Translations under genes and position numbers: made by a program
The notes under the pieces: model-generated
What the model saw: the letters and a program-made list of their open reading frames with translations, nothing else
What the model was told of the DNA's origin: nothing
The model's database searches: none
Part shown: piece after piece, positions 1-59,683 of the stretch
How the letters are laid out: every line of letters begins with the position of its first letter
Numbering within the stretch: the stretch's first letter is position 1
DNA from: Melioribacteraceae bacterium
Lineage (GTDB): Bacteria > Bacteroidota > Ignavibacteria > Ignavibacteriales > Melioribacteraceae
DNA length: 59,683 nt
Assembly: GCA_021647785.1 (NCBI GenBank)
Contig: JAKIUC010000025.1
Location: 1 to 59,683 of the forward strand
Direction: 5' to 3'

Positions 1-23
1 AAAAAGTGACAGATAAAACATGA

Positions 24-668
24 CAAAATTTAATTAAAAAAGTATTCGTGAGAGAGGATGATTTCTGGAAAGAGGATGCAGAAATAATACAATAAATCAG
101 TATGGTGTCAAATGAAATGCACTATAACGGTGATGAGATTGCTGATGACAACTTCTGGACTAAGATAATAACTTTTCCTATTTATACAGCATCACCTTTG
201 CGATACCAATATGGTGCAAATTGGGGATTAGAATCTAATGGTGGAGAAAATCTTAACGAAACCGGTTATGGTGTGTACCATTCCACCTTCTTTAAATCAA
301 ATTTCTGGTACGGTGAAATAGAAGATAAATTTGGAATAATAGAACATAAAAATATTGTAAATGGAATTGAACAAATTGGGAGTGAAATACCTTCAGCTTA
401 TGAGTTAAAACAAAACTACCCTAACCCTTTTAACCCAACTACAATTATAAACTTCTCAATACCAGAGAGTGGATTAGTAACCTTGAAAGTATTTAACATT
501 TTAGGAGAAGAAGTTGCAGAGTTAGTAAATGATGTGAAATCTGCTGGTAGTTATGAGGTATCGTTTGATGCAACATCCGCCTTGGGCGGATTAACAAGTG
601 GAATATATATTTATAGAATTAAAATTAGAAACTATACTGCTGCAAAAAAAATGCTGCTGCTTAAATAA
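24..668 (+). pseudogene. 3' remnant of a T9SS-secreted protein
   Basis: The last ~85 codons encode a T9SS type A sorting domain: QNYPNPFNPTT, a beta-rich core, a GIYIYRI motif and the closing KKMLLLK. The longest open stretch starts at the ATG at 102. The same frame continues upstream through residues reading REDDFWKEDAE, then meets a TAA at 93-95; the next in-frame stop upstream is at 21-23. The upstream residues resemble coding sequence and echo the DDNFW motif just after 102, so I infer an older, longer gene broken by a nonsense change. No signal peptide is visible, so the product would not be exported. The sorting domain is certain; pseudogene status is an inference. Confidence 0.7.
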
Positions 669-839
669 AGTTCCACACAGCGAGACATTTATTTAAGAAG
701 AGTGCCGTCTTTTGCGGTGATGCTACTTCGTTAATACCAAGGTACTCTTGTTTTGTTCGGCTCTCTTAGTATCTTATAGAATATTCGTCTGTTTTTTGGC
801 AGAAAATCTCAAATCATAATAATCAAATAACACAACTTG

Positions 840-860
840 TCCCGACTCCTTTTGTCGGGA
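840..860. repeat. Small intergenic hairpin of the TCCCG type
   Basis: TCCCGAC and GTCGGGA form a perfect 7-bp stem round a 7-base loop. It lies in the 354-bp gene-free stretch 669-1022, where I see no gene. Similar C/G-stem hairpins occur near 17755, 39415 and 39680, so this looks like one member of a dispersed family. Confidence 0.6.
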
Positions 861-1022
861 TAAATCACAATACAAAAATGTCAAACTAATAGAGTTATTA
901 AAATCAAAAATTGTTTTTAAAGAGAACGATTCAAATGTTTGTTTTTTTTGAATTTGATGTTTGAAATTTATTTGATACTTGTGATTTGAATTTTGGAATT
1001 TCTAGTTTATCCTGGTTTGGTA

Positions 1023-2015
1023 TTACAGCCACTTCTCTTTTTTATACCACTCAATTGTATTTTTCATCCCTTCTTCGAGTCTGTATTTCTCTGCAAATCC
1101 TAAATCTTTTTGAGATTTAGTTGTATCACAAGTCCAGGCTTCTTGAACAAAATCGCGAGCTTTTTCAAGATTTAATGTTGCTGGTTTACTACTAAACATT
1201 GCAAAGAATTGGGCAATTGCTGCAACAACATAAATTAAAGCATGGGGCAGCCGAAGTGTAATTGCTCCCTTCCCCATTCCTTTATGTATTACTTCACCAA
1301 TTTGTAGCCAGTTGTAAAACTCTTTTGAACTGATGAAATATGTTTCCCCTTTTGCAGCTTCTTTTGTGGCAGCAAGATAAATTCCATTCACTAAATCCTT
1401 AACATAAATAAGGCTTACTTCTTTTTTGTTAAATCCAACAAGAGTCATCAACCCTTGTTTATATGTTTTAAATATTAGATAAATCTCAGTATCACGTTCA
1501 CCAAAAATTGCAGGCGGACGCACAATTGTAATTGGTAATTTATCCATGTATGATTTTGTTAGTTCCTCCTGAGCTACCTTACTTCTACCATAAGTTGTAA
1601 TAGGATTGGTTGGAGTCTCTTCATTAACCGGAGAGTCAAGTTTTGAAGGTCCACTTGCGGTTAAACTACTTACAATTAAAACTCGTTTTATGTTTGGGGC
1701 AACTTCCACAACTGCATCCAATAGATTGCGTGTTGTTTCAACATTTCCTTGATAGTATCCATCCTCAGTTTTTGCTTTTACAACACCAGCAACATGGTAA
1801 AGATAATCGACATTTTTAAGGATAAGTTTTAATCCATCTTTATCAAATAAACCAGTGTTGTGGATAGTAACATCCTTTCCCTTTAACCAACGCAGATTAC
1901 TACTTTTTCTAACAATACAATGAACATCATCCCCTTTTTCTATGAGATAATCGACTAAATGGCTCCCAACAAATCCACTTGCACCAGTAACAACTGAAAT
2001 ATTTTTTTTCGACAT
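1023..2015 (-). CDS. Extended SDR, likely 3-ketoceramide reductase (CerR-like)
   Basis: A 330-residue extended short-chain dehydrogenase/epimerase. The N-terminal Rossmann motif TGASGFVGSHL binds NAD(P), SS(L/T)ASG supplies the catalytic Ser/Thr region, and YGRSK is the Tyr-Lys catalytic pair. A hydrophobic stretch at about residues 245-270 suggests membrane association. It is divergent from the serine palmitoyltransferase gene, separated by 143 bp that must hold both promoters. In Caulobacter the 3-ketoceramide reductase CerR is an SDR/epimerase-type protein encoded with spt, so the neighbourhood points to reduction of 3-ketoceramide (or 3-ketosphinganine). The family is sure from sequence; the substrate is inferred from context. 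Another NAD-dependent epimerase role is possible. Confidence 0.75.
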   Translation of the reverse strand: MSKKNISVVTGASGFVGSHLVDYLIEKGDDVHCIVRKSSNLRWLKGKDVTIHNTGLFDKDGLKLILKNVDYLYHVAGVVKAKTEDGYYQGNVETTRNLLDAVVEVAPNIKRVLIVSSLTASGPSKLDSPVNEETPTNPITTYGRSKVAQEELTKSYMDKLPITIVRPPAIFGERDTEIYLIFKTYKQGLMTLVGFNKKEVSLIYVKDLVNGIYLAATKEAAKGETYFISSKEFYNWLQIGEVIHKGMGKGAITLRLPHALIYVVAAIAQFFAMFSSKPATLNLEKARDFVQEAWTCDTTKSQKDLGFAEKYRLEEGMKNTIEWYKKEKWL

Positions 2016-2158
2016 ATTAAAACTTATATTTTAATTATTGTAAATTGTTTTTATATCTATTTAATAGTAACTTAATAAACTAATTTTGGAACAGACTAAT
2101 TTTAGATTAAAAAATACTAAATTATAAAATAACTTATAGATTATTTCTAGGAGAACAA

Positions 2159-3349
2159 TTGGATTTATTCAAAAAATGTTACGATTTTACACGGGCAGAC
2201 GAAATAAAAAAGACAGGGCTTTACCCATATTTTAGATCTATTCAGGAAAACGAAGGACCAACTGTACACATTGAAGGTCGTAAAGTAATTATGGCTGGTT
2301 CTAATAATTATTTAGGACTTACTGCACATCCAAAAGTAAAAGAAGCATCCATTAAAGCTATTGAGCATTATGGTACTGGCTGCTCGGGCTCTCGTTATTT
2401 AACAGGAACTCTTGAACTTCACGAAGAACTTGAAGAGAAAATGGCAAAGTTTTTTGACGTTGAAGCTGTTTTACTTTACAGCACTGGCTACCAAACTGGG
2501 CAAGGGGTAATTCCTACAATTGTTCAGCGTGGCGAATATGTTATTTCCGATAAAGATAACCACGCATCAATCCAAATTGCTACAATGATGGCAAAGGGTA
2601 TGACTGCTGATTTGCTTCGTTACAAACATAACAATATGGTTGATCTTGAACGTGTGCTAAAAAAAATTCCGAAAGAGACTCCAAAACTTATTGTTAGTGA
2701 TGGTGTTTTCTCTACTGGTGGTGAAATTGTTGAATTGGATAAATTGGTTGCACTTGCAAAAGAATATAATGCACGCACTTTAATTGATGACGCACATGCC
2801 GTTGGTGTTATTGGTAAAGGTGGACGTGGTACACCAAGTGAATTTGACCTTGTTGATGATGTTGATTTAACAATGGGTACTTTCAGTAAAACATTTGCTT
2901 CGCTTGGCGGGTTTATTTGTGGGAAAGCAAAAGTTATTGATTATATAAAACATCATAGTGCTGCTTTAATATTTTCTGCATCCCCTACTCCTGCATCTGT
3001 AGCTGCGGCAATGGCTGCCCTCGAAATACTTGAGGCGGAACCATGGCGAGTGGATAAACTAATTGCAAATGCTGATTATATGCGCAAGGGTTTAACCGAT
3101 GCTGGCTTTCATGTTATTGATGGACGAACAGGCATTGTTCCTGTTATTGTAGGTAAGGATGAAATAGCACTTAAAATGTGGCGTATGTTATATGACAAAG
3201 GAGTATTTGTTAACGTCTTTGTTCCTCCTGGTGTTCCTGAAGGAAGACAAATGTTGAGAACAAGTTATATGGCTACACATGAAGAACATCACCTTGCTGA
3301 AATAGTTAGAGTATTTAAGGAAGTTGGTGCCGAATTAGGTATAATTTAA
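2159..3349 (+). CDS. spt: Serine palmitoyltransferase (alpha-oxoamine synthase family)
   Basis: A 396-residue PLP enzyme of the AOS family (KBL, BioF, ALAS, SPT). It should condense serine with a long-chain acyl thioester to 3-ketosphinganine, the first step of sphingolipid synthesis, in the cytosol or at the inner membrane. Visible residues are His135 (DNHAS, PLP stacking), Asp210 and His213 (DDAHAVG) and the Schiff-base lysine Lys244 (GTFSKTF). The N-terminal YPYFRSI and SNNYLGLT motifs, and the length, match Bacteroides-type SPT rather than BioF. The start is TTG: AGGAG at 2149-2153 lies 5 bases upstream and no ATG is better placed. The flanking reductase and acyltransferase genes support SPT over 2-amino-3-ketobutyrate ligase. 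Confidence 0.87.
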
Positions 3350-3362
3350 TTTTAATTTAAAT

Positions 3363-3409
3363 AAGGCTATGTATTTATTTATTAACTATTTATACATTAG
3401 CCTTTTTTT
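3363..3409 (+). terminator. Rho-independent terminator between spt and the acyltransferase gene
   Basis: AAGGCTATGTAT (3363-3374) pairs with ATACATTAGCCTT (3392-3404) with a single bulge, followed by a run of seven T. It ends only 12 bases before the next ATG, so it probably limits rather than abolishes read-through. Confidence 0.75.
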
Positions 3410-3421
3410 ATTGGAGTAATT

Positions 3422-4546
3422 ATGAGTGAAATCGAAATAAAAGTACTGCATCCAAAAAAAGACATTGTTAAATTTATAAAATTTGCTTGGAAAATTTATA
3501 AAGGTGACCCAAACTGGGTTCCTCCATTAATGATGGATAAAAAGAAATTACTGAATAAAGATAAGAATCCATTTTTTGCAACTGCAGAAATGGAAATGTT
3601 TATGGCTTACAAAGATGGGGAGCCAGTTGGAAGAATTGCAGCAATAAAAAATGATACTCATAACGAAGTACACAACGAAAACATTGGCTTTTTCGGATTC
3701 TTTGAATCGATTAACGACCAAGAAGTTGCTAATGCTTTATTAAACGCAGCTAAGGAATGGCTTAAGTCTAAAGGGCTTGATGCTATGCGTGGTCCTGCAA
3801 ACCCTTCGAGCAACGATGAATTTGGAATGCTCCTTGAAGGCTTTGATGACCCTCCACGATTATTGATGACTTACAATCCAAAATATTATCTCGATTTAAT
3901 GAATAATTTTGGGATCAAAAAAATTAAAGACCTTTACGCTTACAGAATTGAGAATAAGGAATTGCTGAAGTCGGAAAAATTAATTCGTGTAGCCGATATT
4001 GCAAAAAGACGATCAAAAGTTGAAATTAAACAGATAAATCTGAAAAAATTTAAGAGTGAATTAGAAAAAGTTAAGTTTGTTTATAACCAAGCATGGGCTC
4101 CTAATTGGGGATTTATTCCAATGACTGATGCAGAGATTGATAATCTTGCTAAAGAATTAAAACCACTTGTTGAAGATTCACTTGTACTATTTGCTGAAGT
4201 TGATGGCAAGACTGTAGCGTTTGCCCTTGTTATGCTTGACTATAATGAACTCTTCATAGATTTTAACGGAAAATTATTCCCTTTTAATGTTATAAAACTT
4301 TTTACACAACGTAAAAAAATTACTTGGGCAAGAATTCTTACATTAGGTATTATTCCTGAATATCAGAAACGAGGAATTGACGCACTTCTATATTACGAAA
4401 TTACCAAGCGAGCCGAAAAACTTGGAATTATGAAAGGCGAAGCGAGCTGGATACTTGAAGATAACGAAATGATGAAACGTGGTGCAGAGCAAGTTATGAA
4501 TGGTAAAGTTTACAAAAAGTACCGTGTTTATCAGATGGATATTTAA
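3422..4546 (+). CDS. GNAT-like acyltransferase, putative bacterial ceramide synthase
   Basis: A 374-residue protein with an N-terminal GNAT-like region (KIYKGDPNWVPP; later MRGPANPSSNDEFG) and a second acyltransferase-like half (LGIIPEYQKRGIDALLYYE, an acyl-CoA loop). No signal peptide. Proteins of this two-part GNAT type sit beside spt in many bacteria, and the Caulobacter bCerS, which N-acylates 3-ketosphinganine, is an N-acyltransferase with no resemblance to eukaryotic ceramide synthases. Together with the SDR and SPT genes this gives the three activities needed for ceramide. Function is inferred from family and neighbourhood. The start ATG has TTGGAG 7 bases upstream. Confidence 0.7.
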   Translation: MSEIEIKVLHPKKDIVKFIKFAWKIYKGDPNWVPPLMMDKKKLLNKDKNPFFATAEMEMFMAYKDGEPVGRIAAIKNDTHNEVHNENIGFFGFFESINDQEVANALLNAAKEWLKSKGLDAMRGPANPSSNDEFGMLLEGFDDPPRLLMTYNPKYYLDLMNNFGIKKIKDLYAYRIENKELLKSEKLIRVADIAKRRSKVEIKQINLKKFKSELEKVKFVYNQAWAPNWGFIPMTDAEIDNLAKELKPLVEDSLVLFAEVDGKTVAFALVMLDYNELFIDFNGKLFPFNVIKLFTQRKKITWARILTLGIIPEYQKRGIDALLYYEITKRAEKLGIMKGEASWILEDNEMMKRGAEQVMNGKVYKKYRVYQMDI

Positions 4547-4562
4547 CTTCATTTAGCTTTAA

Positions 4563-4653
4563 AACCTTCAAGGTTAATGATGTTAATATTTGTCATTGCC
4601 TAATTAAATGAACTTGTAGAATAAGCTTTCCTATTCCAGCATACCTTGAAGGT
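4563..4653. repeat. Pair of palindromic 11-13-mers
   Basis: AACCTTCAAGGTT (4563-4575) and ACCTTGAAGGT (4643-4653) are each self-complementary and pair with each other across the 133-bp spacer. Degenerate forms occur at about 23626 and 39731. Possibly a terminator for the acyltransferase gene. Confidence 0.5.
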
Positions 4654-4679
4654 TATCATTTTTAATCTAAGGTGATGAT

Positions 4680-6665
4680 TTGAAAAAAACTATTTTTGCG
4701 TTATTATCTATACTGCTGCTACTTACTAGCAACTATACTTTTGCACAATACACAATCCAAGATTCTTCATTAGTCAGAACAACATTCCAACGTGAGTTTG
4801 ATAAAAATATTATCTACAATTATTTATTTTCAAATGATTCCAATAAAGTGAACGCTGCACTACTAAGCATAAGCCATTCAGAAGATACAACATTTGTTGA
4901 TTCAATTTTCAAACTTGATTTTTCTAAATACGGAATAAACATTACATTTGCATTGGGACAGATAGGGAAATCAAAAAAGAGCGAAAAATTTCTGATTGAT
5001 AAATTAAATGATTCTACTAATCAATTTTTAGTTTCAACATTTAGTTCTATTGGCAAGGTGGGTGATTCACTTACATTAGAATATTTATTAGAGGCTATTG
5101 AGAGTAATGTAATTTCTAATTCAAACGGCTTCCCATTTTCTATTGTTAACTTCCATCTTCGCGGAATTAAAAATGATAATTCAGCTAAGTATTTATCAAA
5201 ACTATTAAGTTCACATCCCGCCGAAAAGCAGCTCTTCCAAACTCTCTTTGCTCTATACAGAATTGGTCTCGCAAAAGATATGATTCCAGAATTACAAAAT
5301 ATTTTGACTGGAAACCATGAAGAAATAATCACACTTTACACACTAAGTAATTTTCGCAAATTGAAATACTTCCCAAATGATATTGAATTATTAAAAGGAA
5401 TGGTTGTTTCCGACTCGTGGAAAATAAGAACAGAGACTGCAAACTCTGCTAGCTTCTATCAATTTAGGACTAATGAAGAAGTTACTCTTTACCTTTCCCT
5501 TTTGAATGATAAAAACCCAAATGTATCTCGAACAGCCGCAACTGCGTTAAAGAATATCAAATATTCAAAAAATAGAAATTGGTTGAAAAATGAAATAGAG
5601 AAATACTTACAAAACAATAACCAAACACCAAACGCAAAAGGGGAACTGCTAATAAGCTATGCGTCTTTATTCAATATAAGTAGTGAAAAGATTGTTGATG
5701 ATTATTCAGGTTCAGTAGAACCAAAATTTATTTATCGTTTATTAGCAGCAAATACTTCTGACTGGGAATTTAATTACGAATATTTAAGTGAGAGAATTGA
5801 GGAAAGTAATGAAATAGAATTATTAGATTTACTACCAGCATACCTTGCTTTACAAAATAAATATATTAATAATAAAGAGTATGCTGCATACTGGTTCAAA
5901 GTATTTCAAAGCAATAAGCCCTCCTCTGTTTCTATAATTGCCGATGGACTGAAGCTGCCAATTATTCATCACTATCGTGAAGTATTGCAGGAACTAATTA
6001 TAGAGCAAATATTTAAGAATAAAAACAATCCGCAATTTGCTGAAACAATTATCTCTCTTGCTAACTTGGCTTACAAAATAGATAGGGTGTTTTACGATAG
6101 TGTAATTGATATGCTCGCAACTTCATCGCTATATTCTGTAAAGAAGTTTGCATTTAAAAAACAAGGGTTAGAATTTATTACTCCCAAAAATGACAAACTT
6201 TTCAGACAACTTTGGAGTACTGTTTTCAAGTATAAATTTGCAGAAGTTGAAACGAACAAAGGTAATTTTACTATTGCATTGAAGCCAGAATATGCTCCAA
6301 TGACTTGTAGTAATTTTAGTTCTCTTGCTGTGGGTGGTTTTTACAACGGAGTTATTTTTCACAGAGTAGTTCCAAATTTTGTTATCCAGACTGGTGATAC
6401 TACCAATACTGGATGGGGCGGACCTGGATATGAAATTGTTTCGGAATTTTCTCCACTCCCCTTTGATAGAGGTACCGTTGGCATTGCAAGCATTGGCAAA
6501 GATACAGAAGGCTCACAGTGGTTTGTAATGCACTCAATATTTCCGCACCTAAATGGGCGCTACACAAACTGGGGAAATATTGTTAAAGGTGTGGAAGTAG
6601 TTGATATTATTGATGAAGGGGATAAAATTTTAAGTATTAAATTGATTAGAGATAATCAGAAGTAA
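4680..6665 (+). CDS. Secreted HEAT-like repeat protein with C-terminal cyclophilin PPIase domain
   Basis: 661 residues. Residues 1-22 are a Sec signal peptide ending in FAQ. Residues ~35-500 are a helical array with HEAT-like units (for example SDSWKIRTETANSA, DKNPNVSRTAATALKNI). The last ~150 residues are a cyclophilin-type peptidyl-prolyl isomerase: EVETNKGNFTI, APMTCSNF, YNGVIFHRVVPNFVIQTGD and GSQWFVMH. Cyclophilin active-site elements FHR and the Q of GSQWF are present. Likely a periplasmic chaperone. The start is TTG with AAGGTGAT just upstream; it puts the signal peptide in register. It ends directly against the stop codon of the convergent gene. No T9SS domain. Confidence 0.85.
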   Translation: MKKTIFALLSILLLLTSNYTFAQYTIQDSSLVRTTFQREFDKNIIYNYLFSNDSNKVNAALLSISHSEDTTFVDSIFKLDFSKYGINITFALGQIGKSKKSEKFLIDKLNDSTNQFLVSTFSSIGKVGDSLTLEYLLEAIESNVISNSNGFPFSIVNFHLRGIKNDNSAKYLSKLLSSHPAEKQLFQTLFALYRIGLAKDMIPELQNILTGNHEEIITLYTLSNFRKLKYFPNDIELLKGMVVSDSWKIRTETANSASFYQFRTNEEVTLYLSLLNDKNPNVSRTAATALKNIKYSKNRNWLKNEIEKYLQNNNQTPNAKGELLISYASLFNISSEKIVDDYSGSVEPKFIYRLLAANTSDWEFNYEYLSERIEESNEIELLDLLPAYLALQNKYINNKEYAAYWFKVFQSNKPSSVSIIADGLKLPIIHHYREVLQELIIEQIFKNKNNPQFAETIISLANLAYKIDRVFYDSVIDMLATSSLYSVKKFAFKKQGLEFITPKNDKLFRQLWSTVFKYKFAEVETNKGNFTIALKPEYAPMTCSNFSSLAVGGFYNGVIFHRVVPNFVIQTGDTTNTGWGGPGYEIVSEFSPLPFDRGTVGIASIGKDTEGSQWFVMHSIFPHLNGRYTNWGNIVKGVEVVDIIDEGDKILSIKLIRDNQK

Positions 6666-7124
6666 TTATTTTATTCTGTTTCTACGCTCATAAATATCGA
6701 GTAGTTTGTTGCACTCATTATTTAGTTTGGCTTTAAATATTGGAGTCCATCCAAGTAATAATCCTTTAATACCTAATGCCTGGGCAGCCCATTTGTGTAA
6801 ATTAAAATCATCCTTATGTTTGATAATTTTTCCATCTTTAAATTCAAACTCAGCTTTTATTTGGTTATATACTTTGCGTCCAGTCTTGTTGAAAATATAT
6901 TCTGCTTCCCAATTAGCGTTACCTATCTCATCATTAAACTGAATATTATTGAAAGTGATTTTCAATTCTTTGGAACTTTTACAAAGCATCCGCCACATAT
7001 TTCTGGCTTTCTCTCCCTTTAATTTACCAAAAGCCGGATCTTCAAATTCAACTTCAGGATGATAGTGTTTTACCATTTCTTCAGCATCTAATTTTTGCAA
7101 TGCTCTGTAAAATTGTCCAATCAT
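6666..7124 (-). CDS. SnoaL/NTF2-like protein
   Basis: A 152-residue cone-fold protein of the NTF2/SnoaL-like group: FYRALQKLDAEEMVKHYHPEVEFEDPAFG is the usual N-terminal helix-strand pattern, followed by W..EY and a C-terminal DDFNLHKWAAQALG. Members are found as small enzymes or ligand-binding proteins; no substrate can be read from this one. It lies 13 bp downstream of porD and is probably co-transcribed with it. It converges on the cyclophilin gene with no spacer. Confidence 0.8.
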   Translation of the reverse strand: MIGQFYRALQKLDAEEMVKHYHPEVEFEDPAFGKLKGEKARNMWRMLCKSSKELKITFNNIQFNDEIGNANWEAEYIFNKTGRKVYNQIKAEFEFKDGKIIKHKDDFNLHKWAAQALGIKGLLLGWTPIFKAKLNNECNKLLDIYERRNRIK

Positions 7125-7137
7125 TTAATGATTACCC

Positions 7138-8025
7138 TTATCTATCTTCTGCCTCAATGTACTTTGAAGTATGTGCAGGATCAACTTTAATGAGCTTGGT
7201 GAAAATTGAGCGGTCTGGATAATCTTGGAGATATGAAATCAGTTCGCCAGATTTAGCATCGAAAAAAGCATTTACAAACGGACTTCTTCTATTTGTAGTA
7301 TTTTTCCACTTAACAAGATTATTAACCAATTTTTCAAAACTCTTATAGGCTTCTTCTTTATCGCGGTAAAAGACATCTAAACCGTTGTAATGGTAATCAA
7401 AAATATCTTGGCGAAATTTTTGAAAACCAGCACCAGTAGCATCCTCAATAAATCCGCGTTTATTATAATTTGAACTGCTCGTTCCCCAGCTATCACTATA
7501 TCCGGTAGTTCCACCCAATATAGCAATACTCATAGCTCCTTGAAAATATGGAGTTCCACCAAAAGGTTCGTATGAGTCCGAATCAGTTCCAATAATAACT
7601 AATGCATAAAAATCTAAAAAACTAGTAAGTGCATTAAATATTGTTGGGTCAAAATAAATACTTTGGTTTTTCTCATATTGGAATGACCATTTATTATCCA
7701 TTATATTTAACATCAATGAGCGGTTTTCGGTACCCTCAATTGAACGGATACTATTTACAACTACTTGTGCTGAATAGTTAATTTCGCCATCTGCAACAGT
7801 GAAAAACATATTGAAACTACACTTAATTTTAGGCCACTCCCAATTACCACCTGTAAACTTGGTGGTGTTAAGATAATCCTCAATCTGCTGCTTAAATACT
7901 TCTAAATTCTCTTTGTAAACAGTTTGTAATTGTTCCATATTTATTTGAACAGTAGCTTCAAGTTCTTGTGAATAACTAGTAGAGAAACTATATAAAATTA
8001 AGATGAGGAAAATAAACTTTTTCAT
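7138..8025 (-). CDS. porD: PorD-like type IX secretion protein (DUF4835)
   Basis: 295 residues with a Sec signal peptide (cleavage after TSYSQ). The body matches the DUF4835 pattern I know: ELEATVQIN, LEVFKQQIEDYLNTTKF, FFDAKSGEL and a C-terminal DPAHTSKY. DUF4835 proteins are annotated as PorD, required for T9SS function in Porphyromonas and Flavobacterium. The presence of five T9SS C-terminal domains in the window fits. Divergent from the PorV-like barrel gene at 8235, with 209 bp between them. I am fairly sure of the family; its precise role in secretion is not established. Confidence 0.8.
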   Translation of the reverse strand: MKKFIFLILILYSFSTSYSQELEATVQINMEQLQTVYKENLEVFKQQIEDYLNTTKFTGGNWEWPKIKCSFNMFFTVADGEINYSAQVVVNSIRSIEGTENRSLMLNIMDNKWSFQYEKNQSIYFDPTIFNALTSFLDFYALVIIGTDSDSYEPFGGTPYFQGAMSIAILGGTTGYSDSWGTSSSNYNKRGFIEDATGAGFQKFRQDIFDYHYNGLDVFYRDKEEAYKSFEKLVNNLVKWKNTTNRRSPFVNAFFDAKSGELISYLQDYPDRSIFTKLIKVDPAHTSKYIEAEDR

Positions 8026-8234
8026 AATGGAACTCTAATTAATTAAAAATTGATTTGTCAGATATTTTTAGATATTTTTGAACAACTTTGAATTACAAGA
8101 TATAAAACTTTCATTATTGAATCAAAAATTCGCCAGGGTTGGGCAAAAGCAATTGAAAGTTTCTCCCCAAAAGAAAGGGGTCTTATAAACAAAGCAGTCT
8201 CACATACATCGCAATAATTGTACATATGTAAAAT

Positions 8235-9092
8235 ATGAATTTACTAAAGAAAATAGTACTAATTCTTCTTGTTTTTTATGTCAAAAGTTTTGCACAAATT
8301 AAACCAGGGGCAAAGCAAATTTCTCTTTCACATTCAGATATTGCTTTGGCTTCTGATGCTTATGCTCTATTCAATAATCCTGCCGGATTAGCTCAGCAAA
8401 ATTGGAGAGAATTTAGCATCTATTATTCTCCATCTCCATTCGGAATAAATAAACTATCTAATGCCTCGGCAGTTTATCACGAACCAACAATATTTGGATC
8501 GTTTGCAATTGCTTACACAAATTACGGATTTGAATTATACAAGGAAAACACTTTTTATGTTTCTTATTCCAAAATGCTTTTAAAGAATTTTTTTGCGGGC
8601 ATAACTCTTAGCTATAAAAATATTTCAATAAAAAATTATGGAAATGACAATACGTTAACTTTTTTAATTGGTGGTTTAACCTACTTAACTAACAATCTAC
8701 GTATAGGGTTTGCAGTTGATAATATTACACGATCTAGTTTTGGGAATGAGGATAACCAAATTCCGATTACTTTTGATTTTGGAATGAGTTACAATTTAAC
8801 TCCGGAACTATCTATAAATGCTGCATTGCAAAAAGAGATTGATATGAAAAACTCTATCAGAATTGGAATTGATTATCAAATTATAAAATATCTTAATTTA
8901 CGTATGGGTGCTACGAATGAGCCGTCCTCTTTCTCTGCTGGTGTTGGTATTAACTACTCTATTTTTGAAATTGACTACGCTCTATTTAATCATCAGGACT
9001 TAGGGTTTACTCATCAAATAGGTGTAACATTACAATTTGGAACTGACAAACCACGCAGTCAAAGAATAAAAGATTATCTTAGGGAAAATTAA
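8235..9092 (+). CDS. PorV/PorQ-like outer-membrane beta-barrel protein
   Basis: 285 residues; signal peptide 1-20 (VKSFAQ). The mature N-terminus (GAKQISLSHSDIALASDAYALFNNPAGLAQ) is the hallmark of PorV/PorQ/UPF0164 proteins in the FadL superfamily, followed by alternating strands. PorV-type barrels are T9SS shuttle or attachment proteins; other members carry hydrophobic substrates. The gene is followed one base later by the HhH-barrel gene, so the two are translationally coupled. It may serve T9SS, given the divergent porD. Confidence 0.75.
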   Translation: MNLLKKIVLILLVFYVKSFAQIKPGAKQISLSHSDIALASDAYALFNNPAGLAQQNWREFSIYYSPSPFGINKLSNASAVYHEPTIFGSFAIAYTNYGFELYKENTFYVSYSKMLLKNFFAGITLSYKNISIKNYGNDNTLTFLIGGLTYLTNNLRIGFAVDNITRSSFGNEDNQIPITFDFGMSYNLTPELSINAALQKEIDMKNSIRIGIDYQIIKYLNLRMGATNEPSSFSAGVGINYSIFEIDYALFNHQDLGFTHQIGVTLQFGTDKPRSQRIKDYLREN

Positions 9093-9093
9093 T

Positions 9094-10983
9094 TTGAAAT
9101 GGAGGGTACAAATATTATTATTAATTCTGTTGCCACTTAAATTATTAACTGCTCAGTCCGACTCACTAAAATCAGTTGAATACATTTTAAATAACTTCAT
9201 TAATTCAGCAGAAATTGAGAAAGAGGATTCGGAACTTTATGATTTAATTGAATACTATTTAGACGAACCCATTGACTTAAATAGTGCCAGTAAATCGGAT
9301 ATAATGAAACTTCCCTTCGCCAACATTGACGAAGCTAACCTGATTATAAAATATCGTAACAGTAATGGAAAAATATTTTCTTATGGCGAGTTAAAATCCA
9401 TCGAAAATATTTCGGTAAGATTTATTGAATTACTTCAACTTTTTACTTATTTGAAAAAAGGGGAAACTAATTTTAGCCAATCAGCATTAGCAAACTATGA
9501 TTTTAAAATCCGTTCAAGAATTAATTATAACTTCAAAAAAAAGGAAGGTTATAAAACTGGATATTTTGTTGGCTCACCTCTTAAAATTTACAATAGGGTA
9601 AAGTTAAATGCACATTCCAAAGTGTTAGTTGGTGCATTGTTTGAAAAGGATGCGGGTGATAAATCTTATTTCGATTTTTATTCGTACTACATCCAAGTTA
9701 ATAATTTGTTTTCTGGTCTTAGTATTCTTGCTGGTTACTATACAATGGAGTTTGGTCAGGGACTTGCAATGTGGTCGCCATATTCTTTTTCAAAAAGTAG
9801 TGATGCAACAAACTCGATAATTAAAAGAGCACGAGGTACTTCACCCTACGCCAGTGCTGGCGAATACTCGTATTTAACTGGAATGGCTATTAAATACAAG
9901 TCAAAGTATTTATCAATAACTCCATTCTACTCAATTGAAGATGAAGATTATTTTAGCAGTAATAAAAACACTTTCGGAATTTCTCTTTCAGTTACACCAA
10001 TTGAGAACATTAATATATCAACATTCTACTACCAGCAATTTCAAAAAGCCAGTCCTAATCTTTCCAGTTTGATGGAGTGGGAAACTAATAAATATCTCTC
10101 TTTTGCTTACGATGCTAATTATAATAACCTCTTTATTACGGGTGAGTTTTCAATTTACAAAAACTCTGTAGCCAGTATTAACACTCTGCAATTATCAATT
10201 CATAATAATTTTCTTTTAATTGCATCAATAAGAAATTATCCTAACACGTATAAAAGCTACTACGCAAAGGGCTTTGGTGAAACCAACAGAACCAACAACG
10301 AATTTGGTGTTTACTTTGGTGTGAAATGGAAAACTCAATTTGGGATAATTAATTTTTATCTTGACCAATTTAAGTTTCCAAACAAAGGTACAGCAATCCC
10401 CTTGCCCAGCAACGGTAATGAAATATCAGCAAGCTATTCTTTCAAACCTATCCACAATGGAAATTTATTTTTTAGATACTTCAATGAAAAAAAAGATGTT
10501 CTTGAATTGATGGGAAGTGAAAACAAAATTATTACTCGCACAACAAATAAATTGCGAAGTGAATTTTCGTTTCAGTTAAATAGAGTGTTGAGGCTAAAAT
10601 CAAGAATTGAATTATTGCATTTATCAAAAAGTAAAATAGGGATAAATGAGAATGGCTTACTTCTGTTCCAAGATTTTCAATACAAAATAAAATCTAAAAT
10701 AACAGTTTATGGTAGAATAATATTCTTCCAAACAGATAGTTTTGCATCACGTATTTATGAGTTTGAAAATGACTTAATTGGCGTTATGACTAACCAACCC
10801 CTCTGGGGAAGTGGAATTAAATTCTATCTCTTATTACGATACAATCCATTCGGGAATTTCAATGTATCAGCAAAATACTCGGAACTCTACAAACCAAACG
10901 AAACCTCTTTAGGCTCTGGTTACAACTTGATTAAAGGTAATTTGGAGAACAAAATATCGCTTCAAATTGATTATTCATTTTAG
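9094..10983 (+). CDS. Helix-hairpin-helix plus outer-membrane barrel protein
   Basis: 629 residues. Signal peptide about 1-20 (LKLLTAQ). Residues ~55-115 hold ComEA-like helix-hairpin-helix units (PIDLNSASKSDIMKLPF, then YGELKSIENIS), which in cytosolic proteins bind DNA. From about 130 to the end it is aromatic-rich beta-strand sequence ending in a C-terminal Phe (IDYSF), typical of an outer-membrane barrel. Such fusions are seen in Bacteroidota/Ignavibacteriota but I know of no tested function. The start is TTG one base after the previous stop; AGGG precedes it. Confidence 0.65.
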   Translation: MKWRVQILLLILLPLKLLTAQSDSLKSVEYILNNFINSAEIEKEDSELYDLIEYYLDEPIDLNSASKSDIMKLPFANIDEANLIIKYRNSNGKIFSYGELKSIENISVRFIELLQLFTYLKKGETNFSQSALANYDFKIRSRINYNFKKKEGYKTGYFVGSPLKIYNRVKLNAHSKVLVGALFEKDAGDKSYFDFYSYYIQVNNLFSGLSILAGYYTMEFGQGLAMWSPYSFSKSSDATNSIIKRARGTSPYASAGEYSYLTGMAIKYKSKYLSITPFYSIEDEDYFSSNKNTFGISLSVTPIENINISTFYYQQFQKASPNLSSLMEWETNKYLSFAYDANYNNLFITGEFSIYKNSVASINTLQLSIHNNFLLIASIRNYPNTYKSYYAKGFGETNRTNNEFGVYFGVKWKTQFGIINFYLDQFKFPNKGTAIPLPSNGNEISASYSFKPIHNGNLFFRYFNEKKDVLELMGSENKIITRTTNKLRSEFSFQLNRVLRLKSRIELLHLSKSKIGINENGLLLFQDFQYKIKSKITVYGRIIFFQTDSFASRIYEFENDLIGVMTNQPLWGSGIKFYLLLRYNPFGNFNVSAKYSELYKPNETSLGSGYNLIKGNLENKISLQIDYSF

Positions 10984-11081
10984 TTATCCAAATTAATAAT
11001 AGAAAAACTTTTTTTGCTAAATTTTTAGTTTTTTTTCATCTCTTTATTTCTTTTTTGATATGAATTTTTATTATATTTAAT

Positions 11082-11100
11082 TGTTACACTTACCGTAACA
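11082..11100. promoter_or_regulatory. Palindromic operator upstream of the isocitrate-type dehydrogenase gene
   Basis: TGTTAC-N7-GTAACA, a perfect 6-bp inverted repeat. The same motif, with an almost identical spacer, lies at 18034-18052 upstream of the PrpD-family gene. Seven bases downstream is TAATTTTG (11107-11114), which fits the Bacteroidota -7 element TAnnTTTG, so the operator sits where a regulator would touch RNA polymerase. The regulator is unknown. Confidence 0.65.
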
Positions 11101-11155
11101 TTACACTAATTTTGCAGATATTTTTTTTATAAACAGATAAATAAAGGATAAGAAA

Positions 11156-12334
11156 ATGAGAACAATCGTATCGATGCCTGGTGATGGTATAGGCAAAGTT
11201 GTTTTACCCGAAGCTATTAGATTAATAGAAGCAGCCGGCTTTAAAGCAAATTATGTACATGCTGATATTGGCTGGGAGTTTTGGCAAACAGAAGGGAACG
11301 CACTACCACAGCGTACACTTGATTTATTGGAAGAACATAAAATTGGTCTTTTTGGTGCAATCACATCAAAACCAAAAGATGCAGCGGCGGCTGAACTTGC
11401 ACCTGAATTGCAAGATAAAGGTTATGTCTATTTTTCTCCAATAGTTGGTTTACGTCAACATTTTGATTTGGATATCTGCACTCGTCCTTGTAAAGCATTC
11501 AAAGGAAATCCGTTAAATTTTATACGACAAGATGGTAAAGGCGGATTTGAAGAACCAATGGTTGATACTGTGATTTTTCGCCAAAACACAGAAGGAATGT
11601 ACGGTGGTATTGAGTGGACAAATCCGCCTGCCCAAGTTCGCGAGGCTTTAGAGACACATCCAAAAATGAAAAAGTTTGCACATGTTAAAAGTGAAGATAT
11701 GGCAATATCAACACGCATACTCTCACGTCAAGCAACACAACGTATTATTAGAGCCGCATTTGATTATGCAAAAAAATATGGATACAAAAATGTAACTGTT
11801 TGTGAAAAACCAAATGTACTTCGTGAAACTTCCGGAATGATGTTGAAAGAAGCACAGAACATTTCAAAGGATTATCCGGAAATTCAACTTTGGGATACTA
11901 ACATTGATGCACAGATGATGTGGTTAACAAAAAACCCTGAAGACTATGGTGTAATTGTTGCAGAAAATATGTTCGGCGATATTATTAGCGATGGCTTTGC
12001 TGGCTTAGTTGGCGGCTTAGGATTTGCATGTTCAGCCAACATTGGTGACGAGGTCTCTGTTTTTGAACCAACTCATGGCTCTGCTCCAAAATATGAGCAA
12101 CTTAGCCCAAGTATTGTAAATCCTATTGCAATGTTCCTTTCTGCTTGCATGATGCTTGACCACATTGGCGAAAAAGAGATTTCTGATAAAATACGAAAAG
12201 CCATTGCCGAAGTTATTGAAGAGGGTAAAGCTAAAACTTACGATATGATGAAAATCCGCGGTGGTGCTGATGTATTTGAAAAAGGTGCTTGCACAACCGA
12301 AGAGATGACAGATGCAGTAATTGCGAAACTGTGA
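11156..12334 (+). CDS. Isocitrate/isopropylmalate-type dehydrogenase, probably isocitrate dehydrogenase
   Basis: A 392-residue beta-decarboxylating dehydrogenase. PGDGIGKVVLPEA is the N-terminal motif; SPIVGLRQHFDLDICTRP holds the substrate-binding arginines and resembles NAD-IDH3; RQNTEGMYGGIE, NMFGDIISDGFAGLVGGLGF and FEPTHGSAPKY complete the signature. It should oxidise isocitrate to 2-oxoglutarate (or run in reverse). A homoisocitrate dehydrogenase is possible because the neighbouring aconitase is homoaconitase-like; sequence alone does not settle it. It is first in the citrate block, under the 11082 operator, and is followed by a strong terminator before the HD gene. Confidence 0.82.
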   Translation: MRTIVSMPGDGIGKVVLPEAIRLIEAAGFKANYVHADIGWEFWQTEGNALPQRTLDLLEEHKIGLFGAITSKPKDAAAAELAPELQDKGYVYFSPIVGLRQHFDLDICTRPCKAFKGNPLNFIRQDGKGGFEEPMVDTVIFRQNTEGMYGGIEWTNPPAQVREALETHPKMKKFAHVKSEDMAISTRILSRQATQRIIRAAFDYAKKYGYKNVTVCEKPNVLRETSGMMLKEAQNISKDYPEIQLWDTNIDAQMMWLTKNPEDYGVIVAENMFGDIISDGFAGLVGGLGFACSANIGDEVSVFEPTHGSAPKYEQLSPSIVNPIAMFLSACMMLDHIGEKEISDKIRKAIAEVIEEGKAKTYDMMKIRGGADVFEKGACTTEEMTDAVIAKL

Positions 12335-12354
12335 GAGATATTAAAACTATAGGT

Positions 12355-12395
12355 AAGTAAGGGAGATTTTTTCACCTCTCCCATCTTACTTTTTT
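12355..12395 (+). terminator. Terminator/attenuator after the dehydrogenase gene
   Basis: AAGTAAGGGAGA (12355-12366) pairs with TCTCCC..CTTACTT (12377-12391) with a two-base bulge, followed directly by a T run. It lies between the dehydrogenase and HD-domain genes. Confidence 0.75.
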
Positions 12396-12408
12396 CTTTA
12401 GAGGAAAT

Positions 12409-12957
12409 ATGAGCGATAAAATAAAAAAAATCTGGCCAGAAATTGACTGGATTAAAAATGAAGAATTAAAACAAAAGGTTACTGATAGCTGGGTTCATGC
12501 AATTGAAAATAGTGTGCTTGAACCAGAAGATTTGGAGAAGATTCCTTTCTCTTTATTAATTCAAAATTGCAATATTACTTTTATGAACCATAAGAGAACT
12601 GTTGTACAGCTTAGTGTTGATATGGCAAAACGTATGCAAGAGAATTTTGGTAACGAAATTAAGATTGATATGGATTTGCTAATTGCTGGTGCAATCTTAA
12701 TTGATGTTGGTAAATTGCTTGAATATGAAATGGTTGATGGAAAACTGAGTACAAGCAGCTTTGGCAAGTATGTTCGCCATCCATTTAGCGGTATTGGAAT
12801 TGCTCAACAATTTGGCTTACCGCCTGAAGTACTTCACATGATTGGCACGCATTCTAAAGAAGGAGATATCGGCAAGCGTTCTGTTGAATCACAAATTATT
12901 CATCATGCCGATTTTGTGAGTTTCGAACCATTTCAAGAAGCGAAAACGATAACGTGA
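12409..12957 (+). CDS. HD-domain protein lacking the HD histidine
   Basis: 182 residues with the HD-phosphohydrolase layout: first His in MNHKRTVVQLS, then AGAILIDVGKLLEYE where the usual HD doublet should be, then RHPFSGIGIA, IGTHSKEGD and HHADFV. The doublet reads Ile-Asp, so one metal ligand is missing and catalysis may be altered or lost. Substrate unknown; HD proteins usually cleave nucleotide phosphates. The last three residues (TIT) and the stop lie inside the left inverted repeat of the four-helix-bundle cassette, so the original C-terminus may have been replaced. Confidence 0.7.
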   Translation: MSDKIKKIWPEIDWIKNEELKQKVTDSWVHAIENSVLEPEDLEKIPFSLLIQNCNITFMNHKRTVVQLSVDMAKRMQENFGNEIKIDMDLLIAGAILIDVGKLLEYEMVDGKLSTSSFGKYVRHPFSGIGIAQQFGLPPEVLHMIGTHSKEGDIGKRSVESQIIHHADFVSFEPFQEAKTIT

Positions 12958-13526
12958 AATGTGAAACGGCAAATGTGAAAATCTGAAGTCTCTATATTTT
13001 TTCAAGTGCAATTGCTCTGATTTATTTCTAATTTTAATCTCACTTTTAATAAAAACGAAGGGATACCATGTTAAAATTAAATCACAAAAATCTTGATGTT
13101 TGGAAAGTTTCTATGAAACTAATTAAAGAAGTTTACTTATCAACAAAATCTTTTCCAAAAGAAGAACTATTTGGATTAGTTAGTCAAATGAGACGTGCTG
13201 CTGTTTCTATAATTTCAAATATTTCTGAAGGAGCTGCTCGAAAAAGCACAATTGAAAGAAAACGATTTTACGAAATTGCTAGAGCATCACTTGTTGAATT
13301 AGACACGCAATTTGAGATATCGTTTGAGTTGAATTATTTAAAGAAGAAAGAAACTAGCAACATTGACAAATTATTAAATCATACTTTTGCTTTACTCTCT
13401 AACCTGATAAAAAGTTGACTAAAATTTATACCTTCTTTTTAAGTAACAGAACAAGTTTAGATAAAAAAGATTGTAAATATAGAATGTCTCTTTTTCATGT
13501 TTGACATTTGCCCTTTCACATTATCG
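12947..13526. mobile_element. Four-helix-bundle gene cassette with terminal inverted repeats
   Basis: The left end (12947-12980, CGATAACGTGAAA then GGCAAATGTGAAA) matches the reverse complement of the right end (13493-13526, CGATAATGTGAAA then GGGCAAATGTCAAA) with a short gap. The only gene inside is the 116-residue four-helix-bundle gene. The cassette lies between the HD gene and the aconitase gene; its right end runs to 8 bases before the aconitase start and touches its ribosome-binding site. No transposase is present. Confidence 0.6.
13068..13418 (+). CDS. Four-helix bundle protein (23S IVS-like family)
   Basis: 116 residues of the family first seen in 23S rRNA intervening sequences: LDVWKVSMKLIKEVY, then FGLVSQMRRAAVSIISNISEGAAR, then FYEIARASLVELDTQFEIS. 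The SI..NI.EG motif is diagnostic. Members form pentameric helical bundles and are widespread single-gene insertions; a relative (Avd) serves diversity-generating retroelements, but no reverse transcriptase is here. The gene is intact and has GAAGGGA upstream of its ATG. Its position inside inverted repeats suggests a mobile cassette. Function unknown. Confidence 0.85.
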   Translation: MLKLNHKNLDVWKVSMKLIKEVYLSTKSFPKEELFGLVSQMRRAAVSIISNISEGAARKSTIERKRFYEIARASLVELDTQFEISFELNYLKKKETSNIDKLLNHTFALLSNLIKS

Positions 13527-13534
13527 GAGATAAT

Positions 13535-15511
13535 ATGCCCCAAAATATAATTGAAAAGATAGCCCAACGGTTTGCTGTTGAATTGGATGATGGAGCCATT
13601 GTTAATAGCGGAGATTTCATTTCCATCAAGCCAGCACATGTTATGACACACGATAACACTGGTGCAGTTATTCCAAAGTTTAAATCTATTGGTGCAACTA
13701 AACTTGCCAACCCTCGCCAAGTTGTGCATACGCTTGACCACAATATTCAAGATAAAAGCGAAAAGAATCTTGAGAAATATAAAAATATCGAGGCATTCTC
13801 AAATTCTGTTGGGGCTGATTTCTATCCAGCCGGTCGTGGAATTGGGCATCAAGTAATGATTGAAGAAGGCTATGCTTGGCCCGGGACAATGGTTGTGGCT
13901 TCCGATAGTCATTCCAATATGTATGGCGGAATTGGTGCACTTGGCACTCCCATTGTACGAACAGATGCTGCATCAATATGGGCTACTGGAAGAACTTGGT
14001 GGCAAATTCCTCCAATTGCAAAAGTTGTTTTAACTGGTAAACTACAAAACGGAGTTACTGGAAAGGATGTAATAATTGCCCTTGCCGGATATTTTAACAA
14101 AGATGAAGTTCTAAATCATATAATTGAATTTGCTGGTGATGGAGTAAAAGAACTTTCGCTCGATAAGAGATTGACCATTGCAAATATGACTACAGAATGG
14201 GGTGCACTCGGTGGCGTTTTCCCAATTGATGAAGTAACAACAAATTGGATAGCTAAACGAATTGGAAAAGTAAAAGCTCGCGGATTGCAGGGCGTTCCCT
14301 CCGATGCTGATGGAAACGGTGAACAACCAAGAATGAACACTACAAGGTTGCAAGCATTAAAAGATGATATACAAAATCTTAAACCAGATGCAGATGCATA
14401 CTATGCAAAAGAGATTACAATTGATTTAACTTTAGTTGAGCCTATTGTTGCTGGACCAAACTCTGTAAAAGTTATGAACACCGCTTTGGCATTGAGCAAA
14501 CAAGATATTAAAATTAATAAAGCATATTTGCTCTCCTGTACAAATAGCCGTGAAGAAGATATTGCAGAAGCTGCGAGAATTTTAAATGGGAAAAAGATTG
14601 CAGATGGAGTTGAGTTTTATGTTGCAGCAGCATCAAACGAAGTGCAAGCAGAGAGTGAACTCAATGGCGATTGGCAAATACTTTTGGATGCAGGTGCAAT
14701 TCCTCTTCCTCCTGGTTGTGGACCCTGTATAGGACTTGGAGTTGGATTGCTTGAAGATGAAGAAATTGGAATATCTGCAACCAACAGAAATTTTAAAGGT
14801 CGTATGGGTTCCCCTACTGCATTGGCTTATCTTGCATCCCCTGCTGTGGTTGCGGCATCTGCAATTGCTGGTAAAATTACTTTTGATGGAAATTATTCTG
14901 GTTCTAATATTTCTGCTGATATTAAGATTCTTCCAAAACCAGAGAGAAAGATTGCAGAGGTAAATATTATTGATGGATTTCCAGAATTAATTGAGGGCGA
15001 TTTATTATTCTGTCCTCAAGACAATTTAAACACGGATGGAATTTATCCTGGCAAATACACATATAATGATGACTTTACTCCGGAAGACCAAGCAAGAGTT
15101 GTAATGGAAAACTACGATCCAGAATTTGGAAAGATTGTTAAAGAAGGTGATATTCTTGTTGGTGGATTTAACTTTGGTAGTGGAAGTTCCCGCGAACAAG
15201 CTGCTACAGCATTGAAATATCGTGGAGTACAACTTGTAATTACTGGCTCTGCAAGTCAGACTTATATGCGTAACGCCCTTAACAATGGATTCTTAGTACT
15301 CGAAGTTCCAGAATTAGTTAATGATTTCAAGAATAAATTTAGCGATAGCAAACTAACTATTGAAACTGGAATAAAAGCAAAGATTGATTTCAAAAAATCA
15401 AAAATATTTGCTGGAGATTTGGAGTATTCAATAAGTCCCGTTGGTACTGCCGCACAGGAATTAGTTGTAGTAGGTGGATTGGAGAATTGGGTAAAAAGAG
15501 AATTAAAATAA
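13535..15511 (+). CDS. Aconitase-family hydratase, homoaconitase (Lys4)-like
   Basis: 658 residues. Iron-sulfur cysteines are in LLSCTNSR and PPGCGPCIGLG; the swivel domain follows (GFNFGSGSSREQA). Motifs such as FYPAGRGIGHQVM, ATGRTWWQIPP, GISATNRNFKGRMGS and NTDGIYPGKYTY closely follow fungal mitochondrial homoaconitase as I remember it, rather than AcnA or AcnB. In this setting it probably interconverts citrate, aconitate and isocitrate; homocitrate-type substrates are possible. I start it at ATG 13535, which has CGGAGA just upstream, not at the TTG 27 bases earlier. Its final 49 coding bases are repeated after the neighbouring toxin module. Confidence 0.85.
   Translation: MPQNIIEKIAQRFAVELDDGAIVNSGDFISIKPAHVMTHDNTGAVIPKFKSIGATKLANPRQVVHTLDHNIQDKSEKNLEKYKNIEAFSNSVGADFYPAGRGIGHQVMIEEGYAWPGTMVVASDSHSNMYGGIGALGTPIVRTDAASIWATGRTWWQIPPIAKVVLTGKLQNGVTGKDVIIALAGYFNKDEVLNHIIEFAGDGVKELSLDKRLTIANMTTEWGALGGVFPIDEVTTNWIAKRIGKVKARGLQGVPSDADGNGEQPRMNTTRLQALKDDIQNLKPDADAYYAKEITIDLTLVEPIVAGPNSVKVMNTALALSKQDIKINKAYLLSCTNSREEDIAEAARILNGKKIADGVEFYVAAASNEVQAESELNGDWQILLDAGAIPLPPGCGPCIGLGVGLLEDEEIGISATNRNFKGRMGSPTALAYLASPAVVAASAIAGKITFDGNYSGSNISADIKILPKPERKIAEVNIIDGFPELIEGDLLFCPQDNLNTDGIYPGKYTYNDDFTPEDQARVVMENYDPEFGKIVKEGDILVGGFNFGSGSSREQAATALKYRGVQLVITGSASQTYMRNALNNGFLVLEVPELVNDFKNKFSDSKLTIETGIKAKIDFKKSKIFAGDLEYSISPVGTAAQELVVVGGLENWVKRELK
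15444..15492 (+). repeat. Direct repeat, copy 1: 3' end of the aconitase gene
   Basis: 49 bases of coding sequence (codons for TAAQELVVVGGLENWV) repeated at 16071-16119 with one mismatch. The intervening ~580 bp carry a toxin-antitoxin module. Confidence 0.9.
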
Positions 15512-15546
15512 AATATAAATTAGTATATTTCGACAAATAACAATGA

Positions 15547-15735
15547 ATGATAATGTTGACAAAAATTAAACTTAAAGAGCAGATTGAAAAATTTCCGGAA
15601 GAATTTTCAATTGATGAGTTGATTGAAAATTTAATCTTAATTGAAAAGATTGAAAAAGGGAACAAACAATCAGAAAACGGAGATGTAATCTCAGAACACG
15701 AAATGGAAAATGAAATTGAAAAATGGTTCGAATAA
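15547..15735 (+). CDS. Small antitoxin-like protein of a RelE/ParE module
   Basis: 62 residues, acidic, helical, no motif I can name beyond a general addiction-module antitoxin look (EQIEKFPEEFSIDELIENLILIEKIEKG). It overlaps the toxin gene by 13 bases, the usual antitoxin-first arrangement. The start may be the ATG at 15547 or that at 15553. It lies between the two copies of the aconitase 3' end. Confidence 0.65.
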   Translation: MIMLTKIKLKEQIEKFPEEFSIDELIENLILIEKIEKGNKQSENGDVISEHEMENEIEKWFE

Positions 15736-16019
15736 ATTGGACATTTCAAGCAAAAAGTGACTTAAAAGCAATCGCTGAATATATTTCAAAAGATTCTAAG
15801 CGTTATGCAAAACTTCAAGTTAGCAGACTTAAAAATCGGACAAGAATATTAAAAACTCAGATACGTGCAGGTAAGATTGTACCTGAAATTAACAAAGAAA
15901 ATATTCGAGAACTAATTGAAGGAAACTATAGAATCATTTATAAAATAGTGGTAGATAATCAAATTGATATTTTGACAGTTCATCACTCAGCAAGAGACTT
16001 AACAAGAAGAAAGATATAA
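15723..16019 (+). CDS. RelE/ParE-family toxin
   Basis: 98 residues with the ParE/RelE pattern: an N-terminal WTFQAKSDLKAIAEYIS helix, a central GKIVPEINKENIRELIEGNYRIIYKI and a C-terminal ILTVHHSARDL. GNYRIIYKI is the typical core strand with its Arg. It would be a type II toxin (gyrase inhibitor or ribosome-dependent RNase). ATG at 15723 inside the end of the antitoxin gene. No defect is visible. Confidence 0.8.
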   Translation: MVRINWTFQAKSDLKAIAEYISKDSKRYAKLQVSRLKNRTRILKTQIRAGKIVPEINKENIRELIEGNYRIIYKIVVDNQIDILTVHHSARDLTRRKI

Positions 16020-16070
16020 TAAATACAGCAAGTAACATACAATATAAAAATTGGACAAAAAGTACTATTA

Positions 16071-16119
16071 GTACTGCTGCACAGGAATTAGTTGTAGTAG
16101 GTGGATTGGAGAATTGGGT
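16071..16119 (+). repeat. Direct repeat, copy 2: displaced aconitase 3' end
   Basis: 48 of 49 bases match 15444-15492. In the matching frame it continues to its own ending (WVKKQIS, stop), different from the ending now used by the aconitase gene. This looks like the original tail pushed downstream by insertion of the toxin module. Confidence 0.85.
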
Positions 16120-16209
16120 TAAGAAACAGATTAGTTAAAAAGTTTTTACCGTAGTGGACGCATTGTATGCGTTCACTGCAATTACAGCAACAAATGGGAA
16201 CAAACTGAA

Positions 16210-16659
16210 ATGGAAACTTATAGGCAAACATTAGACAATCTTCACCCAATGAATAGAAAAAAACAATTTTCTTTTTATATTTTTGCCGGGATAGTTTATT
16301 TAGCAATAGGTATTGCAAACTACTACAGAAATAACCAAGATATGTTGATTATTTCTATTTGGGTTTTAGGTGGCTTAGGTTATATAATAATTGCATTTTT
16401 TTATAAAAACAGAAATGAGAAATTTTTTATTGAGTTTAACAGTACTGAAATCAATGCAAATGTTTCTACTTTTACATCCTTTAGTATAAAGTGGGATGAA
16501 ATTAAAGAAATAAAAATGAAACCAATTAGTATCGAATTTTTATTAAATTCAAACGATAGTAAAGAAATATCTTTGGGTTCTTTTTATTATGCAAAGGTAA
16601 TTGAAATAAAATCAAAACTGAAAGAATTTGCTGATGAGAAAAGGATTGAGATAGTATAA
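16210..16659 (+). CDS. Small membrane protein with two transmembrane helices
   Basis: 149 residues. Two hydrophobic helices at about 22-40 and 46-65 are followed by a soluble beta-rich domain (FFIEFNSTEINANVSTF, then IKWDEIKEIKMKP) that resembles PH-like/YcxB-type membrane-associated domains. I do not recognise a specific family. Ribosome-binding site weak. It stands alone, convergent with the LD-carboxypeptidase gene. Confidence 0.6.
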   Translation: METYRQTLDNLHPMNRKKQFSFYIFAGIVYLAIGIANYYRNNQDMLIISIWVLGGLGYIIIAFFYKNRNEKFFIEFNSTEINANVSTFTSFSIKWDEIKEIKMKPISIEFLLNSNDSKEISLGSFYYAKVIEIKSKLKEFADEKRIEIV

Positions 16660-16686
16660 AAACTTATCCTACAAACTGTTTTATTC

Positions 16687-16716
16687 TGTAGTAAACGAAA
16701 ATTTTCATTCACTACA
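16687..16716. terminator. Hairpin between convergent genes
   Basis: A 30-base inverted repeat with arms TGTAGTAAACGAAAA and TTTTCATTCACTACA (13 of 15 pairs or wobbles) between the ends of the membrane protein gene and the carboxypeptidase gene. It can work in both directions. Confidence 0.6.
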
Positions 16717-16726
16717 ATTTATAAAT

Positions 16727-17674
16727 CTAACAAACCGCAGATTCTCCTATTTCAATAAAATTGCGTGAAGCATTCATTTTAGTTTTTAATCCCCACGGAA
16801 TTGTTAAATTTTGCTCAATGTGTCCATGCTTAACATTATAAATTACTGGAATTTTCAAATTCCCAAAGTAATCTGAAATTACATCATTCAGAGATAAGGA
16901 TGGGTCATCTTTATCTTTAATGTAGCAATCAACAAATCTTCCAATAATAATTCCTTTAATATCCTTAAATCCATTTGTAGCATATTTTAATTGATAGAAC
17001 ATTCTATCAATACTATATGGTTCTTCACTAATCTCTTCTAACAAAATGATGGAATTTTTAAAATCTATTTGGTACGGAGTACCTAACAATGAGTTAATAA
17101 GTGATAAATTTCCTCCAACAAGTTTTCCCTCACCTCTTCCTTTTGTTAAAGTGTAAAAATTCTCATTATCAGGGTTGTTAAGTTTACCAATTTTTTTAGT
17201 TGAAGTAACCATTTTCCAGAAATATTCCTCAGTAAAAGTATCAACATCCTCTTTCCAAAAATCAACAGCAAGCATTGGTCCGGCAAAAGTAACTAATCCA
17301 GTTTTTTTAAGAAAAGCCATTTGAAGTGCAGTAATATCGCTATATCCAACAAATATTTTTGGATTACGTTTAATAAGCCCATAGTTTATTTTGTCAAGCA
17401 ATCTTCCGCTGCCATATCCACCACGTACATTAATTATTGCTTTAACATCCTTGTTTTTAAACATTGAATGTAAATCTTCGAGACGTTCTTCGTCGGTACC
17501 CGCAAGATATCCGTTAGATTTCCCAACATTTTTACCAACCTCAACTCTATAACCAAGTCTTTCCAAATAATTAACGCCTTTTTCAATTTTGGATAAATCT
17601 TTTGGAGGTGAAGCAGGAGAGATAATTCCGATAACATCGCCCTTATTTAGTTTCTTAGGTTTAACTATTTTCAT
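16727..17674 (-). CDS. LD-carboxypeptidase (murein tetrapeptide carboxypeptidase, family S66)
   Basis: 315 residues, full length for the family. The serine nucleophile Ser112 is in GYSDITAL, Glu213 in LLEEISEEPY and His285 in GHIEQN, giving the Ser-Glu-His triad of LdcA. RGGYGSGRLL and KLVGGNLS are further family motifs. It removes the terminal D-Ala from murein tetrapeptides during cell-wall recycling, or cleaves related peptides (the MccF subgroup shares the fold). No signal peptide, so cytosolic. It stands alone on the minus strand. Confidence 0.9.
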   Translation of the reverse strand: MKIVKPKKLNKGDVIGIISPASPPKDLSKIEKGVNYLERLGYRVEVGKNVGKSNGYLAGTDEERLEDLHSMFKNKDVKAIINVRGGYGSGRLLDKINYGLIKRNPKIFVGYSDITALQMAFLKKTGLVTFAGPMLAVDFWKEDVDTFTEEYFWKMVTSTKKIGKLNNPDNENFYTLTKGRGEGKLVGGNLSLINSLLGTPYQIDFKNSIILLEEISEEPYSIDRMFYQLKYATNGFKDIKGIIIGRFVDCYIKDKDDPSLSLNDVISDYFGNLKIPVIYNVKHGHIEQNLTIPWGLKTKMNASRNFIEIGESAVC

Positions 17675-17737
17675 AAATACTCTGTTTATTAATATGTTTA
17701 TAATTGTTCATTAAGGTCATATGGAACATTCATTTTT

Positions 17738-17783
17738 ATAATCATCCTCTTGTGTCCCGCCTTGCGGGATGAATGTTTCATCT
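17738..17783. repeat. Dispersed intergenic repeat with TCCCGC/GCGGGA hairpin
   Basis: About 46 bp: ATAATCATC, GTG, a perfect 6-bp hairpin with three-base loop, then GATGAATGTTTCATCT. A near-identical copy lies at 39663-39708 and a diverged one at 39493-39538. The rest of the 422-bp gap 17675-18096 holds the PrpD operator and otherwise nothing I recognise. Confidence 0.7.
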
Positions 17784-18033
17784 AATAATTAAATGCGAAA
17801 ATAATAAATGTTTGAGGTTAAATCAATGTTTTTTAATAGTTTAGATACTTGCTGCAATATTTCCATTTTGTTAAAAAAAAAACTTAGACAGATTAAAAGG
17901 GGAAAATTGGAAAAATAAGAGGTTAAATTCCTAACTTATTTTTGGAGTAAACTATACATTTTCCAACCAAAAAATAGTAAATATTTGTTGACTTATTGTT
18001 ATTAGAATTCTTATTATTACCTATACAATTAAA

Positions 18034-18052
18034 TGTTACATTAACCGTAACA
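18034..18052. promoter_or_regulatory. Palindromic operator upstream of the PrpD-family gene
   Basis: TGTTAC-N7-GTAACA; 17 of 19 bases match the site at 11082-11100. CAATTTTG (18066-18073), one mismatch from TAnnTTTG, follows 13 bases after it. The ATG is 44 bases downstream. Suggests one regulator for both transcription units. Confidence 0.65.
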
Positions 18053-18096
18053 TTTAGATAATTGACAATTTTGCTTAATTATAAATAGGATTAAAA

Positions 18097-19530
18097 ATGG
18101 AAAAATCGATTGCACGAATTATTTCTGAATTTGCTGTAAACTTAAAATTTGAAGACTTACCAAAAGAAGTGGTTGAAGCTACAAAAAGATTTATTTATGA
18201 TTCCGTAGCGTGTGCTTATGGTGGGTATCATACACAAGATGTTAATATAATCCGCGATTTGTACAAGGATATGGGGGGCAAAAAAGAAGCCACTGTTATT
18301 GGATTTGGTGAGAAAATTCCGGCAGTAAATGCTACACTTGTTAATTCATTAATGATTAGAGCATTAGATTTTAATGATATTTATTGGAAAGATGATCCTT
18401 CACATCCATCCGATATTATTCCTGCAGCACTCTCTACCGGTGAAATGGTTGGTGCATCAATGGAAGATATAATTACAGCAATTGTCTTAGCTTACGAATT
18501 TGAAATGCGTCTTTGTCTATTTGCAAAACCCGGAGTAAGAGAGAGAAAATGGCATCATGCAACTTTAACTCAATTTGTCTCCCCTATTGTAGCCGGCAAA
18601 ATGCTTGGTTTAACTGTTGATGAAATGGTAAATGCAATTGGTATAAATGGCTCGCACAACCACACAATTGGCTGCCCCACTGCTGGCAAATTAACAATGA
18701 TGAAAAACACGGTTGACCCAATGGCAGTTCAAGCAGGGGTTTTTGCAGCACTAATGGCTCAAAAAGGATTCTCCGGAACTGAAAAAGTTTTTGAAGGTAA
18801 AGAAGGTTTTATGGATGCCTTTGTTGGTTGGAATGCTAAAGCCGAAACTCTTAATCCAACAGAAATGATGGGACGAGATGGTCTTTCAAAATGGTCTTGG
18901 GATGTTGACGCATTAATTGGCAATTTAGGCGAAAACTATAAAGTTTTAGAATGTGGAATGAAGGCGTTTCCGACCGAAGCTCTTACTCACACACACATCT
19001 CCTGTACACTAAATGCAATGATTAAAAACAATTTAACTTACGAAGATATTGAAGAAGTTAGAGTTACAGCTTTTGCTCAAGCATACGATATTTTATTCGA
19101 CCCGGCAAAGTATCGTCCGGAATCGAGAGAGACGGCAGACCACTCACTCCCCTACTGTTTAGCTGCTGCAATTGTAGATAAGAAAATATCAACTCAATCT
19201 TTTAGTGATGAAAAATTGAACGACCCGCGTATCTATGAAGTTATTGATAAAATTAAAGGTGAAGCTTCAATCGAATTTGAAAAAATGTTTCCTGCTAAAC
19301 AGCCATCCAAAGTAGTTGTTAAAACTAAAGATGGAAATGAGTATTCCGAGTATATGGAATATCCGAAAGGTGACCCTCGCGAACCAATGACAATTGAAGA
19401 CCTCGATAATAAATTTGCCGGATTAGCTAAAGGAACTCTTTCACCAGAGCGTCAAACTGCAATTAAAGAAATGATTTTTAATTGTGAAGGAATGACTATT
19501 AACGACTTTATGAATAAATTGGTTATTTAA
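18097..19530 (+). CDS. MmgE/PrpD family dehydratase
   Basis: 477 residues. FIYDSVACAYGG, ALDFNDIYWKDDPSHPSDIIPAAL (the conserved His/Asp region), ATLTQFVSPIVAGKMLGL, NGSHNHTIG, MKAFPTEALTHTHI and ETADHSLPYCLAAA are all family motifs. Members include 2-methylcitrate dehydratase, citrate dehydratase (B. subtilis MmgE) and cis-aconitate decarboxylase. Placed among citrate lyase and aconitase genes, dehydration of citrate or methylcitrate to an aconitate is the simplest guess. Under its own operator-bearing promoter. Family certain, substrate not. Confidence 0.85.
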   Translation: MEKSIARIISEFAVNLKFEDLPKEVVEATKRFIYDSVACAYGGYHTQDVNIIRDLYKDMGGKKEATVIGFGEKIPAVNATLVNSLMIRALDFNDIYWKDDPSHPSDIIPAALSTGEMVGASMEDIITAIVLAYEFEMRLCLFAKPGVRERKWHHATLTQFVSPIVAGKMLGLTVDEMVNAIGINGSHNHTIGCPTAGKLTMMKNTVDPMAVQAGVFAALMAQKGFSGTEKVFEGKEGFMDAFVGWNAKAETLNPTEMMGRDGLSKWSWDVDALIGNLGENYKVLECGMKAFPTEALTHTHISCTLNAMIKNNLTYEDIEEVRVTAFAQAYDILFDPAKYRPESRETADHSLPYCLAAAIVDKKISTQSFSDEKLNDPRIYEVIDKIKGEASIEFEKMFPAKQPSKVVVKTKDGNEYSEYMEYPKGDPREPMTIEDLDNKFAGLAKGTLSPERQTAIKEMIFNCEGMTINDFMNKLVI

Positions 19531-19532
19531 CA

Positions 19533-19570
19533 CTGCGGTTTAGCTCTAAATAAAGAGAGCAAAACTGTAG
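19533..19570 (+). terminator. Possible terminator hairpin after the PrpD gene
   Basis: CTGCGGTTTAGCTCT and AGAGAGCAAAACTGTAG form an imperfect stem just after the stop codon. The following T content is poor, so termination may be partial. Confidence 0.4.
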
Positions 19571-19699
19571 CTATTTTATATTGTATTACTACATTGTTAG
19601 TACAAACATCGGACTGAAAATTTAATTCTTTTTTCTATTGAATAATTCTAATATTTAATTTATTTTTATGTCATTATTATGACACATTTGAGAGTAAAA

Positions 19700-19966
19700 A
19701 TGCAAACTACAACTTTTACTGACGCAAGAAATAATCTGAATAGACTTATAACTTCAATTGATGAAAACAATGAACCTATTGTTATACTTGGAACAAAAGG
19801 GAGACAAGATTCGGTTCTAATTTCCAAAGAGAATTACGATAACCTAATTGAAAACCTTTATATACTGAGTGATTCTAATTGGGTAAAAAGTATCAAAAAA
19901 GGAGTAAAGGAAATTGAATCTGCCAAAGGTGTAAAAATGGATTTGTACACTGCACTTGGTATTTAA
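19700..19966 (+). CDS. yefM: YefM-family antitoxin
   Basis: About 88 residues from ATG 19700 (an ATG at 19679 is also in frame, but GAGAGT precedes 19700 and the family starts this way). The N-terminal TTFTDARNNLNRLI and IVILGTKGRQDSVLISKENYDNLIE are YefM/Phd DNA-binding fold; the C-terminus would wrap the toxin. Abuts the yoeB start. The module sits between the PrpD and CitDE genes. Confidence 0.85.
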   Translation: MQTTTFTDARNNLNRLITSIDENNEPIVILGTKGRQDSVLISKENYDNLIENLYILSDSNWVKSIKKGVKEIESAKGVKMDLYTALGI

Positions 19967-20251
19967 GTGAAGAAAGCATTTGAAATAATTTGGTCTCCAG
20001 AGAGTCTAAAACAAATTAAGAAGATTAAAAGGAAATCGAATCTAAAAGAAACAGAAAAGTATTTACATAAAATTGCAAAACTAATTCTTGATATACAAAG
20101 CAATCCATTTTTAGGGATAGGGAAACCAGAACATTTGAAATACAAAATCCCTCCTTGCTGGTCAAGAAGGATAAATTTAAAAGATAGATTAGTTTATAGA
20201 GTTATTAACAGTAAGATTGAAATTATTTCAATTCTTGGTCATTATGATTAG
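19967..20251 (+). CDS. yoeB: YoeB-family toxin
   Basis: 94 residues; GTG start directly after the yefM stop. Motifs match YoeB: GIGKPEHLKY, CWSRRIN, DRLVYRV and the C-terminal GHYD. The family's catalytic Glu (GKPE), Arg (SRRIN) and His-Tyr (GHYD) are present, so the ribosome-dependent mRNA interferase is probably active and neutralised by YefM. Confidence 0.88.
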   Translation: MKKAFEIIWSPESLKQIKKIKRKSNLKETEKYLHKIAKLILDIQSNPFLGIGKPEHLKYKIPPCWSRRINLKDRLVYRVINSKIEIISILGHYD

Positions 20252-20295
20252 AAAGAAATTACAATAGAAATTAAACAAATATTTAAAGTGATATT

Positions 20296-21480
20296 ATGGC
20301 AAAAGCAACAGCAGGTCAGCAAGGTACAAAAGTTCGCTCCGATTGTTACATCAAGATAACATCCAAACGGCTTGGGGGAATAAAATTAGATTGTAAAAGC
20401 AAAGTAGATGTTATGTATGGAGAATCGATACGCACAACCATTTTGGATATGTGTAAATTCTTTGAACTAAAACATGCATCTATTTTAGTTGAAGATTATG
20501 GTGCACTTCCATCCACATTAATGGCAAGGTTTGAGATAGCAGTTAAACGACTTAATCCTAAAATGGAAAAAGAGTACTTACCAAATTTTAATAAAAAGAA
20601 CAGATACGCAACTTCAAAAGATAGATTAAGGCGAAGCAGGCTTTATCTCCCTGGCAACGAACCAAAGTTTTATCCCAATGCTGGCTTACATAAACCTGAT
20701 GGAGTGATACTTGATTTGGAAGACTCTGTTGCACCAACAGAAAAAGATTCTGCACAACTAATTGTTAGAAATGCGTTAAGGTCAATAGACTTCTATGGTT
20801 CAGAGCGTATGGTGCGTATTAACCAATTACCGCAAGGGCTTGATGACTTAAAATATATTGTTCCTAATAATGTTCATGCAATTTTAATTCCAAAAGCTGA
20901 AACAGCAGAGCAAATTAAAGAAGTTGATGCAGAAGTTAAGAGATTAAAAATATTGCACAGAATAAAAAATGATATCTATTTTATGCCAATTATTGAATCT
21001 GCCCTTGGTGTTATTAATGCTTACGATATTGCAATATCAAGTGATAACAATTGTGCCCTCGCTATTGGATTAGAAGATTACACCGCAGATATTGGAACAC
21101 AAAGAACCAATGAAGGTAAAGAGAGCTTTTATGCACGTACTGCTTTAATCAATGCAGCAAAGGCTGCTGGAGTTCAGGCAATAGATACTGTGTTCTCTGA
21201 TGTTAATGATATGGATGGTTTACGCGCATCAGTAGTTGAAGCTAAAGGATTAGGTTTTGAAGGGAAAGGATGCATTCATCCAAGACAAATTAAAATAGTG
21301 CACGAAGCATTTGCACCAACAGAATTGGAAATTGAAAAAGCAGAAAAAATTGTGAATGCCTTTGAAGAAGCAAAACAAAAAGGTATTGGTGTAGTTTCAA
21401 TTGGAAGTAAAATGATTGATGCTCCGGTTGTAAAGAGGGCGGTTAATACATTAAAATTGGTTGCACTTATTAAAAAGTAA
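20296..21480 (+). CDS. Citrate lyase gamma-beta fusion (CitD-CitE)
   Basis: 394 residues. Residues 1-~100 are the CitD acyl carrier protein: VRSDCYIKI with the likely prosthetic-group serine Ser15, and ESIRTTILDM. From about 110 on it is CitE, an HpcH/HpaI-family lyase: RLRRSRLYLPGNEP, GVILDLEDSVAPTEKD, RMVRIN, IESALGV, LEDYTADIG and GKGCIHPRQI. Normally CitD and CitE are separate subunits. With CitF downstream this should form citrate lyase (citrate to acetate plus oxaloacetate). The genes needed to make and attach the cofactor (citC, citX, citG) are not in the window. Citramalate is an alternative substrate. Confidence 0.87.
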   Translation: MAKATAGQQGTKVRSDCYIKITSKRLGGIKLDCKSKVDVMYGESIRTTILDMCKFFELKHASILVEDYGALPSTLMARFEIAVKRLNPKMEKEYLPNFNKKNRYATSKDRLRRSRLYLPGNEPKFYPNAGLHKPDGVILDLEDSVAPTEKDSAQLIVRNALRSIDFYGSERMVRINQLPQGLDDLKYIVPNNVHAILIPKAETAEQIKEVDAEVKRLKILHRIKNDIYFMPIIESALGVINAYDIAISSDNNCALAIGLEDYTADIGTQRTNEGKESFYARTALINAAKAAGVQAIDTVFSDVNDMDGLRASVVEAKGLGFEGKGCIHPRQIKIVHEAFAPTELEIEKAEKIVNAFEEAKQKGIGVVSIGSKMIDAPVVKRAVNTLKLVALIKK

Positions 21481-21494
21481 ATATGATTTTATGA

Positions 21495-22019
21495 ATTGTT
21501 CTATTGCTCCATTGTTATATTGTTGAATTGTTAAAAGCGAAAATAGGAATGTAATGAATGAGAAAAAGTATTTAAAACTTAATGATATTGATTCATATAA
21601 AATTTCGTTTCAATTGAGCAACTACGTTGGGATATTATTTCTGGATGGGACTATTTTGCTAAGAAAACAATTGGAGCTCAGTTTATGAATGCAATCGATT
21701 CAATCTCAGCGAATATAGCTGAAGGCTTTGGAAGATTTGGTAAAAAAGATAAAATTAAATTTTACAGAATAGCATTTGGCTCTATGTATGAAGCACTTGA
21801 TTGGACTGAAAAAGCTATTAAAAGAAAACTTATATCAGATGACGAATACAAATATATTTTTTCTGAATTAAATAAACTGCCAAAAGAAATTCACTCGTTG
21901 ATAAAATTTACAAATGATAAATTAAAAGAATAGAAGAATAAATTGTTTCATTGTTCTATTGCTAAATTGTTAAAAGCAAGTAACAATGTAACAATAGAGC
22001 AATTTAACAATAGAACAAT
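21495..22019. mobile_element. Second four-helix-bundle cassette with inverted repeat ends
   Basis: The left end starts ATTGTTCTATTG (21495) and the right end finishes with its exact reverse complement CAATAGAACAAT (22008-22019); both continue into related ATTGTT/TAACAAT-rich sequence ending near TTAAAAGC. The right flank is itself a long imperfect hairpin (about 21950-22019). The cassette separates citDE from citF and ends 12 bases before the citF start. Confidence 0.55.
21554..21933 (+). pseudogene. Frameshifted four-helix bundle gene
   Basis: From ATG 21554 the frame reads MNEKKYLKLNDIDSYKIS..LSNYV, then fails at about 21626-21629. One frame over it continues WDIISGWDYFAKKTIGAQF, SISANIAEGFGRFGK and RIAFGSMYEALDWTEKA to a stop at 21931-21933. 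Adding one T to GTTGGG restores a complete 126-residue protein, so a single-base deletion is the likely cause (a sequencing error in a short T run cannot be excluded). The part after 21685 could still be translated from an internal ATG. Confidence 0.8.
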
Positions 22020-22031
22020 AGAGTAAGTATT

Positions 22032-23588
22032 ATGAAACTAATAAAAAACGCAGCAGGACGCTTTGTTCCAACCGAAGTAAACGGTAAAAAAGTAATTCCA
22101 TTTCAAGGAGTTAACAAATATAAACCTACCGGAAATAAATACGGCGGTGCAATTAAAAGTTGTGCAAACTACCCACTTGATGGGAATAAAGTTGCAAAGA
22201 ACTTACGTGAAGCACTTAAAAAATCTGGCTTAAAAAATGGGATGACAATCTCCACACATCATCATTTACGAAATGGCGATTTATTAACAAACATTCTTTT
22301 TGATACAATAAAATCAATGGGTGTGAAAAATATCCGCTGGTACCCAAGTGCATCTTTTCCTGTTCATGAACATTTAATAAAATATTTGGATGACGGCACT
22401 ATCCATCATATTGAAGGTTCTATGAACGGTCCACTTGGGAAATATTCTTCTGAAGGTAAAATGAAAGGAGTTGGTGTTCTCCGCTCGCACGGGGGCAGAT
22501 ACCAATCAATACAGGATGGTGATGTGCATATTGACCTTGCTGTTATTGCTGCTCCAACAGCCGATCCTTTTGGGAATGCTACTGGCGACAGAGGTAAATC
22601 GGCATGTGGTTTGCTTGGCTTTGCACTTGCAGATTCTGAGTATGCAGATAATGTAATTGTAGTTACCGATAATCTCATTCCCTTCCCTTGCACACCTTGG
22701 CAAATACAAGGCAACAATGTCGATTATGTTGTGGAAGTTGAATCACTTGGTGATCCAACAAAAATTGTTTCGGGTACAACCCAAGTAACCAAAAGCCCAG
22801 ATAGACTTTTGATTGCAGAATATGTTGCAGAGTTCTTAGAAGAATCTGGAATACTGAAAGATGGATTCTCTTTTCAAGCTGGTGCCGGTGGTACAAACCT
22901 TGCTTTCGCCCTTTATCTAAAGGAGAAAATGATAAAGAGAAATATAAAAGCAAGATTTATCCGCGGTGGTAGTACTAAATATCTTGTGGAAATGTTAGAG
23001 GAAGGTTTAACCGATTACATTCTGGATGGACAAACATTCGATCTTGAGGGTGTTCGCTCAATGCGAGAAAATAGTGGGCATTTAAATACGAGTCCATTTA
23101 CAAGCTACAACTTTCACGGAAAAGGAAACTTTGCATCGATGCTTGATGCTGTTGTGCTTGGCGCTACAGAAGTTGATATAAATTTTAATGCCAATGTTGT
23201 TACACATTCTGATGGATACTTACTGCACGGAATTGGCGGATGGCAAAATTGTTTATTTGGTAAAACTGTAATTCTTGCAATTCCATCTTTCCGAGATAGA
23301 ATACCGGTAATTGTTGATGAAGTAACAACACTTGTTGCACCTGGCGAATTGGTTGATGTTATTGTTACAGAGCGTGGTATTGCTATCAATCCTAAACGTA
23401 AGGATTTATTTAAAGCAGTTAAAGGTAGCGGACTTCCGATAAAACCAATAAAACAAATTTATAAAGAAGTAAATGATATTTGCGGCGGCAAACCGGCTAA
23501 ACCAAAAGTGAACAGAAATGAAATTGTTGCAATCATAAAATGGGTTGATGGAACTGTGATAGATTCTGTTTTTAAAGTTGAGAAGTAA
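22032..23588 (+). CDS. citF: Citrate lyase alpha subunit (CitF)
   Basis: 518 residues, the usual CitF length. ISTHHHLRNGD, VIAAPTADPFGNATG, GFSFQAGAGGTNLA, RGGSTKYLVEMLEEGLTDYILDGQTFD and VDEVTTLVAPGELVDVIVTERGIAINP are CitF/CoA-transferase motifs. It transfers the acyl-ACP thioester from acetate to citrate so that CitE can cleave citryl-ACP. Last gene of the citrate block; a RelB-YafQ module follows. Upstream spacing is dominated by the second four-helix cassette. Confidence 0.9.
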   Translation: MKLIKNAAGRFVPTEVNGKKVIPFQGVNKYKPTGNKYGGAIKSCANYPLDGNKVAKNLREALKKSGLKNGMTISTHHHLRNGDLLTNILFDTIKSMGVKNIRWYPSASFPVHEHLIKYLDDGTIHHIEGSMNGPLGKYSSEGKMKGVGVLRSHGGRYQSIQDGDVHIDLAVIAAPTADPFGNATGDRGKSACGLLGFALADSEYADNVIVVTDNLIPFPCTPWQIQGNNVDYVVEVESLGDPTKIVSGTTQVTKSPDRLLIAEYVAEFLEESGILKDGFSFQAGAGGTNLAFALYLKEKMIKRNIKARFIRGGSTKYLVEMLEEGLTDYILDGQTFDLEGVRSMRENSGHLNTSPFTSYNFHGKGNFASMLDAVVLGATEVDINFNANVVTHSDGYLLHGIGGWQNCLFGKTVILAIPSFRDRIPVIVDEVTTLVAPGELVDVIVTERGIAINPKRKDLFKAVKGSGLPIKPIKQIYKEVNDICGGKPAKPKVNRNEIVAIIKWVDGTVIDSVFKVEK

Positions 23589-23663
23589 TTTAAATATTTT
23601 AGTTTGTATTCTCGTTTAAAAAACTTGAAGGTTTGCTGCGAGTTGAGTCAACATAAAACCTAC

Positions 23664-23692
23664 TTGACATTATACACCATATGGTGTATGTT
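23664..23692 (+). promoter_or_regulatory. Promoter with built-in operator for the relB-yafQ module
   Basis: TTGACA (23664-23669), 17 bases, TATGTT (23687-23692). A perfect 18-bp palindrome, ATACACCATATGGTGTAT (23672-23689), fills the spacer, the expected site for autorepression by the ribbon-helix-helix antitoxin. ATG at 23717. Confidence 0.8.
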
Positions 23693-23716
23693 TACAGTAA
23701 ACAAAAATGGTGAATC

Positions 23717-23971
23717 ATGAAAATTCAAACTAGTGTTAGAGTAGAAAACACATTATACAATGAAGCAAAAAATGTTTTTTCAAAATTTGGCTTAACTTTT
23801 GGCGATGCAGTAAATATATTTCTCGCAAAAGTTGCAATGGAGAAAGCCATTCCTTTTGAACTTAGCCTACCATCAGAAGAACTTGAAAACCGAATAAATA
23901 ATTTAAATATCGACAAAAACACACAAGTCTATAATACAGCAAACGAACTATTCGAAGATCTGGGTATTTAA
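23717..23971 (+). CDS. RelB/DinJ-family antitoxin
   Basis: 84 residues. The N-terminal ribbon-helix-helix (QTSVRVENTLYNEAKNVFSKFGLTFGDAVNIFLAKVA) is the DinJ/RelB pattern, including the conserved Gly-Leu; the C-terminus (NTANELFEDLGI) is the usual toxin-binding tail. It should repress its own promoter at the adjacent palindrome and neutralise the YafQ-like toxin encoded 1 base downstream. Confidence 0.87.
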   Translation: MKIQTSVRVENTLYNEAKNVFSKFGLTFGDAVNIFLAKVAMEKAIPFELSLPSEELENRINNLNIDKNTQVYNTANELFEDLGI

Positions 23972-23972
23972 G

Positions 23973-24263
23973 TTGCTCAAAATAAAAATAGAAAAGTCTT
24001 TTAAGAAAGATATTCAAAGAGATAAAAAAAGTGGCAAGTACGCACAAAAGGATTTTGAATTATTAAAATCAATAATCGCTTCATTGCAAAAGGAAGAAAT
24101 TATAGATAAAAAATCTAAAAGGCATCTACTCAAAGGAAATATGAGTGGTTTTGAATCAATTCATATAAAAAACAATTGGTTACTTATATTTAAGATTAAT
24201 GAAGACTATTTAATTCTTGCCATGTTAGGTAAACACACTCAGGTTTATCAAAAGTTTAAATAA
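23973..24263 (+). CDS. YafQ-family toxin
   Basis: 96 residues; TTG start one base after the antitoxin stop. KIEKSFKKDIQRDKKSGK at the N-terminus, KRHLLKGNMSGFESIHIKNNWLLIF in the middle and LGKHTQVY with the C-terminal catalytic His match YafQ mRNA interferases. No defect seen. Located directly after citF. Confidence 0.85.
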   Translation: MLKIKIEKSFKKDIQRDKKSGKYAQKDFELLKSIIASLQKEEIIDKKSKRHLLKGNMSGFESIHIKNNWLLIFKINEDYLILAMLGKHTQVYQKFK

Positions 24264-24575
24264 AATGGTATAACCGTTGCTCTACACCGTCTGCCTTTAT
24301 TCTGCGGTGATTTTGGTTTTAAAGTGAGTTTCAAATTGTAGTTTTAAGAAACACCTCTCCGTAGGAGATCTAACCCAGATGAACTGGAAAAGACAAATCT
24401 CAAACAAGAAATTTGTGTTAAGGTGTCTCGTTTTTGGGGTTTTGATATTGAGATTTATCCCTAAAAAAAATCGGGACAAATTTTGTTATTTGAATGTTGT
24501 CATTTGTAATTTTCTGCCAAATAAAACACGCTGTTAGTCCTGCACTGCGGGGAATATTACTGATAAGATACTAAA

Positions 24576-24620
24576 GAACAAGGTTAGATTGTGAGAGCGT
24601 TTTTTAGCGACCCACAATCT
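24576..24620. repeat. Direct repeat, copy A, with internal hairpin
   Basis: GAACAAGGTTAGATTGTGAG and following ~25 bases recur at 26220-26264. Within it GGTTAGATTGTG pairs with CACAATCTGAACC. Lies in the 468-bp gap 24264-24731, which otherwise shows only further short hairpins and no gene. Confidence 0.7.
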
Positions 24621-24731
24621 GAACCAGTTGCTCTATTCAACCAATATTATGTTGGATATTTTGAGATAAAGAGAAATAATTGCATATAAAGACTATTTTG
24701 AAGATTTTCTAAAGAAATATTGAGTTAAAAC

Positions 24732-26210
24732 ATGAAAAAAATTAGCATAATAGTTCTTTTTCTAATATTTACATTTAAGCCGGAATTTTATTCGCAAATA
24801 GATAAAAAACAACTATTCGATATACGTACTGAATATGACTTCGCACTTTCGGATACAACAGAACCACAAGATGTTAGCAGCATGTTGCTTGTAGATATTA
24901 ATTCAGATGAATATAAAGATATTGTTTTTTTAACTAACCAAGCTGGAGATATACGTGCACAACATTTTAGTTTTTTAATAACTTTTATCAATGATGGTAA
25001 TGGTTCATTTTCTCAGGCTAATGTATACAATTGTAGGAATATGTATTATAGTGTTGCAACCGGTTTAATAAATAATGATCTTTTTAATGATATAGTATTA
25101 TACGGTGACTCATTATGTATTCTATTAAATGATGGAAAGGGTAATTTTCAATTTGATTGCTTACCTTCTAATTTAATCGGTGATGCAGTAACGGTTAGCA
25201 AACTAAATACTGATGATTATGATGATATTGTTGTTACACACTGGTCAAATGATACAAGTTTTGTAACATTATTAAATGATGGTTCAGGTGTTTTTAAAAC
25301 TATTCAAGCATATAAAATAGATTCAGGTGGGATGCCTGCAGATATAGCCTGTCCTGACCTAAATAATGATGGCAATAGCGATATTAGTTTGTTAATATCG
25401 CGAAATGATATTTCTGCAACAATTTACAATTATTTAAATGATGGTAATGGAAATTTCAATTTTATTTCAAAATACGATTTTTATTTTGAAACAGGGTCAT
25501 TTATTTGGAGAGACATTAACAAAGATAGCTATCTTGATGTAGTAGTGAGGAGAAGGGGTCCTGTAGGTTTTATAATTGTTTTTGGCAATGGAGATGGTTC
25601 ACTCTCTAATGAATTATTTTATAGAACTAATTTTTTACCAATAACATCAGCTGATTTTAATTGTGATGGTTATGAAGATATTGCATTAACTTCTTTAGAT
25701 TCTCTCAAAATATTATTAAATAATTTTAATTCCAGTGCCAATTTTTTACTAAGTGAGTCTCATTATATTTATATTCCCAGTATAGTGGGTGCAATGGCTC
25801 TTTTAGCCGATGGAGATATTAACAATGATGGAGACATTGACCTTGTTATTAGCAACTATAATTCATTTCATGGTGGTTTTACTGTTTTTGAAAATTCTAG
25901 TATTACAACCGATATTAAAAGCGAAGAAGAAAACTTAATATTTTCAGAAAAATTCAAATTAATCGGGAATTATCCTAATCCATTTAATCCAACCACTGTA
26001 ATTAACTACTATTTACCTACGCTTTCATTCGTTGAATTAAAAGTGTATGATTTATTAGGAAAAGAAATAGCATCACTTGTAGATAAAGAGCAGAATGCTG
26101 GTAGATATGAGGTTATGTTTAATGGGCGTAATCTTTCAAGTGGTTTATATTTATACAAATTAAAAGCAGGAACTTTTACAAAAACAAAAATAATGCATCT
26201 ACTAAAATAA
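24732..26210 (+). CDS. T9SS-secreted FG-GAP/VCBS repeat protein
   Basis: 492 residues: signal peptide 1-22 (FYSQ), then about seven FG-GAP/VCBS-like repeats with Asp/Asn-rich calcium-type loops (DINSDEYKDIVFL, LNTDDYDDIVV, PDLNNDGNSDISLL, DFNCDGYEDIAL, DGDINNDGDIDLVI) alternating with NDGNGSF-type strands, giving an integrin-like beta-propeller. The last ~80 residues are a T9SS sorting domain (NYPNPFNPTT, LYLYKL, HLLK end). Probably surface-anchored or released adhesin/binding protein. It is bracketed by 45-bp direct repeats, suggesting transfer as a unit. Confidence 0.87.
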   Translation: MKKISIIVLFLIFTFKPEFYSQIDKKQLFDIRTEYDFALSDTTEPQDVSSMLLVDINSDEYKDIVFLTNQAGDIRAQHFSFLITFINDGNGSFSQANVYNCRNMYYSVATGLINNDLFNDIVLYGDSLCILLNDGKGNFQFDCLPSNLIGDAVTVSKLNTDDYDDIVVTHWSNDTSFVTLLNDGSGVFKTIQAYKIDSGGMPADIACPDLNNDGNSDISLLISRNDISATIYNYLNDGNGNFNFISKYDFYFETGSFIWRDINKDSYLDVVVRRRGPVGFIIVFGNGDGSLSNELFYRTNFLPITSADFNCDGYEDIALTSLDSLKILLNNFNSSANFLLSESHYIYIPSIVGAMALLADGDINNDGDIDLVISNYNSFHGGFTVFENSSITTDIKSEEENLIFSEKFKLIGNYPNPFNPTTVINYYLPTLSFVELKVYDLLGKEIASLVDKEQNAGRYEVMFNGRNLSSGLYLYKLKAGTFTKTKIMHLLK

Positions 26211-26219
26211 TTACCTAAC

Positions 26220-26264
26220 GAACAAGGTTAGATTGTGAGAGCGTCTTTTTGCGAACCACAAACT
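26220..26264. repeat. Direct repeat, copy B
   Basis: Second copy of the 24576-24620 repeat, starting 9 bases after the FG-GAP gene stop. The first 25 bases (to GAGAGCGT) are identical, then it diverges slightly. Confidence 0.7.
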
Positions 26265-26363
26265 GCAGTGGGTAAGCTCTACGCCGTTATAAGGCTACTA
26301 AAATGGAATTACAATAGTCCAAAATATGGGCTATATTTAGGTTATAATATTTAGGAGATTATC

Positions 26364-26567
26364 ATGATATTTAGTGAATCAGTTAAACCAATAAGCTATT
26401 TAAAAGCCCACGCATCTGAAGTGATTAGGGATGTTGCTGCAAATCAAAAAACTCTTGTTATTACGCACAACGGAGAAGCAAAAGTTGTTTTACAAGATGT
26501 AAAAGTTTATGAAAAAACACAAGAAAGTATTGCTTTGTTAAAAATTTACATAAAACAATTAATTTGA
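26364..26567 (+). pseudogene. Truncated Phd/YefM-type antitoxin gene
   Basis: 67 residues. MIFSESVKPISYLKAHASEVIRD and LVITHNGEAKVVLQDVKVYEKTQES are a normal Phd/YefM N-terminal domain, but after LLKI the sequence changes to YIKQLI and stops, where ~20 more residues are expected. The stop lies inside the promoter of the next toxin module (-35 box at 26564), so insertion of that module probably cut the gene. Its own toxin partner is missing. Confidence 0.7.
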
Positions 26568-26593
26568 CATATTGTATCACAATGTGATATATT
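26564..26593 (+). promoter_or_regulatory. Promoter with built-in operator for the higBA-like module
   Basis: TTGACA (26564-26569), 18 bases, TATATT (26588-26593). Between and touching them is TATCACA-A-TGTGATA (26575-26589), a perfect 7-bp inverted repeat. Same layout as the relB-yafQ promoter; probable autoregulatory site for the HTH antitoxin. Confidence 0.7.
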
Positions 26594-26598
26594 TAGAT

Positions 26599-26967
26599 GT
26601 GATAAAACTTAAAACAAAATGGTTTAACAAGTGGGCAAAAAGAAGCTCTCTTTCAGATAAGAACCTACTTAAAACCATTGAAAATGTTTCTAAAAATCTC
26701 GGAGTAGTCAATTTAGGTAGTGGTCTCTTAAAAATTAGGACTCTCAAAGTTGGTCGTGGGTAAAGTGGTGGTTTTAGAACCATTCTTGTTTATAGAGAAA
26801 AAGATATTGCAATATTCATCTATGGGTTTTCTAAAACAGACAAGGAGAATTTGGATAAAGATGAATTGAAATATTTTAAGAAATTGGCGAAGAATTTATT
26901 AAATATGGATAATAAAAAAATTATTGAATTAGAAAAACAAGGTAGCTTTATTAAGATAAAGGTGTAA
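26599..26967 (+). pseudogene. Nonsense-mutated RelE/HigB-type toxin
   Basis: From GTG 26599: VIKLKTKWFNKWAK and LGSGLLKIRTLKVGRG, then TAA at 26761-26763, then in the same frame SGGFRTILVYREKDIAIFIYGFSK continuing to a stop at 26965-26967. The family normally reads GRGKSGG here, so one Lys codon has become TAA. Full length would be 122 residues. The toxin is presumably dead while its antitoxin gene 2 bases downstream is intact. Confidence 0.82.
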
Positions 26968-26969
26968 CT

Positions 26970-27311
26970 ATGAGAAATACTATTAAAAGTGCTATTGGGG
27001 ATACAGTAAAAGACTTAATTAAAAATGGAGTAAAAACATCTTTCTCTGAAAAAGAGTTAAAAACACTCGGAATTAAAATACCTGAAGTAGAAATAAAAGC
27101 AAAAGATATTCAAGATATTAGAAGTAAGATAAATTTAAGTCAAAGTGTTTTTGCAAAACTCCTAAATGTAAGTTCGTCTTCCATAAGGCAATGGGAACAA
27201 GGAAAAAGAACTCCATCAGGCTCAACAAAAGTATTGTTAGAATTATTAAGAGAGAACCCAGAAATTCTGAATTACCGTATATTTTCGGATACACACTCTG
27301 CACAAGCATAA
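26970..27311 (+). CDS. HTH (Xre-type) antitoxin of the broken module
   Basis: 113 residues. The Xre helix-turn-helix covers about 45-100: DIRSKINLSQSVFAKLLNVSSSSIRQWEQGKRTPSGS. This is the toxin-first HigB-HigA (NadS-like) gene order. The C-terminal residues after NYR (IFSDTHSAQA) look like read-through into flanking sequence. It probably binds the palindrome at 26575-26589. Confidence 0.82.
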   Translation: MRNTIKSAIGDTVKDLIKNGVKTSFSEKELKTLGIKIPEVEIKAKDIQDIRSKINLSQSVFAKLLNVSSSSIRQWEQGKRTPSGSTKVLLELLRENPEILNYRIFSDTHSAQA

Positions 27312-27510
27312 CCGGTCTCTTAAGTCGTTGGTTAATAAGGAGTTACGCATATTTTAATCCCGCAACTGCGGGGTTAATTAATTGAAATTAATTTGACCCC
27401 GAATCGCTAATGAAAGAAGCAATCGTTCAAGGTAGCAGTTACCTCATAAAAGAGAAGCATACAGAATGCTGATGACACCTGAATAAGCTGTTTTTATTAC
27501 TCCACTGGGT

Positions 27511-27776
27511 AAATATTATCGAATAAGAGTCTCTAAACGAGGCAGACCTAAACGCACAAAAGGACGTAATCTTGTTAAACGTCTGATAAAATATACCGAC
27601 AATGAAATGGTTTTCGTACTTTTAATGGTTCTGAAGTCTATACCCGTATTGAGGGGTTTATTTCTACTGCTCGTAAACACGATCATAATATTTACTCCGA
27701 ACTTTGCAATACTTTTGATAATGACAATTCCTTGTTTCAAATTTTCAAGCTGCAAATAATTACACCTAATTTATAA
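27511..27776 (+). pseudogene. IS66-family transposase remnant
   Basis: One frame gives RVSKRGRPKRTKGRNLVKRL, a mid-protein IS66 TnpC segment. After YTDNE the reading frame shifts to FRTFNGSEVYTRIEGFISTARK..HNIYSELCNTF, the IS66 C-terminus, ending at the stop at 27774-27776. The region that should lie between them (the NNQAER block) is deleted. No inverted repeats or other IS66 genes are seen. The rest of 27312-27834 is featureless. Confidence 0.75.
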
Positions 27777-27834
27777 TATTAAAACTAAAATCCTTAGGGT
27801 TTGTCAATCAAGTAAAAATGGTTTATGTGCTACA

Positions 27835-29163
27835 CTACTTTAATTCAGTTTCATTTATTTTATATTCCCAAAGTTTTTTACCATCTTTGTCGTAAACGGA
27901 ACACTTTAATTCTCGCTTCTTTCTCTCTCCAGTTAACTCAAAAATTGCAAAATTTCTCTTTGCTATGTAACTTCCTTCAACTCTATAACTATTACTTTCC
28001 ATCTTGGTTAAATTTACACCAGATGTAAATGGGGATATTGTAAAATCGTATATGGGATATGCTCCTTCCCTCTCTAATTTTGAAAGTTCACTAAAATGTC
28101 TATCACCAGTTAGAAAAATTACACCTTCAATTCCCTCTTCTTTTATTAAAGATAAAATTCTTTCCCTTTCCTCGTTAAAGTTAATATGGTTCTCCTCATA
28201 GTCATTGTCCGTTAAGAATTCGTTTCCGGTTACAATAAATTTAAAAGGTGCTTTACTTGATACAAGTCCATCTAATAACCATTCAACCTGTTCAGCACCA
28301 AATATTTCACGGTTGGTTGTTTCTCTTTTATTTGGAGTTCTGTAGTATCTGTTATCCATCAAAAAAAATGCAACATCTCCCCATTCAAAATATGTGGTTA
28401 TACCAGGTTTTCCGTTTATACCATAAGTAGGGTTTGCCCAAAAAAGTTTAAATGCTTCAAGTGTTTTCTCCTTAAGTACAAAACTTCTGTTGCTATTATC
28501 GGGTCCATAATCGTGGTCATCCCAAATGGCATAGTGGTGTATAGACCCCCAAAGTGCTTGCAAATACTCTTGCTCACGATGATAAGAATTACGGTGTAAA
28601 ATACCAGTCCAAGAATAATACTCTGATTTTCTTAAATAAAGATTATCGCCGCCCCAAATCATAAAATCTGGTTTAATACTAAATATTGCCTCATAAATTT
28701 CATAATCGCCACCAGTTGGTATCCGTCTTGGCTTATCATATTTTGCTTCGTTAATAAAAGCACCACTCCCAAAAGCAAAAGAGAAATTTGGAGGGTCTGA
28801 TCCTTTATGCCATAAAACTTGTGTCTTAAATTCTAAAGGATATGAACGTTGAATCACTTTACCATTTATATAAAGTTCATATTCATAAGTTAAACCAGGT
28901 TCTAAAATGTCTACCATTAGATGTGCTGTGAATGCTGATTTTTTTTCTGTTGAAACCACGTTAGTATATTCTTTTACAGAAGAACTATCTTTAATCCAAT
29001 ATGCTATTTTAACATCTGCCACATCATGTGTTTGAACCCATAACATAACTTCCCGCATTTCCGAGTAACCAACCATAGGTCCAGAGCGGAGTAGGTTTGC
29101 CTGGGCTATAAGAATAGAGCTAAATATTTGGAACACTATAAACGTAATTACTAACTTCTTCAT
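27835..29163 (-). CDS. Secreted PhoD-like metallophosphatase
   Basis: 442 residues. Signal peptide 1-20 (ILIAQ). An N-terminal Fn3-like domain (GPMVGYSEMREVMLWVQT) precedes the PhoD catalytic domain: WGGDNLY, AIWDDHDYGPDNSNR and FLTGDRHFSEL are the metal-binding blocks. Releases phosphate from phosphodiesters or sugar phosphates in the periplasm. Uses a Sec-type signal rather than the Tat signal of classical PhoD. No T9SS domain. An all-A/T palindrome lies 15 bp upstream of its start. Confidence 0.88.
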   Translation of the reverse strand: MKKLVITFIVFQIFSSILIAQANLLRSGPMVGYSEMREVMLWVQTHDVADVKIAYWIKDSSSVKEYTNVVSTEKKSAFTAHLMVDILEPGLTYEYELYINGKVIQRSYPLEFKTQVLWHKGSDPPNFSFAFGSGAFINEAKYDKPRRIPTGGDYEIYEAIFSIKPDFMIWGGDNLYLRKSEYYSWTGILHRNSYHREQEYLQALWGSIHHYAIWDDHDYGPDNSNRSFVLKEKTLEAFKLFWANPTYGINGKPGITTYFEWGDVAFFLMDNRYYRTPNKRETTNREIFGAEQVEWLLDGLVSSKAPFKFIVTGNEFLTDNDYEENHINFNEERERILSLIKEEGIEGVIFLTGDRHFSELSKLEREGAYPIYDFTISPFTSGVNLTKMESNSYRVEGSYIAKRNFAIFELTGERKKRELKCSVYDKDGKKLWEYKINETELK

Positions 29164-29178
29164 TACTTCTCCTGGAAC

Positions 29179-29208
29179 AATTTAATATAAAATATTTTAT
29201 ATTAAATT
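29179..29208. promoter_or_regulatory. Perfect 30-bp A/T-only palindrome before the phoD-like gene
   Basis: Arms of 15 bases (AATTTAATATAAAAT and its exact complement) with no loop, ending 15 bp before the start codon, immediately upstream of AGGAG. Could be an operator or a 5' leader hairpin. Confidence 0.55.
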
Positions 29209-29243
29209 TTACATAAAACTGAATGGTTATTAATAATTTGGAA

Positions 29244-29290
29244 TAAAAAAAGTGGCTATCTGCAAATTGATTTCATGCAAATAACCACTT
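29244..29290 (-). terminator. Terminator of the beta-helix gene
   Basis: On the minus strand AAGTGGTTATTTGCA (29290-29276) pairs with TGCAGATAGCCACTT (29264-29250), followed by TTTTTTATTC. 13 of 15 are Watson-Crick pairs, two are wobble. Confidence 0.8.
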
Positions 29291-29325
29291 ATAATTATTT
29301 CATCTAATAACAGATGTAATTAATA

Positions 29326-30936
29326 CTATTTCATCAAAAGCATTTTTTTAGCTTGAATAAAATTGCCACTAGTTATGGTGTATAAATAAGTTCCACTAGA
29401 GAGCATGGAAGCATCAAAATCAAAACTGTAAGCACCTTGTGTTAATTCCTGATTTACAAGAGTAGCAACTACCTGACCTAATACGTTAAATACACGTAAC
29501 GTAACAAAACCACTTTCAGCAATACTGAATTTAATATTTGTAGTAGGATTAAATGGGTTTGGGTAATTTTGCTCTAAAGCAAATTCTGAAGGTAATCCTA
29601 CTTCCTTCTTAACATCAACAACAAAGCCTGGGAACCATCTTAAATCACCAACTGGCTCTCCATAAGTAGAACCGGTATATGCTGCAGAAGTAGTTGGATA
29701 TGCGGCATTTAAAGTATCTAAATAGTAAGTATAATGTCTTCTGTCCATATCATATTCTGTTGTTGTTACGCTTCTAACAAAATTAGCACCATTTACGTCC
29801 CTGTACCAATCCATTAATTCAAATGGTATATTTGTACTCTCTTCAAGCGAAAGTCCTGCTTCTTCAATAAAAGCATTATCAGGGTTTGATAATTTGCTGG
29901 CTATGTAGTCCGTCATTGGATATGGTGCTAATAAATTATTAGCAGCCCACCAGTCTTGTTGTTCCTGAGTATGAACATAGTAATTATTTTGAACATCCCA
30001 AATTGTATTAAAAGCGTTACTTGAGTCTTGAACACTCCCTAACATTACCATTTTTGGAGTAACTCCATCAGGTTCTTTTTCTCCATGTCCATCAAATTCA
30101 TTCCTATTAACATCAGTAAGGTCTCTACCTTTCGTAAACGGATTAAAAAGTAAATTATTTTTAATAACTATACTTTCACCAACAACACCTAATTCAAAAA
30201 CACCATCCGATGCCATACAATTAATAATAGTATTGTGTCTAAAATCTAAATTGTTTATTGGAGCTGTACCATTTCTATGACGTATAAGCCTACTTTGTAT
30301 ATTAACCCAGGTATTGTTTACTATAATTACCGAGTCAATTGAACCATCTCTAAAATCCAATCCTTTTCCTGTACCGAAACCAGTCAATCCAATAAAACCA
30401 ATATCAGCTAAAATGGTATTTGTTATCTGCAGCTTTCGTTGAGGGCTTTGAGTACGTATCATTTGTCCACTAACATCAGTGAAAATACAATCATCAATAA
30501 CAATGTCAAATCCCGGAGCAATACACCAAATTATAGAATTTGTAACATACGTATCGTCATCAGGCGGCATACCAGTTATTACAATACCTTTTAAGAATAT
30601 ATCACCCGCCAATTGAAAAGGTACCCATGGGTAATTTCCAGTCCATTCGTTCTGAGCCATTAAAATAACGGGTCTTAAACCCTCCCCTTCTTGAGCTACA
30701 ATTCTAAGTGCATAACCTTCATTTATAATATCAGAATTAATATAATATTGTTTCCCTCTCTCTAATATATATACTCTGTTCATATCAACTCTGTCACCGG
30801 TTGATGTAGTGTCGCCATTAATAGTACTATTTAAGAAGTCGTCATCTGGCACAATTAGCTCGTGATCTTGAGCAAAATTCTGTATAGCAGCTATGAATAA
30901 AAATAATACTAAAAAAATGTTAAATGTTCTTTTCAT
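29326..30936 (-). CDS. T9SS-secreted right-handed beta-helix protein
   Basis: 536 residues. Signal peptide 1-22 (IQNFAQ). The body has parallel beta-helix coils (DIFLKGIVITG, DIVIDDCIFTDVSG, KLQITNTILADIG, DSVIIVNNTWVNI, DFRHNTIINC, ESIVIKNNLLFNP) as in pectate-lyase-fold and DUF4957/DUF5123 proteins. C-terminal T9SS domain (NYPNPFNPTT, GTYLYTI, KKMLLMK). Likely a surface polysaccharide lyase or glycan-binding protein; no catalytic residues can be assigned. It follows the TonB receptor by 63 bp and is probably co-transcribed with it. Confidence 0.85.
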   Translation of the reverse strand: MKRTFNIFLVLFLFIAAIQNFAQDHELIVPDDDFLNSTINGDTTSTGDRVDMNRVYILERGKQYYINSDIINEGYALRIVAQEGEGLRPVILMAQNEWTGNYPWVPFQLAGDIFLKGIVITGMPPDDDTYVTNSIIWCIAPGFDIVIDDCIFTDVSGQMIRTQSPQRKLQITNTILADIGFIGLTGFGTGKGLDFRDGSIDSVIIVNNTWVNIQSRLIRHRNGTAPINNLDFRHNTIINCMASDGVFELGVVGESIVIKNNLLFNPFTKGRDLTDVNRNEFDGHGEKEPDGVTPKMVMLGSVQDSSNAFNTIWDVQNNYYVHTQEQQDWWAANNLLAPYPMTDYIASKLSNPDNAFIEEAGLSLEESTNIPFELMDWYRDVNGANFVRSVTTTEYDMDRRHYTYYLDTLNAAYPTTSAAYTGSTYGEPVGDLRWFPGFVVDVKKEVGLPSEFALEQNYPNPFNPTTNIKFSIAESGFVTLRVFNVLGQVVATLVNQELTQGAYSFDFDASMLSSGTYLYTITSGNFIQAKKMLLMK

Positions 30937-30999
30937 AATGTAACCTCCAAATTAAATAATTATTTTATTTTAACGAACTTATTAACTATTTGTTATAAC

Positions 31000-33993
31000 C
31001 TATAAATCTACTCGTAATACGAGATTTGCTGTTGGACCATACCTCTGGGTATAAAGTGGTAGCTCCCAACCATAAATATTGTTTTTGTACGTATTACCTT
31101 CGTAATAATCAGTAAAGTTGTTCACTTTTAATAGTAACGCAAAGGTATCTGTTATTTGTTGTTTTATCAAAAGATCCCATCTGCTAAAAGAATTTTGATA
31201 ACGCTCTGCTCTTCCATCGCTATCAAATTGATACGTATATGGTTCTTGAAAGAAAACTGATACTCTTGCGGAGAAGCCTCCAATATCGTAACCAATTGCA
31301 ACATTCCCAAATAATTCAGACTGACCAGGCAATTTTGTTTTTTCTTCTACTAATACAGTTGCATACTTTGGCGGAAAAGAGTCACTTATTTTTTCCACTC
31401 TTGTTTGATAAAGATATGTTTCGGAGCGGTTAATTGAAACATTATAAGCAAGCACAAAATTGCTAAGATATCCTGGTAAAAAGAACATATTAATTTGATG
31501 ATCCAACTCGAAACCCCATACCTTTGTATCCCTGTTTGAATTATAAGGGTAGGTAAGCCCGTACCATTTAAACGGAATATCCCAAGTAATACCAAGTTCT
31601 TTTGCTATGTCAGTTTCATCGGATGTGCGTATTTCAATTCCATTGGTTGTATGAATCATATCCTCAATAACTTTATAATAACCTGATATTGTAAGCAAAC
31701 CAATCGTATTACTATATACTGAGGTACTCATTTCAAAATTCCAAGCTTTAGCTGCTCTAAGATTTGGGTTACCAAGGTTTACATTGGCAGGTCTTCCTGT
31801 ACTACTTCTATATTTCAATAATCTCTTGTTAAAGCCTGGTCTTGCTAAAGCTTTATAAGCTGCTAATCTAATATTCAAGAAATCTAATGGTGTTATATTC
31901 ACTTGAAAATTTGGCAGCCAAATAGTTTCATTAAATGTTGATGAAGTGTCGAATATTGTTCCTGGTGTATAGAAACTGCTTAACGCAGCTTTTGCGAACC
32001 TAGATTTATAAGAATTGTTCTCATTCTCAACACGTATTCCGGCAAGTAAAGTAACTACTTTTCCTATTTTAACAGTTGTCATAAGGTAACCCGCTCCAAC
32101 ATTTTCAGTTAAATCATAATAGTCGAGAAATTGAGAAGCACTAATATCATACTCTTTTTTCTCGCCTCCCGGGTCCTCTCTTCCATCTTTATTAAATTCA
32201 TACCATTCTCTAACTAAATCGGCATTTAAAAGAGGATTCAAATTATATTGATCCAATATATTACGTGAATCGCCATTACCTCCAAGAAAATTACTCAATA
32301 CAACTCTATTACTTTCAAAAAGTAGATCATTGAAACTTGAATTAGCCCAATCCTTCAAACCAATAGAACCATCTGATAAAACTGTATATTGTGGTAATGA
32401 AACGTTATAGTAGGGTGCACTTTGTGCAAAACTTTCTCTGAACCTATCTAAAGACCTATATTTACCTCCAGCTTTAATTTCAACATCTAAGTATTTACCA
32501 AATGTAAAGTTTTTGGAGAGGTTCAAATATATGGTTTTCTCTTTCTGGTTATTATTTGAACTTCTAAAACGTCCCCAATTCATAAATGCTTTATCAAAAT
32601 TATTTACAGCAAATGGTATATATGCTTCGGCTGGACCACGCCATAATTCTTCCGGAATAGGTCTCATTCCTTGCACATAAGTTGGGTTACCTTCACTATC
32701 ATACTGAATTTCTGTTGCTTCAATAAAATCCAATCTATAATTAAAAGGTGTCTCTGATAATGATTGAGCATAAGACAAACCCCATGTAGCATCCAAACCA
32801 AACAAAAAATTCTCGCCAGTAAGTTGGGTGTTAAATGAATTAATACTTGTTTCTATAGTATTAGCCGAAACACTTACATTGGGTCCGCCAACACCTGGAT
32901 AGTTTCTTTGGTAATTAGTACGGTCTCTTGAAGTTGAATTAAATATTGTATTTAACTTAATTGTACCATTATCTGGTGTATTAAAATCTAGAAGAAGACT
33001 AACACCGTTTCTGTTTCGTATTTCATTAGAATAATTTAGGTCAAAATTAAGAATTCGATAATCAGTTCCACCCTCAATTTCTGTTTCATATGAAATCCTT
33101 GTGTTTTCGTTACTTCTATTTCTTTTTTCAAGATTACCAGTTAGCTGCACGCCAAGGAGGTTATCAAAAAATCTTTCTCCGTATTTAAGAGAAATGGCAT
33201 ACTGGTTAAATGAATTATCAAGCCCACTATAAATTCCCTCACCTTCAAACCTAAGCCTTCTTGTGGTTGGGGCTTTTTTAGTAACCAGGTTTACACTTCC
33301 CGCAATAGCATCAGCATCTTTATCAGAAGTTAAAGCTTTATATAACTCTATCCCGGCAAGTGACCCTTGAGAAATCATGCTAAGGTCAACACCACGTTCA
33401 TCGGCATCGGTAGCAGGTATTCTCACTCCATCAACTGTTATTGCTGTGTATTGGCTACTTAATCCTCTCAGTACAATTTTAGTTGCTTCTCCACCTTGGC
33501 GCTGTATAGCCACACCGGATAAACGCCCAATAGCCTCAGCCGCATTAGCATCCGGCAGTTCCTGAATTTTCTCTTCAGATATTACATTTACTATTGTATT
33601 TGAATTTAATTGCTGGTTAATAGCAGCAATCTGACCCGAAGCCTGTGCAGAAACCGTAACTTCTTCAGTTTCAAAAGCGTCAAGTTCTAATTCAAATTCT
33701 ACGAATACTGACCTATCCTCTACAATAGTTATCGAATCTCTTTTTTCTTTATAACCAACATATTTAACTTCAAGTATATATGAGCCTACATCAACATTAC
33801 TAATCCTAAAATTTCCATCAATATCTGTTGCTGCACCACTTGATGTTCCAACTATAAAAACATTAGCACCAGGTAATAAATCACCAGTTGCAGCATCTTT
33901 TACAACACCAATAACATTTCCACTCTGTCCATAAATATTAAATAATAATAAGAAGAATATTGCTGTTGTTCTGAATAAGAATTTAAAGACCAT
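31000..33993 (-). CDS. TonB-dependent receptor with carboxypeptidase-regulatory-like domain
   Basis: 997 residues. Signal peptide about 1-23. Residues ~25-115 are a CarboxypepD_reg-like domain (GVVKDAATGDLLPGANVFI, ATDIDGNFRISNV). A plug follows (ELPDANAAEAIGRLSGVAIQRQGGEATKIVLRG, then GSVNLVTKKAP), then a large barrel with RPGF and ANVNLGNPNLRAAKA. This matches the TonB-Xanth-Caul type of receptor for carbohydrates rather than SusC: no SusD gene is nearby. Probably imports an oligosaccharide released by the neighbouring secreted proteins. The 365 bp upstream (33994-34358) must hold its promoter; I recognise nothing else there. Confidence 0.9.
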   Translation of the reverse strand: MVFKFLFRTTAIFFLLLFNIYGQSGNVIGVVKDAATGDLLPGANVFIVGTSSGAATDIDGNFRISNVDVGSYILEVKYVGYKEKRDSITIVEDRSVFVEFELELDAFETEEVTVSAQASGQIAAINQQLNSNTIVNVISEEKIQELPDANAAEAIGRLSGVAIQRQGGEATKIVLRGLSSQYTAITVDGVRIPATDADERGVDLSMISQGSLAGIELYKALTSDKDADAIAGSVNLVTKKAPTTRRLRFEGEGIYSGLDNSFNQYAISLKYGERFFDNLLGVQLTGNLEKRNRSNENTRISYETEIEGGTDYRILNFDLNYSNEIRNRNGVSLLLDFNTPDNGTIKLNTIFNSTSRDRTNYQRNYPGVGGPNVSVSANTIETSINSFNTQLTGENFLFGLDATWGLSYAQSLSETPFNYRLDFIEATEIQYDSEGNPTYVQGMRPIPEELWRGPAEAYIPFAVNNFDKAFMNWGRFRSSNNNQKEKTIYLNLSKNFTFGKYLDVEIKAGGKYRSLDRFRESFAQSAPYYNVSLPQYTVLSDGSIGLKDWANSSFNDLLFESNRVVLSNFLGGNGDSRNILDQYNLNPLLNADLVREWYEFNKDGREDPGGEKKEYDISASQFLDYYDLTENVGAGYLMTTVKIGKVVTLLAGIRVENENNSYKSRFAKAALSSFYTPGTIFDTSSTFNETIWLPNFQVNITPLDFLNIRLAAYKALARPGFNKRLLKYRSSTGRPANVNLGNPNLRAAKAWNFEMSTSVYSNTIGLLTISGYYKVIEDMIHTTNGIEIRTSDETDIAKELGITWDIPFKWYGLTYPYNSNRDTKVWGFELDHQINMFFLPGYLSNFVLAYNVSINRSETYLYQTRVEKISDSFPPKYATVLVEEKTKLPGQSELFGNVAIGYDIGGFSARVSVFFQEPYTYQFDSDGRAERYQNSFSRWDLLIKQQITDTFALLLKVNNFTDYYEGNTYKNNIYGWELPLYTQRYGPTANLVLRVDL

Positions 33994-34358
33994 AATTTAA
34001 CTCCAACCAATTTTAGTAACTGTAATTAAATACACTTGCTGGGGAACCAAGTGAAATTTTTTAGTTATTTCTTAAATCTTTTGCTGAAATTAAGCATATT
34101 GTATCGCTTAATACAAATCCAATGGAATAAACGGATATAATGAGTAATAAACGGTTTAACCTGTTATTTATAACACAACTCTAAATATCTATTATTGTTA
34201 TTATTGAGTTTAACACCATTACTTCAGCAACTAAATCAAAAATAAGATCTCAATCAAAATCTTACAAGGTAGAAAATTTTGACCTAAATCTTACACAAAT
34301 TCCTCACAAAAAATCACTGATGTTGAATTTAATAGACTTTGAAGACCACTTCTAATAT

Positions 34359-34475
34359 CTAGTGTTGTGTTAAGGTTGTAATATCGCATAAAACCTTCTC
34401 CATAGGACTCCTAGGGAGAAGGTTCGGTCAAGAATTTTTATTGCTACCGTCATTTTATAATTAACGCAACACTAG
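34359..34475. mobile_element. MITE-like element 1 with nested hairpin
   Basis: 117 bp with terminal inverted repeats CTAGTGTTGTGTTAA and TTAACGCAACACTAG (14 of 15 match). Inside is a strong hairpin, AACCTTCTCC..GGAGAAGGTT with an inner TAGGA/TCCTA stem. It ends 3 bp from the stop codon of the kinase gene and probably acts as its terminator. A relative lies at 54336-54470. Confidence 0.7.
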
Positions 34476-34477
34476 TA

Positions 34478-35977
34478 TTAAAGAGAAATACTTTTCACCG
34501 TTTCATAAAGTTTACAATATTTCTTAAATCTTTCGTCATACCAATTTTTAAATTCGGGCTGAGGTTCAATAGTTGATAATGGTTTAATCCATTTGTCAGC
34601 CAAATTGTTTATAGGTATTTTCGTATCAGCAGCACAGGCAAGCATTGCAGTTCCACAGCATCCAGCTTCTTTTACATTAAGAGTTGTTATTTTTTTATTC
34701 ATTACATTTGCTTTAAGTTGTGTCCAAATAGCTGATTTGGCTCCACCGCCAACTGCTCGTAATTCTTTAATTTTATAGCCGGAATTTTCAAGAATTTCCA
34801 AATTAAGCCGCATCTCAAAAGCTACACCTTCCAAAAGTGCTCTAATAATTTCACTCCGCTTTGTGGAAAGTTGTAATCCAAATATTGCACCTTTAGTTTT
34901 TGTATCAAAATATGGTGTACCCGAGGCAGTAAAGTAAGGAAGTACCATCAGACTTGAAGGTTTATCCCCTACATGCTTCAATAAAAGTTCGTAAGCATCA
35001 GTTCCGTCAAGTTTGGCTTTAGCAATTTCTTCTGCTCCAAACTCGTCTCTAAACCATTTTAAAATGTTACCGCCAGTTAAGCTAAATACTACTGTAGTGT
35101 ATATATCGTTAATGGTGTAGTCGTAAATACAAATATTATTTTTTTGCAGTTCATCAGAGAGAATAGGTTTCTTAAAAATTGGAGTAATGCACTCTACCGT
35201 TCCGGTGGCATACATAGCTACACCTTCTTCGGTAACTCCTGCACCAAGTGCACTGCATGGCTGGTCATGCCCGCCTGTTACAACAAAAGTATCTGCAGAG
35301 AGTCCCAAACTATTTGCAATTTTTGTATTTATTTTCCCAACATTTTTCCCCGATGGAGTAGGTTCTGCTAATTGCTTTGGTGAAAGCTCAAGCATATTCA
35401 ATATTTCAGAATTCCATTCATGTTTTCTAACATCAAACAACATAGTACGTCCTGCAAGGGAATAACTTATTTTCGGTTCAAGACCAAGCCTGTGCTGAAG
35501 TAAATCCTCGAAGCATAAAAAATATTTTGTTCTCTTCCATAATTCTGGTTTGTTTTTTTTGAACCAGAGAAGTTTAAATAATGTAAACATTGGATGGGCT
35601 GTATGCCCTGTAATTTCATATAATTTATTTTTGCCAAATTCTTCGATGAAAGAATTTAAATATGGCAGAGAGCGTAAATCTGATGAGACCATTGCATTGG
35701 AGAGGATTTCGTTATTATACCCAATAGCAGTAAAGGCTTCGCCCTGGCTTGATATACCCAAACCTTTTATTGAATTGGGAACTACCTGCTGCGAGCATTC
35801 TTTAATTACTTCAAAACATTTCTCTATTACTTCATCAGAATTAAGTTCTGCTCCACCGTCATCTGAAAATATAATATCATATTCACGATTGGCAACTGCA
35901 AACTGTAATCCATCGCCATCAAACACTACGGCTTTACAACCACTTGTTCCAATATCAACTCCCATATAATTATTCAT
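34478..35977 (-). CDS. FGGY-family carbohydrate kinase (xylulokinase-like)
   Basis: About 499 residues. MGVDIGTSGCKAVVFDGDG is the ATP phosphate-binding loop; GISSQGEAF, AGRTMLFD, GGHDQPCSALGAG (catalytic Asp) and GGGAKSAIWTQLKANVMNKK complete the FGGY signature. Phosphorylates a ketose or polyol; ketulose is likeliest, since aldolase and isomerase genes are in the same region. I start at ATG 35977, which overlaps the aldolase stop as ATGA and gives the normal N-terminus; the upstream MVYLK would add five residues. Last gene of its unit. Confidence 0.88.
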   Translation of the reverse strand: MNNYMGVDIGTSGCKAVVFDGDGLQFAVANREYDIIFSDDGGAELNSDEVIEKCFEVIKECSQQVVPNSIKGLGISSQGEAFTAIGYNNEILSNAMVSSDLRSLPYLNSFIEEFGKNKLYEITGHTAHPMFTLFKLLWFKKNKPELWKRTKYFLCFEDLLQHRLGLEPKISYSLAGRTMLFDVRKHEWNSEILNMLELSPKQLAEPTPSGKNVGKINTKIANSLGLSADTFVVTGGHDQPCSALGAGVTEEGVAMYATGTVECITPIFKKPILSDELQKNNICIYDYTINDIYTTVVFSLTGGNILKWFRDEFGAEEIAKAKLDGTDAYELLLKHVGDKPSSLMVLPYFTASGTPYFDTKTKGAIFGLQLSTKRSEIIRALLEGVAFEMRLNLEILENSGYKIKELRAVGGGAKSAIWTQLKANVMNKKITTLNVKEAGCCGTAMLACAADTKIPINNLADKWIKPLSTIEPQPEFKNWYDERFKKYCKLYETVKSISL

Positions 35978-36981
35978 CTTAAGATATACCACATGTTAAG
36001 ATAATTTGTAACAATATTTTTCATCTCTTCAAAAATAAGATTTTGGCGATATGTGGTTGTAAAATAATCGAGAGAAAGAGGAGTTAGATTATTTGCCTTC
36101 TCCCCAAGTAATTGCTCTGAAACTAATTCTTTTACTTTTTGCGGACCTACAACTTTTGCTGCGTTCTTAATCATATCATTAAAAAGTATTGGGGTAGAAT
36201 CTCTTTCAAGAGTTGTCCAAATGTTCACTTTACAAATACCATCATCAAAAAGGTTTGCTACTTTATCTGTTGATACGGAGGAAGTTCCGTGCAGACAAAG
36301 GTTTGTTCCAATTCTTTCGGAAACCTGGCGAGCTAAATCGCCGCGGTATTGTAACTCCGCCGCACTCGCACGGTGTTCTGTTCCCAGGTTTGCTACAATA
36401 ATATCGACCCCAGTTTGGTTATAATATTTTTCCGCCATCTTCGGAGTAACCAAATCATTTTGCTCTGAACCTGCGGAATTAATTTCATCACATGCTCCTT
36501 CAATAACTATAGTATCTTTATTACTCTTAACAAATGCAGCAGTTTTATTTATGTTTTGTTCAAGTGGTAATTCTGAAGCATCAAACATTATTGAAGAAAA
36601 TTGTTTCATGTCCCACTCTAAAAGTTCTTTGTCATCATCCCACTGTATATGGTCTAAATGAATCATCACCTTCAATTTTGCAAAAGGGGATTCGGCAGAA
36701 GTAAGGACTTCCATCTCTTTCAAAAAAAGCTGCATACCAATATCCCATTGCCGCGTGTGAGTATAGAATGTAGATTGCGGACGCGGTTTGTAATTGTTTG
36801 TTATTCCAATAATGATTGGTAAATCTTCTATTCCAATTTTTTCACCATACTCTTTTGTGGCATCTAAAATAGCTTCGGCAGTAGTTAAGTTTTCCGCATT
36901 GAACGTTGGCAGAACCCATTTTTTACTTGCTGCTTCTGCAAATATTTCAAGTACTTTATCTCGCTGTAAAATTAATGGCAT
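35974..36981 (-). CDS. Class II ketose-bisphosphate aldolase
   Basis: 335 residues. Zinc and catalytic residues are visible: MIHLDHIQWD (His and catalytic Asp), IEGACDEINSAGS (Glu), VANLGTEHR (His) and LHGTSSVSTDKV (His). It should cleave a ketose 1-phosphate or bisphosphate into DHAP and an aldehyde. It is more divergent than FbaA/GatY around the substrate loop, so a non-fructose substrate is reasonable. It overlaps the kinase gene by 4 bases, so the two products probably act in sequence. Confidence 0.85.
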   Translation of the reverse strand: MPLILQRDKVLEIFAEAASKKWVLPTFNAENLTTAEAILDATKEYGEKIGIEDLPIIIGITNNYKPRPQSTFYTHTRQWDIGMQLFLKEMEVLTSAESPFAKLKVMIHLDHIQWDDDKELLEWDMKQFSSIMFDASELPLEQNINKTAAFVKSNKDTIVIEGACDEINSAGSEQNDLVTPKMAEKYYNQTGVDIIVANLGTEHRASAAELQYRGDLARQVSERIGTNLCLHGTSSVSTDKVANLFDDGICKVNIWTTLERDSTPILFNDMIKNAAKVVGPQKVKELVSEQLLGEKANNLTPLSLDYFTTTYRQNLIFEEMKNIVTNYLNMWYILR

Positions 36982-37020
36982 AATTCTTTTTCCTAATTAA
37001 TAATATATAGATGGTTTCAA

Positions 37021-38475
37021 TCACATTCTCTCCGACTTAGGAATTTTAATAATTAATACTGAGGTATCTCCAAATATATCTTCTATTATTTCCTCATACT
37101 TAATGAACTTCCCATTCATACAAATAAACAAGTTTTCTCCTTTTTCATCAATAGATATGGAAAATGAGCCACCTGTAACATAACCAAATTTTTCATATAT
37201 ATATGGGAACAAGAAAGCCAGAACTTTCCGCTCTCCTGTTTTAACATTGTACTGAACAACAGGACTACCCTCAAGATGAGATTTTCCGTGTGCACCTGGA
37301 AGATAGTACAGATATTTTTCATCCGAACTTAATGCCATACTTGTTGTATATCTCATCTCTCCTGGCCAACATAATTCCATAATTTCAACTTTATCTTTCG
37401 CCGGATAAAACTTAAACAATTGTCCGCCTGGACCTGACTCATTGTATTGAGTAACACAAATAAACCAGCCATCTTTCGATCTCTTTTTAGTATGGGCACG
37501 TACTTTATCCCTTCTGCCAGATATTATATTAGCTGGAACTTTACTCTCCATCTTAGTAAAAAGATTTGTTACATAATCATATTTAATAAAATGAGTATCG
37601 CTATCATATTTAGACCTGTTATCAGAATAGAGCATGCCAGTCTTATCATCCAATAACATAAACCGATTGTTCCACATCATACCTTCAGGTAAAAATCCGG
37701 CAAAACGCACTTTCTGATTATTCAAATCGTAGCATAAAAATTCTCTGGAAAATCCTATAGCAAACATTAGTCCTCTATCAATATCGTAGCGATGATATGG
37801 CCAGCTAACCCGCGGCATTGGCACTCCAAAATCCGAAACCTTTTTAGTATCAATATTATAGCTGGCAATTCGACCACCATCGTACCCCAACTGAAAATCT
37901 TTTTCTAACGGTCTCGGATAGTGTGCCCAATAAGTGCTAAAATATAACTCATTATTTGAATAGTCTAACCAGCCATGAATTTTTCCATCACCAAATCCAT
38001 TTGGTAAATTTATGCCCAAAGCTTGGTTAATCTCTTGCGAGTTTTCTATTTTTTTTGACTCTAAATCATATTCAGTTATAAATATTCTTGCCTGGTCAAA
38101 GCGGTTGTTTCCAAAAGCAGCATAATATGTTTTTTTATCTTCAACATAAACTCCCTGTCCCCAGTTGGACCAAACTGTTTTATGATATTCGGGAGGTGGA
38201 TCAATCTGATATCTTTCCTTATTAGGAATAATTACAAATTCAATTTCAGGTACTTCGGTAGCAACACTAAATTGCGTTTTTAAATGTAAAATAGTTTCCG
38301 GAATTTTTAATAGCTCTTTGCTCTTAATAGTTACTGACTCAGTACGAGAAAGCAATCCTTCCCTATCCATTTTTTCTACCATTTTTTTAAGCTCAATATT
38401 TATTTTTTCAGAGTCCTGAGCTAAAACATTTACGCTAAGTAAAAGAAGCAAAGCTAAAGTTATTATTGATGTCAT
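37021..38475 (-). CDS. Secreted protein, probable beta-propeller, function unknown
   Basis: 484 residues with a Sec signal peptide (SVNVLAQ). The body alternates short strands with W/Y/G-rich turns (WSNWGQGVYVEDKKTYYAAFG, YSNNELYFSTYWAHYPRP, LSSDEKYLYYLPGAHGKSH), like a six- or seven-bladed propeller. I do not recognise the family. No T9SS domain, so periplasmic. It is encoded between the aldose epimerase-like and aldolase genes, with 14- and 39-bp spacers, so it may bind or process the sugar substrate. Confidence 0.6.
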   Translation of the reverse strand: MTSIITLALLLLLSVNVLAQDSEKINIELKKMVEKMDREGLLSRTESVTIKSKELLKIPETILHLKTQFSVATEVPEIEFVIIPNKERYQIDPPPEYHKTVWSNWGQGVYVEDKKTYYAAFGNNRFDQARIFITEYDLESKKIENSQEINQALGINLPNGFGDGKIHGWLDYSNNELYFSTYWAHYPRPLEKDFQLGYDGGRIASYNIDTKKVSDFGVPMPRVSWPYHRYDIDRGLMFAIGFSREFLCYDLNNQKVRFAGFLPEGMMWNNRFMLLDDKTGMLYSDNRSKYDSDTHFIKYDYVTNLFTKMESKVPANIISGRRDKVRAHTKKRSKDGWFICVTQYNESGPGGQLFKFYPAKDKVEIMELCWPGEMRYTTSMALSSDEKYLYYLPGAHGKSHLEGSPVVQYNVKTGERKVLAFLFPYIYEKFGYVTGGSFSISIDEKGENLFICMNGKFIKYEEIIEDIFGDTSVLIIKIPKSERM

Positions 38476-38489
38476 TATTTTTTTCTCAT

Positions 38490-39365
38490 TTATTCATTGT
38501 AATTATTTTCTGTTAACCATTTAATTTCCCAACTAAATAACTGCCCTGGCTCTATCGTTAAACATTTACCTGAAATATATTCTTCGGATAAGTCGCTGGT
38601 TAAGCCTGGTATTGGTTCAAAGGCACATTCATTTCTGCGGCAGCCATCTTCATTCGGGTATGCTGAGTTATTCCACCAGATTCCAATACTTGGGAAATCT
38701 TCAGCAGAGAATAAAACTTTGAGGTGTAAGTTGTTTTTATAAGTCCAACTCATTTCACCGTTATCAATATTTTGAAGAAATAACATATTTGCACTACCAA
38801 TGTTTTGATTTAATAAATACTTTTTTACCGCATCTGGGTTATTTAATTCATGCATTATTTTATCACTAATCCCATTATAAAGGGATTTAAATTTTGGTAA
38901 TTTAAAATCAACAACTTCATCCAATGGCATAAGAGGGTGCATAACATGCTGGAATGGTAAAGGTTTATCTCCCCCATTTATAACATCAAACTTCCAAGTA
39001 ATTCCGTTACTGCTAAATTTCATTTCCCGTTTAAAAGTTACAGGCAGCTCTTTACTTTTCACAGTAAACATCAGTCTATCTTTCTTTGCAGTTGCTTCCC
39101 AGTTAAGCCAGCATAATTCTCCATGGTCTTGAACCTTCCACTCCTTACCTGGATAATCACATGCCTCAACAGAAGGGAAACAATCATCGTATCCATAAAC
39201 AGGGCGGTTTTCATATTCACCGTAATCAGTTGAAGGAGCACGGAATGTTGCAGGCTCTGTAGTGAGAAGGTCATAATTATCATAAGATAATTTATCTAAC
39301 CTAGCTCCATCTTCTGTTGTATATTCAACTAACCATTTATCATATTTGAAAATTTCTTTTTTCAT
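38490..39365 (-). CDS. Aldose 1-epimerase-like (galactose mutarotase fold) protein
   Basis: 291 residues, no signal peptide. RAPSTDYGEYENRPVYGYDDCFPSVEACDYPGK, HGELCWLNWE, FQHVMHPLMPL and NECAFEPIPG fit the galactose-mutarotase-like superfamily: candidate catalytic His in QHVMHP and Glu in FEPIPG. It would interconvert anomers of the sugar. First gene of the epimerase, propeller, aldolase, kinase unit. Assigned by fold pattern, so the exact sugar is unknown. Confidence 0.7.
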   Translation of the reverse strand: MKKEIFKYDKWLVEYTTEDGARLDKLSYDNYDLLTTEPATFRAPSTDYGEYENRPVYGYDDCFPSVEACDYPGKEWKVQDHGELCWLNWEATAKKDRLMFTVKSKELPVTFKREMKFSSNGITWKFDVINGGDKPLPFQHVMHPLMPLDEVVDFKLPKFKSLYNGISDKIMHELNNPDAVKKYLLNQNIGSANMLFLQNIDNGEMSWTYKNNLHLKVLFSAEDFPSIGIWWNNSAYPNEDGCRRNECAFEPIPGLTSDLSEEYISGKCLTIEPGQLFSWEIKWLTENNYNE

Positions 39366-39401
39366 ATGTTTACCTGTTCCGTTCTTTTTGCGGAATAATT
39401 T
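39364..39401. repeat. Direct repeat in the sugar-operon gap, copy 1
   Basis: ATATGTTTACCTGTTCCGT then TTTTTGCGGAATAATTT. A second copy at 39744-39804 has about 24 extra bases with a TCCCGC..GCGGGG stem inserted between the two blocks. These bound the 496-bp gene-free stretch 39366-39861. Confidence 0.65.
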
Positions 39402-39414
39402 CCTTCATTCTGTC

Positions 39415-39439
39415 ATTCCCGAATGCTTTTATCGGGAAT
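39415..39439. repeat. Intergenic hairpin ATTCCCG/CGGGAAT
   Basis: Perfect 7-bp stem with an 11-base loop; same class as the hairpin at 840-860. Confidence 0.55.
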
Positions 39440-39492
39440 CTGTTTCAAAAACATAGATTCCGTGTAAGAGCATCACGGAATGACACAGCTTT

Positions 39493-39538
39493 ATAATCAT
39501 CTCATAGTGTGGCTCGAAGAGTCATAAATGTTTCATAT
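39493..39538. repeat. Dispersed repeat, diverged copy
   Basis: ATAATCATC, TAGTGT, a centre with GGCTC/GAG in place of the usual hairpin, then ATAAATGTTTCAT. Same flanks as 17738-17783 and 39663-39708. Confidence 0.55.
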
Positions 39539-39662
39539 GTTTATAATTTTTTAATTTCGAATGCTGAACAAGGAATTACGAATATCGAAGTCTTTTGTAC
39601 GCCTTGCTGAGGTAGATTCGACATTCCTTGTTCAAGATTCTTTATTCGATATTTTCTTTTTT

Positions 39663-39708
39663 GTAATCATCTTCTAGTGTCCCGCAAGGCGGGATGAATG
39701 TTTCATCT
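39663..39708. repeat. Dispersed repeat with TCCCGC/GCGGGA hairpin
   Basis: Matches the copy at 17738-17783 except for a few bases and the loop (AAG instead of CTT). The element carries its own hairpin and ends in GATGAATGTTTCATCT. Confidence 0.7.
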
Positions 39709-39743
39709 GTTTATAATTTTTCATCCTAACCTCGAAGGTTTTT

Positions 39744-39804
39744 ATATGTTTACCTGTTCCGTCCTGTCCCGCTCTCTTTTGCGGGGTCTTTTGCGGAATA
39801 ATTT
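39744..39804. repeat. Direct repeat in the sugar-operon gap, copy 2
   Basis: Second copy of 39364-39401, with an inserted C/G-stem segment in the middle. Confidence 0.6.
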
Positions 39805-39861
39805 GTAGAGCGAATCTCCTGATTCGCTCTTGCTATTAGATAGAACTTATATTTTTAATAC

Positions 39862-41244
39862 TTACAATGCTACAGCTTTAATTCCTGTTAATTCGCAAAA
39901 AGCTACAAGTTCATCATACAAATGACTGCCATAGCCAAGCACAGCATACTCATTGTTCCACGCCTGCAGAAGATCATCAATATCACAATGTGCAGTTACA
40001 AACGCATGAGGCCAGAAAGGAATACCACATTCCAACTGCCGTTTTTCTAATTCCTCTTTTGGCGGCTCAAATATTGAACAGCGTACAATTACCATTTCAA
40101 ATTTTCCATTGTTTCTTCCAACCCTTGCCAATACGCCCTCGCCAGGTTTGCAAACTAGTTTAACCGATAAACCACCAGCTTCCCCTTCAGTTGGAATTCC
40201 GTGTTCTGCAAAACCGGCAGGACCTAAATCGCCAGCAAGTGAAGGGGGACAAGCACCATCGCCGATAATTTTAATTTCATTATTCGATTTATCGATATGC
40301 TGTAAATCGCCATAGTAAATTGGTTCATCACTTAAGTCAGTAAGAATTTTTGATGTTAGCAATGTATTAAAGTCAGAGAGTGTCGAGGTTCCAACACCAT
40401 CGTTCAACATCATACTTTGTGCAAAGCATGTGGCACTGTAATCATCACCAAGTCCTGGGAAAGATTGAATTGTATATGTTGACCAGTTTTCTTTTTTAAC
40501 TATTTTTTTAAGTGCCAAGTATAAGCGGATTGAGCGTTCTGAGGTTTCATCATCTGGAATAGGTTCTGCAAAATATTTTTGTATTTCAGTACGTGCTTGC
40601 TCTACTTCATCCTTTGTTACACTTTTTGCTGTATTTAGTAAATCTGTTGTGTCACGAGAGTCAATATCAATTCCGAACATTTTCATCCACTGAGATGCAT
40701 CGGCTGCACCGCAAGTTTGCCCCATACCACGACCTCCAAATACACCGATTGTACTCATGTTAAGTTTATTCTTTTCAGAACTGGCTCGACAATAGGATAC
40801 TATTTTGCTTATTTCTTTTGGGTCTTCGTAACTGCCATAAACAAAACGATGTTTTATCCCAACTTCTTTTAAAGCACCCTGCATAACCAAACCACCAACA
40901 GGTCTCCAGCCTTGCGAACCTGAATTAGTCCAGAGAACAATACCTTTACCGGAAAAGGAAAAGTCACGAATGGCTCCTATAAGATGAGAAGCCCAAACCC
41001 ATGTTCCTGAAAACAAAACAACCGCATCAACATCATCCATTTTTTTGTATTTTGCAAAACATTCTTTTGCTTCTTCTTTTGATGCAATAACAAGTTCATG
41101 TACCACAAGCTCCAAACCCGCAGATGTTAATGCTGCCTTAGCATTTTCAACTAATTTATCATCAATAAATGGTACTCCCATTGGGTCATTAAGCCCATCT
41201 TTATGAACTCCATAAACAATAAATGCTACTTTTGATTTAATCAT
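39862..41244 (-). CDS. L-fucose/L-arabinose isomerase-family protein
   Basis: 460 residues, cytosolic. VAFIVYGVHKDGLNDPMGVPF, TWVWASHLIGAIRDF, VFGGRGMGQTCGAADASQW, SFPGLGDDYSATCFAQSMMLND, GDGACPPSLAGDLGPAGFAEHG and PTEGEAGGLSVK fit the FucI/AraA-like isomerase superfamily (COG2407 type). Interconverts an aldose and a ketose. It is shorter and more divergent than FucI (about 590 residues), so the substrate is open. Last gene of the long operon that starts with the DeoR regulator; the repeat-filled gap follows. Confidence 0.75.
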   Translation of the reverse strand: MIKSKVAFIVYGVHKDGLNDPMGVPFIDDKLVENAKAALTSAGLELVVHELVIASKEEAKECFAKYKKMDDVDAVVLFSGTWVWASHLIGAIRDFSFSGKGIVLWTNSGSQGWRPVGGLVMQGALKEVGIKHRFVYGSYEDPKEISKIVSYCRASSEKNKLNMSTIGVFGGRGMGQTCGAADASQWMKMFGIDIDSRDTTDLLNTAKSVTKDEVEQARTEIQKYFAEPIPDDETSERSIRLYLALKKIVKKENWSTYTIQSFPGLGDDYSATCFAQSMMLNDGVGTSTLSDFNTLLTSKILTDLSDEPIYYGDLQHIDKSNNEIKIIGDGACPPSLAGDLGPAGFAEHGIPTEGEAGGLSVKLVCKPGEGVLARVGRNNGKFEMVIVRCSIFEPPKEELEKRQLECGIPFWPHAFVTAHCDIDDLLQAWNNEYAVLGYGSHLYDELVAFCELTGIKAVAL

Positions 41245-41292
41245 TTTTAACTCCTAATAAAATTATTTATAGTTAATTGAACTTAATTACTT

Positions 41293-42180
41293 TTACTTTA
41301 TTTTCTCTTCCTCTGGTTCCATTGCCATTAATAGTGCAGCACCTACAGCCAACACCATCCCACCAATTGTTACGGGATGAGGAATTAACTGATAAATAAT
41401 TAATGAAAGAATTACCGTAATTACCGGAGGCATTGCATTAACCATTGGGCTTACAATAATTGCTTTACCATAACGGAAAGCATACACAAGGGTTATAAAA
41501 CCTAAGGCATTTAACAACTGAATCATTCCAGCTAAGTATGGTCCCTTAAAACCCCAGTTAATTATTACTGAAAAATCAGTCATCCAAACTGCGATTGGAA
41601 TTAGTGCAATAGAAGTGATAACAGTATAAACCACAAGACTTTCTGCTTTCATTACTTCATTTGCAAATTTTAGAATATATGCTTGCAAGCCCCACATTAC
41701 TGCCACTAACAACGAAAGAACTATCCATAAATACCCCGTTGCAGCGGAATTTCCAGGTGGCTGATATGCAAGTAAGAATATTGCGATAATTGCAAAAATA
41801 ATTCCAACCCACGCTCGCAAACTGGCTCTCTCTTTTAATAAAATAAACGATAATAGTATTGTAATTACTGGTGCCATTGAGATAAACGGAAAGACAAGGT
41901 AAGCTGGACCTGTTCGTAAAGCTTCAAATAAAATTAGCTGTCCGGCACATCCAAACAGACCTGCAATAAGACCCAATGTTATTGCCCGCCGACTTTTATC
42001 TAATTTGCCGCCAAGTTTTTTCAGTGCAAATATTCCGCCAGGTATCATAGTAATAGCCCATACAGAATAACCAAGCGTGGCAGGAAAACCCGCCTTTTCC
42101 GGTATTTCAATAAAGGCACCCCAGATACCCCATAATACCGCTGTGATAAGTGAATATAACAACCATGGTTTTGAACGCAT
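41293..42180 (-). CDS. DMT-superfamily (EamA) transporter
   Basis: 295 residues with ten hydrophobic helices in two EamA halves: WGIWGAFIEIPEKAG, FALKKLGGKLDKS, LRTGPAYLVFPFISMAPVIT, SFILLKERASLRAWVGI; then VAVMWGLQAYILKF, FRYGKAIIVSPMVNAMPPVIT. Inner-membrane permease. Lying between isomerase and dehydrogenase genes it is the only inner-membrane carrier in the operon, so it probably imports the sugar, polyol or a derivative. Confidence 0.85.
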   Translation of the reverse strand: MRSKPWLLYSLITAVLWGIWGAFIEIPEKAGFPATLGYSVWAITMIPGGIFALKKLGGKLDKSRRAITLGLIAGLFGCAGQLILFEALRTGPAYLVFPFISMAPVITILLSFILLKERASLRAWVGIIFAIIAIFLLAYQPPGNSAATGYLWIVLSLLVAVMWGLQAYILKFANEVMKAESLVVYTVITSIALIPIAVWMTDFSVIINWGFKGPYLAGMIQLLNALGFITLVYAFRYGKAIIVSPMVNAMPPVITVILSLIIYQLIPHPVTIGGMVLAVGAALLMAMEPEEEKIK

Positions 42181-42197
42181 AATAATTCCTTAATTAA

Positions 42198-43493
42198 TTA
42201 TTTGTAAAATTTATTACCATTAATCTTTTCGGCATTTGCCATTAAATGTTTTTCTGCTTCCTTTGACCAAACTCCATTTGTTTTTTCAATTATTTTTGCT
42301 AAGTCTGCGAACAAAGAATTCGTTTTCCCAACACTTTCAAAATCATCTAACGCTGTTAGTGGGAGAGAGTATTGAGTATAAATAAGTTTTTTACCACCAG
42401 GTATTTTCGGCAAGTTTTTAACTGTCTCAGCCGTGCAGTTTAAGCCGCCTATGTGCGAAATCATAATTGCAGGATCAAAAATATTTTCATCTATCAATTT
42501 TACAGCTTCTCTTAAATCATCACTATTACTACCAGCAGACCCAATGATATGATGCCTGTTATAGTGAACATTATAAAAATTAATTTCTGATGTAAAATTT
42601 TTATCTGATGGACCTGCAAAAAAGTTTAAACATCCACCAATTGCCATCAGCTCACCTGCTTGTTGTACCAAAGATTTAATTGGCACAAAAACAAAAACAT
42701 CATCAAAACCTTTGCCATCTGTTTCTTTAAGAATTTCTTGATTGGAATATTTTGTTGTATTAATAAATAACACTTCCACACCTTTCACTTTCGATTTTTT
42801 AGTAGGGAAGAGTTTTCTTGCACGCTCTATACGGTTTTGGTCAACATCAGTAACAACAATCAGTTTTGGTTTTCGTTCACTATTTAATAAAACATCAACA
42901 GCAGCAAGCCCCATAGGTCCACATCCACCAAGTATAGCAAGGTTACCATCTTCTTCTATTCCCATTTTATGAACATATTGATTTCGGTCATAATGGAATT
43001 GCTCCTTAAATGCAGCAACTAAACAGGCAACTGGTTCGGCAAGGGAGACTTTGTAAAACGTATCTCCGTAACAGGGAATAAGGCAATCCATTTCCAAAAC
43101 TTCTTTGGGAATAATTATTCTTGTTGCATTTCCGCCAATATATTGAAAAGAGTAGCCTGGTGCTTCTGGCTCCTTACCAGGATAATTTATTGCGGGCTGA
43201 ATTGTATATTTCATCCCCTCTTTAAATTTGTTCTGATACTTTTTCCCTACTTTAATTATTGTTCCACACAGTTCGTGACCAATAAGAACGGGGCTTTCAG
43301 CAATATTTTCCGGAACTCTTTTATGGGCAGAACCTTGTACAACTGCTTTGTAGGAGGACATACAAATGCTGTTCGTTTCTACTTCAGCAAGAATTTCATC
43401 TTCTCCTATTTCAGGTAATTCAAATGATTCAACTCTTAAATCATTTTTTCCGTATAATCTCAATCCCGTTGTATTCATTACACCATCTTTCAT
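42198..43493 (-). CDS. Zinc-type dehydrogenase, L-sorbose-1-phosphate reductase-like
   Basis: 431 residues of the medium-chain dehydrogenase family: an N-terminal catalytic domain (NSICMSSYKAVVQG, VLIGHELCGTIIKVGKKY), then a Rossmann motif (LAILGGCGPMGLAAVDVL). The long insert between the halves (YPGKEPEAPGYSFQYIGGNATRIIIP) resembles SorE, which reduces L-sorbose 1-phosphate to glucitol 6-phosphate. The usual zinc cysteine is Cys44 and the His-Glu pair is GHEL. Starts 4 bp after the E1 stop with GGAG upstream. Substrate by analogy only. Confidence 0.72.
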   Translation of the reverse strand: MKDGVMNTTGLRLYGKNDLRVESFELPEIGEDEILAEVETNSICMSSYKAVVQGSAHKRVPENIAESPVLIGHELCGTIIKVGKKYQNKFKEGMKYTIQPAINYPGKEPEAPGYSFQYIGGNATRIIIPKEVLEMDCLIPCYGDTFYKVSLAEPVACLVAAFKEQFHYDRNQYVHKMGIEEDGNLAILGGCGPMGLAAVDVLLNSERKPKLIVVTDVDQNRIERARKLFPTKKSKVKGVEVLFINTTKYSNQEILKETDGKGFDDVFVFVPIKSLVQQAGELMAIGGCLNFFAGPSDKNFTSEINFYNVHYNRHHIIGSAGSNSDDLREAVKLIDENIFDPAIMISHIGGLNCTAETVKNLPKIPGGKKLIYTQYSLPLTALDDFESVGKTNSLFADLAKIIEKTNGVWSKEAEKHLMANAEKINGNKFYK

Positions 43494-43497
43494 TTAA

Positions 43498-45963
43498 TTA
43501 AACTCCGCGTCTGTTTTTATACTGCATTTCACCAACTGTTTGATTGGTAGTAACTTGATGCCCAGTAAGTGGCAATAGCCTTTCGTGAATTGCATCAATT
43601 ATCCATTCCTTTTGTGGAAAAAACATATCCTCCAATTCTGCACCGGGAGTAATCCAATTCCTTGCACCTACTATAACAGGCGGACCGTCCAATTCATCAA
43701 AAACAATTTGAGTTATTTGTGCCGCCATAGTATTTAGAAACGACCCCCTCTCTACTGCGTCAGAAGCAAGTACAATTTTTCCAGTTTTCTTAATCGACTC
43801 AATGATTTTATCATAATTTAATGGGTTTATAAAACGAGCATCAATTACTTCGGCATCAATATTATATTTTTCCTTGAGAATATCTGCCGCATCCAAAGCA
43901 GTGTATAACGTTGCACCAATAGTTACAATTGTTAAATCCTTTCCTTCCCTACGTATTGCAGGCTCTCCTTCTTCAACCTCGTAATAATCTTGCGGCACAC
44001 CATCTTCAGCGAACATCTCTCCAACGTCATATAATTTTTGGCTTTCAAAAAATACTACAGGATCAGTTCCGCTTAGAGCTAAATTCATCATTCCTTTGGC
44101 ATCGTATGGAGTTGCGGGGAACATTACTTTTAATCCGGGGATATGTGCAACCATCGAAGTCCAATCCTGCGAGTGCTGTGCTCCATATTTATTACCAACT
44201 GAAATACGAAGTACAAGCGGCATTTTTAAAATACCAGCCGACATAGATTGCCATTTGGACATTTGATTAAATACCTCATCCCCTGCTCTTCCAAGAAAAT
44301 CACTGTACATTAATTCAACAACTGCCCTTCCTCCAGAGAGAGCATAACCAACAGCAGAGCCAACAATAGCACCTTCGGCAATTGGTGAGTTAAAAAGTCT
44401 ATGGTACGGAAGGGCTTCCGTCATGCCTCTATAAACTGCAAATGCTCCACCCCAATCTCTATTCTCCTCTCCGTATAAAACCATTGTTGGATCTATATAG
44501 GCTCTATACATTAAGGCTTCAAACAATGCATCGCGTAATAAAAACATTTTATTTTTTGAAACTGTTTTGCCGTTTTTATCATAAACATATCGTTCTTTTT
44601 TCTTTAATGATTTTACTCTGGAATTTTCTTCTAACGAGAGTAACACTTCCGGTTCTCTATCATCATATCTTTCCATTTTGCTGTTTGAAAACATAACAGT
44701 TGAAACGTATTCAGAGTCTATGTTTTTCCTTGGAGAAATATCTAAATCAATTGCTTTTATTAAACTCCCTTTAATTTTTTCCTGTGCAGAGGTTCTAAGT
44801 TCCTCTACTTCCTCTTTGGTAATCAGGTTATTATCAATTAGGTATTGGCTATACTCCACAATCGAATCATTCTTTTCCCATAGTTCCACTTCCTCTTTTG
44901 ATCTGTAGGTAGAAGCATCTGAGGGAGAATGCCCTGAAAAACGATAAGTGATAGTGTCTAACAATACTGGTCCTTTCCCTGCTTCCAATATTTTTCTTTT
45001 TCGTTCAATTGCATCAGCAACAGCAAGGGGATTGCATCCATCAATACGTTCGGCATGAAGTTGATCTTCATTAATTCCAGCACCGATTCTTGCAAGTACA
45101 CCAAATCCCATAGTCTCGCCAAAAGTTTGTCCACCCATACCGTAAAAATTATTAAAGTAGTTAAACAGAATTGGCGGCGCTCCCCCTGCTTCTTTTCCCC
45201 ATAAAGTTCTATATTGATCCATAGAAGCTAATGATAGAGCTTCCCAAGTAGGTCCGCAGGCAGATGCACCATCACCAATATTTGAAATTACAATTCCAGA
45301 TTTTTTATTGATTCGTTTATACAATGCAGCACCAGTAGCAATATCTGCCGACCCGCCTACAATTGCGTTGTTTGGCATACTTCCCAAAGGAGCAAAAAAA
45401 GCGTGCATTGAACCACCAAGCCCTTTGTGGAATCCAGTAACTTTTGCAAATATTTCTGCCATTACTCCGTATAAGATAAAGTCATATGCTAAATCTTTTA
45501 CATTTAAATATTTACTATTTGCTTCTACAATTTTTAGAACATCACCACCCATATACATTTTCATGATTTCATAAATATCATCATCACTTGTTTTTGCAAT
45601 AGCTGAAAAACTTTTTGCCAATATCTCGCCGTGGCTCCTATGCGAACCAAAAATGAAATCATCTTTATCCAACGTTAACGCTTGCCCTACAGCTGCTGCT
45701 TCCTGCCCCATTGATAAATGAGCTGGACCTTTATGGTTATATTCAATTCCGTGATAAGCCCCTTCTGTTTTAATTTTATTAAGTGATGTTTCAAACTCTC
45801 TAATTAAAAACATATCAATTAGAACTTGTTTTAATTTATCTTCTCCATATTTATTAACTTCACTACCAAAGTCAGATTTGTACTGATTCAGTTCAATATC
45901 TTTAAACTTTAATAAACCAGCTTTTCTAACTTCTTTAGGATTAATTATTATCGATTTTGGCAT
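43498..45963 (-). CDS. 2-oxoacid dehydrogenase E1, alpha and beta fused
   Basis: 821 residues. Residues ~45-410 are E1 alpha: [45 protein letters not shown] and the thiamine-diphosphate motif [17 protein letters not shown]; also [10 protein letters not shown]. Residues ~480-821 are E1 beta: [53 protein letters not shown] and [16 protein letters not shown]. Decarboxylates a 2-oxoacid (pyruvate, branched-chain or acetoin) and passes the acyl group to E2. Fused E1 is common in Bacteroidota for branched-chain-type enzymes. E3 and E2 genes lie directly upstream in the same operon. Confidence 0.9.
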
Positions 45964-45994
45964 TCATTATTCCATCTAATTTTAAATTTTCTAT

Positions 45995-47341
45995 TTATAT
46001 TTCCCACAACACATCCTTAATTGCTTCCGAAACTGTAGGGTGCGGGAAAATAATTTCTTTTATATCTTTTACTCTAAGTTCCGCTTCAATTATTATTGCA
46101 GCACTATGAATTACTTCGGAGCTAACACCACCAAGTATAAATAAGCCGAGCAGTAAATCTGTATCAGCATCAACAATAGCTTTCACTATTCCTTTTTCAT
46201 TTCCATGCTCTGCGTAAAAACGTCCATTTGCCCTAAGTTGCATTGTACTTACTTTAATAGTGTAGCCTTCTTTTTTTGCTTGAACCTCTGTTAATCCAAT
46301 ACCGGATAATTCAGGATTTGTATAAACAACCCATGGCACTGCGTTGTATCGCATTTTATCTGATGCACCAAGAATTGTATTTACAGCTACCTCTCCCATT
46401 CTGTATGCAGAATGTGCGAGAAGTGATTTTCCGGTTACATCTCCCACCGCAAAAACATTGGGAATATTTGTTTCCATTTTATCATTTACATTTATTCCAT
46501 TTTTACTAAATTCAATATTGATATTCTCAAGTCCAAGCCTCTCAACATTGGGAGCTCTACCTGTTGCTAATAAAACTAAATCTGCATCACAGTTAGCTTC
46601 GTTACCATCTTTAATATAAACGACTTTATCTTTCTCTATTCTTTGAGCTTTCACATTTGTTAATATATTGCAATCGCTAAGTGAGGTGCGGAGCAGCTTT
46701 GCTATTTCCGAATCAACATTTGGTAAAACTTCCGGCAGCATCTCTAAAACAGCAACATTAACGCCAATCATACTAAAGTAGGAAGCAAACTCAAGACCGA
46801 TAACACCTCCCCCAATAATAACAAGGTTTTGCGGAGGTTCAGCTATATTAAATACTTCATCGCTAGTAATAACATGTGGTTGCTCAACACCCTCTATTGG
46901 TATTGCAATCGGTGAAGAGCCAGTTGCAATTATTATGTTATCTCCACTATATAATTCACTGTTAACTGATACTCTGTTTTTGTCAACAAACTTTGCTTCA
47001 CCGTAAAGAGTTGTAACATTGTTACTCTTCATTTTATATGCTACACCTTTAGTCATTAAGTTTACAACTTTACTTTTCCAGGCAATAGCTTTTTCAAAAT
47101 CGTATTTTGCATCTGATACAGTAACACCATACATTTCGCTATGTTGTGCTTTGTAAAATATCTTTGCAGAATTGAGAAGCGTCTTTGTAGGAATGCATCC
47201 TTTGTTTAAGCAAACTCCACCAAGTGTTTTTTCCTTTTCAATAATTAGAACTTTTTTCCCTCTCGCACCGGCTCTTTCAGCTGCAAGATAACCTCCTGGT
47301 CCTGCTCCAATTATTATTAAATCATATTTTTTATCAATCAT
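45995..47341 (-). CDS. lpdA: Dihydrolipoyl dehydrogenase (E3)
   Basis: 448 residues. The FAD motif is IIGAGPGGYLAAERA; the redox disulfide is Cys44-Cys49 (GGVCLNKGCIPTK); the NAD motif is VIGGGVIGLEFASYFS; the second FAD motif is NVFAVGDVTG; and the C-terminal catalytic His-Glu is in HPTVSEAI. Reoxidises dihydrolipoyl-E2 with NAD. It is between the E1 and E2 genes and belongs to this complex; the genome may hold other lpd copies. Confidence 0.93.
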   Translation of the reverse strand: MIDKKYDLIIIGAGPGGYLAAERAGARGKKVLIIEKEKTLGGVCLNKGCIPTKTLLNSAKIFYKAQHSEMYGVTVSDAKYDFEKAIAWKSKVVNLMTKGVAYKMKSNNVTTLYGEAKFVDKNRVSVNSELYSGDNIIIATGSSPIAIPIEGVEQPHVITSDEVFNIAEPPQNLVIIGGGVIGLEFASYFSMIGVNVAVLEMLPEVLPNVDSEIAKLLRTSLSDCNILTNVKAQRIEKDKVVYIKDGNEANCDADLVLLATGRAPNVERLGLENINIEFSKNGINVNDKMETNIPNVFAVGDVTGKSLLAHSAYRMGEVAVNTILGASDKMRYNAVPWVVYTNPELSGIGLTEVQAKKEGYTIKVSTMQLRANGRFYAEHGNEKGIVKAIVDADTDLLLGLFILGGVSSEVIHSAAIIIEAELRVKDIKEIIFPHPTVSEAIKDVLWEI

Positions 47342-47360
47342 TCAAACCTCAGAATTCTTT

Positions 47361-48686
47361 TCATATTGCTGATAGTATATCAATCTCTTTAATGGCTTCT
47401 GTTAGATCTTGCAAAAACTTTGCACCTTGTGCTCCATCTATTACTTGATGATTTATAGTAAGTGACAAACCAATGTGGGGAACAAATTTTATTTCATCTT
47501 CCACTTTAATTGGTTTAAGATTAATTTGACCCACACCGAGAATTGCTGTTTGTGGTAAATTAATTACAGGCGTAAAACTGTCGATTCCCATATTGCCCAA
47601 ATTGGTAATGGTAAAAGTGGCACCACTTAATTCCTCAACTTTAATTTTATTATCACGACAAGCATTGGCAAGTCTTTTTACCTCATTCGATAAATCAAGT
47701 AAATTAAAACTTTGTGAGTTTTTAATTATTGGAACTAATAATCCCCTAGGTGTATCTACTGCAAATCCAAGATGGATATTCTCGTGGTACTGTATTATTT
47801 CATCTTTAAACAATGTATTTATCACGGGGTTTTTCGGTAGCGACTTAATAACAGCAAACATTAAAAGATCATTAATATTTACATTATTAAAGAGTGAATT
47901 AAGTTGATCATTTTTATAGCTTTTGCGTAATGCGAGCAATGCAGTTGCATCAGCGGAACTATTTAGTGTTAACTGTGCTGAGTTCTGCAGCGATTCTAAC
48001 ATTCTATCTGCAATTATTTTTCGAACACCTTTAATGGGTTCCACTCTAATCTTATCATCTGAAAAGATATTTTTGGAGGATGATAAAATGTCAGACGATG
48101 TTACTCTGCCGCCTATTCCGCTTCCCTTTGCTGGGGCTGATTTTCCACTCGCTAACATTACATCTTTAGCCGCCGGTGTTAATGGCTGCGAAGTATTTGC
48201 ACTGGCTATTATATCCCTTTCAATTATTCTTCCAAGTGGTCCGCTCCCTTTTACTAAATTTGGATTTATCCCCTTATCATTAGATAGTCTTTTTGCTCGC
48301 GGTGATACCCCAACATTATTTTCTATATTTGCCGATCTGAATATTTCTGGTTCTATCTTTTCTGCTTCTTCATTTTCTCTACTTATCTCCGTACTAACTT
48401 CTTCATTTTCGTTCTTTACAGATGGTCTTAAATCTTCATAAGTTTCACCTTCATTTCCAATAACAGCAATGTTGGTAAGTACTGGGATGTCATCTCCCTC
48501 TTCAAAAAAGAGATCGAGTAAAATTCCATCTTCGGTTGATTCAACTTCAAAGACTGCTTTGTCAGTCTCCACATCACAAATAATTTCCCCTTTGAAAACT
48601 TTATCACCTTTATTCTTTTTCCACTCAACTAATAAGCACGATTCAACTGAGTTCCCTTGTCTGGGCATTATAATAGCTGTCGCCAT
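47361..48686 (-). CDS. Dihydrolipoamide acyltransferase (E2)
   Basis: 441 residues. Residues 1-77 are one lipoyl domain with Lys43 (VETDKAVFE). A linker follows, then a subunit-binding domain at ~130-165 (VSPRAKRLS, GSGPLGRIIERDI) and what looks like a second, degenerate one (TPAAKDVMLASGKSAPAKG, GIGGRVTSSDI). Residues ~215-441 are the catalytic domain with INHQVIDGAQ as the HxxxDG motif and GATFTITNLGNMG. Transfers the acyl group to CoA. The specific 2-oxoacid cannot be read from sequence. Confidence 0.9.
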   Translation of the reverse strand: MATAIIMPRQGNSVESCLLVEWKKNKGDKVFKGEIICDVETDKAVFEVESTEDGILLDLFFEEGDDIPVLTNIAVIGNEGETYEDLRPSVKNENEEVSTEISRENEEAEKIEPEIFRSANIENNVGVSPRAKRLSNDKGINPNLVKGSGPLGRIIERDIIASANTSQPLTPAAKDVMLASGKSAPAKGSGIGGRVTSSDILSSSKNIFSDDKIRVEPIKGVRKIIADRMLESLQNSAQLTLNSSADATALLALRKSYKNDQLNSLFNNVNINDLLMFAVIKSLPKNPVINTLFKDEIIQYHENIHLGFAVDTPRGLLVPIIKNSQSFNLLDLSNEVKRLANACRDNKIKVEELSGATFTITNLGNMGIDSFTPVINLPQTAILGVGQINLKPIKVEDEIKFVPHIGLSLTINHQVIDGAQGAKFLQDLTEAIKEIDILSAI

Positions 48687-48712
48687 TCTGTTACTCCAAA
48701 TTAGTCTAATTA

Positions 48713-49975
48713 TTAACTAATAAATTTTATTGCAAATTCATCAAATTGAGAAATAATTAAATTCAAACAATTCTCTTTAAGTCCATCGTCTTCATCATCT
48801 TTCCATATATGTGTAAGGATAGTAAATATATAGTTTTTATTTAATCCATAAATGTTTGATGGCATATCAATACCAATATCTATCCTCTCTTTTATCAAAT
48901 AACATAATCCAGCTAAAACACCTTTGGCAATAGTATTAGCCGTTACACCTTGCTTCAAAGCTTCGCGGATTGTTCCAACGAGTCTATCACTATAACCAAG
49001 TTTTCTAAGCGGGTCTCTGCAAATTCTTTGAACTTCGTCTTTCAGATATGGGTTAGTCATACGTTCAAGTAAATCATTTCCATAATTTAAAAATCCTTCT
49101 TGCGTAAAGAGAGTGTCATTGATGTGATCATATTTTTTCAATAAAAACGCACCACTTTCTTTCTGGAAAGCAGTCTCTCCGTAATTCCATAATTCTTTAT
49201 CATTTTTTATTTCACTCATATAATTGTAACCTTTAAGGTATGCTAAAAATCCTAACATTGAGTGAACAGCATTATGTCCAAATAATTTTGCTTCTTCAAA
49301 AGGGGTCAGATATTCCTTTTCCACAAATACATTAATCCCCTTCGAGTAACCAGGATGTGTAATACTTGAAACTATAATCTTGTTAAATTCTTCAACCAAT
49401 ATTGCTGATGAACTTTTATTTGTAATTGTATCAAGTCCTAATTCTGAAATAGTTTTTGCATCTTGTATTACTCCACTCATTTTACCTATTACAGTATTAA
49501 GTATCATAAAATTTCTTAATACATCTTTAGTAGAATGTTTTTGAACTTGTTTTAAAAGTAATTCCGCAGCAAACATATTATTCTCTGAGGCATATAATAT
49601 TTGCGGTTTTAATGGATTAATGTTTTTTGCCAATAAGTTAGCAATAGAGCTCTCGCCTCCTAATTCGTAATAATCAACGCTTGGAATTGCTGTAGCCATT
49701 TCGTCAGCACTAAATATTGCTTCATCAATTTCATTTAAGTCATTAGGATTTGTTGGATTATAAATCTCAATATTTTCTATTCGAAGTTTATCAATACCAC
49801 CTTTTGTTGCAGTATTTACTATCATGGAATTTCCCGCATTTCTAATTTCAGCTACCAACTTTTCGTTAACCTCTAAAATTACAAACCTTTTGAAGTTACC
49901 TGATTTCACCGCCTCCAACAGCATTAAACCAGATTGAATTGCTCCAAGTCCAAATCCTAAAAATGTTTTATTCAT
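48713..49975 (-). CDS. Mannitol-1-phosphate-dehydrogenase-like polyol dehydrogenase
   Basis: 420 residues of the polyol-specific long-chain dehydrogenase family (MtlD/UxuB/UxaB). The NAD loop is GFGLGAIQSG; ASENNMFAAELLL and LNTVIGKMSG are family motifs; EAKLFGHNAVHSMLGFLAY carries the catalytic Lys-Asn-His set. Oxidises a polyol (phosphate) to the ketose or reverses it. It lies 20 bp after the DeoR gene, so it is the first enzyme of the operon. A SorE-like reductase encoded in the same operon suggests polyol-ketose phosphate chemistry. Confidence 0.78.
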   Translation of the reverse strand: MNKTFLGFGLGAIQSGLMLLEAVKSGNFKRFVILEVNEKLVAEIRNAGNSMIVNTATKGGIDKLRIENIEIYNPTNPNDLNEIDEAIFSADEMATAIPSVDYYELGGESSIANLLAKNINPLKPQILYASENNMFAAELLLKQVQKHSTKDVLRNFMILNTVIGKMSGVIQDAKTISELGLDTITNKSSSAILVEEFNKIIVSSITHPGYSKGINVFVEKEYLTPFEEAKLFGHNAVHSMLGFLAYLKGYNYMSEIKNDKELWNYGETAFQKESGAFLLKKYDHINDTLFTQEGFLNYGNDLLERMTNPYLKDEVQRICRDPLRKLGYSDRLVGTIREALKQGVTANTIAKGVLAGLCYLIKERIDIGIDMPSNIYGLNKNYIFTILTHIWKDDEDDGLKENCLNLIISQFDEFAIKFIS

Positions 49976-49995
49976 TAAATCAATTATCCGTTAAT

Positions 49996-50757
49996 TTATA
50001 CTACAATTAGATTAATTTTTTCTTTTTTATATTTTTGAATAATTCGTTTATCAATACCACTATCTGTAATTAAATAATCAATAGATGATAACTTTGCAAA
50101 CTTATAAGTTGAATCGTGTTCAATTTTAGACGAATCACACAATAGAAAAACTTCATTGGCAGAACCTGCCATTATGTTGCTAACTTGAGATTCGTTGTTG
50201 CCGTAAGCGGTTAATCCATTTTTAAGTGAAAGACCATCCGTTCCAATAAATGCTTTTATTACCGAATATCTTTCAGCTTGCTCCGTTGCAATATTTCCAT
50301 AAATTGACCTTCTCTCATGAATAATATCACCACCAATTAATGTTACTTTTATATTTGAATAATTTGTAAGTTCGGCTGCTGCTGGAAGAGAATTTGTAAT
50401 AACAGTAATCCCTTTTCTATCTTTTAAAAAAGGACACATCCTGATTAATGTAGTTCCACTATCAATATAAATTGTATCATTATTTTTAACAAATTTTGCA
50501 GCACTACGACCAATTTTTATTTTATTTAATTTGTTGCTATCAATTCGAGTTGCAAAACTGAACATATTATCTAACGGGTCAGATCTTAAAGCACCTCCGT
50601 GAGTACGAATTAGATATCCATCTTCAGCAAGTTTAGTAATATCTCGTCTTGCTGTCATACTCGTAACATTGAACGTATTAATTATTTGATTAACCGAAAT
50701 CTCCCCATTTTTATAAAGAGTATTTAGTATATATTTCTCTCTTATTTGCTTTTTCAA
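49996..50757 (-). CDS. DeoR-family transcriptional regulator
   Basis: About 253 residues. A winged helix-turn-helix (REKYILNTLYKNGEISVNQIINTFNVTSMTARRDITKLAEDGYLIRTHGGA) is followed by the DeoR sensor domain (IGRSAAKFVKNNDTIYIDSGTT, ITNSLPAAAEL, LIGGDIIHERRSIYG, FIGTDGL, LCDSSKIEHDS). DeoR proteins bind sugar phosphates and usually repress the adjoining operon. I prefer the TTG start at 50757 with AAGGA upstream; an ATG at 50829 would add 24 residues that match nothing in the family. First gene of the sugar operon. Confidence 0.85.
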   Translation of the reverse strand: MKKQIREKYILNTLYKNGEISVNQIINTFNVTSMTARRDITKLAEDGYLIRTHGGALRSDPLDNMFSFATRIDSNKLNKIKIGRSAAKFVKNNDTIYIDSGTTLIRMCPFLKDRKGITVITNSLPAAAELTNYSNIKVTLIGGDIIHERRSIYGNIATEQAERYSVIKAFIGTDGLSLKNGLTAYGNNESQVSNIMAGSANEVFLLCDSSKIEHDSTYKFAKLSSIDYLITDSGIDKRIIQKYKKEKINLIVV

Positions 50758-50901
50758 AACAACTATTTCCTTCAATTTAAAACGAACATTATCGAACAAT
50801 AATATAAACATATTGGGGGTTGTGTGCAAATGTTTTATTACAAAAGAAATATAGAGATACTTTAGAATTCATAACAGAATACAGTGTTTCGTAAGTTCAA
50901 T

Positions 50902-53025
50902 TTATTCGGAAGCAAATGATACTTTATGAATATTATTAATCACTTCAATGTTATGATTCCATGAATATACTCTTCCGGGAACGCCTCCATAAACAAACCC
51001 TCTAGGGCGATAATTGTTATGATCTCCATGAATAGATTCCCAAGTTTTTCCAGCATCCATACTTCGCATAATGCCATTGCCGCCATCCCTTGTTGACATA
51101 AGCATAACATCGGGATAATTAGGTTCTATGTATAGTGCAAAGCCGTCATAATCACCAAACATTTCCCACGTTTTTCCGCCATCTATTGTCTTATAAAGTT
51201 TCCCTTTTCCATTATCAATATGTTCCCTATTCCTTTCATAATTGGGAAGTTTTTTTGCAGTTGCCCATGCGTGAGCAAAGGAGCCAGAATTTAAGTAGAT
51301 TATGTCATCATTATCCGGATGAACAACAAAATCATCAATCATCTTGTTGCTTATAACTTGGAAACTTGCACCATTATCACTGCTCCTATATAACCCTTCT
51401 GAATCTAATGTACTTACAAAAACAATCCCTCTTTTTGTTACTTCCAACTGTGTTGGACGTACAAGTTCAATAACACGTTTGAAGTTGTATCCACCATCTT
51501 CGGACATATACACTCCATCCATTGCTCTATGAATAGCATACAAACGCTTTGAATTAGTTGGGTCAACTATCAACTCACCTATCCAGCCTTGATAAAAAGA
51601 TGGGTCTTGTTCAGACCTTCCTTTAAATCCAGTTAGGTGTATCTTAGATATCTTCTCCCATGTTACACCTCTATCGGTAGATTTAAATACTGAGCCAGAA
51701 CTTCTATTTCTTCCATACATCTTATAATATATTTCCGGATTGTTCGGATCTTGGCAAAGTCCATCAACATTTTTCATTTCAAATTCAGATGTATTCCAAG
51801 ACTTGCCCAAATCGGTTGTGTAATAGTGTCCATTATCGCCAGCACCAATTTGAATATTGTTCGGATCTGTTCTGTCAATTACCGGTGGTGTATAGACACA
51901 AAGAATATCGACACCATTGCTTTCGGAAGACCAAGATTTCCCATTATCTTCTGTTACTTTTACTATATGACCAACTGTAAACCATTTTCCAGAAGTAGGG
52001 GATGCAACTAATCTATTACACTTAAAAAGTCGCTCGTTAGTTTGTCTATTTGGGAATATGAAATCACCCGGGTCCCAACTACATTCCTCCTCTTTATATT
52101 TTTTAAATGTTAATCCTGCATCGGTGCTAACTCCTAATTCCCATCTTCCCATTGCCATTACATGATCATCTTTGTTAATAGCTATACCGCCAAAGAAAGC
52201 AGGCCATTTTCTCCATGTGTAATAAGAATGTTTTACAGAATCAACTACCTCAAAATTCTTTCCGCCATCAACTGATCTGAACAGCCGTCCATCCTGCTCC
52301 AATGCCATAATTAAACCAGGCGTTACCGGAGAGCTGGCAATGTCCATTATCTCTTCCCCTTTCAGAGGGTTACTCCATGTATCACCCTGGTCTGAAGTAA
52401 TAAATATACCAGTACCTTCGTACCTATCTCCAATTATAATTTCATTTTCTATTGTAGCATATATAAATATTCTGAGCCGTCTTCGCCAATCATACTCATT
52501 GTTATTATAAAATATTGGTACATCTGGTTTCTTAACCCATGTACTACCCTTGTCGGTAGATACATAAAGATTTCTATGCTTAACACCATATACTACACCA
52601 TTATAATCAACTGCAACAGCACCTGGTGAGAGGTCAGGCGAGCCTGGTATTTTGAACCAGTTGTCTCCGCCATCAATAGATTTGTACAACCCTGGTTCTT
52701 TATAAATACCACCATCCACTGCCCAGTACATTATGTTTGGGTCCGAAGGGTCGTAAACAAGTTCATGATCAGCACCCCTCATCCATTCAAATAATTCCTC
52801 TTCCTTTTCAATTTTCCCAGACATTCTCTTATAAGTTTTACCGCCATCCGTTGACCTAAATATCCCTGTAAGATCTGTTTCCACCCAAACTATATTAGGG
52901 TCAGTAGGATGTGTAACAACATCAGTAATGGTTCCACCACCACCCACTCCAATAACTTCCCAATCTGGTTGTGCAAAAATATTAGCTGCACACCAGAGCA
53001 TAAATATTAGAATAAAATGTTTCAT
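50902..53025 (-). CDS. Secreted BNR/Asp-box repeat protein, sialidase/GH74-like propeller
   Basis: 707 residues; signal peptide 1-18 (NIFAQ). I count thirteen Asp-box motifs of the form S/T-x-D-x-G-x-T/S-W/F, for example STDGGKTY, SIDGGDNW, STDKGSTW, TSDQGDTW, TTDLGKSW, STDRGVTW, TIDGGKTW and SMDAGKTW. The N-terminus (GGGGTITDVVTHPTDPNIVWVETDLTG) resembles the opening of GH74 xyloglucanases, including an Asp at the position of a catalytic residue. It may be a glycosidase or a binding propeller. No T9SS domain, so periplasmic. Separated from the regulator gene by 144 bp. Confidence 0.75.
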   Translation of the reverse strand: MKHFILIFMLWCAANIFAQPDWEVIGVGGGGTITDVVTHPTDPNIVWVETDLTGIFRSTDGGKTYKRMSGKIEKEEELFEWMRGADHELVYDPSDPNIMYWAVDGGIYKEPGLYKSIDGGDNWFKIPGSPDLSPGAVAVDYNGVVYGVKHRNLYVSTDKGSTWVKKPDVPIFYNNNEYDWRRRLRIFIYATIENEIIIGDRYEGTGIFITSDQGDTWSNPLKGEEIMDIASSPVTPGLIMALEQDGRLFRSVDGGKNFEVVDSVKHSYYTWRKWPAFFGGIAINKDDHVMAMGRWELGVSTDAGLTFKKYKEEECSWDPGDFIFPNRQTNERLFKCNRLVASPTSGKWFTVGHIVKVTEDNGKSWSSESNGVDILCVYTPPVIDRTDPNNIQIGAGDNGHYYTTDLGKSWNTSEFEMKNVDGLCQDPNNPEIYYKMYGRNRSSGSVFKSTDRGVTWEKISKIHLTGFKGRSEQDPSFYQGWIGELIVDPTNSKRLYAIHRAMDGVYMSEDGGYNFKRVIELVRPTQLEVTKRGIVFVSTLDSEGLYRSSDNGASFQVISNKMIDDFVVHPDNDDIIYLNSGSFAHAWATAKKLPNYERNREHIDNGKGKLYKTIDGGKTWEMFGDYDGFALYIEPNYPDVMLMSTRDGGNGIMRSMDAGKTWESIHGDHNNYRPRGFVYGGVPGRVYSWNHNIEVINNIHKVSFASE

Positions 53026-53088
53026 CCGTAACCCCTGTAAATAAATAGTTTAAAGGATATAAACTCTCTGCTTAATCAGTGCTGGTAA

Positions 53089-54111
53089 TTAACCTCTAAA
53101 TTTTTTCTGATACTCTTCAGATTGTTTTATATAATCCCATCTGTTTAGAAGCTCGTACTCATCAATTAATTGTTTAATCGGTAAATCTGGTGAACGGCTC
53201 TCAATAGTTACCCAATCTTCATTGTGGTAGTATTTTATTGCAACCTTCCTACCATATTTTCTTTGAATTTTTCTAACTTTTTGCACATGATTGTCAATTT
53301 CACAATGTATTTTTTCAAGGTTTAGTTTTGCCATTGCCCACTTCTCGAAACGCCCGCTTTCTGTTATTACATCCCCTGCTGTATCATAAATTATAGAAGG
53401 ACCAATTTTTGAACACCCAACAACATTGTAGTTGAAAATACTTGCATAAGCAGAGAGCATTTTACCACCCGCATAAATGGATGGCCAGAAAACAATTTCG
53501 GCACCTTTCTCTTTTAAAATTCTCCACTCATCTAACCAGTTGATATCGAAACAAATCTGAATTCCAATTTTGCCGAAATCAGTTTCAAATACCGGTGCAC
53601 CAAGAGGGGCAGGTACAGAACCGCTATCACACTCTCCAATAGCAGGGTGTATTTTATCATAAATTCCAGCAACTTTACCCTGCCTATCAATAAGTACTGC
53701 TGAGTTAGATTTCTTATCGCCATTTTTTCTGATTAGAGTACAAATTACATAAGAGTTGTTCTCTTTAGCATAAGCAGAGTACTTATTCATTATTGGTCCA
53801 GTGATTTCTTCTGCACTATCAGAGTCATTTTCAAAATTTTCGGGGAAACAAATTATATCTGGTTTATACTCTAAAGCATTCCCTAACCAGCTAATCATAT
53901 ATTCAAGGTCTTTTTCGGTAGCGTTATTCTTTCCAACCATTGCACTAAGAACAACGACTTCTCTCGGAGATTTATTACAATCTATCAATCCAGATTTATC
54001 ATTCTCCGCTCCAGCAATAGTTGTTGTTAAACCACCTACACCTAAAGCCCCAACTCCTAAAGCAGTTTTAGAAATAAAATTTCTTCTTGATATTGAACTT
54101 TTATTTTTCAT
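53089..54111 (-). CDS. Tat-exported carbon-nitrogen hydrolase (nitrilase superfamily)
   Basis: 340 residues. The N-terminus SISRRNFISKTALGVGALG is a twin-arginine signal. The Glu-Lys-Cys triad is visible: Glu91 (FPENFE), Lys153 (YDKIHP) and Cys187 (IQICFDINW). Hydrolyses a C-N bond of an amide or nitrile; periplasmic location suggests amide or N-acyl sugar-related substrates, but this is only inference. It lies 63 bp upstream of the BNR protein gene on the same strand. Confidence 0.88.
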   Translation of the reverse strand: MKNKSSISRRNFISKTALGVGALGVGGLTTTIAGAENDKSGLIDCNKSPREVVVLSAMVGKNNATEKDLEYMISWLGNALEYKPDIICFPENFENDSDSAEEITGPIMNKYSAYAKENNSYVICTLIRKNGDKKSNSAVLIDRQGKVAGIYDKIHPAIGECDSGSVPAPLGAPVFETDFGKIGIQICFDINWLDEWRILKEKGAEIVFWPSIYAGGKMLSAYASIFNYNVVGCSKIGPSIIYDTAGDVITESGRFEKWAMAKLNLEKIHCEIDNHVQKVRKIQRKYGRKVAIKYYHNEDWVTIESRSPDLPIKQLIDEYELLNRWDYIKQSEEYQKKFRG

Positions 54112-54335
54112 GTTGAATAGAAAGTAATTTTTTAGACGATTTACTATTCATTGTATTCTTACTACCTCTATCTTATTAGTATGGCAAATAAATAGAAATA
54201 GTGTAAATAACACAACCTAATAGGATTTAGCGGTAACATAATGTAACTAATGGACATAGATTTCAGCTTTAAACTAATAACCGAAATGTATGAACTGGAA
54301 TATCGAACATTGAGTTTCTTTAGATTCATAAATTA

Positions 54336-54470
54336 ACTAGTGTCGTATGTCCTTTGAACTCACCCCAACCCCTCTCTTGAAAAGAGAGGGGCTTTTACTC
54401 CCTCTCCCTTTGGGAGAGGGTTGGGGTGAGGGATTTTTGTACGTCATTACATACTTAATGTAACACTAGT
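54336..54470. mobile_element. MITE-like element 2 with nested cruciform
   Basis: 135 bp. Ends are ACTAGTGT and ACACTAGT. Inside, CTCACCCCAACCC pairs with GGGTTGGGGTGAG, enclosing two hairpins (CCCCTCTC..GAGAGGGG and CCCTCTCCC..GGGAGAGGG). It ends 9 bp from the CotH stop. The rest of the 367-bp gap 54112-54478 shows nothing else. Confidence 0.7.
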
Positions 54471-54478
54471 ACAGAAAC

Positions 54479-56506
54479 TCATTTTAATAATATCATAGAT
54501 TTTGTCTCTACTTGATTATTATTTATCAACTGGTAAAAATAAACAGCACTTGGGATATTTTGTCCATCAAACTTTACTGAATAGTTTCCACGTTTTTGAA
54601 ATTTGTCAACTAATTTTGTTATTAGTTCACCATTAACATTATAAACATATAGTTTAGTATCCCCTGGTGTAGCAATTTCATATTCAATTGTTGCTGAGGG
54701 ATTAAATGGATTAGGATATGACTGATATAGAGTTAACTTATTTGGTATAAGTCTCTCTGGTTTATCTTTTATATCTGTTGTGCTATTGCTGTATATTCCA
54801 AACTCGAGAATACTTATCCAATCGCCATCATAACCATAACTACCATTAACAGTAAGTTTAACAAATCTTGCATTTTTTGAATTTATTGAATCTGATATAA
54901 CAGTTCCCCCAGTAGTATTTGAATTTCTATCCACAATAATTTCATAATTTCCATTTATATCATTTTTAGATTCAATAATATATTGATATGCTCTTTCCTT
55001 GTACGGCACTACTTCTAGAACATTGATTTGTGTTACTTCTTCGAGGTCAATTTCAATCCATTGGGGGTAACTTAGTGCAGACCAACGTGTCTCCAGATTT
55101 CCATCAACAGCATTGGATGCAGGATTTTCATCACCCTCTTCCTGACTTGAAAAGTTGTAAAGATTGTTAAATGCTAAATTTTGATTCTTCTGAATAATGA
55201 AACTCGCAAACTTATCATCCAGCCACAAAAACTTTTCACGTATCCAATTTTTTATATAATCTATTTCTTCTTCATAGGTATCAAAAGCATATTTATTATT
55301 TATACTAACACCAAGCACCTGCCATTTTTCAAAGTTTCTTACTCTCGATTCTTCAAGTAGAGTAACCCAGTGGTCAATTTTTGAATAGATTGAATCTAAA
55401 TTAAAAACCGTTTCCCTTAACTCTAACCAGCGTTGAGCATATCGTTCTAAGAAATTTCCGTCACTCATCAATCGCTCTGCCCACATTGCTCGTGCACCAG
55501 CGTAGGGATGTTTCAACCACCAACCGCTTGTTTCCCAAGAGGTATAATACCTGGCATTACCAATAGACCTATTAAAATCCCACACCGGTCCCATAATTAA
55601 TTTACCATCTTTTGGCTTATGAAAAAATTGACTAAAACTAAGAGCATCCAATTGGTTAAACCCTTCAGCCAGCAACATATTATTTATAAAAGAATCAACA
55701 TCAATAAATTTTTGATATCCATTTACCGAATCCTTAAAATCACTACTGAAAAGAGCAGATTCAAAATCGGAAAAATAATTTTTTATATATTCATTCTGCT
55801 CAGCAGTTATATTTTTACTTTTTGGATATTTAATTTCGATTTGTTTATTAGATATAGGTGTATCAAAATAATTTTCACCTCCCGAAAAACGTTCAGTTGA
55901 TGTCATCTCTAACAAATACCCTCCAGTAATATTAGCTGAATTGGGTTTAGATATATCTACTCTGTTTTTATCCTTTTTAATCTTTTCAATTAAAACAAAT
56001 ACCCCCATATATTCATCGTTTACAATTAGTTCACAGAATCTTGTCTTCGGTGCATACATTCCCATTTCATTTGCTAACTGATACATTAACACATTTCTCA
56101 TCAGTGTCTTATCAACATAAGGGGCGTGTAGTGTCCAATCATTTTCTAAAGGTATTCCTAAAAGGGATACATTGTTATTTTCACCTAAGCTATCTCTCGT
56201 TTCAAATCCATAAGGTTTTTTGGGCCATGTTTGAGATGAGTAACCTCTTAGTTCAATTCCAATTACTCCGTTATAACCATTAAAACTATCTGTTAAAAAA
56301 TTGCGGTTACCTTCTCCATTATCAATAATGCCAAGGTGAGCCTCTATTTTAGGCTCATCAGGTATTTCTTCTCCAAAACTATCAATAATTAGAATGGGTA
56401 AATCTGAGGATTGGAAATCAACAATTTGTGAAAACAATGGATTTATAAATCCACAGACAAATGTTATAGAAATAAACAAATAAATATATTTATACATTTT
56501 TTGCAT
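54479..56506 (-). CDS. T9SS-secreted CotH-family protein with discoidin-like domain
   Basis: 675 residues. Signal peptide about 1-26 (NPLFSQ). Residues ~35-430 are a CotH kinase-like domain: IELRGYSSQTWPKKPYGFE, GVFVLIEKIKKDKNRVDI, GPVWDFNRSIGN. The last motif has Asn where CotH kinases usually have a metal-binding Asp, so activity is uncertain. Residues ~450-585 are an F5/8 type C (discoidin) domain (NPASNAVDGNLETRWSA, WIEIDLEEVTQINVLEV). A T9SS domain ends the protein (SYPNPFNPSAT, SMILLK). Likely surface carbohydrate binding or protein phosphorylation. Confidence 0.85.
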   Translation of the reverse strand: MQKMYKYIYLFISITFVCGFINPLFSQIVDFQSSDLPILIIDSFGEEIPDEPKIEAHLGIIDNGEGNRNFLTDSFNGYNGVIGIELRGYSSQTWPKKPYGFETRDSLGENNNVSLLGIPLENDWTLHAPYVDKTLMRNVLMYQLANEMGMYAPKTRFCELIVNDEYMGVFVLIEKIKKDKNRVDISKPNSANITGGYLLEMTSTERFSGGENYFDTPISNKQIEIKYPKSKNITAEQNEYIKNYFSDFESALFSSDFKDSVNGYQKFIDVDSFINNMLLAEGFNQLDALSFSQFFHKPKDGKLIMGPVWDFNRSIGNARYYTSWETSGWWLKHPYAGARAMWAERLMSDGNFLERYAQRWLELRETVFNLDSIYSKIDHWVTLLEESRVRNFEKWQVLGVSINNKYAFDTYEEEIDYIKNWIREKFLWLDDKFASFIIQKNQNLAFNNLYNFSSQEEGDENPASNAVDGNLETRWSALSYPQWIEIDLEEVTQINVLEVVPYKERAYQYIIESKNDINGNYEIIVDRNSNTTGGTVISDSINSKNARFVKLTVNGSYGYDGDWISILEFGIYSNSTTDIKDKPERLIPNKLTLYQSYPNPFNPSATIEYEIATPGDTKLYVYNVNGELITKLVDKFQKRGNYSVKFDGQNIPSAVYFYQLINNNQVETKSMILLK

Positions 56507-56651
56507 TATTATATCTCGATTCTCATTAGTGTTTTTAAAGCCAACTCCTGCTAAGTTGGGAGTAAGTTTTTTGGGACATTACTCATTATTCAATTTGTGT
56601 TGATATTTTTTTTTCTGCTACCTAATTTAGGTTCAGCAAACTAATAAAAAA

Positions 56652-56683
56652 GCCCTGCTAAGATGTAAATATCTAAGCAGGGC
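56652..56683 (-). terminator. Terminator of the large duplicated T9SS protein gene
   Basis: GCCCTGCTAAGAT (56652-56664) and ATCTAAGCAGGGC (56671-56683) form a 12-of-13-pair stem; on the minus strand TTTTTTATTAG follows. It lies about 50 bp after the stop. Confidence 0.85.
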
Positions 56684-56731
56684 AAACAACATACATTACT
56701 ATGCTTTATAATAAGTGAGTATCATTTGATA

Positions 56732-59431
56732 CTATTTCAATAACATCATTTTCTTTGTTGCGTTAAACTTACCAGAAGAAATTCGATAAATGTACATTCC
56801 ACTAGAAAGGTTAGCTGCATTAAAATCTACTTGATAAGAACCAGCAGATTTAACTTCGTTGATTAGTTCCGCAACTTCTTGTCCAAGAATATCAAATACT
56901 TTTATATTAACAAGTCCACTTGTAGGAATTGAGAAATTAATAATTGTACTTGGATTAAATGGATTAGGATAATTTTGCTCAATTGCATAAGTTTCTGGAA
57001 TACCTGATTCAATAACTTTAATATCTGTAGGTACATCTTTCGATAAAATCCACTCAATACCTGCATCAATCAACTTAAATCCATCTTCAGTAATGTTGTT
57101 ATTGGCAGAGCTAAATATGCCTACAGCAGCACTTCTTTTCTTAGTTCTAAGCGAGTCTTGCATAGCTGTACCATCTCTATCAAAAAGTTCAGTATCAACT
57201 TCAACACCAAAGATAACTGATAAAGTTTCATCACCAGCCCAAACAGCTATTGGTATATGATTAACTTCCGGAATACTAAATGTTAATGTAGATAAAGATT
57301 CATCTCCATCAGCTGGACCAGAAACTAACATAACTTCACTTCCATTTGCAAATCCTGCTGTTAAAGGATGTCCTGAATCATCAACTATTTTAACCTTAGT
57401 TCCCATTCCCGTTGAGTCATCTATTGTTCCATAAACTCCTGTTGCCGAAACCCATCCTGTAGTTTTTGCGTCCGAAGCATAAAGTTCTGTATAGAACATT
57501 GGTACATCTGCAAGTTTGTAGAAATCACCAGAGTTTTTTAATCTCCAACCACTGGCAGATTCACTAACAAAACCAAAATCGTGTGCTTTTAAATCATCAC
57601 TTGTAAAAGTTCCGTTTTTTACAGAATCGTCATCTACAACGGTTACCTCGTAAGTTTCTGATAGATATGCAATTAATAATGAATCTTTTGGATCTCCTTC
57701 CGGAGGTGCACCAGACCCAATAAATGCTACCATTTTACCAGGGGCATCAGAAATAACAAAACTAGTAATTTCCACAAATCCTACAGCTCCACCCCAAGCT
57801 CCACCAAATGACATAATCTGAGTTCTCCATTGTATTGTATCTACAGTTTCATCCATGGCAAAGCCAAAATCATCTGCAATTCTAACAGGTTTACCACCAT
57901 CTGGTGCTATCCAAACATCATAAGTCTGCTCTGGCATATCAAAAACCATACGTACATTGTATGTAGTTCCACCTGTATATGCAAACTCACTGATAGCAGT
58001 ATAAGAGGTAGTATCTCGTGCTAAGAAAAATCCTTGATTACTAAACAGAAGTTTTATTGGTTGGCTATAATCAGATTGGTCACCTGGTTTATTTTGGCTA
58101 AACCCAATAACTCCATCTAATAAGTCAGCAGTTGGTTTAGCATCAAATTCAAGCATAAAGGATTCTGTTTGTGGTTCAAGTTGAGCAGTAATATTATTTC
58201 CATCAGGATAACCAATTTGAAAATTTTCTACTTTAACCATTCCTTCGTTACCACCCCAGTTACCAAACGACATCTTTACTGTGCGCCACTGAAGTGTATC
58301 AACTTCTCCGGGACCAGGTGCAAAGGCAAAATTATCACCAATTAATTTACCCTTTACCCAAACACTATATTGTTGATCAAGTATATTACCAACAACTTTA
58401 ATTGCATATCTTTTTCCAGCTTCATAGGCAAATTCTTCTATTGCTTCATAACCACTGCCGTTGTTCGCTTTAACAAAACCATCATTAGCAAAAAGAATTT
58501 TTATACTAAGATCACCATAGCTACCTGGTAAAGTTTGAGAGAATCCAAGCACACCATCTACACTATCAGCCGAAGGTGTAGCATGGAATAACGCTGTAAA
58601 TGCACTTGTACGTTTTGACATTGCAGTATTCATAAAGTTATCATTTGGTTTGTTTAATATCCACGCAATACCTGCATCTATTAAAGCAAATCCATCATCA
58701 GTTATATTTTGATTTGCTGTACTAAAAACACCAACAGCAGCACTTCTGTTTATTGATACAAGACTGTCATCCAATGCACCTGTACCAGCTCTATCAAAAA
58801 GTTGTGTGCCAGCTTCAACACCAAAAACAATTGATAAAGAATCGTTCATTGTTGAAACAGCGATTGGAATAGTTTCAACTTCAGGAATACTGTATGTTAA
58901 TGTCCAAAGAGACTCATCACCTTCTGCTGGTCCAGATACAACATCAAGTTCATAATTATATGGGAATCCTGCTGTTAACTGATGGCTTCCATTATCAACT
59001 ATTCTAATAGTTTTACCTTCTCCTGTTGAATCATCAAGTGCTCCAAAAACTCCAGTTGCAGAGACCCATCCAGTAGTCCTTCGGTCGGAAGCATAAAGTT
59101 CAGTATAGAACATTGGTACAACTGCAAGTTTGTAAAAATCGCCTGAATTTTTCAGTCTCCATCCACTAGCAGATTCACTTACAAAACCAAAATCATGCAT
59201 AGCAAGGTCATCTGATGTAAAAACACCGCTCATTATAGAATCATCATCAACAACAGTTACCTCGTATGATTCTGAGAGATAAGCTATTAGCAATGAATCT
59301 TTCGCATCTCCTTCTGGTGGTGCACCTGATCCAATAAAGGCAACTTTCGATTGCGCAATTGTAATGTTAGTTAAAAATAGTAATGTTACGGCTAAAAGAA
59401 ATGCCATTTTAATTTTGTTAAATTTTAACAT
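56732..59431 (-). CDS. Large T9SS-secreted protein with an internal A-B-B-A duplication
   Basis: 899 residues from ATG 59431 (GGAGGA lies 10 bases upstream; the TTG at 59446 overlaps that ribosome-binding site and is unlikely). After a signal peptide ending in TIAQ, module A (~30-265) starts AFIGSGAPPEGD and contains SGWRLKNSGDFYKLA and MFYTELYASD. Two LamG-like modules follow (~275-420 and ~425-565: LDGVIGFSQNKPGD, WRTQIMSFGG). Module A then returns almost unchanged (~568-810), followed by a T9SS domain (NYPNPFNPSTI, MYIYRIS, KKMMLLK). The order A-B-B-A is unusual. Function unknown; the LamG parts suggest glycan binding. The 252 bp upstream (59432-59683) hold no gene. Confidence 0.8.
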   Translation of the reverse strand: MLKFNKIKMAFLLAVTLLFLTNITIAQSKVAFIGSGAPPEGDAKDSLLIAYLSESYEVTVVDDDSIMSGVFTSDDLAMHDFGFVSESASGWRLKNSGDFYKLAVVPMFYTELYASDRRTTGWVSATGVFGALDDSTGEGKTIRIVDNGSHQLTAGFPYNYELDVVSGPAEGDESLWTLTYSIPEVETIPIAVSTMNDSLSIVFGVEAGTQLFDRAGTGALDDSLVSINRSAAVGVFSTANQNITDDGFALIDAGIAWILNKPNDNFMNTAMSKRTSAFTALFHATPSADSVDGVLGFSQTLPGSYGDLSIKILFANDGFVKANNGSGYEAIEEFAYEAGKRYAIKVVGNILDQQYSVWVKGKLIGDNFAFAPGPGEVDTLQWRTVKMSFGNWGGNEGMVKVENFQIGYPDGNNITAQLEPQTESFMLEFDAKPTADLLDGVIGFSQNKPGDQSDYSQPIKLLFSNQGFFLARDTTSYTAISEFAYTGGTTYNVRMVFDMPEQTYDVWIAPDGGKPVRIADDFGFAMDETVDTIQWRTQIMSFGGAWGGAVGFVEITSFVISDAPGKMVAFIGSGAPPEGDPKDSLLIAYLSETYEVTVVDDDSVKNGTFTSDDLKAHDFGFVSESASGWRLKNSGDFYKLADVPMFYTELYASDAKTTGWVSATGVYGTIDDSTGMGTKVKIVDDSGHPLTAGFANGSEVMLVSGPADGDESLSTLTFSIPEVNHIPIAVWAGDETLSVIFGVEVDTELFDRDGTAMQDSLRTKKRSAAVGIFSSANNNITEDGFKLIDAGIEWILSKDVPTDIKVIESGIPETYAIEQNYPNPFNPSTIINFSIPTSGLVNIKVFDILGQEVAELINEVKSAGSYQVDFNAANLSSGMYIYRISSGKFNATKKMMLLK

Positions 59432-59683
59432 TAATCTTTCCTCCAAATTGTGTTATAAGTTAATTGATTATAATCTATAATTATCTGTAAAAATTGTTCG
59501 ATTTTTTTCCTCCATTTAAATTAGAATTCTATTTTTTTAGTATTTATGAGTCCACCATTAAAAGGTCAATCTTGTCATTGTTATGTTAAAACTCAAGTGT
59601 AAACTGTCCACAATTGAGTATATAGATAACCTATCTGCGTTATTTTAGAATTAGCATTTACATAAATTAAGTAAATCCTTTAA

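Follow-up and report, generated by a model that had tools for sequence, protein, structure and literature searches.

Intervening sequences (IVSs) in the 23S rRNA genes of Leptospira and Coxiella have terminal inverted repeats that form a stem, with a gene of the S23p/PF05635 family in its loop, an arrangement shared by the element described here. IVSs with an S23p open reading frame go back to Ralph and McClelland 1993, and the passages of PMC4990558 and PMC3936711 that cite this work call them selfish and possibly mobile. For the Coxiella 23S IVS, the pertinent passages of PMC4990558 give inverted ends, tandem heptamers (GACAGAT) beside the gene, a protein of the same family and cleavage by RNase III in vitro; they also suggest that no S23p is produced in vivo and that the RNA is the more important part, an argument against the protein being required in the Coxiella element. 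According to a passage in PMC11270868, the family is also found in insertions within the 16S and 23S rRNA genes of CPR bacteria.

Intergenic seven-base arrays like those of the present element have been described as heptameric simple repeats, among them GGGAATC in Xanthomonas, GGGGATT in Nostoc and TAACTGA in Beggiatoaceae (passages in PMC4692102 and PMC4679880). The same passages report paired inverted heptamer arrays in Xanthomonas and an over-representation of heptanucleotide repeats in many bacteria. They make no link to a four-helix-bundle gene, and the Xanthomonas/Nostoc paper, in the part concerned, holds that heptameric repeats are generally not associated with mobile elements.

The window, by which we mean the whole stretch of 59,683 nucleotides analysed from a Melioribacteraceae bacterium, contains an operon in which an isocitrate/isopropylmalate-dehydrogenase-family gene (IDH) precedes genes for an HD-domain protein, a four-helix-bundle protein and an aconitase-family protein. 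Its relevant features are these:

12351..12391, plus strand: short hairpin at the IDH/HD junction, resembling a gene-less array pair; it folds only weakly better than shuffles (z -1.1)
12409..12957, plus strand: upstream host gene, an HD-domain protein (profile match; relatives compared)
12954..12981, plus strand: left terminal array of four imperfect heptamers, GTGAAAT GTGAAAC GGCAAAT GTGAAAA (sequence and arm test; relatives compared)
13068..13418, plus strand: four-helix-bundle gene of 116 aa, TIGR02436 / PF05635 (23S_rRNA_IVP) (profile match, dN/dS, solved relative 2gsc)
13492..13519, plus strand: right terminal array of inverted heptamers, TTTTCAT GTTTGAC ATTTGCC CTTTCAC (sequence and arm test)
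13535..15511, plus strand: downstream host gene of the aconitase family, with ATG at 13535 and GGAG at 13526-13529 (profile match)
21480..22032, plus strand: second four-helix-bundle element, with arms of ATTGTT type (period 8), flanked by two genes whose translations read as citrate-lyase-like
39559..39640, no strand assigned: gene-less inverted heptamer hairpin between two minus-strand genes, with GAAT/GAAC-type units (z -2.9)

An IVS lies inside a 23S rRNA gene, whereas the window element lies between the protein-coding HD and aconitase genes. Elements of the window type further differ from IVSs in having heptamer arrays at both ends, with a unit tied to the protein subfamily, and in the gene-less hairpins and empty sites found at operon junctions. 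The window element does have the complementary, stem-forming ends that belong to the description of an IVS. Since protein, ends and heptamers are in common and the site is not, the window element is not an IVS by definition. Among the 80 loci from named genomes described below, the 35 that were scanned against Rfam gave no rRNA match.

A repeat search returned arms of 35 nt at 12947-12981 and 13492-13526 that are 77% complementary, and 91% complementary over their inner 23 nt. Their arm score of 23 was equalled by none of 5000 dinucleotide shuffles of both flanks (maximum 20), so the claim of the initial annotation that the two ends are inverted repeats of each other is borne out; among 390 positions of the same geometry along the window, this score was met at two, namely this element and the second four-helix-bundle element. 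The end sequence quoted at that time stands in its inner heptamers and fails in its outer CGATAA/TTATCG, which overlaps HD codons and is not conserved in relatives; we therefore place the element proper at about 12954-13519. The cassette had been described as holding the four-helix-bundle gene only, and no other gene was found between the arrays. Its left end had been said to supply the HD stop, and the TGA at 12955-12957 does fall within the first left heptamer; relatives without the window element have a different last codon and stop in their HD gene. The right end had been placed at the aconitase ribosome-binding site, and this GGAG (13526-13529) begins directly past the right array. A search of the same genome with the left-arm pattern (at most three mismatches) gave 28 places, against four for the reversed pattern, a count that we do not take as evidence alone because most of these places are not near a four-helix gene and several consist of one array only or of dispersed matches. 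The arms pair in the predicted fold of the 601-nt element RNA, though this RNA is no more stable than its shuffles (z 0.00), and strong RNA structure is therefore not claimed for the gene-bearing form; of four gene-less hairpins tested, three fold better than shuffles (z -2.4 to -4.3).

The window protein matches the profiles PF05635 (E 1e-34) and TIGR02436 (E 8e-32), the latter family being titled '23S rRNA intervening-sequence protein', and its solved relative 2gsc (E 5e-27) has five chains in the crystal. To our knowledge, no function has been established for PF05635/TIGR02436. Pairwise dN/dS among the three orthologues at the window junction, its own copy and two others, is 0.10, 0.16 and 0.12, and the protein is thus kept by purifying selection; the orthologue at locus L045 has an in-frame stop. 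In an exploratory specificity-residue test, in which tree shape was left uncorrected, the columns just past an N-I-x-E-G motif (about residues 56-64 of the window protein) rank high. The family is present in 54 of 58 genomes searched (the window's own and 57 relatives). It also occurs in 25 plasmid records, mostly from Nostocales, with arms inspected in five, and 15 loci in IMG/VR match the window protein; no match to it was found at E 1e-5 among 50,697 phage records. The literature describes the solved relative 2gsc as a pentamer of four-helix bundles (cited in PMC4990558).

Other known systems share single traits with the element. The window protein has a weak match to Avd of diversity-generating retroelements (bAvd E 8e-5, DivGenRetAVD E 2e-6, both below curated cut-offs), a relationship between Avd and PF05635 that is noted in a passage of PMC10053308; profile searches of the cassette and of its three neighbours (IDH, HD and aconitase) detected no reverse transcriptase. 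A classical DNA transposon encodes a transposase, whereas the window cassette is the four-helix gene only, and in two profile libraries the window protein matched no transposase model, Y1 included. REP elements and RAYT genes combine scattered short gene-less palindromes with gene-bearing units between inverted copies, and RAYTs are tyrosine transposases. The window system is like REP/RAYT in having both gene-less palindromes and gene units with inverted ends, but its protein is instead a small helical bundle.

Inverted repeats round other copies of the gene had been proposed as a check, and they were found in most of the copies tested. From the fetched loci, which for the relatives are the top of the E-value list, 152 matches were extracted; removal of duplicates and of copies at contig ends left 131 unique elements, each with a flank of 120 bp or more. 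A left arm compared with the reverse complement of its own right arm scored 20.2 on average, against 10.7 between different copies (n = 131), and 10,000 permutations never rose above 11.9. The rank p was at most 0.05 for 105 of the 131 elements (6.6 expected) and at most 0.01 for 58; in direct orientation the own-arm mean was 13.7. With flanks of 300 bp, elements scored 24.0, versus 13.3 for displaced windows of the same loci. Matched arms are periodic, with an identity of 0.57 at lag 7 and 0.56 at lag 14, the remaining lags from 2 to 15 lying at 0.26-0.32, and in some elements the unit length is 8 or 10.

The same held in a scan of named genomes, in which 80 elements were tested in 75 of 80 loci; these loci were the best of at least 587 relatives, and the set is therefore biased toward alignment with the query. 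Here the own mean was 22.2, the cross mean 10.1 and the permutation maximum 11.9 (n = 80), with a rank p of at most 0.05 for 60 elements and at most 0.1 for 71. Identity at lags 7, 14 and 21 was 0.60, 0.60 and 0.56, and other lags over both sets lay at 0.24-0.36. Judging by record title, the named set spans Bacteroidota, Clostridia, Cyanobacteria, Patescibacteria, Verrucomicrobia, Planctomycetes and Proteobacteria. A rank p of 0.05 was missed by 26 of 131 and 20 of 80 copies, the arrays of some lying beyond 200 bp. Among elements with clear arms, G exceeds C in the 5' arm in 93 of 109 and 65 of 71; as the ends are inverted, this bias amounts to a polarity of the arrays toward the loop that is the same on both strands. 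An exception is L401 (Flavobacterium genome G085, about 1340-1980), where long AAAACCG-type heptamer arrays point the same way on both sides of the four-helix gene.

Where copies at unrelated loci of one genome could be aligned, the homology of two pairs (L477/L478 and L439/L444) has the arrays as its limits on both sides. The other two of the four pairs displayed were L454/L457, in which homology starts at the array but extends rightward, and L450/L457, which aligned elsewhere. Arrays and gene together form a unit with defined ends.

These units lie mostly in the sense of their neighbours. Of the 131 elements, 120 share the strand of their upstream neighbour and 5 are opposite to it, the downstream counts being 110 and 12; the tendency is weaker in the named set of 80 (upstream 66 same and 13 opposite, downstream 64 and 10). 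Antisense cases exist, for example between nrdB and nrdA on a Nostoc plasmid. On two plasmids, four-helix-bundle genes lie between cas6 and cas4 with inverted heptamer arrays on both sides (L426, 1486-1854; L429, 1489-1848), and the CRISPR operon of the L426 plasmid is of type I-D judging by the name cas1d. Such array-flanked copies may explain why the family was earlier listed among cas-locus functions (PMC3936711).

The heptamer goes with the protein subfamily. In 5582 element pairs that share no homologous neighbour gene, arm similarity stays at 7.5-8.0 as long as protein identity is no more than 50%, and climbs to 10.0 at 50-60% and to 13.1 above 60%. The correlation between arm and protein over these pairs, 0.139, was reached by none of 5000 permutations; it is small across all pairs because a unit is common to close subfamilies only. 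When protein labels were permuted within each genome, as a control for base composition, none of 3000 permutations was as good, and the spacers between arm and gene do not have the same rise (8.1 versus 12.3 for the arms at 60% protein identity or more, 21 pairs). The named set repeats the correlation, with an r of 0.198 versus a maximum of 0.106 in 2000 permutations. In a tree of 129 proteins, 17 of the 18 four-helix copies from the IDH-HD-aconitase operon group in a single clade (18 rows), with one long-branched outsider, a pattern to be expected from vertical descent or local copying no less than from repeated arrival.

Many gene-less hairpins bear the unit of a gene-bearing element of the same genome too. 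Of the 12 family matches in the window's own genome, one is a fragment with stops and a second has a single internal stop; arms were found at a rank p of 0.024 or better in 10 of 11 copies tested, each with its own unit, and the eleventh had 0.71. Within 848 kb of this genome (788 kb of fetched stretches plus the window), there are seven short-loop inverted heptamer hairpins, and none in three shuffles. By eye, all seven bear a unit found at the arms of a four-helix element of the same genome, and three of them adjoin such an element. The units of the hairpin at 39559..39640 look, by eye, like the arms of the four-helix-bundle element or elements at L008/L009. The second window element (21480..22032) matches the family model from position 22 onward only, and its frame appears to be interrupted past the first helix.

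In Flavobacterium, 9 of 20 operons examined have a gene-less hairpin at the fadB/fadA junction and an intact element downstream of fadA. The match between hairpin and element is 19.7 within these genomes versus 15.0 otherwise, which 16 of 20,000 permutations matched, and two units, AGAATAT and AGAAGCA, seem by eye to go with one protein type each; since hairpin and element are about 1.3 kb apart, local gene conversion could make their units alike. Two other Flavobacterium genomes (G085 and G111) have a gene-less hairpin but only one family match each, without the hairpin's unit; one of these matches has direct instead of inverted arrays, and the other has stops and no clear arms. Therefore, a cognate gene is not required for a hairpin to persist.

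Empty-site alleles, the other check proposed, were also found, both as short junctions in relatives and as closely related filled and empty pairs. The HD/aconitase junction has a four-helix gene in 12 of 49 readable genomes (the window's own included), and the IDH/HD junction in 8 of 41. Occupancy is thus patchy, at 20 of 90 readable junctions; all 20 genes follow the operon direction, and at least one is present in 17 of 51 genomes. Unfilled junctions of this operon are short, or hold gene-less inverted arrays (for example L043, from the same genus), or hold other genes. Gene-less hairpins at L043, L047 and L052-L054 are of CACAGAT and GTCAATA type. At the HD/aconitase junction of L061, a small GIY-YIG-like gene (named from its sequence) lies between GTCATTGCGA / AAGCAATCTC-like ends, and this insert appears to be another kind of small element at the same junction.

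For Flavobacterium, 61 genomes were searched for fadA, and in the best 30 loci the fadB/fadA junction was classed by length and motif, giving 20 short inserts (20-420 bp), 5 junctions with the four-helix gene, 3 empty ones (6-8 bp) and 2 others. The short inserts are, by eye, nearly all heptamer hairpins, L347 being doubtful. Over flanks of up to 900 bp, the empty junction L358 is 94.4% identical to the filled L372 and 93.9% identical to the filled L357, and L372 is 94.9% identical to L370, which has a short insert. L357 and L372 carry different elements, and the junction as a whole has been taken by unrelated units and protein types. As in the window, the stop codon of the upstream gene comes from the left array in the Flavobacterium element. 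Some inserts at this junction have forms of their own: in L373 tandem hairpins enclose a duplicated fadA start, as though one hairpin had been duplicated along with the gene start, L361 likewise has a tandem pair of hairpins, and L344, L355 and L404 have a C-rich, CCCCTAG-type inverted repeat (2 of 30 species). Among Nostoc plasmids, those of C052 and N. edaphicum carry a GGGAACA element that two C057 plasmids lack (95.5% and 93.9% flank identity). The same junction in ATCC 53789 holds a gene-less hairpin with GGGAAC-type units (88.6% identity), and in a third C057 plasmid it holds another insert (80.8% identity).

The initial annotation had spoken of a mobile unit with defined ends. This reading is supported, both of the refuting conditions set for it having failed; as to movement itself, near-identical copies at unrelated loci were not found, and recent transposition is therefore not supported. 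A blastn search on the plus strand with the 131 elements and 900 bp on each side gave no pair at unrelated loci that was at least 78% identical over 250 bp. In the most copy-rich relatives, G019 and G048, pairs overlapping the gene were only 66-74% identical among the 25 longest listed per genome. Two better matches in these genomes (87% over 698 bp and 90% over 274 bp) were considered as recent copies and rejected, as both lie outside the four-helix gene; the 698-bp match is a neighbouring gene that reads, from its sequence, like a sugar-nucleotide dehydratase. Comparing filled with empty sites by eye, we recognised no target-site duplication, a tentative result because the empty sites differ much. 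Old copies have decayed strongly in genome G019, where 13 of 30 family matches are fragments and 3 contain stops.

How such units come to lie between operon genes can be explained in several ways. Polymerase slippage and template switching in intergenic DNA might produce heptamer arrays, with the gene there by chance or for safety. The over-representation of heptanucleotide repeats in many bacteria (the passages of PMC4679880 and PMC4692102 already mentioned), a number of units that varies between arms and the direct arrays of one copy (L401) would agree with such an artefact. We nevertheless hold it to be very improbable: the match joins the two arms of one copy and not those of different copies, displaced windows of the same loci lack it, and within the window its score is reached by the two four-helix elements only, while the unit tracks the protein at unrelated loci and homology ends at the arrays. 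Terminal inverted repeats, short gene-less forms and a cassette without an enzyme are also what would be expected of a MITE-like derivative of an ordinary DNA transposon, mobilised in trans by a standard transposase and carrying the four-helix gene as a passenger. Yet the ends differ among the elements of one genome, so that one transposase could hardly read them by sequence; they track the four-helix protein, and no target-site duplication was seen. This origin, too, appears improbable to us.

A regulatory module would have the four-helix protein bind heptamer hairpins in the operon mRNA and tune the processing or stability of the flanking metabolic genes, with the gene-less hairpins as other targets. 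Purifying selection on the window protein and the sense position between operon genes are in keeping with this idea, as are the single protein clade in the IDH-HD-aconitase operon, the unit common to two junctions of an operon in nine Flavobacterium genomes, and the good folding of three of the four gene-less hairpins tested (z -2.4 to -4.3). We consider it rather unlikely, however, given that, at 94-95% identity, one species may have the filled allele and another the gene-less or empty one, that unrelated units and protein types occupy the same junction, that occupancy is patchy (20 of 90 readable junctions), that copies decay (13 fragments and 3 with stops among the 30 matches in G019), and that hairpins persist in two genomes without a copy bearing their unit. 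In our opinion, the cassette is probably a selfish element of the IVS kind that lives in operons, related to the 23S rRNA intervening sequences and with a protein that recognises its own heptamers. In such an element the four-helix protein would bind its own heptamer array and would be needed for the spread or upkeep of the element, and the enzyme that copies or inserts it would be encoded elsewhere. The gene-less hairpins may be non-autonomous derivatives or relics. Pairing of the arms in the transcript could allow the insertion to be tolerated, or to be cut out by RNase III as in a 23S rRNA IVS. A bolder proposal, which we make only tentatively, is that these four-helix-bundle proteins, a very large bacterial family, read a code of seven bases: each subfamily would recognise its own heptamer, in inverted arrays at element ends and at gene-less hairpins in other parts of the genome, and would thereby drive an undescribed, probably RNA-linked insertion of small hairpin elements between operon genes.

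Heptameric repeats, their inverted pairs and IVS elements are each already in print, separately. Searches of an open-access library, with most subscription papers outside its scope, gave no link of these genes to inverted heptamer arrays at operon junctions. The link between gene and array in most copies tested and the pairing of heptamer with protein subfamily are thus new with respect to the open-access literature searched, other sources being possible. They also go beyond the initial annotation: the ends are heptamer arrays that vary with the protein, and the element is of a kind related to the 23S rRNA intervening sequences.

If such a seven-base code is true, the 23S rRNA IVSs, the puzzling 'cas-associated' copies and some of the heptamer repeats in Cyanobacteria and Bacteroidota would all belong to a single phenomenon. 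The arrays suggest a role for PF05635/TIGR02436, in that the protein should bind its own array, and they could explain the presence of the family in rRNA genes, in cas operons (PMC3936711) and in metabolic operons, as well as the source of part of the unexplained heptameric repeats of bacteria. A family with a different seven-base repeat for each of its members would be a natural library for sequence-specific binding.
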